Positions 1-64,000 of a stretch of DNA of 64,000 nt are shown piece after piece. The stretch comes from Thermococcus argininiproducens (lineage in GTDB: Archaea > Methanobacteriota_B > Thermococci > Thermococcales > Thermococcaceae), in NCBI RefSeq assembly GCF_023746595.1, contig NZ_CP080572.1:1410530-1474529 (forward strand), in the 5' to 3' direction. The position numbers and the translations under genes are program-made. The notes below the pieces were generated by a model. That model worked only from the letters and a program-made list of their open reading frames with translations. It was not told where the DNA came from and ran no database searches. Numbering within the stretch: the stretch's first letter is position 1; every line of letters starts with the position of its first letter.

Positions 1-2187
1 AAGACTTCCAAATCCTCCGTACTCTAGTAAAAGGCCAACACTTGCTAACTGAAGGCGAACAAGTTGATTTGGGAGAGGGATATAGAAAGGAATTGCAAAA
101 TATTCATCATATAGCTTATCAAGTTTCTTCTGAGCAGATTGTTGGATATTGCCATAATAGGCGATAACAACGATATGAGGAATAAAACCTTTTTCTCTCC
201 GTAGTTTGCGTAGATAAAGTTCTAAGCTTTCAATGTGATCCTCTGTGACATTTGCAGTAACTGTGCTAAAAACGACTTTTATTGGTATTTTCCTATTTGC
301 ATATTTAACGCTAAACTTTGTAGCTTTTATACTAATATTATTAAAAGACGATGAGCCATATATCGGAATTGCTTCTTCAAGTCTAAAGTCATCTCTTATA
401 AACAAACTAAATATCCCTCTAAACAAAAATTCAGGATTTGACTCCTGTAGGGATTTCCTCCAGATTTTAAATCTAAGATCTCTATCCTTCACAAATTCGA
501 GATACATGAGATCTGGAGAGAAATACAAAGCACTTATTAGTGTTGGAGAAACCAAATAGTAGCCCTCGTGTTTTTCCCCTCTGCCTTTTTCTATTAACTT
601 CTCACGAATAGCTTTTGAGATAACAGTGTAGATCTCATCTAATTCTCCAGAATCATTTATTTTGAAAACTTCAGCTAAATACAATAAATTCTCATCTTTC
701 GGCCAGAAAAAAGCAAGTTTTCCATGTTCATCTATTAGAACTAGTTTTTCAATTAGATACTCAACAAATTCTTCATTATTTAGTGATAATGATGTTTTTA
801 ATCTACTTAACATGTGAGATCCGGTCAATAAATCATTAAGTACCGATAATAATACTCTTTTTAAATCCTCGTAGTTCGCTGATATTTTAACTACCTCATG
901 AACAAATTTTTTGGTTGATAATAGCGTTCCTAGAGGGTGATTAAGACTAAACATGTCGTTTAATATAGTGAGGTAATACTTTACTGCCTCTTTTTGATAG
1001 CTTAGTTGCTGAGATACTTCATCTATGTTTACTGCTCCAAATGTTGTTATAAAAAACTCGAAAGTTTGTTTGACCCCAATTATATTCTCATTTCTTAAGC
1101 TGTCAATTTCTTGATAGATGGAACTTAACGTTGTAGTATTAATTAAATCAACCTCTGCACCAGCAATAACAACCGAAAGCCTCCTCAATATTTCAACAAA
1201 GTCACAATATCCTAAGGATTTGATGTACTTTTTATTTTCGGACTCTACTGTGTTTAAAGTGATTACCTTTTCAATGGCCTGCTGAAGAGCTCTAGTATTC
1301 CCAATTGTGCTATAAACAAGAGGGTTCAATAAGCTAGGGGGAGTAAACAATTTAGTGTGCAAATCATCTTCTGTAACCCACATATATTTTAGAAGTTCTC
1401 TAATGAATTCATATCTTTCTTCTATTGTCAATGGCATTAGTTTGATTGTTTCAATTCTTGCCAATACCCTTCCAAGTATGTCTCCGGCATATGCTTTTAT
1501 TTTTGCATATGCTGGGGGTGTCAATGATAAAATTAAATGTAGTAGACTTGTATGAGAAAATTCTTCTTTGAACATCTCAGTGACATTACCATTCAGGATA
1601 TTTGTTAGACCTTGTAAAACATAATCCCTGAGAATTTTATCATCCGCAGTGAGAACAAATGTCTCAAATTCATCCAAAAATAATATGATTGGCCTATTCT
1701 TTGATTTAATACGAGATACTTTTTTTAAAATTTCTAAACTTTTTGAAACAAAATGTTTCACCGAAGAATAGCTCCTTTCTCCGGGTAAAGGCTCTCCGAT
1801 TAGTTCTCTGATTTTATTGCCGTGTTTGTCTCTTAGAGCTAATAATAGGGCGGCCAATAGATTATACCCTGCATCATGTTGATCTTGAGGGAGTATTTCC
1901 TTTTTATCTATTCTCCTTGCAAAGTTAATAAACACATCAGTCTGTACATCAAATACATAAACATCTTCTCGATCCTTTAGATATCTATTGTACAAAGTAG
2001 TCTTGCCTTCACCCCATTCTCCTATTAAGAATAAAACCAATGGTTGATATTGCCTTTTTTTTGCGATTTCTAATAAGCTTTCAACTTTAGTTGCAACCTT
2101 TCTACGACTTTTAATACTCCCAAATTCAATTCCTTTCCCAGTTTCACTAGGAAGCCTCGTGTAAATAGGTAACAACATTTCTTTCAT
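1..2187 (-). CDS. Large P-loop ATPase (KAP/STAND-like), C-terminus beyond window
   Basis: Translating the minus strand from the ATG at 2187 gives about 729 codons without a stop, so the gene is cut by the window start. A GGAGGT site precedes the ATG. Walker A is GEWGEGKTT (about residues 56-64) and Walker B is ILFLDEFE (about 167-174), so it should bind and hydrolyse ATP. The GxWGxGKT form recalls KAP-type and BREX-associated ATPases. The remaining 500 or so residues look helical and match no family I can name. It lies 18 bp downstream of the HerA-like gene, surely one operon. A role in defence or DNA processing is inference from that pairing. Confidence 0.8.
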   Translation of the reverse strand, partial: MKEMLLPIYTRLPSETGKGIEFGSIKSRRKVATKVESLLEIAKKRQYQPLVLFLIGEWGEGKTTLYNRYLKDREDVYVFDVQTDVFINFARRIDKKEILPQDQHDAGYNLLAALLLALRDKHGNKIRELIGEPLPGERSYSSVKHFVSKSLEILKKVSRIKSKNRPIILFLDEFETFVLTADDKILRDYVLQGLTNILNGNVTEMFKEEFSHTSLLHLILSLTPPAYAKIKAYAGDILGRVLARIETIKLMPLTIEERYEFIRELLKYMWVTEDDLHTKLFTPPSLLNPLVYSTIGNTRALQQAIEKVITLNTVESENKKYIKSLGYCDFVEILRRLSVVIAGAEVDLINTTTLSSIYQEIDSLRNENIIGVKQTFEFFITTFGAVNIDEVSQQLSYQKEAVKYYLTILNDMFSLNHPLGTLLSTKKFVHEVVKISANYEDLKRVLLSVLNDLLTGSHMLSRLKTSLSLNNEEFVEYLIEKLVLIDEHGKLAFFWPKDENLLYLAEVFKINDSGELDEIYTVISKAIREKLIEKGRGEKHEGYYLVSPTLISALYFSPDLMYLEFVKDRDLRFKIWRKSLQESNPEFLFRGIFSLFIRDDFRLEEAIPIYGSSSFNNISIKATKFSVKYANRKIPIKVVFSTVTANVTEDHIESLELYLRKLRREKGFIPHIVVIAYYGNIQQSAQKKLDKLYDEYFAIPFYIPLPNQLVRLQLASVGLLLEYGGFGSL

Positions 2188-2204
2188 ATTTACCTCCCCC
2201 AGAT

Positions 2205-3893
2205 TCATTTAGACTTAAACAATGTGTATAACCCATCCATTACGTTAGTTTTGCCCATCTTATGTTCAATACTCCTTCTTCCAACTTCAACTAAGACAGG
2301 ATAACCAAGAGGATTCATTTGTCCGACCACTATGGCCTTCCCGCGTTCTAGTGTTGTTAATCGATTCTCCAAACTTTTAGGAAGCCCTCCACTTATTTTT
2401 CGGATGTATGTGGCATCATCCGGAGACACTCTATGAATGATATAAGTGTTCAACATTGAGACAACAACTGGATCGACGAAAGCAGGTCTTTGTGATACTA
2501 ATCCTAAACATATCCCAAATTTTCTTCCTTGGGTAGCTATTAAGGATAAATAATCCCTAGTTAAAGTCGCATGAACAGGATAGTTGCTTGTATTAGGAAT
2601 ATAATTCTGGCATTCTTCAATAATAAACAGTAAATATCTATCTTCACCCCTATTTTTGTACTCAGTGAACTTGTTGTACAATAGCCTCGAGAGATAAGCT
2701 ATGACTAGTTGTTTTTCCAAAGGTGAAACTCCTGGTGCTCCTTCTGCCGAAAAATCAAAAATTACCAAGGAAGGTTCTTTAGTTATTTGTTCTATAAATT
2801 CCACATTAATCTGCGGAGATTTAGTTACGAGCTTGTCCCTTTCAATTACATCTGATTTAAATTTCTCTAATGCGGAAGCGATTGCTCTTCTAGTAGACGA
2901 ATGAATCGGTGCATCTCTTCCAGTAGAAAGTTCGTCTAACTTATATTTGAGATTTTCAAAGTTCTCAGTGAACAAATTTGTAAATGAATCATATTCGAGT
3001 TCCTTTAATGCCAATTCTAATCCTGCCACTTGTAATTCATTTATTTCTTTTCCTGCGGTTTTATAAGAAATTATAAACTCAGCTAATTCTCTTGTATTAA
3101 AAACATCTAGATCAATAGTTATCCCTTTTGTAAACGGCCTTCCAAGGGCCTTTGATTTTCGGAATACCATTCGGTAAATATTTCTAAATTTTCCTATCCC
3201 TATGAGACCAGAATCTAAAAAGTGCTCATGATAATCTAAATAATCCCCATTAGCATCAATAACAATGGTGGGTAATGCTAAATATGTAGTTGACGAATCT
3301 GGGAGAACATACGGAATTTTAGATAAGAGCTCTAGAAGATATCCTAATCCATATGATTTGCCAGAACCTGTTACTCCAAAGATGCCCAAATGCATAGTTA
3401 TATTCTCAATGTTTAGCGGTAACGCAATTTGTTTATATCCAATTATATTACCATACCAGATATAGCCACTTTCTCCTCTTTCAATTCCAAATATCTTTTT
3501 CTCATATCCTTCCCCATCGTTGATCATGTAAACTTTATCACCTGGTTCAGGAGGGTACCTGACATCTCTTAACCCTGAGTTGCCTAATGTCCCTAGTAAA
3601 GACACTTCAGATAATACGTAAGACCTGCCAACATCTCCAATGGCATCCAAAGGAATGCCTTTTTTTCGAGCTTCACTCCAAGGATCTCCTTCTCTGTAAA
3701 ATTCATTTACTGGTTTTATCGAGTCTATTCTACCTAAATATTCTATTTTTCGTCTTTTAGAACTTATAACCACTAACATACCTTCAAAAACCCTTTCTTC
3801 ACCTTCTTGGGTAAGTTGGATTTTTGCAGTTGATGTTGTAGAACCACTCAGAACAAATCCAATACGAAGGTGAGAAACATTGTTTTCACTCAT
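2205..3893 (-). CDS. HerA-like hexameric DNA translocase ATPase
   Basis: This 562-residue protein has the HerA layout: an N-terminal beta-rich HAS-barrel-like region (about 1-150), Walker A GVTGSGKS (173-180), Walker B LLFIIEE (421-427) and an SQRP motif (467-470) near the C-terminal RecA-like part. HerA proteins form hexameric DNA pumps that usually partner a nuclease. In Thermococcales the housekeeping HerA sits with NurA, Rad50 and Mre11; none are here, so this is a second, accessory HerA. It is co-transcribed with the large ATPase immediately downstream. The start has a GGAGTG site about 12 nt upstream. Confidence 0.85.
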   Translation of the reverse strand: MSENNVSHLRIGFVLSGSTTSTAKIQLTQEGEERVFEGMLVVISSKRRKIEYLGRIDSIKPVNEFYREGDPWSEARKKGIPLDAIGDVGRSYVLSEVSLLGTLGNSGLRDVRYPPEPGDKVYMINDGEGYEKKIFGIERGESGYIWYGNIIGYKQIALPLNIENITMHLGIFGVTGSGKSYGLGYLLELLSKIPYVLPDSSTTYLALPTIVIDANGDYLDYHEHFLDSGLIGIGKFRNIYRMVFRKSKALGRPFTKGITIDLDVFNTRELAEFIISYKTAGKEINELQVAGLELALKELEYDSFTNLFTENFENLKYKLDELSTGRDAPIHSSTRRAIASALEKFKSDVIERDKLVTKSPQINVEFIEQITKEPSLVIFDFSAEGAPGVSPLEKQLVIAYLSRLLYNKFTEYKNRGEDRYLLFIIEECQNYIPNTSNYPVHATLTRDYLSLIATQGRKFGICLGLVSQRPAFVDPVVVSMLNTYIIHRVSPDDATYIRKISGGLPKSLENRLTTLERGKAIVVGQMNPLGYPVLVEVGRRSIEHKMGKTNVMDGLYTLFKSK

Positions 3894-3982
3894 TTTATTT
3901 ACACACTCCTGTTTTCTCTTATCGAGTATTAATTGTGGATATTGTTGTATAAAAATCTATCGTTAATGAGTTTTAATAGTCG

Positions 3983-4026
3983 TTACATTATGTCATGGTG
4001 CAATAAATGACACATCATTACATTAT
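3983..4026. repeat. Direct and inverted repeats upstream of the HerA gene
   Basis: TTACATTAT occurs at 3983-3991 and again at 4018-4026. Between them is an inverted repeat TGTCAT (3991-3996) / ATGACA (4007-4012). The cluster lies about 90-130 bp upstream of the HerA start in an AT-rich gap of about 290 bp. It could be an operator for the HerA/ATPase operon; function is inferred only from position. Confidence 0.35.
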
Positions 4027-4182
4027 AATTTTGTATTATGCCATCTGCTTTATTAATTCCGTAGAATTACATATCTAAGCTACGAAAAAAGAAAAATTGG
4101 AGAAATCTTGATACCGCAACTCTAAGTATTCAGTCCGTTTGACTCTATTGCTTATTATTCTTCTGCATTCTCTTTAATCGGC

Positions 4183-4640
4183 TTAGCAATTATTATATGC
4201 CTTAAGGTTCTTCACAGGTTCTCTTTGATCAGAGAGCAGAGTGTCAATTACTAGATCAATTTCGTCGTTTCTATTGTACAATGAAGCTTTACCCAACACT
4301 ATTTCAAGAGGCTTAACTTTTTTCTTGTTCTGGACAAATATGTTCCTAGATTTGTCCTTTTTATGAACTTTCTTAACACATTTTGGACATCCTAAGTATT
4401 TGTTATGCTCAAATTTGTGTACAATTCCTTTATCTTACTATTAATGGTCTTTAAAAACTCAACAAACCTTAGATCGAGCCGTTTATACCAAACAACATCA
4501 ATTCTTTGGATATAAACATCTCACCTATCTTCGTATTCTTAACGGTTCCAGCATCCATTCCTCGGCCATTTCAAAGCCTAAGGCTCTACCTAAAGTCTTA
4601 ATTTTTCCTTAAGTTCTCGTTCATAATTCTTGGCTACCAT
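4183..4640 (-). pseudogene. Decayed gene, probable nuclease-like protein with zinc-finger-like CxxC
   Basis: From the ATG at 4640 the minus strand begins MVAKNYERELKEKLR, then needs about four frame changes to keep coding sense: pieces reading KTLGRALGFEMAEEW, RIDVVWYKRLDLRFVEF and finally a longer piece with CPKCVKKV ending at the TAA at 4185-4183. The RIDVVWY segment resembles the beta-strand of PD-(D/E)XK nucleases, but too little survives to be sure. It starts 3 bp after the broken nuclease gene upstream, so the two once formed an operon. I call it a pseudogene because several independent frameshifts are needed. Confidence 0.6.
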
Positions 4641-4643
4641 AAT

Positions 4644-5250
4644 CTAAAACTCCCTATATCCTCTTTTGTGGTTTCTTCTTTGTCTTTTCCGACGCTTTAG
4701 TTTTCCACCAAGGATCACGATATGGACTCCATATTTTTCCTTTGCTTGGTCTACCCATTTGGGGAGATCCTCGACTTCCGCAACCTCTAAGATCACAAAA
4801 ATAAGATCATCAATGAATCTACCCAGCTCTCCCCTATATCTTTTAATTTGTTCTTCTAACCTCGTCAAACTTCCTCTCTTTGTTGGAACTTTTAACTCCA
4901 GTCCCACTTCGTGGCCATCAAGTTCGATTAGTATATCGATTCTATTTCGTTTAAACTGTTGTTCCTTCTCAATTCTTGCCCTATTTTTAAAATATCCTTC
5001 CAAATACCTCACTAGTTGTTCTCTAAAATCGTATTCAGGGCTTCTCTCCTTGACTGGTATTTTAGTACTTCTATTCCTTGCTTCTAAAATTTTTTTGACT
5101 ACATCTTCTTTTTTCTCGTAGTTTTTATATTTCTATTCTCACTCTTTAAATCTTTCTTGAATTTTTCTAATTCATCAATAGATCCTTATATCTAATTCCA
5201 CATCTTTCGGCTTCATCTATGATCTCGTTTAAACCTAAGATTATTGGCAT
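4644..5250 (-). pseudogene. PD-(D/E)XK nuclease-like gene with two frameshifts
   Basis: An intact 3' part (122 codons, 5012-4644) carries RIDILIELDGHEVGLELKVP, the D-x(n)-ExK core of PD-(D/E)XK nucleases. Upstream coding sense continues in other frames: a GGTG site and ATG at 5250 start MPIILGLNEIIDEAERCG, then a shift to SIDELEKFKKDLKSENRN, then a shift at an A-run near 5120 to YEKKEDVVKKILEARNR, which joins the intact part in frame. One shift is at a homopolymer and could be a sequencing error; the other is not obviously so. An uninterrupted gene would encode about 200 residues. Confidence 0.65.
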
Positions 5251-5260
5251 AGTATTTCAC

Positions 5261-5467
5261 CTACTCATATTTGGTTAGTGTTCTTAGTGGGTTCAGCATC
5301 TCAGGCCCAACAACAAAACGGAAAGGATATCTTTGGCGAATCTCATATAATTGCTCCATTGAAAATCTAGACAAAATCTTCTTTTTTATCTCAAACTCTT
5401 TTTGCCTGTATTTCTCATCTTCCTTAGAGGTTCGAGATAAGCTGGAGGCTCCAAAACCCCAAAACAT
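5261..5467 (-). CDS. Small conserved-looking protein, unknown function
   Basis: This 68-residue ORF is rich in charged residues with a likely helical middle (about residues 15-45) and a C-terminal part containing RQRYPFRFVVGPEM. It ends about 10 bp before the broken nuclease gene and shares its direction, so it is probably its operon partner. A GGGAGGT sequence lies immediately upstream of the ATG, but the spacing is unusually short (about 2 nt). I recognise no family. Confidence 0.5.
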   Translation of the reverse strand: MFWGFGASSLSRTSKEDEKYRQKEFEIKKKILSRFSMEQLYEIRQRYPFRFVVGPEMLNPLRTLTKYE

Positions 5468-5595
5468 ATACCTCCCCTCATAATTTCTAGGGAATTCCTC
5501 CTAAAATAATTTTCGCTGAGCTTTTACATTTCACCTGCCTTTTCGTCCTAATTTCTGTCTAACATTGACCTCACAAAAATTCATTTGTTACTGAA

Positions 5596-6150
5596 CTATT
5601 CCCTTCCATTCATATCGTTATTTATTTCTATCGTATTTGGTTTATAATGGATTTTTTCCCAATAGACTTCTCTTTTTTCAACTACTTCTCTAACTTGTTT
5701 CTCTCTACTTGTTAGACTTCCAGATTTCCCTGTTTTTACTTCAACAAAAACAATCCTCTTCATCTCTCCATCGCTTAGTCCATCAAAGACTACAAAATCA
5801 ACAGGCGTTCCAATAAATCTTGCATCTTTGGGGTTATACTTAAAATCTGGAAAGTAGGGAATTAAGTGTTCCGTAACTTGTCCCATTATAACCGCCTTGC
5901 TCTTTTTGATTGCGTCTTCTCTAATCCTCTTCTCCTCCTCTTGTTTCCATCTTTGCAATTCTGCCTCGTATTTTTTCCTAATCCCATCTTCCAGAACTTG
6001 TTTTTGAGTTTCTAATTCTTTGCTCTTCCAGTATTCAAAAAGCTCTCGTGCTCTACTCTCTATTTGTCCTTTTAGTTCAGAGTACTTGTACCACAATATA
6101 AATACTAAAACCATCAAGATTCCAATTATAATCCACATAATTTCAGGCAT
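5596..6150 (-). CDS. Membrane-anchored Holliday-junction-resolvase-like endonuclease (PF10107-type)
   Basis: The 184-residue product has one N-terminal transmembrane helix (about 4-20), a charged coiled coil (about 25-90) and a C-terminal PD-(D/E)XK-type core: GTPVDFVVFDGL, then VFVEVKTGKSGSLTSREKQ. The D...ExK spacing and the following SLTxRE segment match the Pfam family of endonucleases related to archaeal Holliday junction resolvase. Start: ATG at 6150 after an AGGAGGA site. The catalytic residues look intact. Cellular role is unknown; membrane anchoring suggests action on DNA at the cell surface or at attached nucleoids (inference). Confidence 0.75.
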   Translation of the reverse strand: MPEIMWIIIGILMVLVFILWYKYSELKGQIESRARELFEYWKSKELETQKQVLEDGIRKKYEAELQRWKQEEEKRIREDAIKKSKAVIMGQVTEHLIPYFPDFKYNPKDARFIGTPVDFVVFDGLSDGEMKRIVFVEVKTGKSGSLTSREKQVREVVEKREVYWEKIHYKPNTIEINNDMNGRE

Positions 6151-6174
6151 TCTATGTTCCTCCTGATAGTATCA

Positions 6175-7203
6175 TTAAGTTGTCATTATTATCTCTGAAA
6201 TTTTCACAAAGATTACCCCATATCCCTCATTATATCCCAAATTTCTCCAGTTATCAATTTTCTCTACTATCCTACCAACTGCCTTTACATTTCTATCGTT
6301 GGGGTTCATAAACATACTCAGGTAAAGATTAGTAAACGGTTTGCTGACTTCTATCATGTTTGCTATATCGTTGTTGGCTATTTTCAATTCTATATTACCA
6401 TTCTTAGCTTGTCCGAAAAATAAAACGATCCAATCTCCGTAAATTTCCATTGAAAATTCTCCTTTATAGTCTACAAATGCCCATATGTCAATAGGAGTAG
6501 GAGCAACCCCATATCCCCATGCTGGAACTTTTCCATCTAATGTAATTTTTCCAGTAATTTTACTTGGGCTGTAGTACCCATTTTCAATCATTTCCGCTGT
6601 AAACACTCTTCCATTTTTCCGTTTAAATGTTACTTTCACTATTCCAACACCCTTTGATAGATACATTGTCTCCACACCTTCAAAATAATCTGCAATTTCG
6701 GGTAGCGTATTGGATGTTGTGATACTTATTTTAATACATTCTACACAGGTCACATCTCCAATCTTTATTGTACCTAATGCTTCAACTTTGTAAACCATAT
6801 TACCAAAATCTCCACTCCTACGACTCCATGTACTTCCATCAGTTATATACCTTGGAACGTAAAAAAATGATCCCCAAAAATGAGCCTGATTTCCGATAGT
6901 CCCCCCTCTAAATCGCACAATATTTCCCTCTATCTTGTACATAAGGAAACTATTACGAAAATATCCCTTTCCAGAACTTTGATACAATGTAAAAGTCGGA
7001 CTTTCAGCTACTTTGTGTTGAGCGACTAGTTCAATAATTCCATCTAATCTACTATAATAATCACTAGTTTTGTATTTAATATAGTACCCGGGTTTACTTG
7101 GAAAGTAATCAAGTATATCAAAGACTTGTTCCTCTGCAATTACTAACTGACTAGAAATAATTAGAAAGATCATAGAAAACAAATATGCTTTTTTCAATTC
7201 CAT
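6175..7203 (-). CDS. Secreted protein of unknown function
   Basis: This 342-residue product begins with a clear signal peptide (MELKKAYLFSMIFLIISSQL, cleavage near VIAEE) and has no second membrane helix. The body is beta-rich with many aromatic residues, as in extracellular archaeal proteins. Its start overlaps the end of the upstream lipoprotein gene by 10 bp, with an AAGGAGGG site inside that gene, so the two are translationally coupled and probably act together outside the cell. No family recognised. Confidence 0.75.
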   Translation of the reverse strand: MELKKAYLFSMIFLIISSQLVIAEEQVFDILDYFPSKPGYYIKYKTSDYYSRLDGIIELVAQHKVAESPTFTLYQSSGKGYFRNSFLMYKIEGNIVRFRGGTIGNQAHFWGSFFYVPRYITDGSTWSRRSGDFGNMVYKVEALGTIKIGDVTCVECIKISITTSNTLPEIADYFEGVETMYLSKGVGIVKVTFKRKNGRVFTAEMIENGYYSPSKITGKITLDGKVPAWGYGVAPTPIDIWAFVDYKGEFSMEIYGDWIVLFFGQAKNGNIELKIANNDIANMIEVSKPFTNLYLSMFMNPNDRNVKAVGRIVEKIDNWRNLGYNEGYGVIFVKISEIIMTT

Positions 7204-7982
7204 CCCTCCTTTAATTCAAGAATAAATTCAACAGCTTTCTCAAAATATGACTGGCCATTATAGTAATCTCCTTCAATAAACTTATCCAATGCAGTTTCTA
7301 AATTACTGCAGGCTGTAAGATAACTTTCCATATCATTTGCTAATTCGCTTGATAATATACTCATTGTGCCTATTCTCCTTATATCCTCTGAGAGATTGGC
7401 ATATTGTTTCCCCCTTTCAAAGTATTCCTTAGCTTGTATGAAATTTTCCCTTGCTTTTTGGAAATATTCCGTCGCATTTCTGACAAAGTTTTTCGCTTTT
7501 TCGAATTCTCCATTTTCTGTTAAATGTAATGCATCATTAAGATACAATGTTCCAGCCATCATTAAGGACATTCCGGATTTAAAGTATGTATATCCATTAA
7601 TAGTAGCATTATGCATTTCTCTAATATTCTTTAAACTCCGTAACTCTTCTTCTTTTTCTAACAATGTTTTATTCATTGCACTTATCACTGTGTTTTTCTC
7701 ATCTATAACTTTCTTCAACTCATTAATTTCCGTTTCGAGCTCACTTATTTGGAACGTTAAGTTTTTCTTCTCTTCTTCAAGTTTTTGCACTTGTTCTAGA
7801 AGAGACTCCACTTGAGATTGCAGTTCTGTATTTGTCTCGGTTTTTGTTTCAGTCTTGGTCTCTGTAAAGGTCTTTGTCACTGCTGTTGGAGATGTAGTGT
7901 TCGTACATCCACTTATAATAACTATTGCACTTACAAAAAACAAAATAGAAATAATCCCAAGAATCTTTTTTATTTCCTTCAT
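7194..7982 (-). CDS. Lipoprotein with Thr/Glu-rich linker and long coiled coil
   Basis: The 262-residue product has an N-terminal hydrophobic segment ending in a lipobox-like IISGC (Cys about 26), a TETKTET repeat linker (about 36-52), then a coiled coil of EEEKKNLTFQ-type heptads (about 55-120) and a helical C-terminal half. It should be anchored to the outside of the membrane. Start: ATG at 7982 after GGGAGGAAG. It overlaps the next gene by 10 bp. Coiled-coil lipoproteins like this occur widely in Thermococcales without known function. Confidence 0.75.
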   Translation of the reverse strand: MKEIKKILGIISILFFVSAIVIISGCTNTTSPTAVTKTFTETKTETKTETNTELQSQVESLLEQVQKLEEEKKNLTFQISELETEINELKKVIDEKNTVISAMNKTLLEKEEELRSLKNIREMHNATINGYTYFKSGMSLMMAGTLYLNDALHLTENGEFEKAKNFVRNATEYFQKARENFIQAKEYFERGKQYANLSEDIRRIGTMSILSSELANDMESYLTACSNLETALDKFIEGDYYNGQSYFEKAVEFILELKEGWN

Positions 7983-8098
7983 CTTCCTCCCTCATTTCAT
8001 TATATCTTGGCTTTAATTTACAATAATAATTAAACAATATTCGAAATTCAAATATAAAACTCTTTCTCAAGTTCAAAATACAATCTTATTAAATCAAA

Positions 8099-8467
8099 TT
8101 GTTATATCTTAATACTTTTAATTTATTGATAAAACTTACTTATCAAAGGTTAGTCGAAGTTGTTGGAGAACTAAATCAGAGATTAACTAAAATAACTCTA
8201 GTTATAAGAGATACCTCACAAAACAGAAGGGTAATAAGAGAGCTAAAAAATAATTCATTCGATATTGAAGTGCGTTCATCTCGTAATCTCCATTCTAAAA
8301 TAACAATAAACTATAAGGGTCCTTCTATAGAATCTTCAGCAAATTTGCTTATAACAAGTTTGAAAAGAAACTATGAAATCGGTACATACTATCCAAATAC
8401 TCCTGAGGAACTCCTCCTAGCAGTGGAAGAACTAGTTTCAATCTCCAAACCATTGAAGATAGTTTAA
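8099..8467 (+). pseudogene. PLD-like domain fragment
   Basis: The 122-codon frame from a TTG at 8099 has no ribosome binding site, and an in-frame stop lies at 8090. The middle reads LHSKITINYKGPSIESSANL, recalling the HxK...GSxN core of phospholipase D-like nuclease or restriction domains, but the Asp of the HKD motif is not seen. The frame probably preserves the C-terminal half of a larger gene whose 5' part was lost. It ends exactly at the 3' end of the H/ACA RNA gene on the other strand. Confidence 0.5.
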
Positions 8468-8686
8468 AGTGTGGCCCGCCCGTAACGACCGCTCTCATTG
8501 AAGCCATAAGGCACTCTCAAGCGGCTTAACCCAGGCGGGCCAGAATAGTGTACTCGGCCAGGGTTTCCCACGGTCATTGTGCTCCGTAACGCGGAAGGCC
8601 CTTCCGTGGGGACCTCGCTATGGCCGAGCTGTTGCCCCTGCATCGCCCCCACCTTCATTAATTGGGTGGGTCCTCGCGCAGGGGCA
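8467..8686 (-). ncRNA. H/ACA guide sRNA with three hairpins
   Basis: This is a GC-rich island in AT-rich DNA. On the minus strand three hairpins stand in tandem, each closed by a perfect 8-bp stem and followed by ACA. Hairpin 1: GCCCCTGC/GCAGGGGC (8685-8634), ACA at 8632-8630. Hairpin 2: CTCGGCCA/TGGCCGAG (8628-8553), ACA at 8551-8549. Hairpin 3: GGCCCGCC/GGCGGGCC (8541-8473), ACA at 8472-8470. Each has an internal loop beneath an upper stem, as expected for a pseudouridylation pocket. A TATA box (8713-8706) lies about 25 nt before the first stem. Multi-hairpin H/ACA RNAs of this kind are known in Pyrococcus (Pab35/Pab105, HgcF/HgcG); which homolog this is, I cannot tell. Confidence 0.85.
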
Positions 8687-8705
8687 TTATAAATTAGGTA
8701 TTTCC

Positions 8706-8713
8706 TTTATAAA
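8706..8713 (-). promoter_or_regulatory. TATA box of the H/ACA sRNA gene
   Basis: TTTATAAA on the minus strand, centred about 25 nt upstream of the first base of hairpin 1, the usual archaeal distance to the transcription start. This fixes the RNA 5' end near 8685. Confidence 0.65.
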
Positions 8714-8716
8714 TCA

Positions 8717-9382
8717 TTATCTATTAATTCGGAGTACCAATTGGAGAAGTTCATTTAGGTCTTCTACATAGTAATCTGCACCTTCTATTCTGCCAAACCT
8801 CATAACTTGGACAACTTGCACTCCTGCTTTTTGTGCCGCTAGAATATCCGATAGGGAATCTCCAACCACAAGGGCTTCTGTGGGAAGAGTGTTTAATGCT
8901 TTAAGAGCTTTGTTTATGAGATATGGGTTTGGTTTAGCACCATCAAGATACCTGTAATCTTTACCAAAGATAACGTTGAATTGATCTTTTATATTAAAAA
9001 GCTCCAATACAAATTCTGTACACTCTTGAGAAGCATTGCTAACAGCTGCAAGCTTTAAACCAAGTTGTTTGAATTCTTTTAATGTTCCGATATCAGGAAA
9101 GGCCTTTATTAATCCTCTTTCTGCTGCCCATTTTCTATATTTAAGCTTGGCTTTATCTATAGCTTTCCAGAATTCAACGTGATTTACTCCAAGCTTCTCT
9201 ACCCAACTTCTTGGAAGTTCTCCTTTTACCATCTTCCTGTAAGTTTCAAAATTAATCTCAATCCCAAGTTTTTTTATTTCCTTCTCTCCCCAGTTTTTGA
9301 ACCAATCCCTTCCATTGTATCCTTCATAGTAAACCAAGGTTTCGTCCACATCAAATATTAGTCCTTTTATCATCTTCATCAC
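8717..9382 (-). CDS. HAD-superfamily hydrolase
   Basis: The 221-residue product shows all HAD motifs: I DVDETLV (about 10-16), II VSNAS (about 114), III a lysine in GAKPNPY and IV VVGDSLSD (about 174). It should be a Mg-dependent phosphatase; substrate unknown. Its start overlaps the upstream dehydratase gene by 4 bp, making it the last gene of an aminotransferase-dehydratase-HAD operon. Given SerK nearby, a phosphorylated serine or glycerate compound is an imaginable substrate, but this is speculation. Confidence 0.85.
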   Translation of the reverse strand: MMKMIKGLIFDVDETLVYYEGYNGRDWFKNWGEKEIKKLGIEINFETYRKMVKGELPRSWVEKLGVNHVEFWKAIDKAKLKYRKWAAERGLIKAFPDIGTLKEFKQLGLKLAAVSNASQECTEFVLELFNIKDQFNVIFGKDYRYLDGAKPNPYLINKALKALNTLPTEALVVGDSLSDILAAQKAGVQVVQVMRFGRIEGADYYVEDLNELLQLVLRINR

Positions 9383-10356
9383 TCTTCCATGGGAAATTTA
9401 GATTTTAAAAGTGAAATAAGGATATTCAAACTTATCCGACATCCACTGATAATGAGAACGACGTTCTTGTGTTTGAACCTCTTGAGATCTTTTAAGTATC
9501 CTGCAATGGAGAGAGCGGCTGCGCCCTCCACCACCATATGATGCCTTTCTAACATTAGTAGTATAGCGGTTGTGATTTCTTTTTCACTTACTAAAATGAA
9601 ATCATCCACATATTTTTTACAAAGATCAAAGGTTATTGAGTTTTTCTCGATTCCTCCAGCAGTCCCATCTGCCAGTGTTGGTTTTGATACCATTTGGAGA
9701 ATCTTTCCTGCTTTTATCGAATGGTACATAACGGCAGAATTTTCTGGTTGAACTCCGATTATCTTTATATTGGGGTTTAAACTCTTTAAGTAACCTGCTA
9801 TCCCCGATATAAGTCCTCCGCCCCCAACGGGTATGAGAACTGCATCAATCTCTTTTAACTCCCTTTCAAGTTCAATTCCTATAGTTCCTTGTCCTCCGAT
9901 AATTTTGGGATCGTTATATGGAGGTATGTATATCATCCCATTATTCTCGGCAAATTCTCGTGCAAACTTCTCAGTTTCAACAATATCCTTTCCATAAAAT
10001 TTGAGTTCCACGTTGTAGTGCTCTATATCCTTGATTTTTGCAGGAGAGGCATTTTCGGGTAGGAAAACAATTCCATTGAGACCAAGCTCGCTAGTGGCAT
10101 AAGCAAATGCAACTCCATGATTGCCGCTGGATGCAGTAATTATTTTTTTCCTCTTTTCTTCTTCACTTAAAGAAAGCAGTTTGTTGAGTACACCGCGAAT
10201 TTTGAACGAACCAGTCACTTGAAAGTTCTCTAGCTTTAAATAGACATTAGCATCTCCTTTCTGACTTAAAAAAGGTGAATATTCTAGAGGCGTCTCTCTT
10301 ATGTATTTTCTAATTCGTTTCTCTGCTTCGGTAACCTCTTTAACCACATCGATCAT
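9379..10356 (-). CDS. PLP-dependent threonine/serine dehydratase (ammonia-lyase)
   Basis: This 325-residue fold-type II PLP enzyme has the Schiff-base lysine in GSFKIRG (about residue 51), the ASSGNHG loop (about 75-81) and the phosphate-binding GGGGLISG (about 178-185). It lacks a C-terminal ACT regulatory domain, as in catabolic TdcB-type enzymes. Likely reaction: L-threonine or L-serine to 2-oxobutyrate or pyruvate plus ammonia; serine racemase-like activity is an alternative. The ATG overlaps the stop of the upstream aminotransferase gene (ATGA), with GAGGT as ribosome binding site. Confidence 0.85.
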   Translation of the reverse strand: MIDVVKEVTEAEKRIRKYIRETPLEYSPFLSQKGDANVYLKLENFQVTGSFKIRGVLNKLLSLSEEEKRKKIITASSGNHGVAFAYATSELGLNGIVFLPENASPAKIKDIEHYNVELKFYGKDIVETEKFAREFAENNGMIYIPPYNDPKIIGGQGTIGIELERELKEIDAVLIPVGGGGLISGIAGYLKSLNPNIKIIGVQPENSAVMYHSIKAGKILQMVSKPTLADGTAGGIEKNSITFDLCKKYVDDFILVSEKEITTAILLMLERHHMVVEGAAALSIAGYLKDLKRFKHKNVVLIISGCRISLNILISLLKSKFPMEE

Positions 10357-11486
10357 TGAACCTCTCCCTCGAGTGAGGTTAAAAATTCCCTTAAGCGTTT
10401 CAATCCTTCTTTCATAACCTCAGTGGGGTTTCCATATCCTATGCGAAGATGGTTTTCTATGCCGAAGCATGAGCCTGGAACGAGAAATGTACTCTTTTCT
10501 TTCATGAGTTTTATGGCAAGTTCTTCTGATGGAATATCGAGGTTATATTTTAGAAATGCAACGGTGCCAGCTTTTGGCGGAACCCAGTCAATTAATGGCT
10601 CTTCTCGAATCCAATTCTCAAGAATCCTGAAGTTTGTGTGAAGTATTTTCAAGTTGCGCTCATATATTTTCTTTGCGTTTTTAACTGCAAGTGTAGCGAG
10701 CTTCTCTATGAGTATGCTTATGCTTATGGTAGTGTAATCTCTATGAAGGACTAATTCTCTAGCAACATCTTCGTTAGAAGTGGCTATCCACCCAAGGCGC
10801 AGGCCTGTTAGGGACAGAGACTTTGAGAAAGAGCTCGTTGCTATTCCCCTATCTGAAATGTCAACTATCGATGGAACGTAGTCATGAGGATTTATATAAA
10901 GGCCTCTATATGATTCGTCGTTCAAGACATATGCATTTGCATCCTCAGCAATTTCGCTGATTTCTCTTAGCATTTTTTCATCCAACAGGGCTCCAGTTGG
11001 ATTGTTAGGGCTATTTATTACTATGAGCTTTGTCTTTTTGTCCACCAACTCATTTAGCTCGTCAAGGTTGGGCCTCCATCCATCCTCTTCATAAAGGTGC
11101 CAGAGTTTTACATTGGCACCAAAAGATTCGGGCACACTGTAGAGCTGCTGATATGTAGGGAAGATTGAGATGACAGTATCTCCTGGTTCAACCAAGCTGT
11201 AAAAGATCTGAAAGTTAGCATCTATGGCTCCATGAGTTGGGAAAACATTTTCTGCACTTACATGCTTATAAAAACTTGCTAATCCTTCCTTTAATTCTGG
11301 AAGTCCCTCAACATACCCATAAGTGAGCCTTAGGTTTTTAATTTCTTCTAAAAAATCTTCTTCTCCTATGAACTCTAGGAATTCTCCAAGAGTAAAGGGT
11401 TTCACACAGGTTTCAGCTATGTTTACCTCTACATTATGTTCATGCTCTCCCATAAATCGTTCAACAAGAAAGGGCTTTACCTTCAT
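10353..11486 (-). CDS. Class I/II PLP-dependent aminotransferase
   Basis: The 377-residue product has the fold-type I signatures: NSPNNPTGA (about 153), NDESYRG (about 193) and the Schiff-base lysine in SSFSKSLSLTGLRLGW (about 222). The conserved Arg near the C-terminus is in LRIGYG. Substrate is not determinable; aspartate, alanine or a related amino acid is likely. It is the first gene of a three-gene operon with the dehydratase and the HAD enzyme and has its own TATA box about 40 bp upstream. Confidence 0.85.
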   Translation of the reverse strand: MKVKPFLVERFMGEHEHNVEVNIAETCVKPFTLGEFLEFIGEEDFLEEIKNLRLTYGYVEGLPELKEGLASFYKHVSAENVFPTHGAIDANFQIFYSLVEPGDTVISIFPTYQQLYSVPESFGANVKLWHLYEEDGWRPNLDELNELVDKKTKLIVINSPNNPTGALLDEKMLREISEIAEDANAYVLNDESYRGLYINPHDYVPSIVDISDRGIATSSFSKSLSLTGLRLGWIATSNEDVARELVLHRDYTTISISILIEKLATLAVKNAKKIYERNLKILHTNFRILENWIREEPLIDWVPPKAGTVAFLKYNLDIPSEELAIKLMKEKSTFLVPGSCFGIENHLRIGYGNPTEVMKEGLKRLREFLTSLEGEVQ

Positions 11487-11520
11487 GACAAGACCACCTA
11501 GTTAACAACCTAATCTAGAA

Positions 11521-11532
11521 TGTATATAAATG
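11521..11532 (-). promoter_or_regulatory. TATA box for the aminotransferase operon
   Basis: CATTTATATACA on the minus strand, giving an expected transcription start near 11498, about 12 nt before the start codon at 11486. Confidence 0.55.
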
Positions 11533-11614
11533 TTGCTTGAAGTACATTTCAAAGTCGGTAGCAAAAAGGGAGTAAAATATAGGGAAATAGATAAAACAGA
11601 GTTAAACGGGTTCT

Positions 11615-12346
11615 TCAAAAGAGTTCTTCAAGCTTCACATCAATTTTATCTGGGTTAAATGGTAGGACGTGCCTTGTAGTTTTTGGAGAATAAACTTCTC
11701 CTCTCTTTACGAGTTCCATGACTTCTTCTTTACTTGGAGCCTTTCTTATGAAGACATAATCGATTTCACCTTTCTCCATGTCCTCTCCTGCATCTTCCTT
11801 AAGTCCATAGTATATGAGTTCTATTTCTCCTTCAACACTCATCTCATCAAGCACTTTACTGACTTTTTTCTGTTCATTAATGGCTCCAGGGATGGAGAAC
11901 TTCTTTTCTTTACCAATTAGAGCAAATGCTATTTCTCCTCTTTCTGCTTTTTCTTCAGCTTCGGAGTCTTCAATGATTTCTAATCCCTCTTTCTTTAGTC
12001 TTTCTAGAACCTTCTCAAGGTCTCCCTTAAAAGCAGGATACCATGTGTAGACTTTAACATCATCACTGAAGTAATCTAGGATTACTGAGGGTGCTTTTTT
12101 GGCACCAAGTTTTTGTAAACCTGCCCATCTGTGGTGGCCATCTACTATTAGATACATATCTTCTCCTGGAACTTTGGCCAAAAGCATAGGCTTCCAGAAA
12201 ACTCCAGAGCCAGTTACACTTTCAATAAACGCCTCAAGCTCTTTTTGGACAAGTTGCTCGTGAGGCTTCATTTTGTCAAGTTCAATAAAAACGTATTCAA
12301 CTTTTTTTGTTGGAATGTTGTATTTTGGAACTTTTTCGACACCCAT
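11615..12346 (-). CDS. serK: ParB-like free serine kinase (SerK)
   Basis: The 243-residue protein carries the ParB/sulfiredoxin-like core: KPHEQLV with Glu30, then DGHHRW (69-74). This matches SerK of T. kodakarensis, an ADP-dependent kinase converting free L-serine to O-phosphoserine for cysteine synthesis, in which Glu30 is catalytic. The C-terminal half (about 100-243) is charged and helical. Start: ATG at 12346 after a strong GGGGAGG site. It sits on the same strand as, but separated by about 130 bp from, the aminotransferase/dehydratase operon, placing serine-related genes together. Confidence 0.8.
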   Translation of the reverse strand: MGVEKVPKYNIPTKKVEYVFIELDKMKPHEQLVQKELEAFIESVTGSGVFWKPMLLAKVPGEDMYLIVDGHHRWAGLQKLGAKKAPSVILDYFSDDVKVYTWYPAFKGDLEKVLERLKKEGLEIIEDSEAEEKAERGEIAFALIGKEKKFSIPGAINEQKKVSKVLDEMSVEGEIELIYYGLKEDAGEDMEKGEIDYVFIRKAPSKEEVMELVKRGEVYSPKTTRHVLPFNPDKIDVKLEELF

Positions 12347-12683
12347 CCTTCATACCTCCCCTGAAGTTACACTACTGTAAAACATTTCATGGAATAAAAG
12401 CTTTTCTTCTCATATGAAGAGCGTTCTCTCTAGCACACTAGTGAATATGCATAAGTAGCCTTGTCTTTCCCTAAGGTACAGACCTCCCAAGGAAACTGAC
12501 CTCCTCTCTGCCATGAAGAGCAAGGCTTTCAAAAGAAAAAAGTAAATATTTTTCTTTGTTTTCCATGTTTAAATTTTGAAATAAAAAAGCCAACATTTTT
12601 GCGAAAACTTTAAATACTACCGTAATCAAAGCCCAACTGTAGCAGTTGTTTCTATTCTCAAGCTAAGAAAATATTCCTAAGGG
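12347..12683. other. Intergenic region between serK and psmB
   Basis: A 337-bp gap between divergent genes. It holds the psmB TATA box and, at about 12455-12535, a more GC-rich stretch closed by AGCCTTG/CAAGGCT and containing GACCTCC twice. This might fold, but lacks H/ACA or C/D boxes. A 34-codon minus-strand frame (from 12514) has no ribosome binding site. No gene can be supported. Confidence 0.4.
12609..12616 (+). promoter_or_regulatory. TATA box of the psmB-aCPSF1 operon
   Basis: TTTAAATA preceded by a purine-rich BRE-like CGAAAAC. Expected transcription start is near 12640, leaving a leader of about 40 nt. Confidence 0.55.
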
Positions 12684-13307
12684 GTGTGGGCTTTGGACAA
12701 AATTAAAGGCACAACAACAGTAGGCATTGTTTGTAGTGATGGAGTAGTCCTAGCTGCGGACAGGAGGGCTTCATTAGGCAACATGGTTATTTCAAGGGAG
12801 GTTACAAAAATTTTCCAAGTAGATGACCATTTAGTCCTAGCAGGAGCAGGCAGTGTAGGTGACATTTTAAGCCTTGTTAGAGTTCTCAGAGCACAAGCAA
12901 GGTTATACAAGGCAAAAGTTGGCAAAGAGATGAGCACAAAGGCCTTAGCGACACTAACATCCAACGTTTTGAGTGGCAGAAGGTACTTCCCCTATTTTGG
13001 CTGGTTCTTAATTGGTGGATATGATGAAAACCCAAAACTTTATTCGATTGATATGGCTGGGGGGATTACCGAAGATAAGTATGTTTCTGCAGGCTCTGGT
13101 ATGGAGTTTGCGTATTCTGTTTTAGATAATGAATATAATGAAAAAATTACTCTAAAAAAGGGTGTTAAGCTTGCAATAAAAGCTATAAATACAGCAATAA
13201 AAAGAGATGTTTTTACTGGAGATGGGATAATGGTAGTTATTATAAGTAAAGAGGGATACAAAGAGCTTTCTAAGGAAGAAGTGGAGAAAATCCTCAAGAA
13301 ACTTTAA
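12684..13307 (+). CDS. psmB: Proteasome beta subunit
   Basis: The 207-residue precursor has a 9-residue propeptide (MWALDKIKG) followed by TTTVGIV; autolysis exposes the catalytic Thr at position 10. The Lys in ADRRASLGN-type context, the Asp residues and the SAGSGMEFA motif are present, so it should be an active 20S protease subunit. Thermococcales have two beta subunits; which one this is cannot be told. The start is GTG at 12684. The aCPSF1 gene follows within 20 bp, a conserved Thermococcales pairing of proteolysis and RNA processing. Confidence 0.95.
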
Positions 13308-13325
13308 TTCTAAGAGGTGATTACG

Positions 13326-15272
13326 GTGATAAAAAGAGAAACAAGTGTTGATGAGATCTTAAAGGAGATTAGAGAGATTATAAATCAGATGATTCCACGA
13401 GAAGCTAGAATAACTGAAGTTGAATTTGAAGGACCAGAACTTGTTATCTATGTTAAAAACCCTGAGGTTGTAATGCAAGATGGTGAGCTCATAAAAAACC
13501 TTGCTAAAGTTTTAAAAAAGAGGATTAGTGTTAGGCCTGACCCAGATGTTCTTTTGGCTCCGGAGAGAGCTGAAGAACTGATCAAGGAGATAGTGCCTTC
13601 TGAGGCGGAGATAACCAATATCAGTTTTGATCCTTCTGTTGGGGAAGTCATAATTGAGGCTAAAAAGCCGGGATTAGTTATCGGAAAAAATGGAGAAACC
13701 CTTAGAGAGATTACACAAAAAGTTTATTGGGCACCCAAAGTTATTAGAACACCTCCTTTACAGTCTCAGACAATATACTCAATTAGAGGAATACTTCAAT
13801 CAGAGAGCAAAGATAGAAGGAAATTTTTGAGACAAGTAGGGAAAAACATATACAGAAAGCCAGAACTTAAAAGCGATTGGATAAGAATAACGGGTCTTGG
13901 TGGTTTTAGGGAAGTTGGAAGAAGCGCTTTGTTACTTCAAACAAATGAAAGCTTTGTATTAGTAGATTTTGGAGTTAATGTCGCTGAGCTTAATGACCCC
14001 AAAAAAGGACTTCCTCATTTTGAGGCCCCAGAATTTACATATGTCCTTAAAGAGGGCCTGCTTGATGCTATAATAATTACTCATGCTCACTTAGACCACT
14101 CTGGTTTATTGCCGTATCTATTTAGATATAACCTCTTTGATGGTCCCATTTATGCAACACCCCCAACAAGGGACTTGATGGTTCTCCTTCAGAAAGACTT
14201 CATTGAAATTCAGCAAAGTAATGGAGTTGAGCCACTTTACAGAATGAAGGATATTAAGGAAGTCGTCAAGCACACTATAACCCTCGATTATGGAGAAGTT
14301 AGAGACATCTCACCGGACCTTAGACTTACCTTACATAATGCTGGTCATATTCTCGGTTCCTCAATAGCTCATCTTCATGTTGGAAATGGACTTCACAACA
14401 TTGCCGTAACTGGAGATTTCAAATTTGTTCCAACAAAGCTCTTTGAACCAGCGAATGCAAAGTTTCCCAGGCTAGAGACTCTTATCATGGAGTCCACATA
14501 TGGTGGAAGTAGAGATTACCAAATGCCAAGAGAAGAGGCAGAAAAGCGCCTTATTGAGGTAATTTTGCAAACAATAAAACGCAAAGGAAAAGTTTTAATC
14601 CCCGCCATGGCCGTTGGAAGGTCTCAGGAGATCATGATAGCATTGGAGGAATACGCCAGAGTTGGGGGTTTAGATGCTCCAATTTATCTTGATGGAATGA
14701 TTTGGGAGGCCACGGCAATACATACAGCGTATCCAGAATACTTGAGCAAGAATCTGAGGAATCAGATATTCCATGAAGGTTACAATCCCTTCCTAAACGA
14801 GATCTTTAAACCTGTTGCCAATGCTAGTGAAAGAAAAGATATAATAGAGAGTGAGGAGCCTGCTATAATCATAGCATCTTCAGGTATGTTAGTGGGTGGT
14901 CCGAGCGTTGAATATTTCAAGAATTTAGCTCCAGATCCAAGGAATTCTCTCATCTTTGTGAGCTATCAGGCAGAAGGCACTCTAGGTAGACAAGTTCAGA
15001 GGGGTCTTAGAGAGATACCAATGATTGGAGAGGGTGGAAGAACAGAAGCCATCCAGATAAACATGGAGATCCACACAATAGATGGATTCTCCGGTCACGC
15101 AGATAGAAGAGAGTTAATGAGCTATGTTGCAAGGGTAAAACCAAGACCAGAGAGGGTAATTACTGTACACGGAGAACCTCAAAAGTGTTTAGATTTGGCT
15201 TCAAGCATTCACAAGAAATTTGGTATCTCAACAAGGGCTCCTAACAATTTGGATGCAATTAGACTCAAGTGA
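13326..15272 (+). CDS. aCPSF1, KH-domain beta-CASP ribonuclease / transcription termination factor
   Basis: I choose the GTG at 13326 because GAGGTGA lies 7 nt upstream, giving 648 residues; an in-frame GTG at 13317 lies inside that site. Two N-terminal KH-like domains (about 1-140; IGKNGETL loop) are followed by a metallo-beta-lactamase domain with HAHLDHSG, and the beta-CASP domain with ESTYGGSR, SSGMLVGG and a C-terminal FSGHADRRE. Archaeal aCPSF1 cleaves 3' ends of transcripts at U-rich sites and drives termination. It probably forms an operon with psmB. Confidence 0.95.
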   Translation: MIKRETSVDEILKEIREIINQMIPREARITEVEFEGPELVIYVKNPEVVMQDGELIKNLAKVLKKRISVRPDPDVLLAPERAEELIKEIVPSEAEITNISFDPSVGEVIIEAKKPGLVIGKNGETLREITQKVYWAPKVIRTPPLQSQTIYSIRGILQSESKDRRKFLRQVGKNIYRKPELKSDWIRITGLGGFREVGRSALLLQTNESFVLVDFGVNVAELNDPKKGLPHFEAPEFTYVLKEGLLDAIIITHAHLDHSGLLPYLFRYNLFDGPIYATPPTRDLMVLLQKDFIEIQQSNGVEPLYRMKDIKEVVKHTITLDYGEVRDISPDLRLTLHNAGHILGSSIAHLHVGNGLHNIAVTGDFKFVPTKLFEPANAKFPRLETLIMESTYGGSRDYQMPREEAEKRLIEVILQTIKRKGKVLIPAMAVGRSQEIMIALEEYARVGGLDAPIYLDGMIWEATAIHTAYPEYLSKNLRNQIFHEGYNPFLNEIFKPVANASERKDIIESEEPAIIIASSGMLVGGPSVEYFKNLAPDPRNSLIFVSYQAEGTLGRQVQRGLREIPMIGEGGRTEAIQINMEIHTIDGFSGHADRRELMSYVARVKPRPERVITVHGEPQKCLDLASSIHKKFGISTRAPNNLDAIRLK

Positions 15273-15300
15273 TCTTTCCTTAATTTTTTGGTGAGTAAAT

Positions 15301-16632
15301 ATGATAAAGTGTCCCAAGTGTGGAAGGGAATATACCTCTCTCCTCCCTCCAAAATGTTCATGTGGAACTCCACTTGAGATTAGATATGACTATTCCAAAG
15401 TAAAAATAAATAAATGGAAATCCCGGGAAAAAGGAGTTTGGAAATATAAAGAGCTTCTTCCTCCTGTTGAAAAAGTAATCTCTCTTAAGGAGGGGGGGAC
15501 ACCTTTAGTAAGGGCTAAGCTTGGGGAGAAAGTGGGACTTGAGGTTTTTATTAAGGATGAGACCCGAAACCCTACGGGATCTTTTAGAGATAGGTTAGCA
15601 ACAGTAGGCGTTTCTTATGGCCTTCCTTGGAGTAACAATGGGTTTATTGTGGCGAGTGATGGAAATGCAGCGGCATCATTGGCAGCGTATGCTGCTAGGG
15701 CAAATAAAGAAGCATTTGTCGTTGTCCCTAAAAAGGTAGATCGTGGGAAGCTTATCCAGATGATAGCATTTGGAGCAAAGATTATAAGGTATGGTGACAG
15801 CGTGGACGAGTGCATTGAATATGCATCAGAACTCTCCCGATTAAATGGCCTTTATGATATAACTCCTGAAAATAATATAATTGGAGTGGAAGGTCAGAAG
15901 ACTCTTGCGTTCGAACTCTGGGAGGAAGTTAATCCTACTCATGTCATAGTTCCTACAGGAAGTGGGAGTAATATTTACAGTATATACAAAGGTTTCAAAG
16001 AACTTTTAGAGATAGGTGTTATCGAGGAGTTTCCAAAGTTAATTGCAGTACAAACTGAGAACTGTTCCCCAATAGCAGCGGAAATAATAGACATACCAGC
16101 AAAGAGGGATTTTACAAAAGCCCTTGGTCTCTATGTAAAGGATCCTATCAACAAAGAACTTGCAATAAATGCTATAAAAGAAAGTAAAGGGACTGCAGTA
16201 GTAATAAGAGAAGACGAGCTCGATCTTGGGGAAAGAGTACTTGCCAAAGAGGGCGTTTTTGCAGAGTATTCTTCAGCAGTGGTAATTCCTGCTTTGCTTA
16301 AACTTCATGAGGGGGGTTATTTCGAGAAGGATGACAAGATAGCATTAGTTATAACCGGTTCTGGGCTTAAGAGTTACTATGTGGAGGAAAAGGAACGGTT
16401 TTCAATAGGTGGCACAAAATTGAATATACTAAAGCTGCTAAGAGAAAAGCCGATGTATGGATACGAAGTCTGGGAGAATCTAGAGAAACCTATAAAGTAC
16501 CAAGCTGTTTATCAGCATGTAAAAGAACTCGAGAGTCTGGGATTAATAGAAGAAGCTTATAAACGTGGAAGAAGGACATATTACCGACTTACTGAAAAGG
16601 GACAAAGACTCCTTGAGAACTTTGAGGAATAA
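15301..16632 (+). CDS. Threonine-synthase-like protein fused to a winged helix, PLP lysine replaced by Arg
   Basis: The 443 residues are: a zinc ribbon (C4, C7, C19, C21), a fold-type II PLP domain (about 60-365) and a PadR/ArsR-type winged helix (about 370-443, GYEVWENL...VYQHVKELESLGL...GRRTYYRLTEKG). The usual TGSFKDR lysine is replaced: the sequence reads NPTGSFRDR with Arg96 (codon AGA). The SDGNAAAS loop and the GSGSN phosphate loop are kept. It may therefore bind PLP or a ligand without threonine synthase activity and act as a ligand-sensing DNA-binding regulator (inference). It starts 28 bp after aCPSF1. Confidence 0.85.
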   Translation: MIKCPKCGREYTSLLPPKCSCGTPLEIRYDYSKVKINKWKSREKGVWKYKELLPPVEKVISLKEGGTPLVRAKLGEKVGLEVFIKDETRNPTGSFRDRLATVGVSYGLPWSNNGFIVASDGNAAASLAAYAARANKEAFVVVPKKVDRGKLIQMIAFGAKIIRYGDSVDECIEYASELSRLNGLYDITPENNIIGVEGQKTLAFELWEEVNPTHVIVPTGSGSNIYSIYKGFKELLEIGVIEEFPKLIAVQTENCSPIAAEIIDIPAKRDFTKALGLYVKDPINKELAINAIKESKGTAVVIREDELDLGERVLAKEGVFAEYSSAVVIPALLKLHEGGYFEKDDKIALVITGSGLKSYYVEEKERFSIGGTKLNILKLLREKPMYGYEVWENLEKPIKYQAVYQHVKELESLGLIEEAYKRGRRTYYRLTEKGQRLLENFEE

Positions 16633-16681
16633 TGGAAAGTATTTTAAATGAATCTTTAAACTAAGTTTTAGGTGATAAAGG

Positions 16682-17005
16682 GTGAATGTTGAAAACAAGA
16701 TGTCACTCATATTTTATACAATTGGCGCAGTGGCAGGGATTATTAGCGGAGTACTCTCAACTCAGGCTCAAATGGGGTATCTTGCGGGGCTACTAGTATA
16801 CTTAGTATCACCGAAAATAGTTATGGCTGTTGTTAAGGATCTTCCTGAGGAATTTAAAGATGATAGAATCCTTCTTAGAAAGGGAATGTGGGGATTCTTG
16901 TTATTCTGGCTCTACTTCACGTTGTTTAGCTACAATCTAATCATCCAGCCAGAACCGAAGTTTTATTCAAATCAATCACTTCTTTACAACATAACGAAGG
17001 GATGA
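16682..17005 (+). CDS. Small membrane protein, possibly EMC6-like
   Basis: This 107-residue protein has three hydrophobic segments (about 8-25, 29-46 and 67-85) with a short charged loop KDLPEEFKDDRILLRKG. Size and the GIISGVLS motif in the first helix recall the archaeal EMC6-like family of small polytopic membrane proteins, but I am not certain. The start is GTG at 16682 with AGGTGA upstream. rpiA begins 3 bp after its stop, so the two are co-transcribed. Confidence 0.65.
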   Translation: MNVENKMSLIFYTIGAVAGIISGVLSTQAQMGYLAGLLVYLVSPKIVMAVVKDLPEEFKDDRILLRKGMWGFLLFWLYFTLFSYNLIIQPEPKFYSNQSLLYNITKG

Positions 17006-17008
17006 TAC

Positions 17009-17692
17009 ATGGAAGAGCTAAAAAGACTGGTTGCAAAAGAGGCATTGAAGTTTATTGATGACGACATGATCATTGGTCTAGGTACGGGATCGACCACTGC
17101 TTATTTCATTCAAATGCTTGGGAAAAAGCTAATGACAGGAGAACTTGAGGACATTTATGGTATTCCAACCTCTCACCAATCTCGCCTTTTGGCCCTAGAA
17201 AGCGGTGTTCCTGTGGTAAGTCTTGATGAGGTTGATGCAATAGATATCGCTGTTGATGGAGCTGATGAAGTTGATCCACACCTTAATCTGATTAAAGGAA
17301 GAGGAGCAGCATTAACAATGGAGAAGATCATTGAGTATAGAGCTGGAACTTTCATAGTACTTGTTGATGAGAGCAAACTAGTAGAGTATCTCGGGCAGAG
17401 GGTACCGGTGCCAATTGAAGTTATTCCTGCTGCTTGGAGGGCTATTAAAGAAGAGTTAGAAGTATTTAATGCAACAGCAGAACTCAGAATGGGAACTAAG
17501 AAGGATGGCCCTATAATTACGGATAATGGGAACTTTATCCTCGATGCAAAGTTTGAAAAGATTGAGGATCCTCTGGACATGGAAATTGAACTCAACAATA
17601 TTCCTGGGGTTGTGGAAAACGGTATCTTTGCAGATATTGCTGATATTGTTCTGGTTGGCACAAAAGAGGGTGTCAAAAAGTTAGAGAGATGA
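17009..17692 (+). CDS. rpiA: Ribose-5-phosphate isomerase A
   Basis: The 227-residue enzyme interconverts ribulose 5-phosphate and ribose 5-phosphate for nucleotide synthesis. It shows the RpiA signatures GLGTGSTT (phosphate loop, about 23-30), DGADEVD (about 81-87) and KGRGAALTMEK (about 94-104) with the catalytic residues. Length is typical. In Thermococcales, which lack a full pentose phosphate pathway, ribose phosphate comes from the reverse ribulose monophosphate route that this enzyme completes. It is coupled to the small membrane-protein gene upstream. Confidence 0.95.
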   Translation: MEELKRLVAKEALKFIDDDMIIGLGTGSTTAYFIQMLGKKLMTGELEDIYGIPTSHQSRLLALESGVPVVSLDEVDAIDIAVDGADEVDPHLNLIKGRGAALTMEKIIEYRAGTFIVLVDESKLVEYLGQRVPVPIEVIPAAWRAIKEELEVFNATAELRMGTKKDGPIITDNGNFILDAKFEKIEDPLDMEIELNNIPGVVENGIFADIADIVLVGTKEGVKKLER

Positions 17693-17722
17693 ATTCTTTA
17701 AATAACTAAAAAATAAAAGAAC

Positions 17723-18943
17723 TTAACTTTCTATTCTTTCTGCCAAGTTTAGCACAATTCTAAGTGTATTTTGGTCCCTCTCTACCCGGATCCATAAGCG
17801 GTTAAATTTTGATAAATCTTTGACGACTTCTGGGTTTTCTGTGAATCTTCTGTAAAAGTACTTCACAAATTCTGTGTGAAATGTGGGGGTGTAATAATCT
17901 ATGAAATTAGGCAGTTCAAGCTTCCAAGTACTTCTATTTGCATAGCCATATGGAAGATGAACTTTTTTATCAATATCAGAGATATAGAAATCCCTGCTTA
18001 GGTTTGGGTAATTTTCGAGAAATAATTCCATTAGATCGTTCGCCATTACTGCCAGGTTTGCTGATGTGAAGTCATAATTTCTATTCTTGAAGTCTTCAGC
18101 AAGCATTATTCCAATTATCTTTATTGTGAGGTTTTCGCCACTTTTCTGTATTTCGTACACTGTAGCGTTTGAAATAAGCAGTTTTTCTTCTCTATAAAGG
18201 GCCCACTTATTGTAATATGTGCCCAGATCCATGGGGGGCAAATTTTGATCCAAAAGGAAGTATTCGCCATCGATTTTAATTGCTCCTGCTGTATGTTTTG
18301 TACTTGAGTTTTCAAAGTTAATTTCAAATGCATATACTGGGGAATAGTCCATTTCTAGGAGTAGAGCTAGCGTTAAGATTGTGTAATCTGTACATATTCC
18401 TTTCCCTTTTTTGATAGTCTCATATGGAGTTTGGATTTCTGTTCCTTCTCCCCCTGTAACCCCAATAATAGTCCCGTTTTCAGAAATTTGTATTATTGGA
18501 GCTGGGAGGGAGGCTTTGTAGTGGTCATATTCGATGTTATTCTGAAGCCATTCTAGAATGCTCCACGCACTTTCTTGTACAGTTTGCCCCTTTAACTCTA
18601 TTGCAAGATAGGAGATTTTTGTTAGTTCATTTGAACTTAAGCCACATTTTAGGGCTTCTTTGAATATGTATCTCCAAATACTGGGACAGGTGCTCTCAGG
18701 TAAAGGAGTAGTAGTTTCTATAGTAGTTATAGTCGTAGTGATGCTTGTGCTTGTGGTTTCTATAGTGGTTTGTGAGGGTGTAGTGGTGGTAGTGGGGGAG
18801 GGGGTTGAGGTTGTTAAAGTCGGCAGCGGCTCTTTTGTCTCACCTTTTGTTCTGGTTGTAAAGTACCATGCACTAAAAGAGAGAAGAATCAATAGTATAA
18901 GTAATCCTGCTATGAGTTTTATTTTTGAAGTATCCTTAGACAA
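17723..18943 (-). CDS. Surface-anchored transglutaminase-like protein
   Basis: The 406-residue product starts at a TTG (18943) after GGAGG. An N-terminal membrane helix (about 9-30) is followed by a Thr/Ser/Pro linker (about 40-85) and a domain with transglutaminase-like core elements: Cys in KGKGICTDYT (about 182), His in KHTAGAIKI (about 216) and Asp in FLLDQNL (about 230). These fit a papain-like Cys-His-Asp triad; most archaeal relatives are unstudied proteases or cross-linking enzymes. The linker implies extracellular display. It is monocistronic. Confidence 0.8.
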   Translation of the reverse strand: MSKDTSKIKLIAGLLILLILLSFSAWYFTTRTKGETKEPLPTLTTSTPSPTTTTTPSQTTIETTSTSITTTITTIETTTPLPESTCPSIWRYIFKEALKCGLSSNELTKISYLAIELKGQTVQESAWSILEWLQNNIEYDHYKASLPAPIIQISENGTIIGVTGGEGTEIQTPYETIKKGKGICTDYTILTLALLLEMDYSPVYAFEINFENSSTKHTAGAIKIDGEYFLLDQNLPPMDLGTYYNKWALYREEKLLISNATVYEIQKSGENLTIKIIGIMLAEDFKNRNYDFTSANLAVMANDLMELFLENYPNLSRDFYISDIDKKVHLPYGYANRSTWKLELPNFIDYYTPTFHTEFVKYFYRRFTENPEVVKDLSKFNRLWIRVERDQNTLRIVLNLAERIES

Positions 18944-19169
18944 AGTGGTTGCCTCCTTTATTGTTCATCTTATAGGGTTAAGTATTCCTTTTATTTAACA
19001 ATTTTTGTATACTGTATGAAAAAGAAAAATATCCTGTCTTCTTGTCTCTATTGAAATCGCCACATTAAAGGAAGAATAAGTTACAAATTAGAAGTTTTTA
19101 CGTAAAACACATAGCTATGGGATAGAAACTTAGAAGTTTTTTTCATATTCAAATTTAAAGACCATAATC

Positions 19170-19178
19170 TTTTTAAAA
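19170..19178 (+). promoter_or_regulatory. TATA box of tRNA-Leu
   Basis: TTTTTAAAA about 40 nt upstream of the mature tRNA 5' end, implying a short 5' leader removed by RNase P. Confidence 0.45.
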
Positions 19179-19216
19179 CTAAGGGGATGTATAGAAAAAT
19201 GAACCCTGCGAAATGC

Positions 19217-19304
19217 GCGGGGGTTGCCGAGCCTGGTCAAAGGCGGTGGACTCAAGATCCACTCCCGTAGGGGTTCAGGGGTTCAAATCCCCTCCCCCGC
19301 ACCA
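19217..19304 (+). tRNA. tRNA-Leu (anticodon CAA)
   Basis: The acceptor stem GCGGGGG (19217-19223) pairs with CCCCCGC (19294-19300), then discriminator A and an encoded CCA. The D arm contains AGCCTGGTC, the anticodon stem is GTGGA/TCCAC with loop CTCAAGA (anticodon CAA, decoding UUG), a long variable arm marks it as a class II tRNA, and the T arm has GGTTCAAAT. No intron is visible. Confidence 0.95.
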
Positions 19305-19644
19305 TTAATATGCTCGAATGCTTTTCTCCTAGGTTTTCAAAATCTCTTGTCACATTTACAATTTTCAAATATTCATGAAATATCTTCAATTTATTGACAG
19401 CTTTAAAGAAGTTTTTTTCAAAAATTCGATAACTCTTTCAATATGTCATCGAATTCTAAATTCAAGGTTATATTATTTTGATATTTATCAAATATTTATT
19501 GAGTATTAAATATTTTCAAAAATAGTGCCAATATTTAAAAATAACCAAAGTTGAGTACTGACACTATGACAATTAAATATGCAAAAAGAATTAAATACTT
19601 AGTAATAGCAACAATATGACGAAAATCTACTGGAGGGTTTAAAT
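19305..19644. other. AT-rich regulatory region upstream of the TRAP operon
   Basis: This 340-bp gap contains no ORF. It is extremely AT-rich with many ATATTT/AAATAT words, the perfect 9-bp inverted repeat listed separately, a candidate TATA box AATTAAATAC (about 19589-19598) and a strong TGGAGGG site at about 19630 before dctP. Confidence 0.5.
19490..19515. promoter_or_regulatory. Inverted repeat, candidate operator of the TRAP transporter operon
   Basis: AAATATTTA (19490-19498) and TAAATATTT (19507-19515) form a perfect 9-bp inverted repeat with an 8-nt spacer, about 80 bp before the candidate TATA box. In AT-rich DNA this could be chance, but its symmetry suits a dimeric activator or repressor. 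Confidence 0.35.
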
Positions 19645-20769
19645 ATGTTGCGAAAAATCTCTTTTGGAAAAAATTTGGTATTTGGATTGATTGCCTTGGT
19701 GGTCCTGTCCTTCGTGGCAGGATGTATTGGGGGACAAACACAACCTTCAGAAACCCAAACTGCTCCGACAGAAACGTATGAGTTCAAAATGGCTACGTTC
19801 TATCTAGCCGGTGACCCAGGATTTGAAATTGCTCAACATTTTGCTGACACAGTTGAAAAAATGTCCAATGGCAGGATAAAAATTGAGGTATATCAGGCAG
19901 GAGAGCTTGGTTTCCCCGTAACTGAAATCGTGGACTCCACAGCCAATGGCGTGGTTGATATGGCTATATTCTATAGTAGCTATTTAGCCTCTCAAGACCC
20001 AATTATGGCTCTTTCTGGAGGTAAACCAGGACCACTCTCAAACCCATATGAGGTTTTCTTCCAAGTAAAAGGTGTTGAAGACCTCATTAAAGCCACATTT
20101 GAAAAGTTTGGAGTGGTTTATATAGGACCAATGATATATGGAGAGCCAGAAATTCTCGTTACAACAACTCCTATAAACAAACTCGATGACCTAAATGGTA
20201 AAATCTTAAGGTCTTCTGGTATGGCAGCGGTATTTTATAATACCCTCGGTGCTCAGGCCATGATGATGGCTTCTGGAGAACTTTACCAAGCTCTACAGCT
20301 TGGAACAATAGACGGTCTTGAGTGGACAGACTATACTGCCGATTATAAGATGGGTTTCCATGAGGTTGCTAAGTATGTTCTTGAGCCAACTCCGGGTGTA
20401 AACTTGCACAGCGAAGCAACCATCCACGCTTACTTGATAATTAACCCAGCAGTATGGGAGAAACTCCCAGAAGACTTGAAGGAGATCATTAGAGCTGCCA
20501 ACATGGAGACTTACCTCTGGGGTAGCCACTATGTTAACTCATTAAACAGAGAGTACAGAACCAAGTGGGTTGAAGCAGGTGCTACAATCACCAGACTACC
20601 ACCTGAAGACAATGCAAAGGTAATTGAAACTGCAATGGGCTTATATGTTGAATATGCCAAAAAGAGCCCAGAGGCCCGTGAATACGTCACCAGACTTGTT
20701 GAAATCTGGAGAGAACTGGGTCACGAGGACTGGGCTAATGCATTAGATGCCGCTTTAAAGCAAGGCTAA
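19645..20769 (+). CDS. dctP: TRAP transporter substrate-binding lipoprotein, DctP family
   Basis: The 374-residue product has a signal helix and lipobox VAGC (Cys about 27), then the DctP fold: FKMATFYLAGDPGFEIAQHF near the N-terminus, GELGFPVTEIVDSTANG (about 92) and LRSSGMAAVFYNTLGAQ (about 190) with the Arg that usually binds the substrate carboxylate, then SGELYQALQLGTIDGLEWTD. It delivers an organic acid to DctQM. The presence of dctQ and dctM directly downstream supports the call. Substrate unknown. Confidence 0.92.
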   Translation: MLRKISFGKNLVFGLIALVVLSFVAGCIGGQTQPSETQTAPTETYEFKMATFYLAGDPGFEIAQHFADTVEKMSNGRIKIEVYQAGELGFPVTEIVDSTANGVVDMAIFYSSYLASQDPIMALSGGKPGPLSNPYEVFFQVKGVEDLIKATFEKFGVVYIGPMIYGEPEILVTTTPINKLDDLNGKILRSSGMAAVFYNTLGAQAMMMASGELYQALQLGTIDGLEWTDYTADYKMGFHEVAKYVLEPTPGVNLHSEATIHAYLIINPAVWEKLPEDLKEIIRAANMETYLWGSHYVNSLNREYRTKWVEAGATITRLPPEDNAKVIETAMGLYVEYAKKSPEAREYVTRLVEIWRELGHEDWANALDAALKQG

Positions 20770-20785
20770 AAAGAGGTGATTAACC

Positions 20786-21268
20786 TTGGATCTAATAAGC
20801 AGGATTAATTCCAAACTTTCTTTTTTTATTATGTATTCTACGTTGATTATAACCCTGGTTGTAGTATACGAAGTGGGCACGAGATACTTCTTGCACAGAG
20901 CAGATTCTAGAGCTATCTTTGTCTCTGTATGGCTTTATGGAATGTTATTTGCTCTAGGAGGGGCATACACCCTACGAGAAGGCGGGCATGTATCAGTGGA
21001 TATAATATATAGAAAAGTGCCAGAAACACTTAGAAAAATATTAGATATCGTGGATATTGGTATAGTGTTCATTTCTGGAGTTATATTGGTTCTAGTAGGA
21101 GCCCCAATTGCATGGAGATCATTCATGATTAGAGAAGTAGACTCTAGTTTGGGAATAGTTTTTGCCCCCCCGATATGGTGGTACAAGTGGGTTGCTGTAA
21201 TATCAGTGGTCCTTATAACGCTCCAAACCATTCCAATGATGTTAGAGAAGATTAAGCAATGGAGGTGA
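20786..21268 (+). CDS. dctQ: TRAP transporter small permease, DctQ family
   Basis: The 160-residue protein has four hydrophobic segments (about 12-30, 45-62, 85-108, 126-148), the usual DctQ layout, with the REGGHVSVD motif (about 64-72) typical of the family. The start is a TTG at 20786, preceded by GAGGTGA at 8 nt. It links DctP to DctM and lies 16 bp after dctP and 6 bp before dctM. Confidence 0.9.
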   Translation: MDLISRINSKLSFFIMYSTLIITLVVVYEVGTRYFLHRADSRAIFVSVWLYGMLFALGGAYTLREGGHVSVDIIYRKVPETLRKILDIVDIGIVFISGVILVLVGAPIAWRSFMIREVDSSLGIVFAPPIWWYKWVAVISVVLITLQTIPMMLEKIKQWR

Positions 21269-21274
21269 CTCATC

Positions 21275-22588
21275 ATGGCTAACATGCTTATGCCATTTGT
21301 AATGTTCCTGTTCCTCTTTGGACTTATATTGTTAAATGTACCGGTAGCTTTTGCACTGTTCTTCACTTCGATGGTATTTGGGTTGATTTTCTGGGGATGG
21401 AATGGTTTGTATGTCACTTTTCAAGGAGTATGGAGCTTAATGAATAATTGGGCTCTTGTAGCTTTACCCCTGTTTGTGTTCATGTCCGCGCTTCTTGAGA
21501 AGAGTGGTGTAGCTGATGAGTTATTTACTACCTTCTATAAGCTTTTGGGTAGAATTAGGGGTTCTTTGGCAGTGATAGCGATAATTTTGGGTTATACTAT
21601 TGGGGCAATGTCCGGAGTTATAGCAGCTGCCATAGCCAGTTTGGCACTAATTATATATCCTCTTATGGTTAGACATGGATACGATAAGAAGCTCGCCATA
21701 GGTTCAATACTAGCAGCTGGTACACTTCCCCAAGTGGTTCCTCCAAGTTTTAATATGATCGTTTATGGTTCTGTTGCTGGAGTTTCTGTTGGAAAACTCT
21801 TTGCTGGTGGACTTGGAGTCGGTACAGTCATGGCCTTGGTCTTCAGTATTTATGTGCTTGTATGGAGTCACTTAAACAAAGACAAAGTACCAGTATTTGC
21901 TGAGGAGGAGATCACTCTCAAAGAAAAGATAATCTCACTTAAATACCTAATTGGGCCGCTTGCTATAATACTTGGTGTACTTGGGTCAATATTCACAGGA
22001 ATAGCAACGCCAACAGAAGCTTCTGGTGTAGGAGCATTCTTGAGTCTAATCTATGTTACTGTGAGAAGAAAACTAAATAGGAAAGTCATGGAGGACTCGT
22101 TGCTGGTTACATTAAAAGTGACTTCTATGGCATGTTGGATAATGGCTGGGGGCTCAGCATTTAGTTCAGTTTTCAGTGGAATTGGAGGCAAGAGGTTAGT
22201 GGTTGATCTGCTTATGTCACTTCCAGCAGCAAAAGTTACAGTTCTAATATTTTCACTAGCCTTAATATTCTTCCTTGGAATGTTCGTAGATCCAGTCTCA
22301 ATCATAATGATAATGACTCCAATACTAACACCAGCAGTTACTAACTTGGGCTATGACCCTCTATGGTGGGGTGTGGCATTTACCTCAATGCTCCTGGTCT
22401 CGTATCTTACTCCTCCAGTAGGGCTTGGACTATACTACTTTAAAGGGGCTATTGATGAAGTTTCAATGGACGAGATATATCAAGCAGTGCTTCCATTTAT
22501 CGTATTGCAAGTGATAGCAATAGTCATTATAATTCTAAAACCGGAAATAGTCCTATGGTTCATAAAGACCCTATCGAGAGGAGGATAA
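21275..22588 (+). CDS. dctM: TRAP transporter large permease, DctM family
   Basis: The 437-residue membrane protein has about 12 hydrophobic segments and the DctM signatures: YTIGAMSGVIAAAIASLAL, GTLPQVVPPSFNMIVYG, GIATPTEASGVGAF and LTPPVGLGLYY. DctM is the sodium-coupled transport channel of TRAP systems. Length is typical. DctP-type TRAP systems are far commoner in bacteria, so this operon may have been acquired horizontally (inference). A U-run follows the stop. Confidence 0.92.
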   Translation: MANMLMPFVMFLFLFGLILLNVPVAFALFFTSMVFGLIFWGWNGLYVTFQGVWSLMNNWALVALPLFVFMSALLEKSGVADELFTTFYKLLGRIRGSLAVIAIILGYTIGAMSGVIAAAIASLALIIYPLMVRHGYDKKLAIGSILAAGTLPQVVPPSFNMIVYGSVAGVSVGKLFAGGLGVGTVMALVFSIYVLVWSHLNKDKVPVFAEEEITLKEKIISLKYLIGPLAIILGVLGSIFTGIATPTEASGVGAFLSLIYVTVRRKLNRKVMEDSLLVTLKVTSMACWIMAGGSAFSSVFSGIGGKRLVVDLLMSLPAAKVTVLIFSLALIFFLGMFVDPVSIIMIMTPILTPAVTNLGYDPLWWGVAFTSMLLVSYLTPPVGLGLYYFKGAIDEVSMDEIYQAVLPFIVLQVIAIVIIILKPEIVLWFIKTLSRGG

Positions 22589-22604
22589 ATTTCACCAATC
22601 CCCT

Positions 22605-22618
22605 TATTCTATTTTTTG
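22605..22618 (+). terminator. U-rich terminator after dctM
   Basis: A T-run (TTTTTT at 22612-22617) follows a pyrimidine-rich stretch shortly after the dctM stop, consistent with archaeal aCPSF1-dependent U-tract termination. Confidence 0.4.
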
Positions 22619-22696
22619 TTCCTTAAGTAGAACCAGAATTTTTTGTGAAGAATAAACTCTAAAAGCTCTAAGTGTAATTTTTCTGTGGTGAGGAGA

Positions 22697-23284
22697 ATGA
22701 TAATCTATGAACCTATAATGCTCGCAATTCCGCTTGCAGAAGAAGTGAAGACCCATCTTATAAAAACTAAAAGGGTCCCCACTGAAGGGGAACTCAAGAA
22801 AATTCTAGAGAAGTTAGGTCTCAAACCATTCTGTTCAGATAAAAAATTGCATATCTATAAAGGAAAACATATTTTGGTAATTGTTTTCCTTCTAAAAGAG
22901 TATATCACAGTTGATATTCTTCCTCTTTCAGGCGTTTTAAGCGATGGTATAGAAGTCGCTGTATATCACGACAAACACCTTAAGGCATATATAATTGAGA
23001 TTATTCCAGCCAATGAACTAGGGTTTGAAGGAAATATTGGTCTAGAACCCGTTATTGTAGATGCCGATACATTCGAATTAAAGAGCACTCCGGTATTAGG
23101 ATATTTTAAAGAAGAGGGAGATGAAGTCTTTTTAATAGTGGAGGAGGATGTTTATAGAATTTGGAAGGAGAGTGGAAAACTAGACATTTGTCCGATATGT
23201 GGAGCTAAAAACCTAGTGTGGAAAGGAAAACAAGCTTACTGTACGTCTTGTGGATTTGGGATAAAGGTGATGAGATATGAGTAG
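22697..23284 (+). CDS. Protein with C-terminal zinc ribbon, unknown function
   Basis: I place the start at the ATG 22697 (195 residues) because GGTGAGG lies just upstream; an in-frame GTG at 22685 is less likely. The N-terminal part (1-165) looks alpha/beta and contains no motif I can identify. The C-terminus has CPICG...CTSCG, a four-cysteine zinc ribbon (about 167-188). It overlaps the aldolase gene by 8 bp, so the two are translationally coupled. It may be a Thermococcales-specific family. Confidence 0.75.
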   Translation: MIIYEPIMLAIPLAEEVKTHLIKTKRVPTEGELKKILEKLGLKPFCSDKKLHIYKGKHILVIVFLLKEYITVDILPLSGVLSDGIEVAVYHDKHLKAYIIEIIPANELGFEGNIGLEPVIVDADTFELKSTPVLGYFKEEGDEVFLIVEEDVYRIWKESGKLDICPICGAKNLVWKGKQAYCTSCGFGIKVMRYE

Positions 23285-23840
23285 GCTTGTCAAAAGCATT
23301 ATAGAGAAATATTCCCATTTAGCACATGAAAGAGGTCTAACTGCAGCTTTTGGGGGAAATTTGAGCATCCTATTCAATGGAAAAATATTCATAAAGGCTA
23401 CGGGATCTGTGATGGATGATCTTACCCCAGAACAGGTAGCAATAATAGACCTAGAAGGTAATCCTTTGAATCCCATTCGTCCATCTTCTGAGTGGAAGCT
23501 TCATGTAGAAGTGTATAAACGAAGAAAAGACGTTAAAGCAATAGCACATCTTCATCCCCCTTATTCTATAATCTCCTCAACCAAAGTCAAGGAAGAGCTT
23601 CTGATAATAACACCCGAAGCTGAGGTATATCTGAAGAAGATACCAATAGTTCCGTTTAAACCTGCAGGGAGTTGGGAATTAGCTAGAGAAACGGCAAAAT
23701 ATCTGGAGACGTATGATGCAGTTATTATGGAGAATCACGGAGTAGTGACTGTGGGAAAGAGTTTAAGAGAGGCGTATTATAAGGTAGAATTAGTGGAAGA
23801 AAGCGCAAAGTTATGGTATTTAAAAGAGAAAGGCATGTAA
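23277..23840 (+). CDS. Class II aldolase/adducin-family protein
   Basis: The 187-residue product shows the class II aldolase core: GGNLS (phosphate-binding, about 23-27), HLHPPY (zinc ligands, about 92-97) and ENHGVV (third zinc ligand, about 155-160), with a likely catalytic Glu in TPEAEVY. Relatives include L-fuculose-1-phosphate aldolase and related sugar-phosphate aldolases; the exact substrate cannot be read from sequence. It starts inside the upstream zinc-ribbon gene and ends 1 bp from the convergent UPF0147 gene. Confidence 0.85.
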   Translation: MSRLVKSIIEKYSHLAHERGLTAAFGGNLSILFNGKIFIKATGSVMDDLTPEQVAIIDLEGNPLNPIRPSSEWKLHVEVYKRRKDVKAIAHLHPPYSIISSTKVKEELLIITPEAEVYLKKIPIVPFKPAGSWELARETAKYLETYDAVIMENHGVVTVGKSLREAYYKVELVEESAKLWYLKEKGM

Positions 23841-23841
23841 A

Positions 23842-24102
23842 TCATTTGATTTGCTCCAAAGCTCCTAAAACTTCCCATATTATCGTTCTTGTGTGCATCG
23901 GCATATTGGGATCTTCACTAATTTCTTCAAGAATTGCAATTGCATCTGCAGCTCTTACAGTTGGCTCTTTATTAGTGTCCATCAAGCTTTCTATAGCCTT
24001 CTCAGCGGCTCTTCTAATATTTCTAGGTACTATTGTGTCTTGGACAACTTGTTCCCTCAGAACCTGGACAATTTGTTGAATTCTTACTTCTACGTCACTC
24101 AT
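23842..24102 (-). CDS. UPF0147 family protein
   Basis: The 86-residue all-helical protein matches the archaeal UPF0147 family: REQVVQDTIVPRNIRRAAE in the middle and VRAADAIAILEEISEDPNMP towards the C-terminus. Function unknown. Start: ATG at 24102 after GGGGGTG. It is convergent with the aldolase gene, with almost no spacer between the two stops. Confidence 0.85.
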   Translation of the reverse strand: MSDVEVRIQQIVQVLREQVVQDTIVPRNIRRAAEKAIESLMDTNKEPTVRAADAIAILEEISEDPNMPMHTRTIIWEVLGALEQIK

Positions 24103-24189
24103 TTTTTCACCCCCGATTTAATAAGAATCGGTAACTAAAACTTCTCCACCATATATTGAACCTTGGTTATTAAAACCTTTTCGGTGTTT

Positions 24190-24729
24190 TTAGTATTCAA
24201 CACCTTTTCTGGCCGATATTCCTTTTTGGTATGGGTGTTTTATTTCTTTCATTTCGGTCACGTAGTCTGCAGTCTCAAAAAGCTCTTTTGGACAGTATCT
24301 CCCTGTGAGTACTACTTCGGTGTTTGAGGCTTTTTCTTTTATGAGTTCTATAACCTCATCAACTTTAATCATCCTGAAACCTAAGGCCACACATATTTCG
24401 TCTAGAATTACGAGATCCCACTCTCCACTTCTCACAACCTCTTTTGCTCTTCTTAATGCCCTTCTTGCAGCTTCAATTTCTTCAGGTTCGGGCTTTCCAT
24501 GGACGAATTTGGGGAGTCCGTAAGCTTCCAATACAATTCCACACTCTAGGGCTTTTTTCTGTTCGCCATAAACACTAGGAGATTTTAAAAATTGTATTAT
24601 AATGACTTTTCCCCCATTCCCAAGCATTCTAAGGGCTAAGCCCAATGCAGCTGTGGTTTTTCCTTTTCCGTCCCCTGTATAGATGTGGACTAGACCCAGT
24701 TTTTCTTTCCATTCTCCCACGGTTTTCAC
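24190..24729 (-). CDS. Cob(I)alamin adenosyltransferase, CobA/BtuR type
   Basis: The 179-residue protein has the CobA-type P-loop YTGDGKGKTTAA (about 17-28), QFLKSPSVYGE, and the Walker B-like DLVILDEICVAL (about 106-117). It transfers the adenosyl group of ATP to cob(I)alamin to form adenosylcobalamin, the cofactor of B12-dependent enzymes. No cobalamin genes are adjacent, so it probably acts in corrinoid salvage. The start may be GTG at 24729 or at 24720. Confidence 0.9.
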   Translation of the reverse strand: MKTVGEWKEKLGLVHIYTGDGKGKTTAALGLALRMLGNGGKVIIIQFLKSPSVYGEQKKALECGIVLEAYGLPKFVHGKPEPEEIEAARRALRRAKEVVRSGEWDLVILDEICVALGFRMIKVDEVIELIKEKASNTEVVLTGRYCPKELFETADYVTEMKEIKHPYQKGISARKGVEY

Positions 24730-24811
24730 CAGTTTAACTTAGTATTGGAGTATTTATCCATTATGGAATAGCTTTTATCTTTTGTTGTTACACTTTCTTT
24801 GGTGGGAGGTT

Positions 24812-25900
24812 ATGAAGGCCATAGAACTTGGAATCCGAATAGGGACTCTTGAACATGGGAAAATGAATTCTATTACTGATGTTAAGGGGGTCAAAGTGGG
24901 GCATGTTACATTAATTTGGGGAGAGGGCAAGCTTATACCTGGAAAAGGTCCTGTTAGAACAGGAGTAACTGCTATACTTCCGCATGATGGCAATATTTAC
25001 AAGGAAAAGGTTTTAGCAGGAGTTTTTGTTATGAATGGGTATGCGAAGCCAGTAGGACTCATCCAAGTGATGGAACTAGGAACCATTGAAACTCCAATAC
25101 TTCTAACAAATACGTTAAGTGTTGGGGTGGTTACAGATGCTCTTATTGAATATATGCTAAAAGAAAATGAAGATATTGGAGTAACCACAGGATCAGTTAA
25201 CCCTATTGTCATGGAATGTAATGACTCATACTTAAATGATATCCGAGGAAGACACGTGAAAAAAGAACACGCGTTTGATGCGATTGAAAGCGCTAATAAG
25301 TATTTTAAAGAAGGGTCAGTTGGAGCTGGGACTGGGATGAGTGCTTTTGAGTTTAAGGGGGGAATTGGCTCATCTTCTAGGATTGTTGAGATAGCAGGAG
25401 AGGAATATAATGTTGGGGCATTGGTTCTGAGTAACTTTGGGAAAAGGGAGGATTTAACCATAGCTGGAGTCCCCGTTGGTATGGAATTAAAAGACTGGCC
25501 TGGAAGAGGTGGAAACGAAAAAGGCAGTATTATAATGGTAATTGCTACTGATGCTCCATTAAATTCCCGACAACTAGGTAGAGTTGCAAAGAGGGCTATT
25601 GTTGGACTTGCGAGAACTGGAGGTTACGCTTACAATGGAAGCGGGGATATCACCCTTGCATTTTCAACAGCCCAAAAAATTCCCCATCACATGGAAAAAC
25701 CTTTAAAACTAGATGTTCTTTCTGATAGTTCCCTTTCCATGTTATTCAAAGCTACCGCTGAAGCAGTAGAAGAAGCCATAATAAACTCTCTACTTCAGGC
25801 AGAAACGATGATAGGTAGGGATGGCCATATAAGGCATGCTCTCCCCAAAGACAAAGTTCTAGAGATCATGGAGAAATATGGACGACTTGAGAGGAGCTAA
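24812..25900 (+). CDS. P1-family (DmpA-like) aminopeptidase
   Basis: I choose the ATG at 24812 (362 residues) because GGGAGGT lies 3-8 nt upstream. The protein matches the DmpA/P1 family of self-processing N-terminal nucleophile hydrolases: NSITDVKGVKVGH, NTLSVGVVTDAL, GSVGAGTGMSAFEFKGGIG and the processing site EKG-SIIMVIATDAPL, where the Ser after Gly (about residue 240) becomes the nucleophile. Members remove N-terminal or beta-amino residues from peptides. This fits peptide-based metabolism. Confidence 0.88.
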   Translation: MKAIELGIRIGTLEHGKMNSITDVKGVKVGHVTLIWGEGKLIPGKGPVRTGVTAILPHDGNIYKEKVLAGVFVMNGYAKPVGLIQVMELGTIETPILLTNTLSVGVVTDALIEYMLKENEDIGVTTGSVNPIVMECNDSYLNDIRGRHVKKEHAFDAIESANKYFKEGSVGAGTGMSAFEFKGGIGSSSRIVEIAGEEYNVGALVLSNFGKREDLTIAGVPVGMELKDWPGRGGNEKGSIIMVIATDAPLNSRQLGRVAKRAIVGLARTGGYAYNGSGDITLAFSTAQKIPHHMEKPLKLDVLSDSSLSMLFKATAEAVEEAIINSLLQAETMIGRDGHIRHALPKDKVLEIMEKYGRLERS

Positions 25901-25931
25901 GTTTTTATGTTCTTTCTGAAATTATTTTTAG

Positions 25932-27140
25932 GTGGGTATTTTGAGAGTCAAACACTTGTTCCCCGGCTTAGAGCAATTTAGAGCATACTTAAACACTGCA
26001 AGTGCAGGAATGCTTCCTTTGACTTCTTTAAAACGTGTCTTAGATTTCCTAAACTATATTATAGACTTTAGAGAAGGTTCAGATTCTGTTGATGTTTTGG
26101 ACGTGAAGTTTCTTAATAAGACACTTGAAGAGGGAGCAAAACTGATGAAGGTTAAGAAGGAAAACATTGGGCTGACAATTCAGACCACTGAAGGCTTGAG
26201 AAGGATTTTAATGGCTCTAACGCCAAAAGAAGAGATGAATATAGTCTCTCTCGATATGGAATTTCCTTCCCTTTCATGTCTTTTGAAGAGCTATTCGGAG
26301 AAACATAAACTTGAACTTAGGGTTGTTAAAAACAAAAACGGTTGGTACTCCATTGAAGAGATTGAAAAATCAATAGATGACAAAACTTTTGCTGTAGTTA
26401 TAAGCTCAATCCAATGGATTTCAGGACAAAGGATTGATCTTAAAGAACTCTCGAAAATAGTTCATGAACATGGAGCATGGCTTATTGTAGATGCTGTCCA
26501 ACACCTTGGAAGCTTAACTCTCTTCCCTAAGAGAGAAAGGGTAGATGCCCTTGTTGCTGGTGGTGAAAAATGGCTTTTAAATCCTGCTGTGGGTTCAGGC
26601 CTCATGTATCTTTCTGATGAAATCCTAGAGGAGCTCTCCCCACTTCCAGGTCTACTGAATATGGAGGCTCCAACAGGTGAGTGGGGGCTCTGGTGGGGTA
26701 TCCCAGAGAAAAATCCATGGGGAGATTTCGTATTAAGGAAAGATGCAAAAAAGATGGATTTTGGAGGCGGACCCCCATATCTTCTAGCGGTTACCTTAGG
26801 GGCATCATTGGAGCTGATAAATAGACTCCAAATTGAAAAAATTGAGAACCATAATAAGAAGCTTATAGCAAGAATTAGAGATGAAATATTAAGCGCTGGA
26901 CTTGAGGTTATTGGAGATCATAATGAACATGAGTGGTCTTCTATAATAACAGTAAAAACTGGACTGGGTTATGAAAAAGAAAAAAAGATCTATCAAAAAC
27001 TCTTAGATGAAGGCATAAAAATAAGCCATAGAGGAGTTCTTGGACATTATGGCTTGCGGATATCCCCTCATTTATACAATGACATGGACGAAGTAGAGAT
27101 ATTCCTTGAACATCTCTTTAAGAACTTAGTTAAGCTTTAA
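25932..27140 (+). CDS. Class V PLP-dependent enzyme (cysteine desulfurase-like fold)
   Basis: The 402-residue protein has class V aminotransferase features: LNTASAGMLP (about 20), a Gln-His pair in VDAVQHLGS (about 190), and the Schiff-base lysine in AGGEKWLLNP (about 215). It lacks an obvious mobile-loop cysteine of NifS/IscS, so it may be an isopenicillin N epimerase- or kynureninase-like enzyme; substrate unknown. A TTG at 25941 with AGGTGG 5 nt upstream is an alternative start. Its end overlaps the convergent TIM-barrel gene by 11 bp. Confidence 0.8.
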   Translation: MGILRVKHLFPGLEQFRAYLNTASAGMLPLTSLKRVLDFLNYIIDFREGSDSVDVLDVKFLNKTLEEGAKLMKVKKENIGLTIQTTEGLRRILMALTPKEEMNIVSLDMEFPSLSCLLKSYSEKHKLELRVVKNKNGWYSIEEIEKSIDDKTFAVVISSIQWISGQRIDLKELSKIVHEHGAWLIVDAVQHLGSLTLFPKRERVDALVAGGEKWLLNPAVGSGLMYLSDEILEELSPLPGLLNMEAPTGEWGLWWGIPEKNPWGDFVLRKDAKKMDFGGGPPYLLAVTLGASLELINRLQIEKIENHNKKLIARIRDEILSAGLEVIGDHNEHEWSSIITVKTGLGYEKEKKIYQKLLDEGIKISHRGVLGHYGLRISPHLYNDMDEVEIFLEHLFKNLVKL

Positions 27141-27975
27141 TTTCCTTGTATTTCTTTTTCATTAGTATGGCATCGCCTTCTATATTTGGGCTCTCGCTTA
27201 TTACAACTCCTTTCACTCTGAATTCTTTGAGTATAGCTAGGAGATCCTCCCATTTCATGTCGCTTTCCTGTAGATTTAGGTGATTTTTTTCACCTTTTTC
27301 AGAGTAGTTTATCCCACTTATATGAATATGCATGTTATCTAAGGCTTCTCGTCCTAGCTCTTGCTCAATTAGGGAGAGCATTTCATTCCATTCTTCTGTG
27401 CTATTATACCTTCCTCTATTTCTAGCATGGCAATGTGCAAAATCTATTGCGGGTAAAACATGTTCCAATTCTTGACTTAAGCGTATGAGCTCTTTTAGGT
27501 CTCCAAATTGAGTGGGTTTTCCGGTGAGTTCTGGTCGAACCCATACCTCCACTCCTTTATCCTGTAAAGTCTTTACGATATCTCTTATTTCAGTTTTTAT
27601 TTTTTCATATACTTTAGCAGGATCTTGTTTGAGATAGTAACCTGCATGGAAAACTACACTCCATCCTCCAGCTTCGTAGAGTCTTTCAGCACTTTGAATT
27701 ATTCTTCTTTTACTCGCTTCTACTTTTGCTCTCTCAGTTGCATTTAAGTTTATGTAATAAGGTGCGTGAGCTGTCAGAAGCACGTCATTTTTTTGAGCAA
27801 CTTTTCCGATCTTTTTTGCCATTTCAGGTTTTAAATTGACTCCTCTAACAAATTCAAGTTCCATAGCATCTAGACCCAGCTTTCTAACTTGTTCTATTCC
27901 AGTAATTGTAGATGGTTTAGGGGTTGAAATGGGTATTCCCGCAGTTCCAAATCTCAATCGCCTGAGCTTTATCAT
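27130..27975 (-). CDS. AP endonuclease family 2 (endonuclease IV-like) TIM-barrel protein
   Basis: The start is ATG 27975 with AGGTGAT upstream. About 281 residues with motifs typical of the Nfo/xylose-isomerase-like barrel: AMELEFV, LTAHAPYYINL (His), VVFHAGYY (His), VRPELTGK (Glu), PAIDFAHCHAR (Asp/His) and MHIHISGINY (His). These would be the metal ligands of endonuclease IV, which incises DNA at abasic sites; a sugar isomerase cannot be excluded. Monocistronic. Confidence 0.82.
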   Translation of the reverse strand: MIKLRRLRFGTAGIPISTPKPSTITGIEQVRKLGLDAMELEFVRGVNLKPEMAKKIGKVAQKNDVLLTAHAPYYINLNATERAKVEASKRRIIQSAERLYEAGGWSVVFHAGYYLKQDPAKVYEKIKTEIRDIVKTLQDKGVEVWVRPELTGKPTQFGDLKELIRLSQELEHVLPAIDFAHCHARNRGRYNSTEEWNEMLSLIEQELGREALDNMHIHISGINYSEKGEKNHLNLQESDMKWEDLLAILKEFRVKGVVISESPNIEGDAILMKKKYKEIKA

Positions 27976-28022
27976 TCTTATCACCTAAAATTAGGTAGCC
28001 CTAAAAATATAAAAACTTTAGG

Positions 28023-29090
28023 CTAAGGATCAACGTCTATTTTATCTCCAACAATACGTTCAAGCTCTGAAATACTCTCTTTTAGTTTCTTCTCTAAGTT
28101 TTGGAGTTCTTCTTTGAGGACTTTTATTTTCTCCTCTCTTTGTTTTATCTTCTGCTTTAGTTCTTCTAACGCCTTCTGTATAGACTCTTCTTTGCTTTTA
28201 AAATGTGCTAGCTTTCTCTCTACATTTGTTAACTCTTCCTTAAGCTCTTTGATAGTTTGGGCTTCTTTAACAATATTTCTCTTGGCCCATTCGGAAGTCT
28301 TTTTGTATTTTTTGTCCAATTTCCCTTCGACTTTTTCTAAGACTTCCAGAAACGCTTGAGGATGTTCCAATGCATAGCCACTGTTTTTTAAGAACTCGTT
28401 AGCATGTTTATCTGGCAATCTCATTCTTTTTATTGGTTTCTGTAATTTAGACAGCTTGGAGCGTGCACTAAGCTCTCTGCTTAGGATCTCCCTCTTAAGT
28501 TTCTCTTCATTTTCTTTTAGAATACTAAACTCGGGCAATTTTTCTAGTTGTTCTTTCTCGACTTCGAGGTTATGTAAACTTTCAATAAACTGTTTTAAGA
28601 GCAATTCCTGCTCATCTATATGCTTCCTGAGGTTTTCAATCTCTTTTAACAGTCTTTTTGTTTCAATCTCTGGGAATTGTAGTGTTTTAAGGGCAGATAG
28701 ATATGCAGTGTATTCGTTGGAGAGATCCTTCAGAAGGGCATTTATTCTATACACATCTTTTTCAAAGACAAGTAGCAAGTGCCTCCCATGAGCAATATGG
28801 AGTCTCGATATTTCAGGCAGTATTTTTTCTATGTCTTTAATGTCTTGTATTTTCTCAAGCATGTTTTGAAGAGCCCTAATATATGTCTCTCTTTCCATTT
28901 TCACGATCTTTGCAAGTCTAGGATCCACGTTCTTGGAGATCTCCTTTTTGTTGAGTTCTTCCAAGTACTTTAAGATCTTTGAGATAATAACTTTTGCATT
29001 TTTTGTATGTTTTTCTGCTATCCTAATTATTTCGTTCTCAGATTTTTCTTTCATTGTTTCGTATTTATGCAGTGCTTCTTTCAGTTTCAA
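28023..29090 (-). CDS. Long coiled-coil protein, unknown function
   Basis: The 355-residue protein is almost entirely helical with heptads throughout: residues about 150-210 and 265-345 (EEKIKVLKEELQNLEKKL) are strong coiled coil. No signal peptide or membrane helix is seen, so it is cytoplasmic. Its start overlaps the DUF373 gene by 26 bp, so it is translated from the same mRNA, and a partnership with that membrane protein is plausible. No enzymatic motif. Confidence 0.78.
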   Translation of the reverse strand: MKLKEALHKYETMKEKSENEIIRIAEKHTKNAKVIISKILKYLEELNKKEISKNVDPRLAKIVKMERETYIRALQNMLEKIQDIKDIEKILPEISRLHIAHGRHLLLVFEKDVYRINALLKDLSNEYTAYLSALKTLQFPEIETKRLLKEIENLRKHIDEQELLLKQFIESLHNLEVEKEQLEKLPEFSILKENEEKLKREILSRELSARSKLSKLQKPIKRMRLPDKHANEFLKNSGYALEHPQAFLEVLEKVEGKLDKKYKKTSEWAKRNIVKEAQTIKELKEELTNVERKLAHFKSKEESIQKALEELKQKIKQREEKIKVLKEELQNLEKKLKESISELERIVGDKIDVDP

Positions 29091-30189
29091 CTCTTTCCCA
29101 TCCTCTTAATTTGTCTCTCAAATACATTCCCACCAATGTTGCAAGTGCTATATCACCTAAGGCTATTATACCTCTCTTAAGGAACTCCATTGAGTAGAAA
29201 GAGAGAATTGAAAGTGCATAAAGAGTGGTGACATCTATCGTGACCCAAAGAGCTGGAAGGAGGAGAAGTCCACTTATGTAGTACCAGATGTGATGATCTC
29301 TTCTTAGATATGCGTGGACTACTTTGCCAATCATCAAAACAGCTAAAGCGACAACAAATGATGTGTTTATTGCATTTAGAAATATAACTATCCCTAACAG
29401 CTCTGTTCCAGGATATCTACCTGTAAGTTGAAGAGCTATGCTTTCTAGGTTTAAATAAGCACTTACGGCACCTGCAAATAGTACAAATACTGCAGCTATT
29501 GCAGAGACGAATTGTATGAACCCTCTAGTGAGCAAGTGCCCCACGGTCTCTTTTAATCTAAAGGCTCTTGCAAAGAAATAACCGCCTATAAGGAATAGAA
29601 TAATACCTGTAACGGTTGAGGAGATTATAGTAACACTTTCTTGATATTTAATAGATAATAACCGTGCGATGCCATAAATAAGAAGTATCATTCCTGGCAA
29701 TCCGAAAAATATTTTTGCGGCCTCGGGATCGCTAAAAATTTCTTTCAAGTAACGATAAAGGATGTAATAAGTAGTTTCAATACTCTCACTCTGTTTAACA
29801 ACAACTCTTCGAGTACTTATGATAGGGAGCCTAGAAGTTATCAATGGAAAAATCTGCTCATCCTCAGCCCCATCTGTGACAGGAATTACTCCATGTGCAG
29901 GAAATACCTCCAGAACCTCTGCCAGTTGCCTATTTAGTTCAATATCACTCTTAATACCAACTTCTGAATGTCCAGTTATAAGAGCAATTTCAACCTCATC
30001 AAATTCGCCACGTTCTTTAAGTTCTTCATACAATTTGATCGCTGCGTAAAGAACATTGGCATCGCTGTCTTCAGGATCTGCAAGACTTAGTTTTAAAGCA
30101 GCATCTATACATGCCTCTTTCCCGATAACAGGCCCTTTAACCCCAGCTTTTTCACCAAAGTCATTATCTCTATCAATGGCAAGTATCAA
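29065..30189 (-). CDS. DUF373 family membrane protein
   Basis: The 374-residue protein matches the archaeal DUF373 family: a soluble N-terminal part (ILAIDRDNDFGEKAG, ALITGHSEVG, VIPVTDGAEDE; about 1-140) and a C-terminal part with about six membrane helices (about 160-350). Function unknown. The start is TTG at 30189 overlapping the stop of the upstream thiamine-binding-family gene (TTGA), so translation is coupled. It overlaps the coiled-coil gene downstream. Confidence 0.85.
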   Translation of the reverse strand: MILAIDRDNDFGEKAGVKGPVIGKEACIDAALKLSLADPEDSDANVLYAAIKLYEELKERGEFDEVEIALITGHSEVGIKSDIELNRQLAEVLEVFPAHGVIPVTDGAEDEQIFPLITSRLPIISTRRVVVKQSESIETTYYILYRYLKEIFSDPEAAKIFFGLPGMILLIYGIARLLSIKYQESVTIISSTVTGIILFLIGGYFFARAFRLKETVGHLLTRGFIQFVSAIAAVFVLFAGAVSAYLNLESIALQLTGRYPGTELLGIVIFLNAINTSFVVALAVLMIGKVVHAYLRRDHHIWYYISGLLLLPALWVTIDVTTLYALSILSFYSMEFLKRGIIALGDIALATLVGMYLRDKLRGWERVETERSTA

Positions 30190-30506
30190 TACTCTAATTT
30201 TTGTTCCCCCCGGAGTTTTTCAAAAACTGATTTAACTTTATCCTCCATCACTCTTTCTTTGTCCCTCCTATCGTCAATTCTGATTGTAGTAGCGACTCGG
30301 TCAGTCCCGAGTTTAAACATCATTTCATGAGCCTCTTCTATTACCTTCAATCCGTCTCTCAGGGAGGATACTTCAATGATTGTCCCCATAGGGGTCAATT
30401 GATATTTTACTTTTTTCTCCTCTAAAAGCTTTACTACTTGAGCTACATACTTACTCAGACTTTTCTCACCAAGTGGAATAATTACAAACTCGATTATAAT
30501 ACTCAT
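30186..30506 (-). CDS. MTH1187-type thiamine-binding-family protein (DUF77)
   Basis: Start is the ATG at 30506 with AGGTG upstream (106 residues); the upstream in-frame GTG is part of that site. The small ferredoxin-like domain with FVIIPLGEKSLSKYV, TPMGTIIE and TDRVATTIRIDDRRD matches the YkoF/MTH1187 family that binds thiamine or related molecules. It is first in a three-gene operon with DUF373 and the coiled-coil protein. Confidence 0.88.
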   Translation of the reverse strand: MSIIIEFVIIPLGEKSLSKYVAQVVKLLEEKKVKYQLTPMGTIIEVSSLRDGLKVIEEAHEMMFKLGTDRVATTIRIDDRRDKERVMEDKVKSVFEKLRGEQKLEY

Positions 30507-30602
30507 ATTCGACACCTGGCTAAATTATGCTCGACAATTTTTTAAGCTTAACGGTGGAAAAACCTTATTTGTTGTTAGATGAAACTATTCTTGGTGAGAT
30601 TT

Positions 30603-31220
30603 ATGTATAAGATAAAAGACGAGTGGGGATTATTCTTAATAAAACTAGCTAGAAAGGCAATAGAAGAATATTTAAAGAGCGGTAAAGAGCTTGAACCTCC
30701 TCAAGACACTCCATCGGATCTTTGGGAGAAAATGGGAGTATTCGTTACATTAAACCGATATAACGTGCCCCCTCAACAAGCACTAAGGGGATGTATAGGA
30801 TTTCCTTATCCGATTTATCCATTAGTTATAGCCACAATAAAAGCGGCAATCTATGCTGCTGTAGATGATCCACGTTTTCCTCCAGTTAGTATTGAAGAAC
30901 TGGACAAAATTACGATTGAGGTCAGTGTTCTAACCCCTCCCGAACCTGTGGAAGGCCCTCCCCACGAGAGGCCCAATAAGATAAAAGTTGGAAGAGATGG
31001 ACTAATAGTTAAAAAGGGAATTTATAGTGGGCTCCTCCTACCACAAGTTCCCATCGAGTGGAACTGGGATGAAGAAGAGTTTTTAAGTGAGACATGTTGG
31101 AAAGCGGGTCTTCCGCCGGATTGTTGGATGGAAGAAAGCACTGAGGTTTACCGCTTCACAGCTGAAATTTTTGAAGAAGAATCTCCAAACGGTCCAGTCA
31201 GGAGAAAACCACTCTGTTAA
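30603..31220 (+). CDS. AMMECR1-domain protein (TIGR00296)
   Basis: I place the start at ATG 30603 (205 residues): GGTGAG lies 6 nt upstream and family members begin MYKIKDEWG. The domain core LRGCIGFPYP (about 62-71), the absolutely conserved AMMECR1 motif, and the C-terminal GLLLPQVPIEW...ETCWKAGLPPDCW are present. Families of this type occur in all domains. Function is unknown; a redox or radical chemistry role with MEMO/radical SAM partners is suggested for relatives. Here it is alone. Confidence 0.9.
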   Translation: MYKIKDEWGLFLIKLARKAIEEYLKSGKELEPPQDTPSDLWEKMGVFVTLNRYNVPPQQALRGCIGFPYPIYPLVIATIKAAIYAAVDDPRFPPVSIEELDKITIEVSVLTPPEPVEGPPHERPNKIKVGRDGLIVKKGIYSGLLLPQVPIEWNWDEEEFLSETCWKAGLPPDCWMEESTEVYRFTAEIFEEESPNGPVRRKPLC

Positions 31221-31335
31221 ACCTTCCATTCTTCTTTTCATTCGTTTTCTTACTTAAAACATAATGGTAATGGCCAATTACATATATACTATTTTGTCCA
31301 AATTAACATATAAATAGACGTGAGGAGGCTTTTAT

Positions 31336-32346
31336 ATGAAGAAAATATTGGGACTCTTGGTTGTTTTCATATTCATTCTGAGTAGTTTTAGTTTTTCTGC
31401 AGCCCAGAGTTTTAGTGGAAAAAAGGTTTTGATATTGAAAAATGTAAATGCATGGAATTCCAATGCAAACGAAATGGTACTAACCCAAATGGGGATTTCC
31501 TATGACGTTATGACGGCTTCACAGTTGAACTCTCTAAGTCTTTCTGACTTAATAAATACTTATGACATGATCCTAATAGTAAGTGACCAGGATCAGACGT
31601 TTTATAACGATCTAGGCCCACAAATGTCAAAACTGGAAGACTTTGCAAGGGCTGGTGGAGCGCTCGAAATTCATGCTGCCAATTGGGGATGGCATGGTGG
31701 TGTTTGGACTACTCCCTTGCCTGGAGGCGTTGAAATACTTCAAAGCTATTCGTATTATGACTATTTAGTGAAAAATGGAACCTGGCTTTATAGCACATAT
31801 GCAAGTCACGGATACCTAACTAATGTACCAACAGGTGCAAATGTAATAACCGTCCAAGGAAATGGAGCCACACCCAACTACAACAGACCCAGCACAATAT
31901 CGTATCCATTGGGCAACGGCCAGGTTATGGTCACTGGCCTCACAATAGAATACAGTGTGAAGTACAGTGGAGCGGTCTGGGTAGACTTTTTAAAGTGGAT
32001 GATAAAGACTAATTTAGGCTACAAACCCACACCAGTTCCAGTTTCACCAGGCAGAATAGGACCATCACAGTACTTCCTTTTGAACTACATCTACAATACG
32101 AGGTATCATAGAGAGCTTGCAAGATTTAACGAACTCTATAACAGCCCAGAAGCGGGTGAACTGAGCAACGAAACGTTGGAGGGGGCACTACACTATAAAA
32201 CTCTAGCTGAAGAGTTTTACGAAAAAGCAGGCGAATATGGGCCAATAGCGACCAATCTAAATAGTTTTAGAGTCTTTATATCATTGAGACAAGCATATTT
32301 TGCCATTAGCGATGCTGTAGATACCCTCGAAGATGCTTTGGAGTGA
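31336..32346 (+). CDS. Secreted protein with glutamine-amidotransferase-like fold, unknown
   Basis: The 336-residue product has a signal peptide (about 1-23, cleavage near SAAQ). The N-terminal domain (about 28-235) reads KVLILKNVNAW, DMILIVSDQ, LEDFARAGGALEIHAANWGWHGGVW and YPLGNGQVMVTGL, resembling class I amidotransferase-like folds (ThuA/DUF4350), but the Cys-His pair is not evident. A helical C-terminal part (about 250-336) resembles tandem-helix surface proteins. TATA box at about 31302-31312 and GAGGAGG precede it; a U-run follows. Confidence 0.75.
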   Translation: MKKILGLLVVFIFILSSFSFSAAQSFSGKKVLILKNVNAWNSNANEMVLTQMGISYDVMTASQLNSLSLSDLINTYDMILIVSDQDQTFYNDLGPQMSKLEDFARAGGALEIHAANWGWHGGVWTTPLPGGVEILQSYSYYDYLVKNGTWLYSTYASHGYLTNVPTGANVITVQGNGATPNYNRPSTISYPLGNGQVMVTGLTIEYSVKYSGAVWVDFLKWMIKTNLGYKPTPVPVSPGRIGPSQYFLLNYIYNTRYHRELARFNELYNSPEAGELSNETLEGALHYKTLAEEFYEKAGEYGPIATNLNSFRVFISLRQAYFAISDAVDTLEDALE

Positions 32347-32349
32347 CAT

Positions 32350-33705
32350 CTACTCTTTTTTTAATTTTGCGATGAAAAAGCTGTTGCAATCGTGTAAATG
32401 GGTAAAGCTTCTGAAAACCATCTCTCCGATTTCAGTAAATCCCCTTTCCCCCCAGTTAAATGGATAAGCAACTAGGTTAAACCCTACTTTTTCTATTGCA
32501 TACTTTATGTTCTCTTCATTTTCATCTATTCTTATTGAACAGGTAGAATATGTCATTTCTCCTTCTTTTTTCAGATTTTTAAATGCATTTCTAATCATAG
32601 CCTTTTGCACTTGGATCACTTTCTTTATCTTTTCCTCATTAAAACGCCATTTTACTTCTGGAAACTGCCGGTAGGTTCCAGAAGAGGAGCATGGTGCATC
32701 AAGAATTATTTTATCGAATTTTCTCATATCTTTGAACGTCATGCCATCAGCATGCACGAGTTTGACATTTTTTACACCCAGAATTTTCATTTTTGTTTCC
32801 ATTTTTCTAAGTCTCTCAAGAGAATAATCTACAGCGATTATTTCTCCTGTATTCTCCATTAAGTGTGCAACATGGAATGTTTTACTCCCAGGAGCTGCTG
32901 CTAGATCGAGAATTTTTTCCCCTTTTTCTGGAGCAAGGACATGAGCTACATATGCACTTGCTAAGTCTTGTATTACAAAATAACCCTTTTTATACCATTC
33001 AAGGCGTGTTATTGGAGTCTCGTAATCCAGAACTTTTAATACATCACTAACTGGAGTTCGTGCTGCTCGGACGTCATGTTCCTCTAAGTATTCACTAAGA
33101 GAGTCTACATCACTCTTCAGCGGATTCACTCGGATATAATACCTTTGGGATTTATTATTGCTTAATAAGAGCCTTATGGCATTTTCATATCCAAGAAGAT
33201 CTATTACATATTCGACGTACCAGCGGGGGTGGGAGAACTTAACACTAAGATATTCTGTCTTATCTCTCTCTTTAAGACTCTTAAGTGCATTCTCAACATT
33301 AAATCCCTCAATCTCCCTTAAAATCGCATTAATGAATTTTGCCCTATTTAGGTCATATCTTTCCTTTACAACTCTCACTACAGAGTCTGTTGCTATGGCA
33401 GGGTTTATTTTCTTGAACTTCATTTCAAATATTCCAATTCGGAGGAGATTGGCAAGATATGGCTCAAGCTCTTCGATTTTGGTGCCTTTGAGAACAGAAT
33501 TTCCAATAAAATCAATTTTCTTTTTCCATTTCTCAATTTCAAAAACATATGCATGTGCTAATCCTCTCACTCTTTCTTTATCTTTCCCACTAACCCTCTT
33601 AAATACTCTCTCTAATGCGTTTTTAGAGGAGTACTCCCGTTCATCTACAATGGTAAGTATGTCAGCAATTAGCTCATGAAGGGCTATTTTGTAAAACAAT
33701 TCCAT
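32350..33705 (-). CDS. RsmB/NOP2-family RNA m5C methyltransferase with NusB-like domain
   Basis: The 451-residue protein has an N-terminal NusB-like helical domain (about 1-140) and a Rossmann methyltransferase domain: SAM motif LDLAAAPGSKTFH (about 268-280), DAPCSSSGTYR (motif IV, Cys) and MTYSTCSIRIDENEE (motif VI, catalytic Cys). It should methylate cytosine C5 in rRNA or tRNA; the target base cannot be read. Monocistronic, divergent from polB, sharing an 80-bp promoter region. Confidence 0.9.
   Translation of the reverse strand: MELFYKIALHELIADILTIVDEREYSSKNALERVFKRVSGKDKERVRGLAHAYVFEIEKWKKKIDFIGNSVLKGTKIEELEPYLANLLRIGIFEMKFKKINPAIATDSVVRVVKERYDLNRAKFINAILREIEGFNVENALKSLKERDKTEYLSVKFSHPRWYVEYVIDLLGYENAIRLLLSNNKSQRYYIRVNPLKSDVDSLSEYLEEHDVRAARTPVSDVLKVLDYETPITRLEWYKKGYFVIQDLASAYVAHVLAPEKGEKILDLAAAPGSKTFHVAHLMENTGEIIAVDYSLERLRKMETKMKILGVKNVKLVHADGMTFKDMRKFDKIILDAPCSSSGTYRQFPEVKWRFNEEKIKKVIQVQKAMIRNAFKNLKKEGEMTYSTCSIRIDENEENIKYAIEKVGFNLVAYPFNWGERGFTEIGEMVFRSFTHLHDCNSFFIAKLKKE
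32352..32361 (+). terminator. U-tract terminator after the secreted-protein gene
   Basis: CTTTTTTTAA directly after the stop at 32346, consistent with archaeal U-tract termination. Confidence 0.4.
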
Positions 33706-33784
33706 GGTCTTGGATTTGATAACAGGTTTAAAAATTTGGCGGAACTTTTATTTAATTTGAGTTCAAGTTTATATTGGTGGTTTT

Positions 33785-36109
33785 ATGATACTCGCTGCTG
33801 ATTACATAACAAAGGATGGTAAGCCAATAGTTAGAATTTTTAAAAAAGAAAATGGAGAGTTTAAGATAGAACTAGATCCTCACTTTCGGCCTTATATTTA
33901 TGCTCTTCTCCGTGATGATTCTGCAATTGAAGAGATTATGCAGATAAAAGGAGAGAGACATGGGAAAACCGTGAGAATAGTGGATGCAATAAAAGTTAAG
34001 AAAAAGTTTTTAAGAAGGCCTGTAGAAGTCTGGAAACTTATATTTGAACACCCACAAGATGTTCCAGCCATGAGAGGCAAGATACGCAGTCACCCGGCTG
34101 TTGTGGATATTTATGAGTATGATATACCATTTGCAAAGCGATATCTGATAGACAAAGGTTTAGTCCCAATGGAAGGAGAGGAAGATCTCAAACTCCTAGC
34201 CTTTGACATAGAAACCTTTTACCATGAGGGGGATGAATTTGGTAAAGGAGAAATAATCATGATCAGCTATGCAGACGACGAGGAAGCAGGAGTCATTACT
34301 TGGAAAAGAATTAATCTACCATATGTTCACGTAGTTTCTAATGAAAGAGAAATGATAAAGCGTTTTGTACAAATAATTAAAGAAAAAGATCCAGATGTAA
34401 TTATAACTTATAATGGGGATAATTTTGATCTGCCATATCTCATAAAGAGAGCGGAAAAACTTGGAGTTCGTCTGCTTTTGGGTAGAGACAAAGAGCATCC
34501 TGAACCTAAAATCCAGCGAATGGGAGATAGTTTTGCAGTAGAAATTAAAGGTAGGATACATTTTGACCTTTTCCCAGTTGTACGAAGGACAGTAAATCTT
34601 CCCACTTATACCTTGGAAGCAGTATATGAAACGGTATTAGGAAAACAGAAAACTAAACTTGGAGCAGAAGAAATAGCCGCTATATGGGAAACAGAAGAAG
34701 GCATGAAAAAGCTTGCCCAATACTCAATGGAAGATGCAAAAGCAACTTATGAGCTGGGACGGGAATTTTTCCCCATGGAAGCAGAGTTGGCAAAGGTTAT
34801 TGGTCAAAGTGTCTGGGATGTCTCAAGATCGAGCACTGGAAATCTTGTAGAATGGTATATGCTAAGAGTAGCCTATGAAAGAAATGAATTAGCTCCAAAT
34901 AAACCAAGTGACGAAGAATACAAAAGACGTTTAAGAACCACATATATTGGGGGATACGTTAAGGAACCTGAGAGGGGTTTATGGGGAAATATCGTTTATT
35001 TAGACTTTAGAAGCTTATACCCCTCAATAATAGTGACTCACAACGTCTCTCCTGATACATTAGAAAGAGAAGGATGCCAAGATTATGAAGTTGCCCCAAT
35101 AGTAGGGTATAGATTCTGCAAAGATTTCTCTGGATTTATTCCATCAATATTGGAGAACCTAATAGAAACAAGACAAGAGGTTAAAAAGAGGATGAAATCC
35201 ACAACTGATCCAGTTGAGAGAAAAATGCTTGATTATCGGCAGAGAGCTTTGAAAATCCTGGCAAACAGTTATTATGGTTACCAAGGATATCCAAAAGCAA
35301 GATGGTACTCAAAAGAGTGTGCAGAGAGTGTTACAGCATGGGGAAGACACTATATAGAGATGAGCATAAGAGAAATAGAGGAAAAATTTGGCTTTAAAGT
35401 CTTATATGCTGACACAGATGGATTTTATGCCACAATACCAGGTGAAAAACCTGACAACATTAAAAAGAAGGCCAAGGAATTTTTGGATTATATAAATTCA
35501 AAGCTTCCTGGTTTACTTGAACTTGAATACGAGGGTTTCTATTTGAGGGGATTCTTTGTGACAAAGAAACGCTATGCAGTTATTGACGAAGATGGTAGAA
35601 TAACTACAAGAGGTCTCGAAGTTGTGAGAAGAGATTGGAGTGAAATAGCCAAGGAAACTCAAGCCAAAGTATTAGAAGCAATACTCAGGGAAGGAAGTGT
35701 AGAAAAAGCTGTGGAAATAGTAAAAAGTGTTGTAGAGAGAATAGCTAAATATAAAGTGCCTCTTGAGAAGCTTGTCATTCACGAACAGATTACAAGAGAG
35801 TTAAAAGACTATAAGGCAATTGGTCCACACGTGGCAATAGCAAAAAGGCTCGCAGCGAAGGGTATAAAAGTGAAACCCGGTACAATAATAAGTTACATTG
35901 TTCTTAAGGGAGGAGGAAAGATAAGTGATAGAGTAGTCTTGCTTACGGAATACGACCCGAGAAAGCACAAATATGACCCTGACTATTATATAGATAACCA
36001 AGTCCTTCCAGCAGTTTTAAGGATACTTGAAGCGTTTGGCTATAAAAAAGAGGATCTAAGATATCAAAGATCAAAGCAAACCGGCCTAGAAGCGTGGCTT
36101 AGAAGATGA
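33785..36109 (+). CDS. polB: Family B DNA polymerase (replicative/repair)
   Basis: A 774-residue archaeal PolB. It has the N-terminal uracil-recognition domain (about 1-130), 3'-5' exonuclease motif [11 protein letters not shown] (D141, E143), further exo motifs NGDNFDLPY and [13 protein letters not shown], and polymerase motifs [25 protein letters not shown] and C YADTDGFY. Length equals that of mature Vent/Pfu-type enzymes. The motif A, B and C sites, where T. litoralis PolB carries inteins, are uninterrupted. SD GGTGG precedes the ATG. Its last 24 bp overlap the convergent kinase gene. Confidence 0.98.
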
Positions 36110-36670
36110 AGGCCTCTTTTTTATCCCAAGATTCTCTGCAAGCCTTTCTATTTCCCTACGAAAATCTGTTATGTGGTTTTCATTGACAATTAGATAATCC
36201 GCTAGAGCGATAACACTTCCAATGCCAAATTTGAGTTCTTTCCAATCCCTTGCCTCAAATTCATTCCATGTTCTCGGATCGTCGCTTCGTCCTCTTCTGT
36301 TAAGTCGTTCAAATCTCCGTTTTGGAGAAGAGTGGACCGCTATTATGACGATTTTCTCTTCAGGAAATGCATCTTTAAACGTTTGGATTTCATCCAAAGA
36401 GCGTACTCCATCAATTATAACAGCCTTATTATTTTTCAAAAGTTCTTTTACTCGAGGTACTGTGAGTTTTGCTACTGCATTGTCTCCAAGTTCTTGCCTT
36501 AACTGTATGCTCACACTATTCATGCCTTCTGGTGTTCTTGGCATCCCTCTTTTATCAGCTTCCTCTCTTACAATATCTCCCATAGAAACGTGAGGCACAC
36601 CATATTTTCCAAAAATTCTTACTATTTGGCCTTTTCCGGATCCTGGCATTCCTACTACACAGATTATCAT
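36086..36670 (-). CDS. UPF0200 nucleoside/dephospho-CoA kinase-like P-loop protein
   Basis: The start is ATG 36670 ([15 protein letters not shown]) after GGGTG; the reading frame extends 45 bp further upstream but without a good site. About 194 residues with P-loop GMPGSGKG, a DGVRSLDE lid-side motif and [15 protein letters not shown]. It matches UPF0200, an adenylate-kinase-like archaeal family often annotated as dephospho-CoA kinase; actual substrate is unproven. It lies 41 bp after hel308 on the same strand. Confidence 0.85.
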
Positions 36671-36711
36671 TGCCCACACCCATCTAAAGTGGAAAGCCTT
36701 AAAAAAGTTGC

Positions 36712-38886
36712 TCATTTGAAAAACGCATCTAGAGTCCCCTTCTTGGCCTTTTTCTTCTCTCGAACCTTTGGTAATTCAACCCCAAAGTGTTGATAAATCT
36801 TCTCTAAAACTCCGAGGCCAATGCCCTCTACTCTGAGAAGTTCACTTGGTTTTGCTTTTACAATATCTTCGATTCCTTTGAAGCCAGCATTGTAGAGAGC
36901 CCTAGCTCTCTTTCTTCCCACCATTGGTAGGGTAATAAGCTCAAGAAGCTCTTCCCTAACTCCATGCTTAACTCGTATGTGAAGCTTTTTCAAAAAGTCA
37001 ATAACGTCGGACTTGGGATTGAAAAGCTTATACAGTTCTACTAAAGAATACATTAACCAGTCTACAAGTTCCAAGAGTCTATAAAGATCACCTGTGTCTA
37101 TTTCGTAGGTTTCAAGGATTTTCGCTTCGTTTACTTCATTAATCCAGTCGAGGAGGAGTTTTGCAGTTTTTACCTCTCCCAAAAACTTTTCAAATTTGTA
37201 ATCCTCCCAGTAAGGGATACTTTGGTATAGGTACTCTTCCATTTCGTAGGCATAATCCAGGATGTCTTCTTGTTCTTTTCGCCTTACCCTCAAAGACGTC
37301 ATGTCAGGAGTTGAAGCCAAAAGTTGAAAAACTCCCAATGGGTTTGGCTTTTTCTCAAGCATTTCAAACGCATCTTTGAATTTCTTGGCCGTCAATGGAT
37401 CAAGATACAGCTGAGAAGTCCTAATGCCAAATGGGAGTGGCATGAAGTGGTCATTTAAGTCAATATCTATGAACTCATTTTCAAGAAGGAAGTATACTAT
37501 ACTTTTTGCCTTACCCTCAAGTGCTTCTAGGTTCTTTCGTTGATGGTAATAGAAAGTTCTTTCGAGAAAGTTAATTAGTTCTTTAAAGTTTCCAACTCCA
37601 AAATTGGTTATCAGCGCTAGAATTTGGCTTCTAAAAGATGCCTCATTTGAGAGCATTGAGAAGAGTTTTTCTGGTTTGCCCATAATGTATCTTTTCATGA
37701 TGTTCTCTGGTTTTTCTGTTTTTGCCACTATAATTGCCTGGCCTTCCCTGTCATATTTTGGTCTCCCCGCTCTTCCCATCATCTGCTGGATTTCAAGAAC
37801 GGGAATATCAGTCCATCCAAAATTTGAATAACGTTTGGTATCCCGGATAATAACACGAAAAGCAGGAAGGTTAAGTCCAGCACTTAATGTCGGAGTTGCT
37901 GTTATTACTTTAATAAGTCCTTCTCTAAACATATCCTCTATAATTGAACGTTCTGCCCTTCCCAAACCTGCATGGTGGAATGCAACACCCTTTGCCAAGG
38001 ATTCTTTAAGTTTTTCATTCGTTGGAGTATTTTCAAGTTCATTTGTCAATTGCTTTAACCTTCTTTCCTCTGGTTTTGTCAAAAATCTTGATATTTTTCC
38101 ACTCAAAAGGAGGGCCTCTCTTTCAGCACTTCTTCTGGTGTTAACAAAAATTAATGCTTGCTTGCCTTTCTTTACGGCATCAAGAACGAGAGAATCCCAT
38201 TGACTTGGAAACTTCTCTATGCTTCCGTCCTCCCAGAAAAGTTGACCATGATAAAAAACACCTCTTTTTAGAGTAACTGGTCTCCACTCACTCACAACTA
38301 ATTCTGCATTTAACCACTCAGCGAGTTCTTCTGCATTCCCCGCTGTGGCGCTTAAACCAAGGATTTGGGCTTTATCCATTAGATGAGAGAGAATCATTTC
38401 AAGAGTTGCTCCCCTGTCGTAGGAACCAAGAAGATGAATCTCATCGGCTACTACGAGTCTAATATCCTTTATCCATGGGGATTTATGTCTTAAGAGTGAG
38501 TCAAATTTCTCAGAAGTAGCTATAATAATATCATATTTTCCAAGCCAACTCTCGGTACTGTCGTAGTCTCCAGTAGTCATAGTAATTTTGATCCCCAATT
38601 TTTCCCAGAATCTAAATTCTTTGTATTTTTCTTCAGCTAGGGCCTTTAAAGGAACAAGATAGATAGCTTTACTCTTTTCGTGAAGGATTTTGTTGATCAT
38701 GACAATTTCTGCAACAAGGGTTTTTCCAGAGGCAGTTGGGATAGCTAGGACCAAATTCTTCCCCTTAAGTACTCCAGTTCTTAAGGCCTCTGCTTGGGGA
38801 GGATAAAGTCTTTCTATGCCTCTCTCCTGAATTAGCCTTATTATCCTTTCGTCTACTCCAAGTGATTTAAGTTCACTAACCTCCAT
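36712..38886 (-). CDS. hel308: Hel308 (Hjm) DNA helicase
   Basis: An SF2 helicase of about 724 residues: LYPPQAEAL (Q-like), AIPTASGKTLVA (motif I), VADEIHLLG (motif II), LSATAGNAEE (III), VIFVNTR-type IV, ATPTLSAGLNLPAFRV (V) and QMMGRAGRPKYD (VI), then ratchet domain and a C-terminal helix-hairpin-helix (GRKRARALYNAGF). Hel308 unwinds stalled replication forks and assists recombination. Start ATG 38886 aligns with relatives; upstream ATGs at 38892, 38895 and 38898 are also in frame, and the TATA box suggests a leaderless mRNA. Confidence 0.95.
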   Translation of the reverse strand: MEVSELKSLGVDERIIRLIQERGIERLYPPQAEALRTGVLKGKNLVLAIPTASGKTLVAEIVMINKILHEKSKAIYLVPLKALAEEKYKEFRFWEKLGIKITMTTGDYDSTESWLGKYDIIIATSEKFDSLLRHKSPWIKDIRLVVADEIHLLGSYDRGATLEMILSHLMDKAQILGLSATAGNAEELAEWLNAELVVSEWRPVTLKRGVFYHGQLFWEDGSIEKFPSQWDSLVLDAVKKGKQALIFVNTRRSAEREALLLSGKISRFLTKPEERRLKQLTNELENTPTNEKLKESLAKGVAFHHAGLGRAERSIIEDMFREGLIKVITATPTLSAGLNLPAFRVIIRDTKRYSNFGWTDIPVLEIQQMMGRAGRPKYDREGQAIIVAKTEKPENIMKRYIMGKPEKLFSMLSNEASFRSQILALITNFGVGNFKELINFLERTFYYHQRKNLEALEGKAKSIVYFLLENEFIDIDLNDHFMPLPFGIRTSQLYLDPLTAKKFKDAFEMLEKKPNPLGVFQLLASTPDMTSLRVRRKEQEDILDYAYEMEEYLYQSIPYWEDYKFEKFLGEVKTAKLLLDWINEVNEAKILETYEIDTGDLYRLLELVDWLMYSLVELYKLFNPKSDVIDFLKKLHIRVKHGVREELLELITLPMVGRKRARALYNAGFKGIEDIVKAKPSELLRVEGIGLGVLEKIYQHFGVELPKVREKKKAKKGTLDAFFK

Positions 38887-38914
38887 AACCATCATCATGC
38901 CTATGAGAAAAGCG

Positions 38915-38922
38915 TTTATATA
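38915..38922. promoter_or_regulatory. Probable shared bidirectional TATA box
   Basis: TTTATATA lies about 26 bp from the plus-strand ATG at 38945 and about 25-30 bp from the hel308 ATG cluster on the other strand. No second TATA box is seen in the roughly 50 bp between the genes. Because TATATA is symmetric, TBP could bind in both orientations and start leaderless transcripts both ways. Confidence 0.5.
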
Positions 38923-38944
38923 GCTTTTTGATGTAGTGACTTCC

Positions 38945-39532
38945 ATGAAAATCGAGATACCATACCTAGTGATTGATATTAATGGGAAGCTCTTTATGAT
39001 AGATGCCTATTTCTCAAAGAAAGTCGAAAAGATCGAACATGTCAGTGTCCTTATTAAGAAATTTGACAGAAGCCTACGTAAAGACCCACGTACTCCGCTT
39101 CCAAACTTAATTGATGAAGAAAATGTGGAGTATTTTATTAAGGATGTCTTTAAAGAGGTATATCACCGCTCAGGCAAGAAACTAGACAAAAGACTTCGCC
39201 ATATTCGCAAGTGGAATCTTTTCCGACTATTTGGGATTCCAAGCGGGTTTAAGAGACATAAAGAGAAAGACGAAGAATTGGCAAGGGAAAATCGGGAAAG
39301 TCTTTTGGCACTGGCACTTCTTCAAAAAGTTCTTGGAATTAAAAACCCACAGGAACTTGAGAGTGTGAAAATAAAAGCTGTGGAATGGAGATACTACACA
39401 ATTGAAATCAGAGAAGATGGTATATACAATGAAAAAGGAAAAAAAGACCCAATTTATACGGAACTTGTGGAGAGAGACAGTGGGTTTGCAGGGTCTATTC
39501 ATGCTTTTGAATACAACCAACAGGCTACGTAG
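38945..39532 (+). CDS. Thermococcales hypothetical protein
   Basis: The start is placed at ATG 38945 (195 residues), about 26 bp from the TATA box, so the mRNA is probably leaderless. The protein has an N-terminal beta region (PYLVIDINGKLFMIDAYF), a basic middle (RHIRKWNLFRLFG, about 88-100) and a C-terminal alpha/beta part. The basic middle could bind nucleic acid (inference). It is divergent from hel308 and its end overlaps the oppF gene by 34 bp on the other strand. No family recognised. Confidence 0.75.
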   Translation: MKIEIPYLVIDINGKLFMIDAYFSKKVEKIEHVSVLIKKFDRSLRKDPRTPLPNLIDEENVEYFIKDVFKEVYHRSGKKLDKRLRHIRKWNLFRLFGIPSGFKRHKEKDEELARENRESLLALALLQKVLGIKNPQELESVKIKAVEWRYYTIEIREDGIYNEKGKKDPIYTELVERDSGFAGSIHAFEYNQQAT

Positions 39533-40473
39533 TGGTCTTTCTCTACTTCTACTAATGGAGGCTCGTCTGTTTTACATATACTTTTTGCGTAGGGACATCT
39601 TGGATGGAATCTACATCCACTCGGCGGGTTTATTGGACTTGGGGGTTCTCCACTAACCTTCTGTCTTTTGGCCTTTAACTCTTCAGCAAGCTCTGGATCA
39701 GGAACTGGTATTGCTGAGAGCAAGAATTGGGTATATGGATGTAATGGATTCTCGAAGATTCTCTCTGCAGGGCCAACTTCTACAAGTTTTCCTAGATACA
39801 TCACGCCCATTCTGTGACTCATGTACTTAACAACTCCAAGATCATGAGAAATAAAGAGATATGTAAATCCAAAGTCGGATTGAAGGTCCTTCAGCATGTT
39901 TAGGATGTTTGCTTGTACTGAAACATCAAGTGCTGAGGTGGGTTCGTCTAACACGATAAATTCTGGCTTTAATGCTAATAGTCGGGCTAGTGCTATTCTC
40001 TGTCTCTGACCTCCACTAAATTCATGAGGATAACGATACAAGTGCATTTCGTTCAATCCAACACTTTCTAAAAGCTTAACTACAAATTCCTCTGGATCAT
40101 CTACATGAATTCCATGAAATCTTACAGGTTCCATTATAATTTCAAAAACAGTTTGTCTTGGATTAAGGGAGGAGTATGGGTCTTGAAACATTATCTGGGC
40201 GTCCTTACGGAACTGTTTGAGCTCTTCGCCTTTAAGTTCTGTAATGTTTTTTCCTTTGAATATTATTTCTCCACTAGTAGGCTCTATGAGCCTCAATATT
40301 GTCCTTCCGGTTGTTGTTTTTCCACACCCACTTTCTCCCACTAGCCCAAAGGTTTCACCCTTGTAAATTTCGAAACTTATATCATCCACTGCTTTCACAT
40401 AGCCCTTTGTGAAGAATAATCCCTTAACTGGGAAGTATTTCTTCAAATGTTTAACTTCGAGTACTTTCTCCAT
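39499..40473 (-). CDS. oppF: Oligopeptide/dipeptide ABC transporter ATPase, OppF type
   Basis: The 324-residue ATPase has Walker A GESGCGKTT (about 43-51), Q-loop QDPYSSLNP, signature SGGQRQRIA (about 154) and Walker B FIVLDEPTSALD (about 174-185), then the C-terminal oligopeptide-HPY motif CRFHPRCPYA that may bind an FeS cluster or zinc. It is the last gene of the oppA-B-C-D-F operon on the minus strand and powers import with OppD. Confidence 0.95.
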   Translation of the reverse strand: MEKVLEVKHLKKYFPVKGLFFTKGYVKAVDDISFEIYKGETFGLVGESGCGKTTTGRTILRLIEPTSGEIIFKGKNITELKGEELKQFRKDAQIMFQDPYSSLNPRQTVFEIIMEPVRFHGIHVDDPEEFVVKLLESVGLNEMHLYRYPHEFSGGQRQRIALARLLALKPEFIVLDEPTSALDVSVQANILNMLKDLQSDFGFTYLFISHDLGVVKYMSHRMGVMYLGKLVEVGPAERIFENPLHPYTQFLLSAIPVPDPELAEELKAKRQKVSGEPPSPINPPSGCRFHPRCPYAKSICKTDEPPLVEVEKDHYVACWLYSKA

Positions 40474-40482
40474 GATATCACC

Positions 40483-41460
40483 TCAGTAAAGATGACATGC
40501 AACAAAGTGCCCATCTTCTATTTCCACTAATTCAGGTATTTTCTGTTTACAAACTTCCATGGCATATGGGCATCTTGGATGGAATCTACATCCACCAGGA
40601 GGAGTTATTAAGTTTGGTACTGTTCCAGGAATAGCTTCTAAGCGCTCAATTTTTGTCATTGGATTTGGAACAGCATTTAGAAGACCTTTTGTATATGGAT
40701 GCAGCGGATTCTTAAATATCTGTTTCACACTTCCTATTTCCACAATTTTTCCTGCATACATGACTGCCACTCTATCAGCAGTTTCTGCAACGACACCTAA
40801 ATTATGGGTAATTAAGATAACAGTTGCATGGTATTTTGCTTTGAGCTCATTTATCAAATCCAAAATTTGGGCCTGAACCGTTACATCGAGTGCAGTTGTA
40901 GGTTCGTCAGCTATGAGTACCTTTGGATTATTTGCAATTCCGGTTCCGATAACAACTCTCTGTTTCATACCACCACTGAGTTCATGGGGGTAGTTGTGAA
41001 CTCTCTTCTCTGGATCGGGGATTAGAACAGATCTTAATATATCAACAGCCTTTTTGACACCTTCTTTTATATTTTTTATTCTTCCATGGACCTCCATACC
41101 CTCTGCTATTTGATAACCCACATTGTATAATGGATCAAGAGAGGCGTGGGGGTCCTGAAATATGTACGCTATCTCGTTTCCTCTGATCTCCCTAATTTCT
41201 TCTTCGCTTAATTGCAACAAATCAACAGGGCCTTTCTCCGAATAATAGATTACCTTACCACCTACTATTCTTCCAGGACTTTCTATAAGTTGAGTTAAAG
41301 CTCTTGAAGTTACGCTTTTTCCACATCCTGTTTCTCCTACTAAGGCAAAAGTTTCACCTTTGTAAACATCGAAGGAGACTTTTTCAATGGCTTTTACTAT
41401 TCCTGCATATGTATAAAAGTGAACGGTTAGGTCTCTAACTTGGAGTATGGGCTCAGGCAT
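40483..41460 (-). CDS. oppD: Oligopeptide/dipeptide ABC transporter ATPase, OppD type
   Basis: The 325-residue ATPase has Walker A GETGCGKSV, signature SGGMKQRVV, Walker B VLIADEPTTALD and the C-terminal CRFHPRCPYA motif. It pairs with OppF to form the nucleotide-binding half of the importer. Its start overlaps the oppC end by 8 bp, indicating coupled translation; oppF follows after 9 bp. Confidence 0.95.
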   Translation of the reverse strand: MPEPILQVRDLTVHFYTYAGIVKAIEKVSFDVYKGETFALVGETGCGKSVTSRALTQLIESPGRIVGGKVIYYSEKGPVDLLQLSEEEIREIRGNEIAYIFQDPHASLDPLYNVGYQIAEGMEVHGRIKNIKEGVKKAVDILRSVLIPDPEKRVHNYPHELSGGMKQRVVIGTGIANNPKVLIADEPTTALDVTVQAQILDLINELKAKYHATVILITHNLGVVAETADRVAVMYAGKIVEIGSVKQIFKNPLHPYTKGLLNAVPNPMTKIERLEAIPGTVPNLITPPGGCRFHPRCPYAMEVCKQKIPELVEIEDGHFVACHLY

Positions 41461-42607
41461 TTTCCTCTCCCTCCTTTTTGCTCTTTTTAACCTTGAACTC
41501 TATGCTCCTTCTTGTTTTTGGATCTAAGATGTCTCTAAGTCCATCTCCAAGCAAATTCCATCCGAGTGCTACAAACATGACTATTAGACCGGGGTAGAAG
41601 ACTAACCACCAGGCCTTTGGGAAGTACTGAGCACCATCATATACTATTCTTCCCCAATCTGCAATTGGGGGTGTTGCTCCTAGCCCTAAGAAGCTTAATC
41701 CTGCTTCCATTAGAACCACGCTACCAAAATCTAAGGTTATGTACACTAATATTGGACCCACTATGTTTGGTAAGATGTGCTTAAACATTATAGTCCATGA
41801 ACTGAGACCAATAGCTCTAGCAGCTTCTATGTACAGTTTTTCTTTTTCTGTTAGCGTTGATCCTCTTGTAATTCTAGCATAAACTGGCCACCAGACTATT
41901 ATCATTGCTAGAATTACTGAAAGTAATCTCCCCAAATTACCGGCTTCCCTTACATCCAATGCAAATAACCATAAGACAAACTTTTGAAGGAATGCATGAC
42001 TTTCGATAAAGCCTTGAATTCTATCAGGGAGTACTGCAGATAGTGCAATTGCCAGGATTAGAGCTGGAAATGCTAAAAACATGTCAGTTATACGCATTAA
42101 GAGCTCGTCAACTTTGCCCCCTTTGTATCCTGCCAAGAGGCCCAAGATTACTCCGATAGGCACTCCAAGAGAGATAACTATTATCGAGACAACGAAAGAT
42201 GTTCTTGCTCCACTTAAAATTAGGCTTAGTAAGTCTCTTCCAAAGTGGTCAGCGCCTAGTGGATAGGTTATTGTTGTATCTGCAAATTCTAAATGAGCCT
42301 CACTTCCTGGTGGAGCAAGGATTACTTGAGTGAAATTCATGGTATATAATGAGGGAAAGTAATTATACCTCCATGTTGCAAGTCTCGGTCCAAAAATACC
42401 TAAAAGAATGAATATTACAACCAGGAAAACCCCTATTAAAGCAGGTGGGGATCTGTTAAGAGCATAAAGCATTAACCTCCATTCTTCCATTTTTGATTTG
42501 TTTTTCTTTTTCCAGTCTTTTTTGAATATGCTTATGAATGAACCAAGGCCATAAACTAGTTTATCAGCAATTTTGTCAAATATGTTCTTTTTATACTCGT
42601 CCTGCAT
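41453..42607 (-). CDS. oppC: Oligopeptide/dipeptide ABC transporter permease, OppC type
   Basis: Start ATG 42607, with GAGGTGAG immediately upstream (384 residues). An N-terminal cytoplasmic extension (about 1-55) precedes about six membrane helices. The EAA-like loop reads EAARAIGLSSWTIMFKHILPN, where it contacts the ATPases, and the C-terminus contains the GLSFLGLGATPPIADWG signature of OppC proteins. The long charged tail KKSKKEGEENA overlaps oppD. Confidence 0.93.
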   Translation of the reverse strand: MQDEYKKNIFDKIADKLVYGLGSFISIFKKDWKKKNKSKMEEWRLMLYALNRSPPALIGVFLVVIFILLGIFGPRLATWRYNYFPSLYTMNFTQVILAPPGSEAHLEFADTTITYPLGADHFGRDLLSLILSGARTSFVVSIIVISLGVPIGVILGLLAGYKGGKVDELLMRITDMFLAFPALILAIALSAVLPDRIQGFIESHAFLQKFVLWLFALDVREAGNLGRLLSVILAMIIVWWPVYARITRGSTLTEKEKLYIEAARAIGLSSWTIMFKHILPNIVGPILVYITLDFGSVVLMEAGLSFLGLGATPPIADWGRIVYDGAQYFPKAWWLVFYPGLIVMFVALGWNLLGDGLRDILDPKTRRSIEFKVKKSKKEGEENA

Positions 42608-42620
42608 TTTTCTCACCTCT

Positions 42621-43622
42621 TTAATACCTAACTCTTGGATCTATTACTGCATAGAGAATGTCTACAACTAAATTAGCGGTGACGTATATCAAGGCATAAA
42701 TGAAGGTTATTGCAACAATGACAGGAAAATCTAAGTTCTGGATTGATTGTATTGCATAGCTTCCCATACCCGGAAGAGCAAAAACAGTTTCTGTTATTGG
42801 TGTTCCTCCAAGTAGACCTCCAAACTGCAGACCAAGGACTGTGACTATGGGAACTAAAGCGTTTTTCAAAGCATGTCTGTAGATTCTAAGTTTTGGAACA
42901 CCTTTTGCTTTTAGGAACCCAATGTAATCCCCACTTATCGCCTCTAGGAAAGAGTTTCTAACAAATCTTGCTAATACTCCAGTTCCCATAAATCCAAGAA
43001 CAAATCCCGGGAGCCAGAATCTAGCTAAGTGTTGTTTAAACAACACAAAATTTCCCGTTAAGAGGGCATCTATTATAGGAACATGTGTTATCTGGGTGGC
43101 CGGGGTTGGAGGGACTCCAGCCAAGTTTGTTATTCTAAATTTCACAAAGAACACAAAAATCAGAAGATATCCCAGCCAGAAAACAGGAGTCGAAACACCA
43201 ATTAGGGCAAAGATTCTAACTATTGTATCTACAATACTATTTCTCTTAAGGGCAGAGATTAATCCTAACGGAATTCCAATAATGAGCGTAAATATAAAGG
43301 CTATTATAGCCAACTGAAAAGTTACCGGAAATCTATCCCTTATATCATCAAGTACGGGATTTGAAGTTCTTGGATCTATCAAGGTATTTGTAGCTATACC
43401 CTTTACTAAGAATATGTACTGCTCGTACCAAGGATCGTTTAGGTGGTATCTTTCTTTAATTCTTTCAACAGCTTCCGGAGAGGCCTTTTCGCCACCGGCC
43501 CATGCTTTAGCAGGGTCGGCAGGAATTACATAGGCTATTAAAAAGACTATTAAAGTGACACCAATTATTGTAGGAATAAATGTGAGAACTCTTCTTATCA
43601 AGAATTTCTTGAGTTCAGCCAT
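42621..43622 (-). CDS. oppB: Oligopeptide/dipeptide ABC transporter permease, OppB type
   Basis: The 333-residue permease begins FLIRRVLTFIPTIIGVTLIVF, the usual OppB first helix, and has about six helices with the EAA-type loop FLKAKGVPKLRIYRHALKNA and the C-terminal GGTPITETVFALPGMG signature. A GGGAG site precedes the ATG. The 53-bp gap after oppA contains a U-run. Confidence 0.94.
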   Translation of the reverse strand: MAELKKFLIRRVLTFIPTIIGVTLIVFLIAYVIPADPAKAWAGGEKASPEAVERIKERYHLNDPWYEQYIFLVKGIATNTLIDPRTSNPVLDDIRDRFPVTFQLAIIAFIFTLIIGIPLGLISALKRNSIVDTIVRIFALIGVSTPVFWLGYLLIFVFFVKFRITNLAGVPPTPATQITHVPIIDALLTGNFVLFKQHLARFWLPGFVLGFMGTGVLARFVRNSFLEAISGDYIGFLKAKGVPKLRIYRHALKNALVPIVTVLGLQFGGLLGGTPITETVFALPGMGSYAIQSIQNLDFPVIVAITFIYALIYVTANLVVDILYAVIDPRVRY

Positions 43623-43660
43623 TTTTCTCCCTCCTTTTGTTTTTATCTGTGGAATAAATT

Positions 43661-43667
43661 AAAAAAA
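43661..43667 (-). terminator. U-run between oppA and oppB
   Basis: Seven consecutive U in the minus-strand transcript, 9 nt after the oppA stop. A partial terminator here would let the binding protein be made in excess over the permeases, a common arrangement. Confidence 0.4.
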
Positions 43668-43675
43668 GGAGAAAG

Positions 43676-45763
43676 TCACGATTCAACTGAAATTTCAATC
43701 TTACTGAATTCGGTTGCACCATATAGGAATGGTCCAGCCCAGTTATCTGAGTCAAGGTAATCTGGTACCCATCCGACAACATAGACATCGTAATCTCCTT
43801 TGGATGTCTTGCTTAAGTATACTGGCCACTCATAGCTTCCTACTGTGACTTGGAATCCAAGTTGGCTCCAAATGTTTTGTAGTAATGTCATGATCTTCTC
43901 ACGAGCACTGTTTCCAGCGTTGTAAATGAGTTCAATCTTGTAGTCACTTGGGTTAATTCCGGCTTCTTGGAGGAGTTGTTGGGCCTTGTTTATATCATAA
44001 GTGTATTTGGTGATTCCATACTCAGTAAATCCAGGCCATGGTTTTGGAATTGGTCCCCAGTTTCTTTCAAGCAATCCGGAGTAAACTACTTCGGATATCT
44101 GATCATATGGTATTGCATAGGCTAGAGCTTCTCTAACTTTTGGATTGTTAAATGGCTCTTTTTGGGTGTTGAAGACTATGAATGTTAATATTGGTTGTAG
44201 AATATCTGTTTGGACTACTGACTTGAATCCTTGGAATTCAAGACCTTTAACGTCATTAACTCTCTCTGGTGGTGTTGCAACAGCATCAACTGTTCCGGTT
44301 TGGAAGAGTTGGATTCTTGAAACAGCATCATTGTTTATAACGTAAATTACTCTCTCATGTCCTGGTTTTATGCTCTTGTCCCAGTAATATGGGTTGCGCT
44401 CGAGAACTATGTAAGCATTTTCTTTGTATTCTTTTACATAGAATGGCCCAGTTCCAACAGGTTGCTTATGCATGAGTTGGTGGGTTGGGTCTTGTTCACC
44501 TTCTTCTATGTAAGCCTCCCAAGCGTCTGGGCTCTTTCCATTGTTTGAAGCGCTTAGTGCCTCTTCGTATTTGTCACCAAGAAGGTACTCCATTGGGACT
44601 ACTGAAAGGAATGGATCTGCTAGTATACCAAGAACTGCGGCGTATGGAGCTGGCAAGACAAGCTTAAAGACACCAGCAGTCTCTCCATTGTATCCAAAAA
44701 CGTTCAACAAGTCTTGGAGAGACTTAACTTCTACAGTCTTTCCATTGTACTCAGCAATAAGTTTCTTGCCCTTTAGAACGTCCTCAAACTCTTTTTCGGT
44801 TAGAGCTTGGGATTTGCTAACGTCCATAAAGCTGGAGACCATCCATGAAACGCTGTGTCCTAATCTCTGGACACGCCAGAATGTGAAGGCAACATCAACA
44901 GCGTCAATGGGGTATGTCTTATCATTCCATGGATCGTAGGCAACAACTCCTCCTCTAATAACAAAGTACCATTCAGTGCCATCTTCATTGTGTGCCCATG
45001 CGACAGCTAAATCTGGAGTTACTTTTTCAGTTTCTTCTTTCCAGTAGGTAACCAAAGTGTCACCAACTTCATGCCAAATTTCCCATCCAAAAGTCTCATA
45101 TGTCCAAGCTGGATCAAAGCTCTCTGGCCATCCGATTGTGCCTATAACGTAAGTTTGAGCGTCGTTCTTGTAGTCTCCAATTCCAATGGGGACACTTGGT
45201 GCATTAGCATCTTCCGAGATTAAATCATACCTCTCTGGGAATGTCGGGTGGTAATATCTGCCCTTAACCCATTCCCAATAAACACGAAGTTGCCTGTTTT
45301 GTCCGAGAATGATTTCAGGTACATACTTGTTTCCAAGGATGTAAAGAGCTTTAAAGAGCTCAGTTCTTATCTCTGGGTTGGTTTCTCTCCTTGCAGCGAT
45401 TACAAGTGCATCTACAGTAGTGTCTCTAAAGAATGCTGGGTTAATAGCACCAAATCCTTGGCCTTCTTCCATTAATTGTTGGACTGCTGGAGTGTTGGCT
45501 TCATCAACAACATATGTGACTTTTATAATTTTCTTTCCGCTGGGAAGAGAAGTAGGGACTTGAGCTCCTTCAGGACCAACTAATATAACGCTCTTATCCG
45601 TTTCAATTACTTCGTAAGTGGGGCCAGTTGGTTGGGTCTCGGTAGAAGTCTCAGTGGGGGTTGAAGTTGTTTGTGTAGTGGTTTCACCACCAATACAACC
45701 GCTTGCAACTACTGCAAAAACTAAAACGCTTATCACTAATAGTGTCGCCAATTGCTTCTTCAT
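43676..45763 (-). CDS. oppA: Oligopeptide-binding lipoprotein (SBP_bac_5), apparently circularly permuted
   Basis: Start ATG 45763, preceded by GGAGGTG (695 residues). Signal helix with lipobox VASGC, a TETSTE linker, then residues about 90-185 contain what is normally the C-terminal segment of this family: TTVDALVIAARRETNPEIRT, NKYVPEIILGQNRQLRVYW, WVKGRYYHPTFPERYDLI. The usual N-terminal start (VIGTIGWPESFDPAWTYET) comes only at about residue 207, and the protein stops at DNWAGPFLYGATEFSKIEIS, just where the C-terminal segment would follow. It should deliver peptides to OppBCDF. The permutation is my reading of motif order. Confidence 0.92.
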   Translation of the reverse strand: MKKQLATLLVISVLVFAVVASGCIGGETTTQTTSTPTETSTETQPTGPTYEVIETDKSVILVGPEGAQVPTSLPSGKKIIKVTYVVDEANTPAVQQLMEEGQGFGAINPAFFRDTTVDALVIAARRETNPEIRTELFKALYILGNKYVPEIILGQNRQLRVYWEWVKGRYYHPTFPERYDLISEDANAPSVPIGIGDYKNDAQTYVIGTIGWPESFDPAWTYETFGWEIWHEVGDTLVTYWKEETEKVTPDLAVAWAHNEDGTEWYFVIRGGVVAYDPWNDKTYPIDAVDVAFTFWRVQRLGHSVSWMVSSFMDVSKSQALTEKEFEDVLKGKKLIAEYNGKTVEVKSLQDLLNVFGYNGETAGVFKLVLPAPYAAVLGILADPFLSVVPMEYLLGDKYEEALSASNNGKSPDAWEAYIEEGEQDPTHQLMHKQPVGTGPFYVKEYKENAYIVLERNPYYWDKSIKPGHERVIYVINNDAVSRIQLFQTGTVDAVATPPERVNDVKGLEFQGFKSVVQTDILQPILTFIVFNTQKEPFNNPKVREALAYAIPYDQISEVVYSGLLERNWGPIPKPWPGFTEYGITKYTYDINKAQQLLQEAGINPSDYKIELIYNAGNSAREKIMTLLQNIWSQLGFQVTVGSYEWPVYLSKTSKGDYDVYVVGWVPDYLDSDNWAGPFLYGATEFSKIEISVES

Positions 45764-45807
45764 TGGCACACCTCCACAGAGTAGAGCATTAATGTCTTAA
45801 TCAAAGG

Positions 45808-45820
45808 AGTTTAATAAACT
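45808..45820 (-). promoter_or_regulatory. TATA box of the opp operon
   Basis: AGTTTATTAAACT, itself a near-perfect palindrome, lies so that transcription would start near 45787, about 24 nt before the ATG, just enough for the GGAGGTG site. The palindrome might also be bound by a repressor. Confidence 0.5.
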
Positions 45821-46008
45821 TTTCGACGTTAGAAAACATGCTGATTCCAAAAGTAACGAGTATTGGCGTGTTTGTTCTTTATATTGAGCAACATTTTTAC
45901 ATTAGATAACGAATAATTTTAGATTAAGGCATGTAGAAGAATAAATGCGAAAACCTTAAATTATAGAACATCTTTAAGAAAACTTGACAACAAAATTTGG
46001 TGATGTGA

Positions 46009-46245
46009 ATGGTTAGGGCATACGTTTTGTTAACAATTGAAATTGGAAAAGTAGAGAGGGTAATAGAAGAAATCAAAGCCATATCAGGAGTCGTAAAGGC
46101 CGACGCTGTAACTGGCCCATATGATGCAATAGTTGAACTTGAGGCCTCAGATTTGGGAGAACTTACCAGAAAAATACTCCATGATATCCACAATATAGAT
46201 GGAGTAATTGACACTACAACTGCCATAGTAGTAGAAACAGAGTGA
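46009..46245 (+). CDS. Stand-alone Lrp/AsnC ligand-binding (RAM) domain protein
   Basis: The 78-residue protein is only the alpha/beta RAM domain of Lrp/AsnC regulators: YVLLTIEIGKVERVIEEIKA, VVKADAVTGPYDAIVELEA, NIDGVIDTTTAIVVE. It has no helix-turn-helix, so it cannot bind DNA by itself; such proteins form oligomers that bind amino acids and may modulate full-length Lrp proteins. A GGTGATG site precedes the ATG. Its stop is near the convergent SRP19 gene. Confidence 0.9.
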   Translation: MVRAYVLLTIEIGKVERVIEEIKAISGVVKADAVTGPYDAIVELEASDLGELTRKILHDIHNIDGVIDTTTAIVVETE

Positions 46246-46251
46246 TTACCC

Positions 46252-46560
46252 TTATTTTTTTCTGTGCTGTTTTCTAAATTCTCTAACCTTTTGAGTTATT
46301 AGTTTTAGTGTCTTTGACTTACCATGCTTGCTTTCTACTATAATTCTTCCTCTTACTTTGAGAGTATCATCTAATGCTGAAAGCCGTGGATTTAAAGCTT
46401 TATCATCGATTTCTATCACATTGAGCCCGATGGTTTTAGCTGCATCGACAATCTCGAGTAGAGTAGGCTTATCTATCGCAAGGTTCTTTGGGACTTCTCT
46501 TCCATATTTCCGTGGTATCCTTGCATCTATCTCATTTGTCCATATTACAAATCTCTTCAT
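46252..46560 (-). CDS. srp19: Signal recognition particle protein SRP19
   Basis: Start ATG 46560 with AGGTG upstream (102 residues). It matches archaeal SRP19: KRFVIWTNEIDARIPRKYGR at the N-terminus, EVPKNLAIDKPTLLEIVDAA, and a basic C-terminus KVREFRKQHRKK. SRP19 binds the 7S RNA tetraloops and prepares the site for SRP54. The 7S RNA gene itself is not in this window. Confidence 0.95.
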   Translation of the reverse strand: MKRFVIWTNEIDARIPRKYGREVPKNLAIDKPTLLEIVDAAKTIGLNVIEIDDKALNPRLSALDDTLKVRGRIIVESKHGKSKTLKLITQKVREFRKQHRKK

Positions 46561-46615
46561 CTTGAACACCTAAAAAGTTTAAAAGCCATTAGATTAAAAA
46601 TTCTTTGGTGAGAAC

Positions 46616-47233
46616 ATGGAGGTAAGCCCAATCCTTGAGTTCTTGAAAAAAAATGTGAGTTTAGGGGACTTTGTTATTGTAGAGTATCCATCTTCATATT
46701 CACTTGCAAAATTGCTCTGGGGGGGACTTATACCGGAGATCCCACAGGAAGAAGTATTAATAGATGACTTTTTTGGAATTGGTGATCTCCTCTTTAGAGA
46801 TTACTTGCGAAAGGCTTCCCCAGAAGAATATAAAAAAGCGATAGAGGCCACAAAAAAGATTCGAGCAATACGAATAGGGCCTGGAAGGACTAGTTATGCC
46901 TCCATAGTAGAAGAAATCCCCATCACTTATGACGTCTCAGAATTTATGAGGAGCTATTACAATGCATTAATGAATCTCTTTTCAGTTTCTGCTAAAGTGG
47001 AATACTCCATAACCGTGGGTATCTCTCAGTATCTTTACTTTGGAGGTGAAAAGGGATTAAGGGCAATTTTGTTTACGAGAAGCACTCTACCGTTTGAAGA
47101 TTGGAGTTCAATTTATTTCGTGAATAGTGACATTTTAGATGAGAAACAACTAGCAGTTTTGAGAGAACTTGCCAGCTGGCAGTTAAAAATTGAAAAAGAG
47201 AAAGGAACATACAGAATAAAAGTCGAAGACTAA
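46616..47233 (+). CDS. DUF257 family protein
   Basis: The 205-residue protein resembles the Thermococcales-specific DUF257 family: GDFVIVEYPSSYSLAKLLWG near the N-terminus and an alpha/beta RecA-like organisation without an intact P-loop. Function unknown. GGTGAG precedes the ATG. trmI follows closely, so they are co-transcribed. Divergent from srp19. Confidence 0.8.
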   Translation: MEVSPILEFLKKNVSLGDFVIVEYPSSYSLAKLLWGGLIPEIPQEEVLIDDFFGIGDLLFRDYLRKASPEEYKKAIEATKKIRAIRIGPGRTSYASIVEEIPITYDVSEFMRSYYNALMNLFSVSAKVEYSITVGISQYLYFGGEKGLRAILFTRSTLPFEDWSSIYFVNSDILDEKQLAVLRELASWQLKIEKEKGTYRIKVED

Positions 47234-47246
47234 CTTGGTGGTAGAA

Positions 47247-48008
47247 ATGATCAAACTCGGTGATAAGGTTGTATTACTTGATCCTAGGGGAAAACGATAT
47301 CTAATAACCGTAAAAGAAGGGGAGTTTCATACGGATCTTGGTATAATAAACTTGGAGAAACTTGTGGATAAAGAGTTCGGGATACTTGTAGAGTCTCACA
47401 AGGGGTATCAATTTAGAGTACTGAAACCACGGATAGTAGATTACATTGATAAGATGAAAAGGGGCCCACAGATAATTCATCCAAAAGATGCTGCTCAGAT
47501 TGTGGCATTTGCTGGAATATCTCCTGGGGATGTAATAATTGAAGCAGGAGTTGGGAGTGGAGCATTAACCCTTTTCTTGGCCAACATTATTGGGCCTCAA
47601 GGGAGAATAATAGGCTATGAAATACGAGAAGACTTTGCAAACCTTGCGTGGAGAAACGTAGAATGGGCAGGCTTTTCTGACAGAGTGGAAATAAAGCTAA
47701 AAAACATATATGAAGGGATAGATGAAGAAGAAATTGACCATATAATCCTGGATCTTCCTCAACCTGAAAATGTTGTTGAACATGCCGTAAAAGCTCTGAA
47801 ACCAGGAGGCTTCCTCGTTGCATATACTCCATGCATAAACCAAGTAGATAGACTCTATAAAAAACTGAGAGAATATAAAAAGCATTTTACAAAACCCCGT
47901 ACTATTGAATGCTTGGTGAGAGACCAAGAAGTTAAACCAGACTGTATAAGACCACGAACCACAATGTTAGCACACACTGGTTATATAACCTTTGTTAGGA
48001 AAGCTTAG
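47247..48008 (+). CDS. trmI: tRNA (adenine-N1) methyltransferase TrmI (positions 57/58)
   Basis: Start ATG 47247 with GGTGG upstream gives 253 residues, the length of P. abyssi TrmI. An N-terminal beta-barrel (about 1-65) precedes the Rossmann domain: RGPQIIHPKDAAQIV, VIIEAGVGSGALTLFLA (SAM motif I), GYEIREDF (II) and DHIILDLPQPE (IV). Two Cys (CINQ, CLVRD, and EVKPDCIRP) are in the region that forms stabilising disulfides in the Pyrococcus tetramer. It makes m1A57/58 in tRNA. Confidence 0.93.
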   Translation: MIKLGDKVVLLDPRGKRYLITVKEGEFHTDLGIINLEKLVDKEFGILVESHKGYQFRVLKPRIVDYIDKMKRGPQIIHPKDAAQIVAFAGISPGDVIIEAGVGSGALTLFLANIIGPQGRIIGYEIREDFANLAWRNVEWAGFSDRVEIKLKNIYEGIDEEEIDHIILDLPQPENVVEHAVKALKPGGFLVAYTPCINQVDRLYKKLREYKKHFTKPRTIECLVRDQEVKPDCIRPRTTMLAHTGYITFVRKA

Positions 48009-48127
48009 CTTTTTTGGATGTTTTATTGCTTATTTCGAAATTTTTCTCATGATCTGAACTCTATTTTCCCAATTTCCCCTCGTCTTTTTTAAAGGACAAG
48101 ATTTGTGAGAGCCTCGTGTATATCTAT

Positions 48128-48144
48128 AACCATTGGTTTACAAT
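48128..48144. promoter_or_regulatory. SurR-like site upstream of nfnSL
   Basis: Read on the minus strand, ATTGTAAACCAATGGTT matches the SurR consensus GTTn3AACn5GTT with a single mismatch in the first half-site. It ends 4 bp upstream of a TATA box TTTATAAA at 48148-48155, an activator position. SurR is the redox-responsive regulator of hydrogen and sulfur metabolism in Thermococcales; control of Nfn here is inference. Confidence 0.5.
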
Positions 48145-48217
48145 AATTTTATAAACACTATTTGTTCTCAACAAGGATAGATGCTCAAATTTGGACCTAC
48201 GTACGGAGGTGTGCATT

Positions 48218-50514
<2,297 letters not shown>

Positions 50515-50608
50515 TTTTCCCTTTTATTTTTGCCCTTTGGAAAGCCTTACTCTTTAAGCTAGGATCTTTGATACAAAATTTTATAACTTCTATTTCTAAA
50601 ACCATTTT

Positions 50609-50665
50609 AGGCAATGAGGAACTCTAGGGTATCTGAGAAATGATGAGGGTCAACCTCCTGAGCCG
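50609..50665 (+). ncRNA. C/D box guide sRNA
   Basis: In the gap after nfnL all four boxes are in canonical order: C ATGAGGA (50614-50620, one mismatch), 12-nt guide, D' CTGA (50633-50636), 3-nt spacer, C' ATGATGA (50640-50646, perfect), 11-nt guide, D CTGA (50658-50661). The flanks TTAGGC and GCCGCTAA can close a terminal stem. Spacings match archaeal C/D sRNAs that direct 2'-O-methylation at the fifth base upstream of D or D'. The targets of the two guides were not identified. Confidence 0.75.
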
Positions 50666-50728
50666 CTAATGGAGTAAATTCTTCATATTATCACCTAAAA
50701 ACCTCTCCCTGAAGGGCGAGAAGGTCAT

Positions 50729-52030
50729 TCACACTATTTTTCCGAAACCTAAGATCCTGGGAGAGATAAATGCACCAAGTTCTTCTTTTTTCTTTCCAAC
50801 GGCCCGTATAGACTTCACAAATTCAAAGATGTTTCCTACAAACATATTGTCTTTGAATGGAATTTTTTCTCCATTTTTTACAAGATATCCAAGCTCTACC
50901 GTTAGTGAAAAATCCCCACTTATTGGATTTGCAGTGTGTTCTCCAAAGACTTTTTTTACAACTATACCTTCAAAATCCTCTAAATCTTCCTCTTTACCTT
51001 CTATTACTATGTTGCTTGTACCAATATGAGGAGGTGTTCGAAAGTCCCTTACACCGTTCCCCGTGCTTTCCATTCCAAAGAGGCGTGCATAAGTTTCGTC
51101 TAGAATGAATGACGATAACACTCCATTCTTCACTAAAATAGTTCTTTGACTAGGATTGCCCTCTCCATCAAATGAGTAACTTCCTAATTTCCCCTCAAGA
51201 GTACCATCATCGATCAAGGTAAATGCCTCACTCGCGACTTCCTCCCCTACTTCCTTAAACCTACTTCGTTTATAATAGATACTATCTCCCCTTAAATTTG
51301 AAAGGAATAATCCTACTAGTGATGCCACTGAGTGAGGCTCTAATACAAGCTCTCCCTCATAAGGTTCAAGTTTCTGGGCCTCATAACTGAGCTTAACTTC
51401 TTCCAAAGCCTTTTCAAGACCAGTTTCAAGCTCTTTTTCGAAGTCTATCATCTGTCTAGAGCCTTTGTAATAGTCTCCTGTTCCAGTTCGGTGGCCCTTC
51501 CTAACTATGTAAATGCTAAAGCTCATTGCAGTACCCTCTTCCTCTTCGTTAATACCATTAGAATTGACTATTCCATCCTTAGCAAAACCGAATGCAAGTC
51601 TTCCAGAAAAAGTATATTCAGGACCAAATTTATTTCTCAGCTCTTGCTCCTTTTGGGAGATCTCTTTTCCCAACTCAAAGGCCTCTTCAAAAGTCAAATT
51701 GCTGATCCATTTATCATAAATTCCGCGAACTTTTTTAATGGGCTTTTTGTCTGGGAAACCATGAAATTTAACCTCGCCCACTTTTGCAAGCTTTATTGTC
51801 CTCTTCACAAAATTTTCAAAGGTTTTTTTGTCGTGATTTATACCGGTTATATATGAAAAGCCTTGTTTTCCATGGTACCCTATCCTAAGCCCAATTCCAG
51901 AGTGATATTTTCTTTGAGCTCTTTTAAGTTTACATTTTTCGATTTTAAAAGAACTCCCTCTCCCAACTTCCCAATAAACCTCCCATTCAATGTTCTCACG
52001 ATTTAAAATTTTAATAAGTTCATCTACCAT
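50729..52030 (-). CDS. pmbA: PmbA/TldE-family metalloprotease-complex subunit
   Basis: The 433-residue protein belongs to the TldD/PmbA family (SYITGINHDKKTFENFVKRT, GSRQMIDFE, GESTGNGVRDFRTP, HIGTSNIVIEG and GDFSLTVELGYLVKNG) but lacks the HExxH motif of TldD, as TldE/PmbA subunits do. The TldD/TldE heterodimer is a protease that degrades unfolded peptides. tldD lies on the same strand about 690 bp upstream, separated by an opposite-strand lipoprotein gene. Confidence 0.9.
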   Translation of the reverse strand: MVDELIKILNRENIEWEVYWEVGRGSSFKIEKCKLKRAQRKYHSGIGLRIGYHGKQGFSYITGINHDKKTFENFVKRTIKLAKVGEVKFHGFPDKKPIKKVRGIYDKWISNLTFEEAFELGKEISQKEQELRNKFGPEYTFSGRLAFGFAKDGIVNSNGINEEEEGTAMSFSIYIVRKGHRTGTGDYYKGSRQMIDFEKELETGLEKALEEVKLSYEAQKLEPYEGELVLEPHSVASLVGLFLSNLRGDSIYYKRSRFKEVGEEVASEAFTLIDDGTLEGKLGSYSFDGEGNPSQRTILVKNGVLSSFILDETYARLFGMESTGNGVRDFRTPPHIGTSNIVIEGKEEDLEDFEGIVVKKVFGEHTANPISGDFSLTVELGYLVKNGEKIPFKDNMFVGNIFEFVKSIRAVGKKKEELGAFISPRILGFGKIV

Positions 52031-52123
52031 CTTCCCACCGTTCTTCGCTAACCGACGTAGAATTAAAGTTTTTTGGTAAGAAAGGTATATATATCTTTAA
52101 TGAAATTATCTTAGGTGAAAGAA

Positions 52124-52735
52124 ATGAGGGTTATACCTTTTGTTTTAATTTTCATAATCCTTTCAAGCGGATGTTTACAAGCAAGTTCATCTCTTTCGGA
52201 ATCTACGTCATCTGCTCCGGAATCTTCAGAGATTATATCCTCCTCCCAAGAGACATCAGGAGCATCGTGTATCAGGCCAGGGTACGGAGAATTTAATGCG
52301 AAGAACCTCTTTTTCAATTTAGTCGATGATCATGAGCGTTTAAAAGAAAGCCTGGCGTTTCTCATGCCACCTAATAACACTATCACTGTCAAGGGTCTCC
52401 TAGTTGCCAAGAAGTACACTGTGAATCAAAAAGTGTGTTATTACGAAGGGAACGTCGAACTTAAAGCATTCTTAGGAGAGTCAAACTTTTCAAACAGCTG
52501 GAGCTTTGTTCAAAGCAGACTTAGAAAAGTCGAAAATATAAGTGTTGAGATATCCCCAAAAGAGACCACTATCTCCAAAAACAAAAATGCAACTTTTGAA
52601 ATAAAAATAAAGACAGAAAACGTGAGAATTGGTGAGACGTATTACATCTACATAGTAGCCCTTGGAGAAAACGGATGGAAGAGCTGGGCAAGAATAGAGG
52701 TGAAAATCTGGGGATTAGAGAAGACCTCCCACTAA
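52124..52735 (+). CDS. Lipoprotein of unknown function
   Basis: Start ATG 52124 with AGGTGA upstream (203 residues). Signal helix and lipobox LSSGC (Cys about 17), Ser/Glu-rich linker (about 20-50), then a globular beta-rich domain ending in an immunoglobulin-like strand pattern (VEISPKETTISKNKNATFEI). It is anchored outside the membrane. It lies between and against tldD and pmbA; its end overlaps tldD by 21 bp. Confidence 0.75.
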   Translation: MRVIPFVLIFIILSSGCLQASSSLSESTSSAPESSEIISSSQETSGASCIRPGYGEFNAKNLFFNLVDDHERLKESLAFLMPPNNTITVKGLLVAKKYTVNQKVCYYEGNVELKAFLGESNFSNSWSFVQSRLRKVENISVEISPKETTISKNKNATFEIKIKTENVRIGETYYIYIVALGENGWKSWARIEVKIWGLEKTSH

Positions 52736-54082
52736 AGCTCTAGTCAATATATGAGGGCCTCCATCATCGACTGAAACCCATTGTCCTTTCCCGCAATAAC
52801 CTGGGAAGTTCACTTTGAGGTCTTTTCCTATACCTCTTATGTTCTTGAGAATGTCCAGAATCTTTCCTGAAAGAGCGACATCTCTTATATGGTACTTAAT
52901 CTTGCCATTTTCAATTAGGTATCCTTCTTTAGCTCCAAACATAAATGTTCCATTAGCGATATCTACTTGTCCTCCTTTATCTCCAATTAGATACAGACCA
53001 TTTTTGACTTCTTCAATCATTTCTTCAAAGTTCCAGTCTCTCGGCTCTATATATGTGTTACTCATTCTCACTAATGGCTGGTAATTGTAGCTCTGGGCCC
53101 TTCCATGCCCATTTGATTCGGTTCCAAAGAATGCTGCAGTTTCTCTATCTAGGAGGTACTCATTTAGAACTCCATCTTTTATAATCTCAACTTTTCTTGC
53201 TTTTATTCCTTCATCATCATAGATATAAGATCCAAACTTTTTCTTAAGCGTTGGGTCATCAACAACGGTTAGTTCATCTACTGCTATATTTTGACCAAGT
53301 TTTCCTTCTAAAATGCTCTCTCCATTTTTGATCGCATCGCCTTCTGCCGCATGGCCTAAAGCCTCATGGATAAAAACACCTGTAAGTTCGGGATCCATAA
53401 TTATATCAAACTCCCCAGAGGGCGGTAACTTGGCCTGTAAAAGTGATGTTGCCTTGTTCTTTACAAAAGAGGCCCAATACTCAAGATCTATATCCTCTAT
53501 ACTTTCCCAGCCTGTTGTTCCTCCAAAGACTTTCCAGTAAGTCTGCATATCATCATTTTCTTTCGCAGTAACAGAGAAACTCAATCGAATCTTGGGAACT
53601 ATAGTTTTGATTTCACTTCCAAGAGAGTTGAAATAAAACTGTTCCTTTATACCATCTCCATAAGTTATTTTCCTATTAGGAATATGATCTCCTTTTAGGA
53701 GAGAATCAAGAGTCTTCAAAAGTTCTATTTTTTCCTCTAAGTCTACATCAAGAAATGATTTTTTCACTTTAATCTCAGCTTCATCTGTGAGAGGGTCACC
53801 GAGATAAATCTTTGAGTTCCCTTTACTTGTTTTTGCAATTTTCATTGCAGCTTCGAGGGCTTTTTCTGCTCTCCTTAGATCATTTGCTGAAGAAAAGCCC
53901 CAAGAACCATCAAAAACTCTTACTCCAATACCAATCTCCATATTAGAAGAGATATCCTCAAAGTGAGAGTTTTGAATTTCAATGTGAGTGGCATTTACCC
54001 TAGCTATCCTTACTTCATAATATTTGACTTTATACTTAGTAGCAAGCTTTTCAGCTTTTCGCACAAGTGTCTCAATCTCCAT
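52715..54082 (-). CDS. tldD: TldD metalloprotease subunit
   Basis: The 455-residue protein carries the zinc-binding HExxxH motif in GVFIHEALGHAAEGD (His, Glu, His; about residues 227-241) and the TldD C-terminal signature FMFGAKEGYLIENGK and VGGLL end. It is the catalytic partner of the PmbA/TldE subunit encoded downstream. The complex cleaves peptides and matures some modified peptides in bacteria. Start: ATG at 54082. Confidence 0.92.
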   Translation of the reverse strand: MEIETLVRKAEKLATKYKVKYYEVRIARVNATHIEIQNSHFEDISSNMEIGIGVRVFDGSWGFSSANDLRRAEKALEAAMKIAKTSKGNSKIYLGDPLTDEAEIKVKKSFLDVDLEEKIELLKTLDSLLKGDHIPNRKITYGDGIKEQFYFNSLGSEIKTIVPKIRLSFSVTAKENDDMQTYWKVFGGTTGWESIEDIDLEYWASFVKNKATSLLQAKLPPSGEFDIIMDPELTGVFIHEALGHAAEGDAIKNGESILEGKLGQNIAVDELTVVDDPTLKKKFGSYIYDDEGIKARKVEIIKDGVLNEYLLDRETAAFFGTESNGHGRAQSYNYQPLVRMSNTYIEPRDWNFEEMIEEVKNGLYLIGDKGGQVDIANGTFMFGAKEGYLIENGKIKYHIRDVALSGKILDILKNIRGIGKDLKVNFPGYCGKGQWVSVDDGGPHILTRALVGGLL

Positions 54083-54153
54083 ACACCTTCCCGAAAGAAG
54101 AGACTAAGATTTGTTTATATCCTTTTTGGAGATATCTAAAGAAAAAAGAGAAG

Positions 54154-55653
54154 TTAGTAATCTACTTCTCCTTTCTCTTTTAGTTGTTTGTACATGCGCC
54201 ACGTAATTATAGGCTTCTTAGCTGCTAAAACATCGTCAACGCGTCTAACAGCAGTGTTGTGGGGTGCAGTTTTTACAATTTCAGGATTAGTGTAAGCCTC
54301 CTTGCTTATCTGCTTAAGGGCTTCAACATAAGCATCAAGATCTTCTTTGCTTACTGTTTCTGTTGGTTCAATCATCAAAGCTTCGTGGACTATTAGTGGG
54401 AAGTAAATCGTTGGTGCATGTAGCCCAAAGTCAAGTAAGCGCTTTGCTACATCCAAAGTCTTTACGCCAGTATCTTTTTTCATTGGTTCAGCGGAAAACA
54501 CTACTTCGTGTTTTCTCAGCTCTTTGTGGGGTAGTTCGTATCCTTTGGTTCCCTTTAGCTTTTGAGTAAGATAGTTGGCATTGAGAACAGCAATTTCGGA
54601 GACTTCTTTTAGCCCCTCTCTTCCCATCATTTTGAGATAGGTTAGGGCCCTAACTAGGACAGTGAAATTTCCATAGAATTCCTTAACTTTCCCAATACTT
54701 TTTGGAAGGTCGTAATTAAGGTAGTATTTTTCTCCATCAAATTCAACGAGTGGTACTGGAAGGTACTCTACAAGATGCTCTTTTACTCCAACAGGACCAG
54801 CTCCAGGACCTCCTCCTCCGTGAGGTGTTGAAAATGTCTTGTGAAGGTTTATATGGACAACGTCAAATCCCATGTCTCCAGGTCTTATTTTTCCTAATAT
54901 TCCATTTAAGTTTGCGCCATCATAATAAAGTAAACCGCCAGCTTTGTGAACTATCTTTGCTATTTCGAGGATATCCTCTTCGAATATCCCAAGAGTATTC
55001 GGATTTGTAAGCATTATCCCTGCAGTTCTTTCACTAACCGCATTCTCTAGGGCCTCTAAATCCACCATACCTTGCTCATTGGAAGGAATCTCTATAACTT
55101 TAAATCCAGCCATAGCAGCACTTGCAGGGTTTGTACCATGAGCAGAGTCCGGCACGATTATTTCGTTTCTTTGCGTTTCTCCTTTGTCTAGATGGTAAGC
55201 TCTTATTATCATGACTCCAGCAAATTCACCGTTTGCTCCAGCAGCTGGCTGCAAAGTAAAACGATCCATTCCAGTAATTTCCTTTAACCACTGTTCAAGT
55301 TCCCACATTATTTGTAAAGCACCTTGAACTGTTCTTTCATCTTGATATGGGTGTATAAGGGTTGCTTTTGGGTGATTTGCAAACTCTTCATTAATCTTGG
55401 GGTTATATTTCATAGTACATGAGCCAAGTGGGTACATGCCACTGTCCACACCATAGTTCATTTCACTAAGTCGGGTATAGTGTCTAACTATCTCTGGTTC
55501 ACTTAATTCGGGTAATTCCAGTTGATCCCTTTTCAAATGCTCTGGAATTTGGATTTTGATATTCTCAATGGGAGCTGGAAGTGTGAAACCTACCCTTCCG
55601 GGTTTAGAGAGCTCAAAAATAAGGGGCTCTTTCCATTTTGCTTGTCTAAACAT
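54154..55653 (-). CDS. gcvPB: Glycine dehydrogenase (decarboxylating) subunit 2
   Basis: Start ATG 55653 with GAGGTGAT upstream (499 residues). Fold-type I PLP protein with the Schiff-base lysine in [18 protein letters not shown] (about 271) and the family motifs [22 protein letters not shown] and [12 protein letters not shown]. With GcvPA it forms the split P-protein that decarboxylates glycine and loads aminomethyl onto GcvH. gcvH and gcvT are not in the window. It follows gcvPA immediately (TGA then GGTG). Confidence 0.95.
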
Positions 55654-55663
55654 TTTTATCACC

Positions 55664-57019
55664 TCATAACCTCGCCATGTTTATTATTTCTTTTAGGTTT
55701 TCGATTAGAATTTCGACCCATTCTTTTCTTGTAGTCTCAGTTACTGCAAACAATGCACTTTCTCCCAACTCCTGGAAGTGAGGTCTTAAGTAGAAGCCCC
55801 CGTGAATGTTTCTCTTCAAAAGCTCTTCATGAATTATATCATAAGGCACCTCGAATCTAACGAGTACATCTTTGAAATTGATGCCATCAAAAGGAATCTC
55901 AGCCACTTCACTTATACGCTCTTTAAAGTAAGCAGTATTCTTCAAAATTATCTCGCCAAGTTGTTGTAGGCCTTTTGGTCCAAGTGTCGCCATGTGTATT
56001 GCTGCTGCAACAGCCACCAAAGCTTCATTTGAACAGATATTTGAGGTCGCTTTGGCCCTTCTAATGTGTTGTTCCCTGGTTTGTAGGGTCATGACAAATG
56101 CCCTCTTTCCTTCTGCGTCCTTTGTCATTCCTATTACTCTTCCAGGCATTTGTCTAATCAATTTCCTCTCATTTTTAACTGCCAGAATACCTGCCCTTGG
56201 ACCTCCAAAGTTCAAGGCACTGCCTAAAAATGAGGTCTCTCCTACAACAATATCTGCTCCAAGGTCTCCTGGTGCTTTAATTACTCCAAGAATAGTTGGA
56301 TCAACACCAACTACAAATAAAGCCCCAGCATCATGAGCAATTTCTCCAATTTCCTTTACTTGTTCTTCAATCAATCCAAAGAAGTTTGGAATCTCAATGT
56401 AAACTCCTGCTGCGCTTTCAACTTTTTCCTTAAGATCCTCTACATCTAATTGTCCTCTTTCATTCCACTTAACATATTCAATCTCAAGACCTGGCCCTGC
56501 AGTGTAGGTGTGAAGAACTTTTTTCCTTTCGGGATGGAGATGTGTTGGAACTATAAATTTCTCCTTTTTTGTAACGCGAGCGCTCATCAACGCTGCCTCA
56601 GCCATGGCTGTTCCCCAGTCATACATAGAAGCATTAACTATTTCTAGACCAACAAGTTCTCCAACTAAACTCTGGTATTCAAAAAGGGCCTGTAGCATCC
56701 CTTGGCTTATTTCGGCTTGATACGGAGTGTATGAAGTTATGAATTCACTCCTCTCAATGAGGTACTTTACGTGAGCAGGTACGTAGTGGAAATACGCACC
56801 AGCACCTAGGAAAGTGGGCATCTCTAAAATAGTCTTGTTCTTATTGAGTATCTCATTCATCTCAAGAAAGATTTCGTATTCGCTTTTGCCTTCTGGAAGG
56901 TTGAATTCCTTTACGAATCCCTTAGGCACATCTGAAAAGAGATCCTCGATACTCTTGAACCCGATTTCTTTGAGCATCTCTTCCTTATGGGCCGAGTTTG
57001 GGATATAGTGTCTCCCCAT
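55664..57019 (-). CDS. gcvPA: Glycine dehydrogenase (decarboxylating) subunit 1
   Basis: Start ATG 57019 with AAGGTGAT upstream (451 residues). It matches the N-terminal half of glycine decarboxylase: [53 protein letters not shown] and [14 protein letters not shown]. It lacks the PLP lysine, which is on GcvPB, as usual in split P-proteins. gcvPB overlaps its ribosome binding site. Confidence 0.95.
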
Positions 57020-57152
57020 TTTTATCACCTTTTTGAAATCATCATCTAAACATTTCGTCGCACTAAAATATATGCTTTATGGAGAGCAAAACTTAAAGGT
57101 AGGTAATGGTTGGTTAATGTGAGGAGTCAAACAAGGAGAGGGGGAAAGACTA

Positions 57153-57824
57153 ATGATAATTGGCTTTGACTTTGATGGTACAATTGTTGACAGTTATTCA
57201 GTTATAAATGAAGCCTTCCGAAGGGCCCTAGAGAAACATTTTCCTTGGCTTCCATTCAAAGGCTTTTGGGCTACTATACTTACCAAATTAGAACTTTACT
57301 TTGAAAGACCTAAGTTCGGAAAACATTCTGGTAGAATAAAACAACCGATGTTTTTTAAAACTAAATTTGCGCGTACGTGGTTTGAGGAGAGGGCTAAGCT
57401 TTCAAAACCTATAGATGACTCAAAAGAAGTTTTAAAGAAACTTAGAGAAGAAGGACATATAGTTATTTCCTTCTCTGCTGAAGACTTTTTAGATGGAATG
57501 AAAGAATATAGACTGAAAATTGGTGGTTTTTATGAGCTTTTTGACGATATAATAGTCTTTGGAAGGAATATAACTCTTTGTGAAGCGTTTCAGCTTATTA
57601 GGGAGAGGTATGGAGATGAGATATTTATATGGGTAGATGATAAACCATGGAGATTCATAGGCCGTGGGGATGAGAATACTGAGTATGTATGGTATTATTT
57701 CCCTCCTACAGCAAAATATGCAAGTGAAGAGGTTTTAAATCAAATTCCCCATCTCCATGTAATCCAGGATCTCTGGAATATTTTTGATGTAGTAAGACGA
57801 GTAAAGCAAAAAAGAGGTGTTTAG
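57153..57824 (+). CDS. HAD-superfamily hydrolase
   Basis: The 223-residue protein begins with HAD motif I FDFDGTIVDS (about 5-14); motif II is VISFSAEDF (Ser, about 112), motif IV VDDKPWRF (about 175). It has a long helical cap with basic residues (FERPKFGKHSGRIKQPMFFK). Substrate unknown. Divergent from gcvPA, with a metallophosphoesterase gene downstream in the same direction 60 bp away. Confidence 0.8.
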   Translation: MIIGFDFDGTIVDSYSVINEAFRRALEKHFPWLPFKGFWATILTKLELYFERPKFGKHSGRIKQPMFFKTKFARTWFEERAKLSKPIDDSKEVLKKLREEGHIVISFSAEDFLDGMKEYRLKIGGFYELFDDIIVFGRNITLCEAFQLIRERYGDEIFIWVDDKPWRFIGRGDENTEYVWYYFPPTAKYASEEVLNQIPHLHVIQDLWNIFDVVRRVKQKRGV

Positions 57825-57883
57825 TTTTTTCTTCAACTTTTTTACATTGAAAATTTAAAAACACATTTGTATAATCTGTTACC

Positions 57884-58564
57884 ATGAAAATAGAACTTCT
57901 TCCCCAGAAAGCTATCAAAATTAAAGACAACCTGATAATAGCAGATCTTCACTTAGGTTACGAAGAGAGTTTGGCTCAAGAAGGCATCTATCTTCCAAAG
58001 GCTTTTAATCAAATGCTCACTTTGCTTAAAGGTTTAGTATTAAGGGAACGACCCAAAAAGCTTATCATAAATGGCGATCTCAAGCACTCTTTTGTCCCAT
58101 TTAGACGAGAGAAAATCGAGGTTGAGGCGTTCTTTAATGAAATTTTGCCTTTAGTAAGAGAGGTAATTGTAATAAGGGGAAATCATGATGTAGGTATATT
58201 TTGGATAAAAAGCTTGGGAATTGAGGTTCTGGACGAGGTTGAGATTGGTGAATGGAAAGTTGTTCATGGTCATAAACTTGTAGAAGGCGACCGATTCATT
58301 ATAGGACATGAGCATCCGTCAATAAGGTTGCGAGATGAAGTGGGAGCCTTGATAAAGGTACCTATTTTTTTGAAGGGTGAGGACCTATTAGTCCTCCCGG
58401 CATTCTCACCTTGGGCTTATGGAAACGACATTCTCAGGGAAATAGTCTCCCCCTTTCTAAGAGACCTAAATTCCGCAATCTTTGAAGTTCTTGTTCCCTT
58501 AGAGACAGAACTATTAAGCTTTGGAAAGCTGAGTGAACTAGTAGAGGCCCTCCGAAGAATGTGA
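57884..58564 (+). CDS. Metallophosphoesterase (TIGR00024-like)
   Basis: The 226-residue protein has calcineurin-like motifs ADLHLGYE (about 20-27), INGDLKHSF (about 62-70), VIRGNHDVGIF (about 96-106), VVHGHKL and IIGHEHPS, which supply the two metal ions. It matches an archaeal phosphoesterase family of unknown substrate. A TATA box is likely at AAAATTTAAAAAC just upstream. Confidence 0.9.
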   Translation: MKIELLPQKAIKIKDNLIIADLHLGYEESLAQEGIYLPKAFNQMLTLLKGLVLRERPKKLIINGDLKHSFVPFRREKIEVEAFFNEILPLVREVIVIRGNHDVGIFWIKSLGIEVLDEVEIGEWKVVHGHKLVEGDRFIIGHEHPSIRLRDEVGALIKVPIFLKGEDLLVLPAFSPWAYGNDILREIVSPFLRDLNSAIFEVLVPLETELLSFGKLSELVEALRRM

Positions 58565-58616
58565 ATAATCACAAAAGTTTAAAATTCTTAATGAAGTTAA
58601 TTCTTTTGGTGATAAC

Positions 58617-59324
58617 ATGGATATTTTTAGCACAATAGTCTTCTTTGCTTATGCTCCTGCTCTTGGATTATTGTGGTATTTCTATCATGAGGATAAATAC
58701 GAGCCAGAGCCCAAAAGATTCGTAATTGCCACATTCCTCCTGGGAGCAACACTTTCAGTTGGCGTTGCAATGGTTTTAGAGGCCTTCCTAGTGGAAGGTG
58801 AGTTTGGATATGCCCTCTTACCGGCAACTGCTTTCTCAATGGCATTAATAGCAGGTATTGTAGAAGAACCGGCGAAAGCTCTGGCCATTAGATTACCTTT
58901 TAAAGCTGGACAAATGGATGGGATTATGGATGGAGTAGTCTATGGTGTAGCAGCCGGCTTGGGCTTTGCAGCAACTGAAAACTTTTTATATGGTATTGGC
59001 TTTGGGGTTGGAGCTACTATAGTGAGGGGCTTTTTGACACCATTTGCCCATGCTACATGGAGCGCAATAATAGGAGTGGGCTATGGATTAAAGGCCGAAG
59101 GTAAACTTCAAACACTTTCTAGTTACTTTGCATTAGCAATACTACTTCACTTCCTTTGGGACTATTTTGCATTTCTTAGTATTACCATCCCCTCATACTA
59201 TATCTTCACGATCTTGCTGATTTTCATAAATATAGCCTTAGTACGATATTTCATAATATTGGGCCAACAAGAAGATCTTGAAAAAGTATGGTGGTATTGG
59301 TTTGTGGGAGGTAAGGAAACATGA
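58617..59324 (+). CDS. PrsW-family intramembrane metalloprotease
   Basis: The 235-residue membrane protein (about 7-8 hydrophobic segments) has the PrsW motifs GIVEEPAKALAIR (EExxK-type catalytic glutamates, about 82-92), TPFAHATWSAIIG (His) and LLHFLWDYFAF (His). PrsW proteases cleave membrane proteins such as anti-sigma factors in bacteria; archaeal substrates are unknown. The next small gene starts inside its stop codon. Confidence 0.88.
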   Translation: MDIFSTIVFFAYAPALGLLWYFYHEDKYEPEPKRFVIATFLLGATLSVGVAMVLEAFLVEGEFGYALLPATAFSMALIAGIVEEPAKALAIRLPFKAGQMDGIMDGVVYGVAAGLGFAATENFLYGIGFGVGATIVRGFLTPFAHATWSAIIGVGYGLKAEGKLQTLSSYFALAILLHFLWDYFAFLSITIPSYYIFTILLIFINIALVRYFIILGQQEDLEKVWWYWFVGGKET

Positions 59325-59527
59325 TAGAAAAGATTGAAAAGGCACTTTTTGAGACGAGACCTTATATTGAATATTATGAAAAGTTAGAGAAAAAAATTAG
59401 AGAACTAAGCTCGATAACTCAGGACGAAGAAAGCTTTGTTAATCTTCTGGAGAGGGAGATCCAAAGCACAGAGGAACCTTTTAAGACAGACCTCAAGATT
59501 TTTCTGCAGAAATTTACGAGTATTTGA
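59321..59527 (+). CDS. Small helical protein coupled to PrsW
   Basis: The 68-residue protein is charged, predicted all-helical (EKALFETRPYIEYYEKLEKK...LEREIQST) and has no membrane segment. Its ATG overlaps the PrsW stop by 4 bp, so it is translationally coupled and may be a partner or regulator of the protease (inference). No family recognised. Confidence 0.6.
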   Translation: MIEKIEKALFETRPYIEYYEKLEKKIRELSSITQDEESFVNLLEREIQSTEEPFKTDLKIFLQKFTSI

Positions 59528-59765
59528 AACTAAACTTGTTTTCACTTTTTTGAAAATTTTTCGATTAGACCTGGTAATCTATAGAATATTTTTTCTAGAT
59601 GTTGTATACTAATGAACATTATTATTAGTGAAGTTACATTCACGTAACCTTCTCTGGCCTCCTGTGCATTTCATGGGTTCCATGATAAAAGTCCTACATA
59701 ACTGCTTTTTTGGTAGTTCCGCTGAGTTTTATTTCTCCTCAATGGATTTAAACGGTCTGAAAAAC

Positions 59766-59773
59766 TTTATATG
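59766..59773 (+). promoter_or_regulatory. TATA box of the OPT operon
   Basis: TTTATATG, giving an expected transcription start at about 59795 and a leader of about 60 nt that contains the palindromes below. Confidence 0.5.
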
Positions 59774-59784
59774 TTCAAAAAAGA

Positions 59785-59845
59785 CAAGATGTCTTGCTTT
59801 TGTATCTTGAGTATAGAGGATGAGCAACATGTACAAAAATGTACA
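59785..59845 (+). promoter_or_regulatory. Palindromes in the OPT promoter and leader, candidate operators
   Basis: CAAGA-TG-TCTTG (59785-59796) is a perfect inverted repeat sitting at the expected transcription start. TGTACA occurs twice (59830-59835 and 59840-59845) with exactly 10 bp from centre to centre, one helical turn, just before the ribosome binding site. These look like binding sites for dimeric repressors controlling peptide uptake. Confidence 0.45.
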
Positions 59846-59857
59846 GGGGGTTGAAAA

Positions 59858-61597
59858 ATGGAGAGATATGCTGGACAAACTCTCTCAAAGAGGGAAGAAA
59901 GTTATAGAGAAGTAACACCTGCTGCGATAGTCTTAGGAGTTCTTTGGGGAGCATTTATGGCTGCAAGCTTTACTTATGCTGGTATGATTATGGGTTTTAC
60001 CTCAGGAGGCTCTGCCATAGCCGCAATAGTAGGTTGGGGAATTCTTAGAGGTCTCCTAAAGAAAGGTACAGTAGTAGAGAATAATATTGTCCAGACAGTT
60101 GCCTCAGCAGTTAATATTTCAGTATCCGGTGTCATCTTCACAATCCCAGCACTTTACATAATGTCACTCCATCAAGAGATAAATACCCTGTACTTCTTCC
60201 TAGCAACTGCAGCTGGAGCCATCTTGGGTATAACATTCATAATTCCACTTAGAAAGCAGATGATCGAAATAGACAGACTTAGGTTCCCAACAGGGACTGC
60301 AGTTGCTACTATCCTTAAGACTCCTGGAAGTGGAATAGAAAAGGCAAGGCTTTTGTTCTTTGGTATGGTTCTTAGCGCAGTAATTTATCTCATTCAGCAG
60401 TTCCCAATATTTGGGTTGCCCCATGTTATACCTGAAGTTGTGGACTTAGGAGCAGCACTTCATCTCCCAGAATGGGTCAACTTAACAATCGCCCTCTCAC
60501 TCATGGTATTTGGTATGGGTCTAATTACAGGAAGAAATGGTCTAATAGTTCTTGCTGGTGGTGTGCTCTCTTACTACATTATAACTCCAGTCGTCAAGAG
60601 CCTTGGGTGGATTCCAGCAGAGGTTCAAGGAAGTGCGATAAGTAGTTATGTATATGGTACAATGACAAGACCACTAGGTATTGGTATGCTCCTTGGAGGT
60701 TCAATAGCCGGTTTGATACTTTCTCTACCTGTCATTGCAGTGGCTATGAAAAGTCTTGCACAAGCAAGCAAGTTTAAAGACAAGAACGGGCACAACGAAG
60801 AACTTCCAATTCATTACTTAATCGGAGGCGCTATTTTTGCCTTTGTCTTGCTTCTAGTAACAGCTTACAAGCTTGGAAACCTGGGTCTAGGAAGAAGCCT
60901 CATCACAGCACTCATTGGTGTCGCATGGATCTTCATTGCATCACTCCTCGTAGCAATGTCCACTGGAATGACTGACTGGAGCCCCGTTTCAGGTTTGTCT
61001 CTCGTCTCAGTTATGATACTTCTCTACTTAACCAACAAGAACGTTCCACTTACAATCCTGATGGGTGCAACAGTTGGTGTGGCCATTTCAGGAGCCGCAG
61101 ACATGATGCAAGACCTTAAGACTGGACACATGGTAGGTGCAGTTCCATCAAGACAACAAAAGGTCGAGCTCCTAACTGGCTGGTTAGGCCCAATAATCGC
61201 ACTAACAGTTGTCGGTCTTATTTGGAATGCTTATGGTATTGGAAACGACAAAGTCCCAGCTCCTCAGGCCATGGCCCTTAAGTCAATGGTAGAAGCAGTA
61301 CTTGGTGGAAGTGTACCAATAGACAAGTTCATAGCAGGTGGACTACTCGGGTTCCTCCTATCCCTTAGTGGAGTTCCCGGACTTGGAGTACTAGTAGGAC
61401 TCTCAATGTACCTTCCAATGCTCTATATCATTCCGTACGGAATTGGTTGTGTTGTGAACGAGGTTGCAAAGAGAAAGAAGGGTTACGAATTCATCGTTGA
61501 GAAAGTCCTCCCATTTGCAGCAGGTTTAATGGTTGGAGAAGCTGCTATGACATTACTATTTGCAGTGCTCACTGTAGCTGGAGTACTACACCCATGA
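59858..61597 (+). CDS. OPT-family oligopeptide transporter
   Basis: The 579-residue protein has about 14 hydrophobic segments and matches the OPT family: VLGVLWGAFMAASFTYAGM near the N-terminus, RFPTGTAVATILKTPGSG (about 143-160), and DMMQDLKTGHMVGAVPSRQQ (about 415), the family signature. OPT proteins import short peptides, possibly with metals. The start is ATG 59858, with GGGGG upstream. The coiled-coil membrane protein gene follows directly. Confidence 0.93.
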   Translation: MERYAGQTLSKREESYREVTPAAIVLGVLWGAFMAASFTYAGMIMGFTSGGSAIAAIVGWGILRGLLKKGTVVENNIVQTVASAVNISVSGVIFTIPALYIMSLHQEINTLYFFLATAAGAILGITFIIPLRKQMIEIDRLRFPTGTAVATILKTPGSGIEKARLLFFGMVLSAVIYLIQQFPIFGLPHVIPEVVDLGAALHLPEWVNLTIALSLMVFGMGLITGRNGLIVLAGGVLSYYIITPVVKSLGWIPAEVQGSAISSYVYGTMTRPLGIGMLLGGSIAGLILSLPVIAVAMKSLAQASKFKDKNGHNEELPIHYLIGGAIFAFVLLLVTAYKLGNLGLGRSLITALIGVAWIFIASLLVAMSTGMTDWSPVSGLSLVSVMILLYLTNKNVPLTILMGATVGVAISGAADMMQDLKTGHMVGAVPSRQQKVELLTGWLGPIIALTVVGLIWNAYGIGNDKVPAPQAMALKSMVEAVLGGSVPIDKFIAGGLLGFLLSLSGVPGLGVLVGLSMYLPMLYIIPYGIGCVVNEVAKRKKGYEFIVEKVLPFAAGLMVGEAAMTLLFAVLTVAGVLHP

Positions 61598-61607
61598 GGT
61601 GATAACA

Positions 61608-62126
61608 ATGAAAAAATTTATCGGAAATATAATGCTCACAGTTGGACTGGTTGGAGGAGCTATAGCCTCAGCTAGAAATCCACCACTTTGGACAGCGCTT
61701 GGAGGTAGTTTAGCTATCATGGGAGTTGGAATATTGCTCAGAAGACAAGGAGAAAAAGAAGAGCTCCACAAGAGTGCTGCTCAAGGCAAAGGTGGAAAAG
61801 AAGAACTCAAGAGAACACTGGAGACCGCTATTGCAGAAATTGAAAAAATAATGGAAGAAAGAGAGAAGGACTTAGAAAAGGCAAGAGAACACTTAGGAAA
61901 AATCCTTGAAACTTTGGAGACCTTTGCAGAGAAGGCCCAACCACTTAGAATTGAAGGCATCAGGTTTTATGGGGAAGTCATGACAAGCTTCAGCAAGGCA
62001 GAGAGACACTTAAACAGAGCATGGAGTGCTTATGCTGACGGATACGTAAAGGAAGGAGACACTTATCTCGAGTCTGGATATTCCCAGCTTAAAGAGACTT
62101 CAAGACTCTTAAACTCCAGAATCTGA
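61608..62126 (+). CDS. Membrane-anchored coiled-coil protein linked to the OPT transporter
   Basis: Start ATG 61608 with GAGGTGAT upstream (172 residues). Two short hydrophobic segments at the N-terminus (about 4-18 and 24-42), then a charged coiled coil (about 46-110; ETAIAEIEKIMEEREKDLEK) and a helical C-terminus with MTSFSKAERHLNRAWSAYADGY. It starts 11 bp after the OPT stop; it may be a cytoplasmic accessory subunit of the transporter (inference). No family recognised. Confidence 0.75.
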   Translation: MKKFIGNIMLTVGLVGGAIASARNPPLWTALGGSLAIMGVGILLRRQGEKEELHKSAAQGKGGKEELKRTLETAIAEIEKIMEEREKDLEKAREHLGKILETLETFAEKAQPLRIEGIRFYGEVMTSFSKAERHLNRAWSAYADGYVKEGDTYLESGYSQLKETSRLLNSRI

Positions 62127-62200
62127 TTCTTTTTCTTTTCCTTTCTCTTACAACAAAAGGAATAAATACCCAGAAGCTCAAAATAATTTTGGTGGATGAT

Positions 62201-63076
62201 GTGAGAAAATTTTTTAGCTTAATATTGGTTTTTCTTATAATAACCAGCCTTTCTGGGTGTATTTCAAAAGAAACCATTTCCCCCTCTAAAAGTGAAACGG
62301 CAACGTCAACAACTAAGCCAACCATAAGTGAAAGCTCCACGACTACATCACCAGAAACAACCACAACTGAAGCCATGATGCAAGCTTTAAATAAGGAGGA
62401 TTTAATTAATGCTATTGAAAGTGTTGAGAAATATCAATTTACTGCTGAGTATTCTACGATACCCAAAAGTGACACCCGAATAAATTCTAAAGGAGGATTT
62501 GACTTCACTAAGGAAGAGGCATTTTGGGAGATTACCTCTTTAAGTGGGGATCTAGTAGCTTATTCTAATGAGGTTGTCTGGGGTAATTCCATTTATTATT
62601 CCGTCACTGTAGAACAAGACAACAAAATAGTACAACAAGAAACTACAAGCATGACTATAGAAACATACTTTGAACGGATTCTTCAAGGCCGTACGGAAAT
62701 AAAAACGGTTGAAGAATTTAAACAATGGCTTTTCAAAGGTGCTGATCCTACTAGGAACCCTCTGTACTATGTCCGTGATCTTCTTAGTAATGCGGATTCC
62801 TTTGAAGTGAGCAAAGAGGGTAGCAATTATATAGTGACTTTCACTTTCACAAAAGAAGAAAAGGTTAATCTAGACTCTGTAGAGAAACACATAAAAACTG
62901 AAGGTACAGGAAAACTATGGCTCGAGGATAACCTGCCAATAAAAGGGGAAATAGAGATAAAACGAACAACAAGCTATACTGGATTGGATAGTACTACTAC
63001 AACAGAAGCCCTTGTAAAGTTTGAAATAAGTTATAGATATGAAAGACCCGTGTGGGTCAAGAAAATTGTTGAATAG
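62201..63076 (+). CDS. Lipoprotein, first of a tandem paralogous set
   Basis: Start GTG 62201 with GGTGG upstream (291 residues). Signal helix with lipobox SLSGC (Cys about 20), a long Ser/Thr-rich linker (about 25-62), then a domain with GGFDFTKEEAFWE, KGADPTRNPLYYVRDLL and LWLEDNLPIKGEIEI ending in VWVKKIVE. The downstream paralog shares these motifs in the same order. The fold may be LolA-like, as in archaeal lipoproteins that carry hydrophobic ligands, but that is a guess. Confidence 0.8.
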   Translation: MRKFFSLILVFLIITSLSGCISKETISPSKSETATSTTKPTISESSTTTSPETTTTEAMMQALNKEDLINAIESVEKYQFTAEYSTIPKSDTRINSKGGFDFTKEEAFWEITSLSGDLVAYSNEVVWGNSIYYSVTVEQDNKIVQQETTSMTIETYFERILQGRTEIKTVEEFKQWLFKGADPTRNPLYYVRDLLSNADSFEVSKEGSNYIVTFTFTKEEKVNLDSVEKHIKTEGTGKLWLEDNLPIKGEIEIKRTTSYTGLDSTTTTEALVKFEISYRYERPVWVKKIVE

Positions 63077-63148
63077 ATTTTCTTTTTATCATTTTTAAAC
63101 CGAAAAGAATAAGTATATCAATATCGTAATATATTTCGGTGGGGGACT

Positions 63149-63949
63149 ATGAAGAAAGCTTTTGTAATAACCTTCATTCTCCTTGTGATAATTAGCTTTT
63201 CTGCTTGTGTTCAAAAGGAACCAACACCTCAAGCTCTCATTGAGGAAATTGAAGATGTGGATAAGTACAGCTATTCAATTGAGTATCATCAGGAGACTCA
63301 ATTTAGTAATGTCACAATATACTCCAGGGGAGGTTTTAACTATGACAGAGAAGAAGCATTTTGGGAGAGTAAAGTCATTAGAAAGGAGATAACTTATATT
63401 AATGAGACAATCCTCGGGGATTTCATGTACTTCTCATATGCCATAGAGAAGAATGGAAATGTAATCCAAAAAGGCAGTGGAAATACGACTATACAAGAAT
63501 ATTTTGAAAAACTTAAAGACAACCTCATGCCAGGAATTGAGACACCCGAAGATCTAAAATATCAAATGTTAAAGGGAGCCGATTTAAGTAGGAATCCTCT
63601 TTATTACCTTAAAGATATCCTAAAAAACACCACAAACTTTGAAGTTGCAAGAGGTGACGGCCTCTATTTAATTGGATTCAACTTTACCAGACAATATGAG
63701 TCCCCAATGCCAGAGAACGTATCAGAAAATCTAAAAGACTACTTCGAAACTATAAGATGGATAGAAACAACAAGGGGCTTTGCTCGACTGTGGGTCAAGG
63801 ATAACCTTCCAATAAAGGGGGAGATACATGCAACGAAATTTATAGAGCGCCCAGGATTAAACATGACATCCACCATAGAAATTTCAGCCAAGTTTGAGAT
63901 TACATATGACTATAAACGACCAGAATGGATTAAGAAGGTGATTGAATGA
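63149..63949 (+). CDS. Lipoprotein paralog
   Basis: The 266-residue product has a signal helix and lipobox ISFSAC (Cys about 20) but a much shorter linker than its paralog. Shared motifs: GGFNYDREEAFWE, KGADLSRNPLYYLKDIL, ARLWVKDNLPIKGEI and EWIKKVIE. A TATA-like ATATCGTAATATAT lies upstream and GGTGGGG precedes the ATG. Its TGA overlaps the ATG of the next gene. Confidence 0.82.
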   Translation: MKKAFVITFILLVIISFSACVQKEPTPQALIEEIEDVDKYSYSIEYHQETQFSNVTIYSRGGFNYDREEAFWESKVIRKEITYINETILGDFMYFSYAIEKNGNVIQKGSGNTTIQEYFEKLKDNLMPGIETPEDLKYQMLKGADLSRNPLYYLKDILKNTTNFEVARGDGLYLIGFNFTRQYESPMPENVSENLKDYFETIRWIETTRGFARLWVKDNLPIKGEIHATKFIERPGLNMTSTIEISAKFEITYDYKRPEWIKKVIE

Positions 63950-64000
63950 AGCAGTCACTCTTTGTAGCTTTAATTACCTTAATTCTTTTTTCTGGATGTC
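63946..64000 (+). CDS. Third lipoprotein, N-terminus only (cut by window end)
   Basis: The ATG at 63946 overlaps the stop of the previous gene (ATGA) and reads MKQSLFVALITLILFSGC before the window ends, a lipoprotein signal with lipobox LFSGC. It is translationally coupled to the previous lipoprotein and may be another paralog; the mature sequence is not in view. Confidence 0.7.
   Translation, partial: MKQSLFVALITLILFSGC

Follow-up and report, generated by a model that had tools for sequence, protein, structure and literature searches.

A putatively functional, lipid-anchored circular permutant of the SBP_5 class in Thermococcus argininiproducens, from a family whose chain opening has moved repeatedly

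A circularly permuted SBP of an ABC importer has been described in Treponema pallidum, where MglB-2 (Tp0684) is a sugar-binding lipoprotein of the Type I fold for which a connection with tethering was also proposed (PMC4990184). The protein reported here resembles MglB-2 in being a lipid-anchored ABC-importer SBP with a rotated chain and with its ABC partners encoded in the same gene cluster. MglB-2, however, has a Type I fold, binds glucose, has a single reported permutation and shows poor similarity (13%) in the permuted part, whereas the present case concerns archaeal proteins of the SBP_5 class with clear sequence homology and several cuts, found in one orthologous gene and in two families. 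Within that class the reference point is OppA/DppA (PF00496), for example E. coli DppA with DppBCDF (PMC12136057); our protein has all of the profile positions, adjacent genes for DppBCDF and an Asp (Asp668) that aligns with the amino-group Asp, but differs in its rotated chain, an insertion at the cut, a linker closing the old ends and the apparent lack of conservation of the carboxylate-binding Arg. Families with several circular permutants are known, namely the DNA methyltransferase permutation classes and the swaposins, and duplication intermediates have been documented for the methyltransferases (PMC3320104); the case described here is alike in that several permutants occur within one family, but here the difference in order separates sister genera, at ~80% identity and at one and the same place in the operon. 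In the literature searched, which included few subscription journals, there was no report of circular permutation in the SBP_5 class or of serial permutation of a transporter gene, and an earlier report is possible; repeated rotation of the chain order in one gene is very rare.

The gene occupies positions 43676–45763 (minus strand) of the window, that is, of the whole 64,000-nucleotide stretch of the T. argininiproducens genome that was analysed (NZ_CP080572.1), and encodes a DppA-like protein of 695 residues from an ATG start. It is the first gene of a five-gene dpp/opp operon with a DppBCDF-type importer; on the same strand follow DppB-like and DppC-like permeases (42621–43622 and 41453–42616) and DppD-like and DppF-like ATPases (40483–41460 and 39499–40473). 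Residues 1–23 (45695–45763) form a Thermococcales lipobox signal peptide, with ASGC at residues 20–23; the lipobox (ASG↓CIGG) is that of Pyrococcus furiosus PF1408 (PMC3824201). A Thr/Ser-rich linker (residues 24–49; 45617–45694) leads from the lipid anchor to the folded part, and all of the order types described below possess such a linker, of varying length.

Pfam PF00496 (SBP_bac_5) matches residues 247–683 with profile positions 1–364 of 368 (1.7e-70); since Pfam reports only the 'Middle' of SBP_bac_5, the order of the chain ends is not visible from this match. A phmmer search against the PDB aligned residues 202–298 and 429–677 with residues 28–125 and 201–445 of Yersinia DppA (5f1q), and residues 119–187 with residues 469–537 of the same chain, the last alignment being weak alone (i-Evalue 26). 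We used a profile of length 579 made from 15 canonical-order relatives (from Thermotogota, Chloroflexi, Aerophobetes, Bacillota, Thermoproteota and others), which matched in two pieces of rotated order: profile positions 6–498 at residues 201–690 (i-E 2e-62), and positions 500–568, the canonical C-terminus, at residues 112–177 (i-E 6e-11; 1.2e-12 for the isolated segment). Three shuffles of the C-terminal segment and its reversal gave E values of 0.12–1.4 on this profile, whilst six other members of the family matched the canonical C-terminal segment with i-E values of 1e-11 to 5e-8. The motif that closes canonical proteins, RDWVKGWYYNPIYPG, has its counterpart WEWVKGRYYHPTFPE at residues 163–176, and a WVKGxYYxP motif is common to the window protein and the canonical proteins. 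The rotated two-piece match and its null controls confirm, at the level of sequence, the circular permutation proposed in the initial annotation. The view that nothing has been lost holds as well, in that profile positions 6–568 of 579 are covered with no segment missing and the circle is closed by residues 178–200. The displaced final segment had been placed at residues ~90–185: residues 112–177 are indeed the canonical C-terminus and align to that segment only, whereas residues 90–111 belong to an insertion. An unrelated N-terminal domain, the canonical C-terminus having simply been lost, would sit with the weak single-sequence phmmer match and with a Pfam model that spans the middle of the fold only, but is a negligible prospect given the shared WVKGxYYxP motif and profile matches, here and in six other proteins, far from controls at E of at least 0.1. 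A C-terminus encoded downstream of the stop codon was likewise rejected, since dppB starts 53 bp after it.

The rotated chain has the following parts. Residues 50–111 (45431–45616) are a family-specific insertion at the cut site which, with the last five residues of the protein, makes up ~60 residues absent from canonical proteins; in relatives opened elsewhere (types P and T, below) the counterpart of residues 50–111 is joined to the C-terminal strand. The canonical C-terminal segment, N-terminal here, follows at residues 112–177 (45233–45430), then a conserved linker that joins the two canonical chain ends (residues 178–200; 45164–45232), and then the canonical N-terminus and main body (residues 201–690; 43694–45163). 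An AlphaFold2 model of the core (pLDDT 85, pTM 0.83) found its best Foldseek matches, in sequential mode, in DppA, OppA and GbpA (E to 1e-24, TMt 0.50–0.67), and an ordinary SBP_5 fold rather than a Type I fold is predicted. Hinge geometry or the way in which the protein is presented on its lipid anchor may be altered, as the initial annotation proposed.

In DppA, the bound dipeptide is held by an Arg, at its carboxylate, and by an Asp, at its amino group (PMC12136057). When these residues were mapped by hand on the phmmer alignment, the Asp corresponded to the invariant Asp668 of the window protein and the Arg to Asn615; because the Arg aligns with an Asn, the substrate may be something other than a dipeptide, and we do not claim a dipeptide as ligand. 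In one relative (L238, genome G505) a P-type SBP and a glycosidase-like frame lie close together with an N-filled gap between them, which may hint at a sugar substrate. P. furiosus PF1408, known only as a secreted lipoprotein, is described as a putative dipeptide-binding lipoprotein of 79.4 kDa with a lipobox, detected in the supernatant by 30 unique peptides at 52% coverage (PMC3824201). Its signal peptide finds its best match in the window-type protein in most of the Pyrococcus genomes searched, and these proteins have masses of 79.7–81.4 kDa, in agreement with that of PF1408, which from signal peptide and mass is probably the ortholog of the window protein.

Chain order across the family was typed by tblastn with three segments of the window protein, A (residues 50–190), B (198–462) and C (469–690), and we refer to the order of the window protein as W, to a variant with the cut shifted by tens of residues as W2, and to openings at window residues ~466 and ~512 as P and T, respectively. 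Among 94 genomes of the order, full-length orthologs (53–100% identity) read A-B-C in every genus except Palaeococcus; the rotated order that the initial annotation proposed to trace through Thermococcales orthologs is therefore found throughout the other genera examined, with a different rotation in Palaeococcus. Beyond the order, the family is present in 68 of the 229 genomes from the class that includes a Desulfurococcales MAG. Over 126 family rows, the segments read A-B-C in 89 and C-A-B in 37, with a further 6 and 9 rows likewise. Broken W-type genes occur in three Thermococcales genomes (L072 in G078, L073 in G029 and L070 in G015), which suggests that some lineages can do without the gene, and diverged W-type copies are present in two others (three in G170: L190, L227, L228; two in G008: L052).

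The Palaeococcus orthologs (G001–G003; L035, L034, L036/L086) are of type P: they read signal-C-A-B, start at the equivalent of window residue ~466 and end '..NPYYWNKxLWEKEYGYKP', their termini falling within residues 463–470 of the window protein (44354–44377). They are 78–83% identical to the window protein (75–85% for single segments) and are followed by the same dppBCDF genes; in G002 the segments are 76–84% and the dppBCDF products 80–88% identical to those of the window. The P order is also found in many Thermoprotei, but because all segments of the Palaeococcus proteins retain 75–85% identity to Thermococcales W proteins, the Palaeococcus gene is not a Thermoprotei gene. A third cut, type T, was found at one MAG locus (L089:1957–4401, plus strand), where the chain is opened at the equivalent of residues 510–513 (44225–44236); a search of 390 genomes from the phylum of this MAG brought up no further T type. 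The MAG is labelled Thermoplasmata, and its gene groups with Thermococcales. In the W2 group (40% identical; L196–L201, L243–L245, L247, L249, L252), the strand VTYKDWTILVGEAKG is found at the C-terminus rather than at the N-terminus. DppB adjoins the SBP gene at every locus of types W, W2, P and T for which the flanks were inspected.

The sequence that spans the W cut is intact and conserved in P and T proteins, and in an AlphaFold2 model of a P protein, of low confidence overall (pLDDT 51, six sequences), it forms a strand-helix-strand-strand unit in a region of better local confidence. Thermococcales subtype-2 W proteins have the helix at the N-terminus, whereas many Thermoprotei W proteins have it at the C-terminus; this argues for W cuts that arose independently, or for redundant ends that were trimmed in different ways. 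Although some family members come from MAGs, the idea that the rotation is an artefact of assembly or annotation can be set aside with near certainty: the same order recurs in dozens of genomes, many of them single-contig, the P type is present in a finished Palaeococcus genome and in two more of the genus, and purifying selection acts along the frame, codon position 3 differing 2.3–5.8 times as often as position 1 and 3.8–12.8 times as often as position 2 in ten pairs.

Trees were built on sequences rotated to one frame. A tree of 65 rows implies six order changes, with some deep forks weak; in a careful tree of 36 rows the Palaeococcus P rows group with the window's genus and its sister group (support 99/99). 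AU tests rejected a single group for all W (p 7e-51), all P (p 5e-103) and all Thermococcales W (p 1.4e-4), the result being marginal (p 0.037) within Thermococcales subtype 1 alone. The opening point of this family has thus moved repeatedly (W, W2, P and T), and, judged from these alignments and trees, the recurrence is firm, the exact number and direction of the changes less so.

The genome holds one other SBP_5 gene, outside the window (G000:C1:299241–302009, equivalent to L253:2742–5510), which encodes a CipA-like protein of 923 residues and has permease- and ATPase-like frames of its own downstream. In this protein PF00496 positions 200–363 come before positions 28–158, and it is therefore permuted as well; the 15-sequence canonical profile is too distant to be of use (E 0.016), and the rotation rests on PF00496 and on relatives of canonical order, such as L292, in which PF00496 positions 19–350 match residues 125–596 in one stretch, as expected of an unpermuted protein. 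We searched for homologs across the order and typed four segments by tblastn, which gave 28 proteins of order abck (P-like), 17 of order ckab (canonical), nine of order bcka (W-like) and seven of order kabc (Q). The four possible rotations of the circle are accordingly all present in the Thermococcales, and none of the other 20 possible full orders of four segments was seen among the typed rows. In addition, a complete genome (G031) encodes a fused tandem dimer, abck-abck, in a single 2085-residue frame (L285:1379–7633, plus strand), the two units being 59% identical over 839 residues; L284:909–4811 (plus strand) looks like the same dimer, its frame running off the end of the contig. A tree of the rotated core (60 rows, the dimer left out) implies seven order changes, and AU tests rejected single groups for P (3e-52), W (1e-4) and Q (2e-57); the canonical rows group together with weak support (40). 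The CipA-like family has likewise been re-opened, in four rotations and a fused tandem dimer.

Members of the CipA-like family carry a Sec signal; their C-terminal tail, 'ICGPAxLxGLAxxPLLLRRRK', looks like an anchor. P. furiosus CipA (PF0190) belongs to this family, and its published signal peptide resembles that of the canonical-order L292 (PMC3824201, PMC3462420), so that it probably has the canonical order, unlike the P-like protein of the window genome. Units of P order are fused behind NosD or beta-helix domains in L286 and L289, whilst in L290 a canonical unit precedes PEGA and protein-kinase domains within a frame of ~1450 residues, by its sequence an SBP-sensor kinase architecture in an archaeon; L291 and L302 may share this architecture, as judged by length.

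An alternative history would allow one or two ancient permutations only, with W and P paralogs differentially lost or transferred and the apparent recurrence an artefact of the gene trees. The weak deep forks would suit this, as would the Palaeococcus P proteins ending at the same point as Thermoprotei P proteins, and members of W2 order and of P order (L245, L246) occur side by side in the genome G475, which indicates that paralogy plays some part. Nonetheless, we regard this history as improbable, since the AU tests reject one clade per order in the window's family and single P, W and Q clades in the CipA-like family, Palaeococcus P segments are as close to Thermococcales W proteins as given above, and the W cut is placed differently in Thermococcales, Thermoprotei and W2.

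It is very probable, in our assessment, that the window protein is a putatively functional, lipid-anchored SBP_5 circular permutant from a family with a repeatedly moved opening, the CipA-like family being likewise affected, and that the likely cause is tandem duplication. The old termini are closed by the conserved linker of ~22 residues, and the new ones open near canonical profile position ~499, within an insertion at the surface; the fold and the permease contacts would stay, the chain ends would move, and ligand would be bound between the two lobes and handed to DppBC as by a normal SBP. Flexible linkers and separate or modular anchor modules would make new termini tolerable. The likeliest route would be tandem duplication and fusion followed by loss of the redundant parts, as in the published duplication-fusion-truncation model (PMC3320104), for which the L285 dimer is the expected intermediate. 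Such an intermediate is known from the CipA-like family only. A 1297-residue frame in G505, considered as a tandem dimer of the window's family, proved to combine the glycosidase-like sequence and P-type SBP mentioned above across the N-filled gap. Real rotations might instead have arisen through splitting and rejoining of the gene or through the transposition of segments, an unlikely route with some substance: no fused intermediate or terminal redundancy is seen in any member of the window's family, and the pieces join without overlap. Against it stand the complete dimer of L285 and its apparent counterpart L284, the lack of separate intact half-genes in the genomes searched, and the restriction to cyclic orders, which disfavours free shuffling as this would not give such a pattern.

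Natural circular permutation usually occurs once per family and at great distance, whereas here it recurs in orthologous transporter genes, in one instance between genera that have kept ~80% identity, and the sister family retains both a fused dimer and the unpermuted order; near-identical sequences can therefore be used to test how the rotation arises and how well new termini are tolerated. As the Pfam SBP_bac_5 model spans the middle of the fold only, such rotations escape annotation. Tandem duplication with serial re-opening is probably a habit of hyperthermophilic-archaeal SBP_5 importers, two families having been re-cut at least five to six times each via fused tandem dimers into at least four linear forms, with ends and anchors that differ between sister genera; relocation of the termini may be selected, or may be aided by a specific recombination route. 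The finding offers thermostable natural scaffolds for sensor design, and raises the question of which tethering sites leave an SBP able to deliver to its permease.
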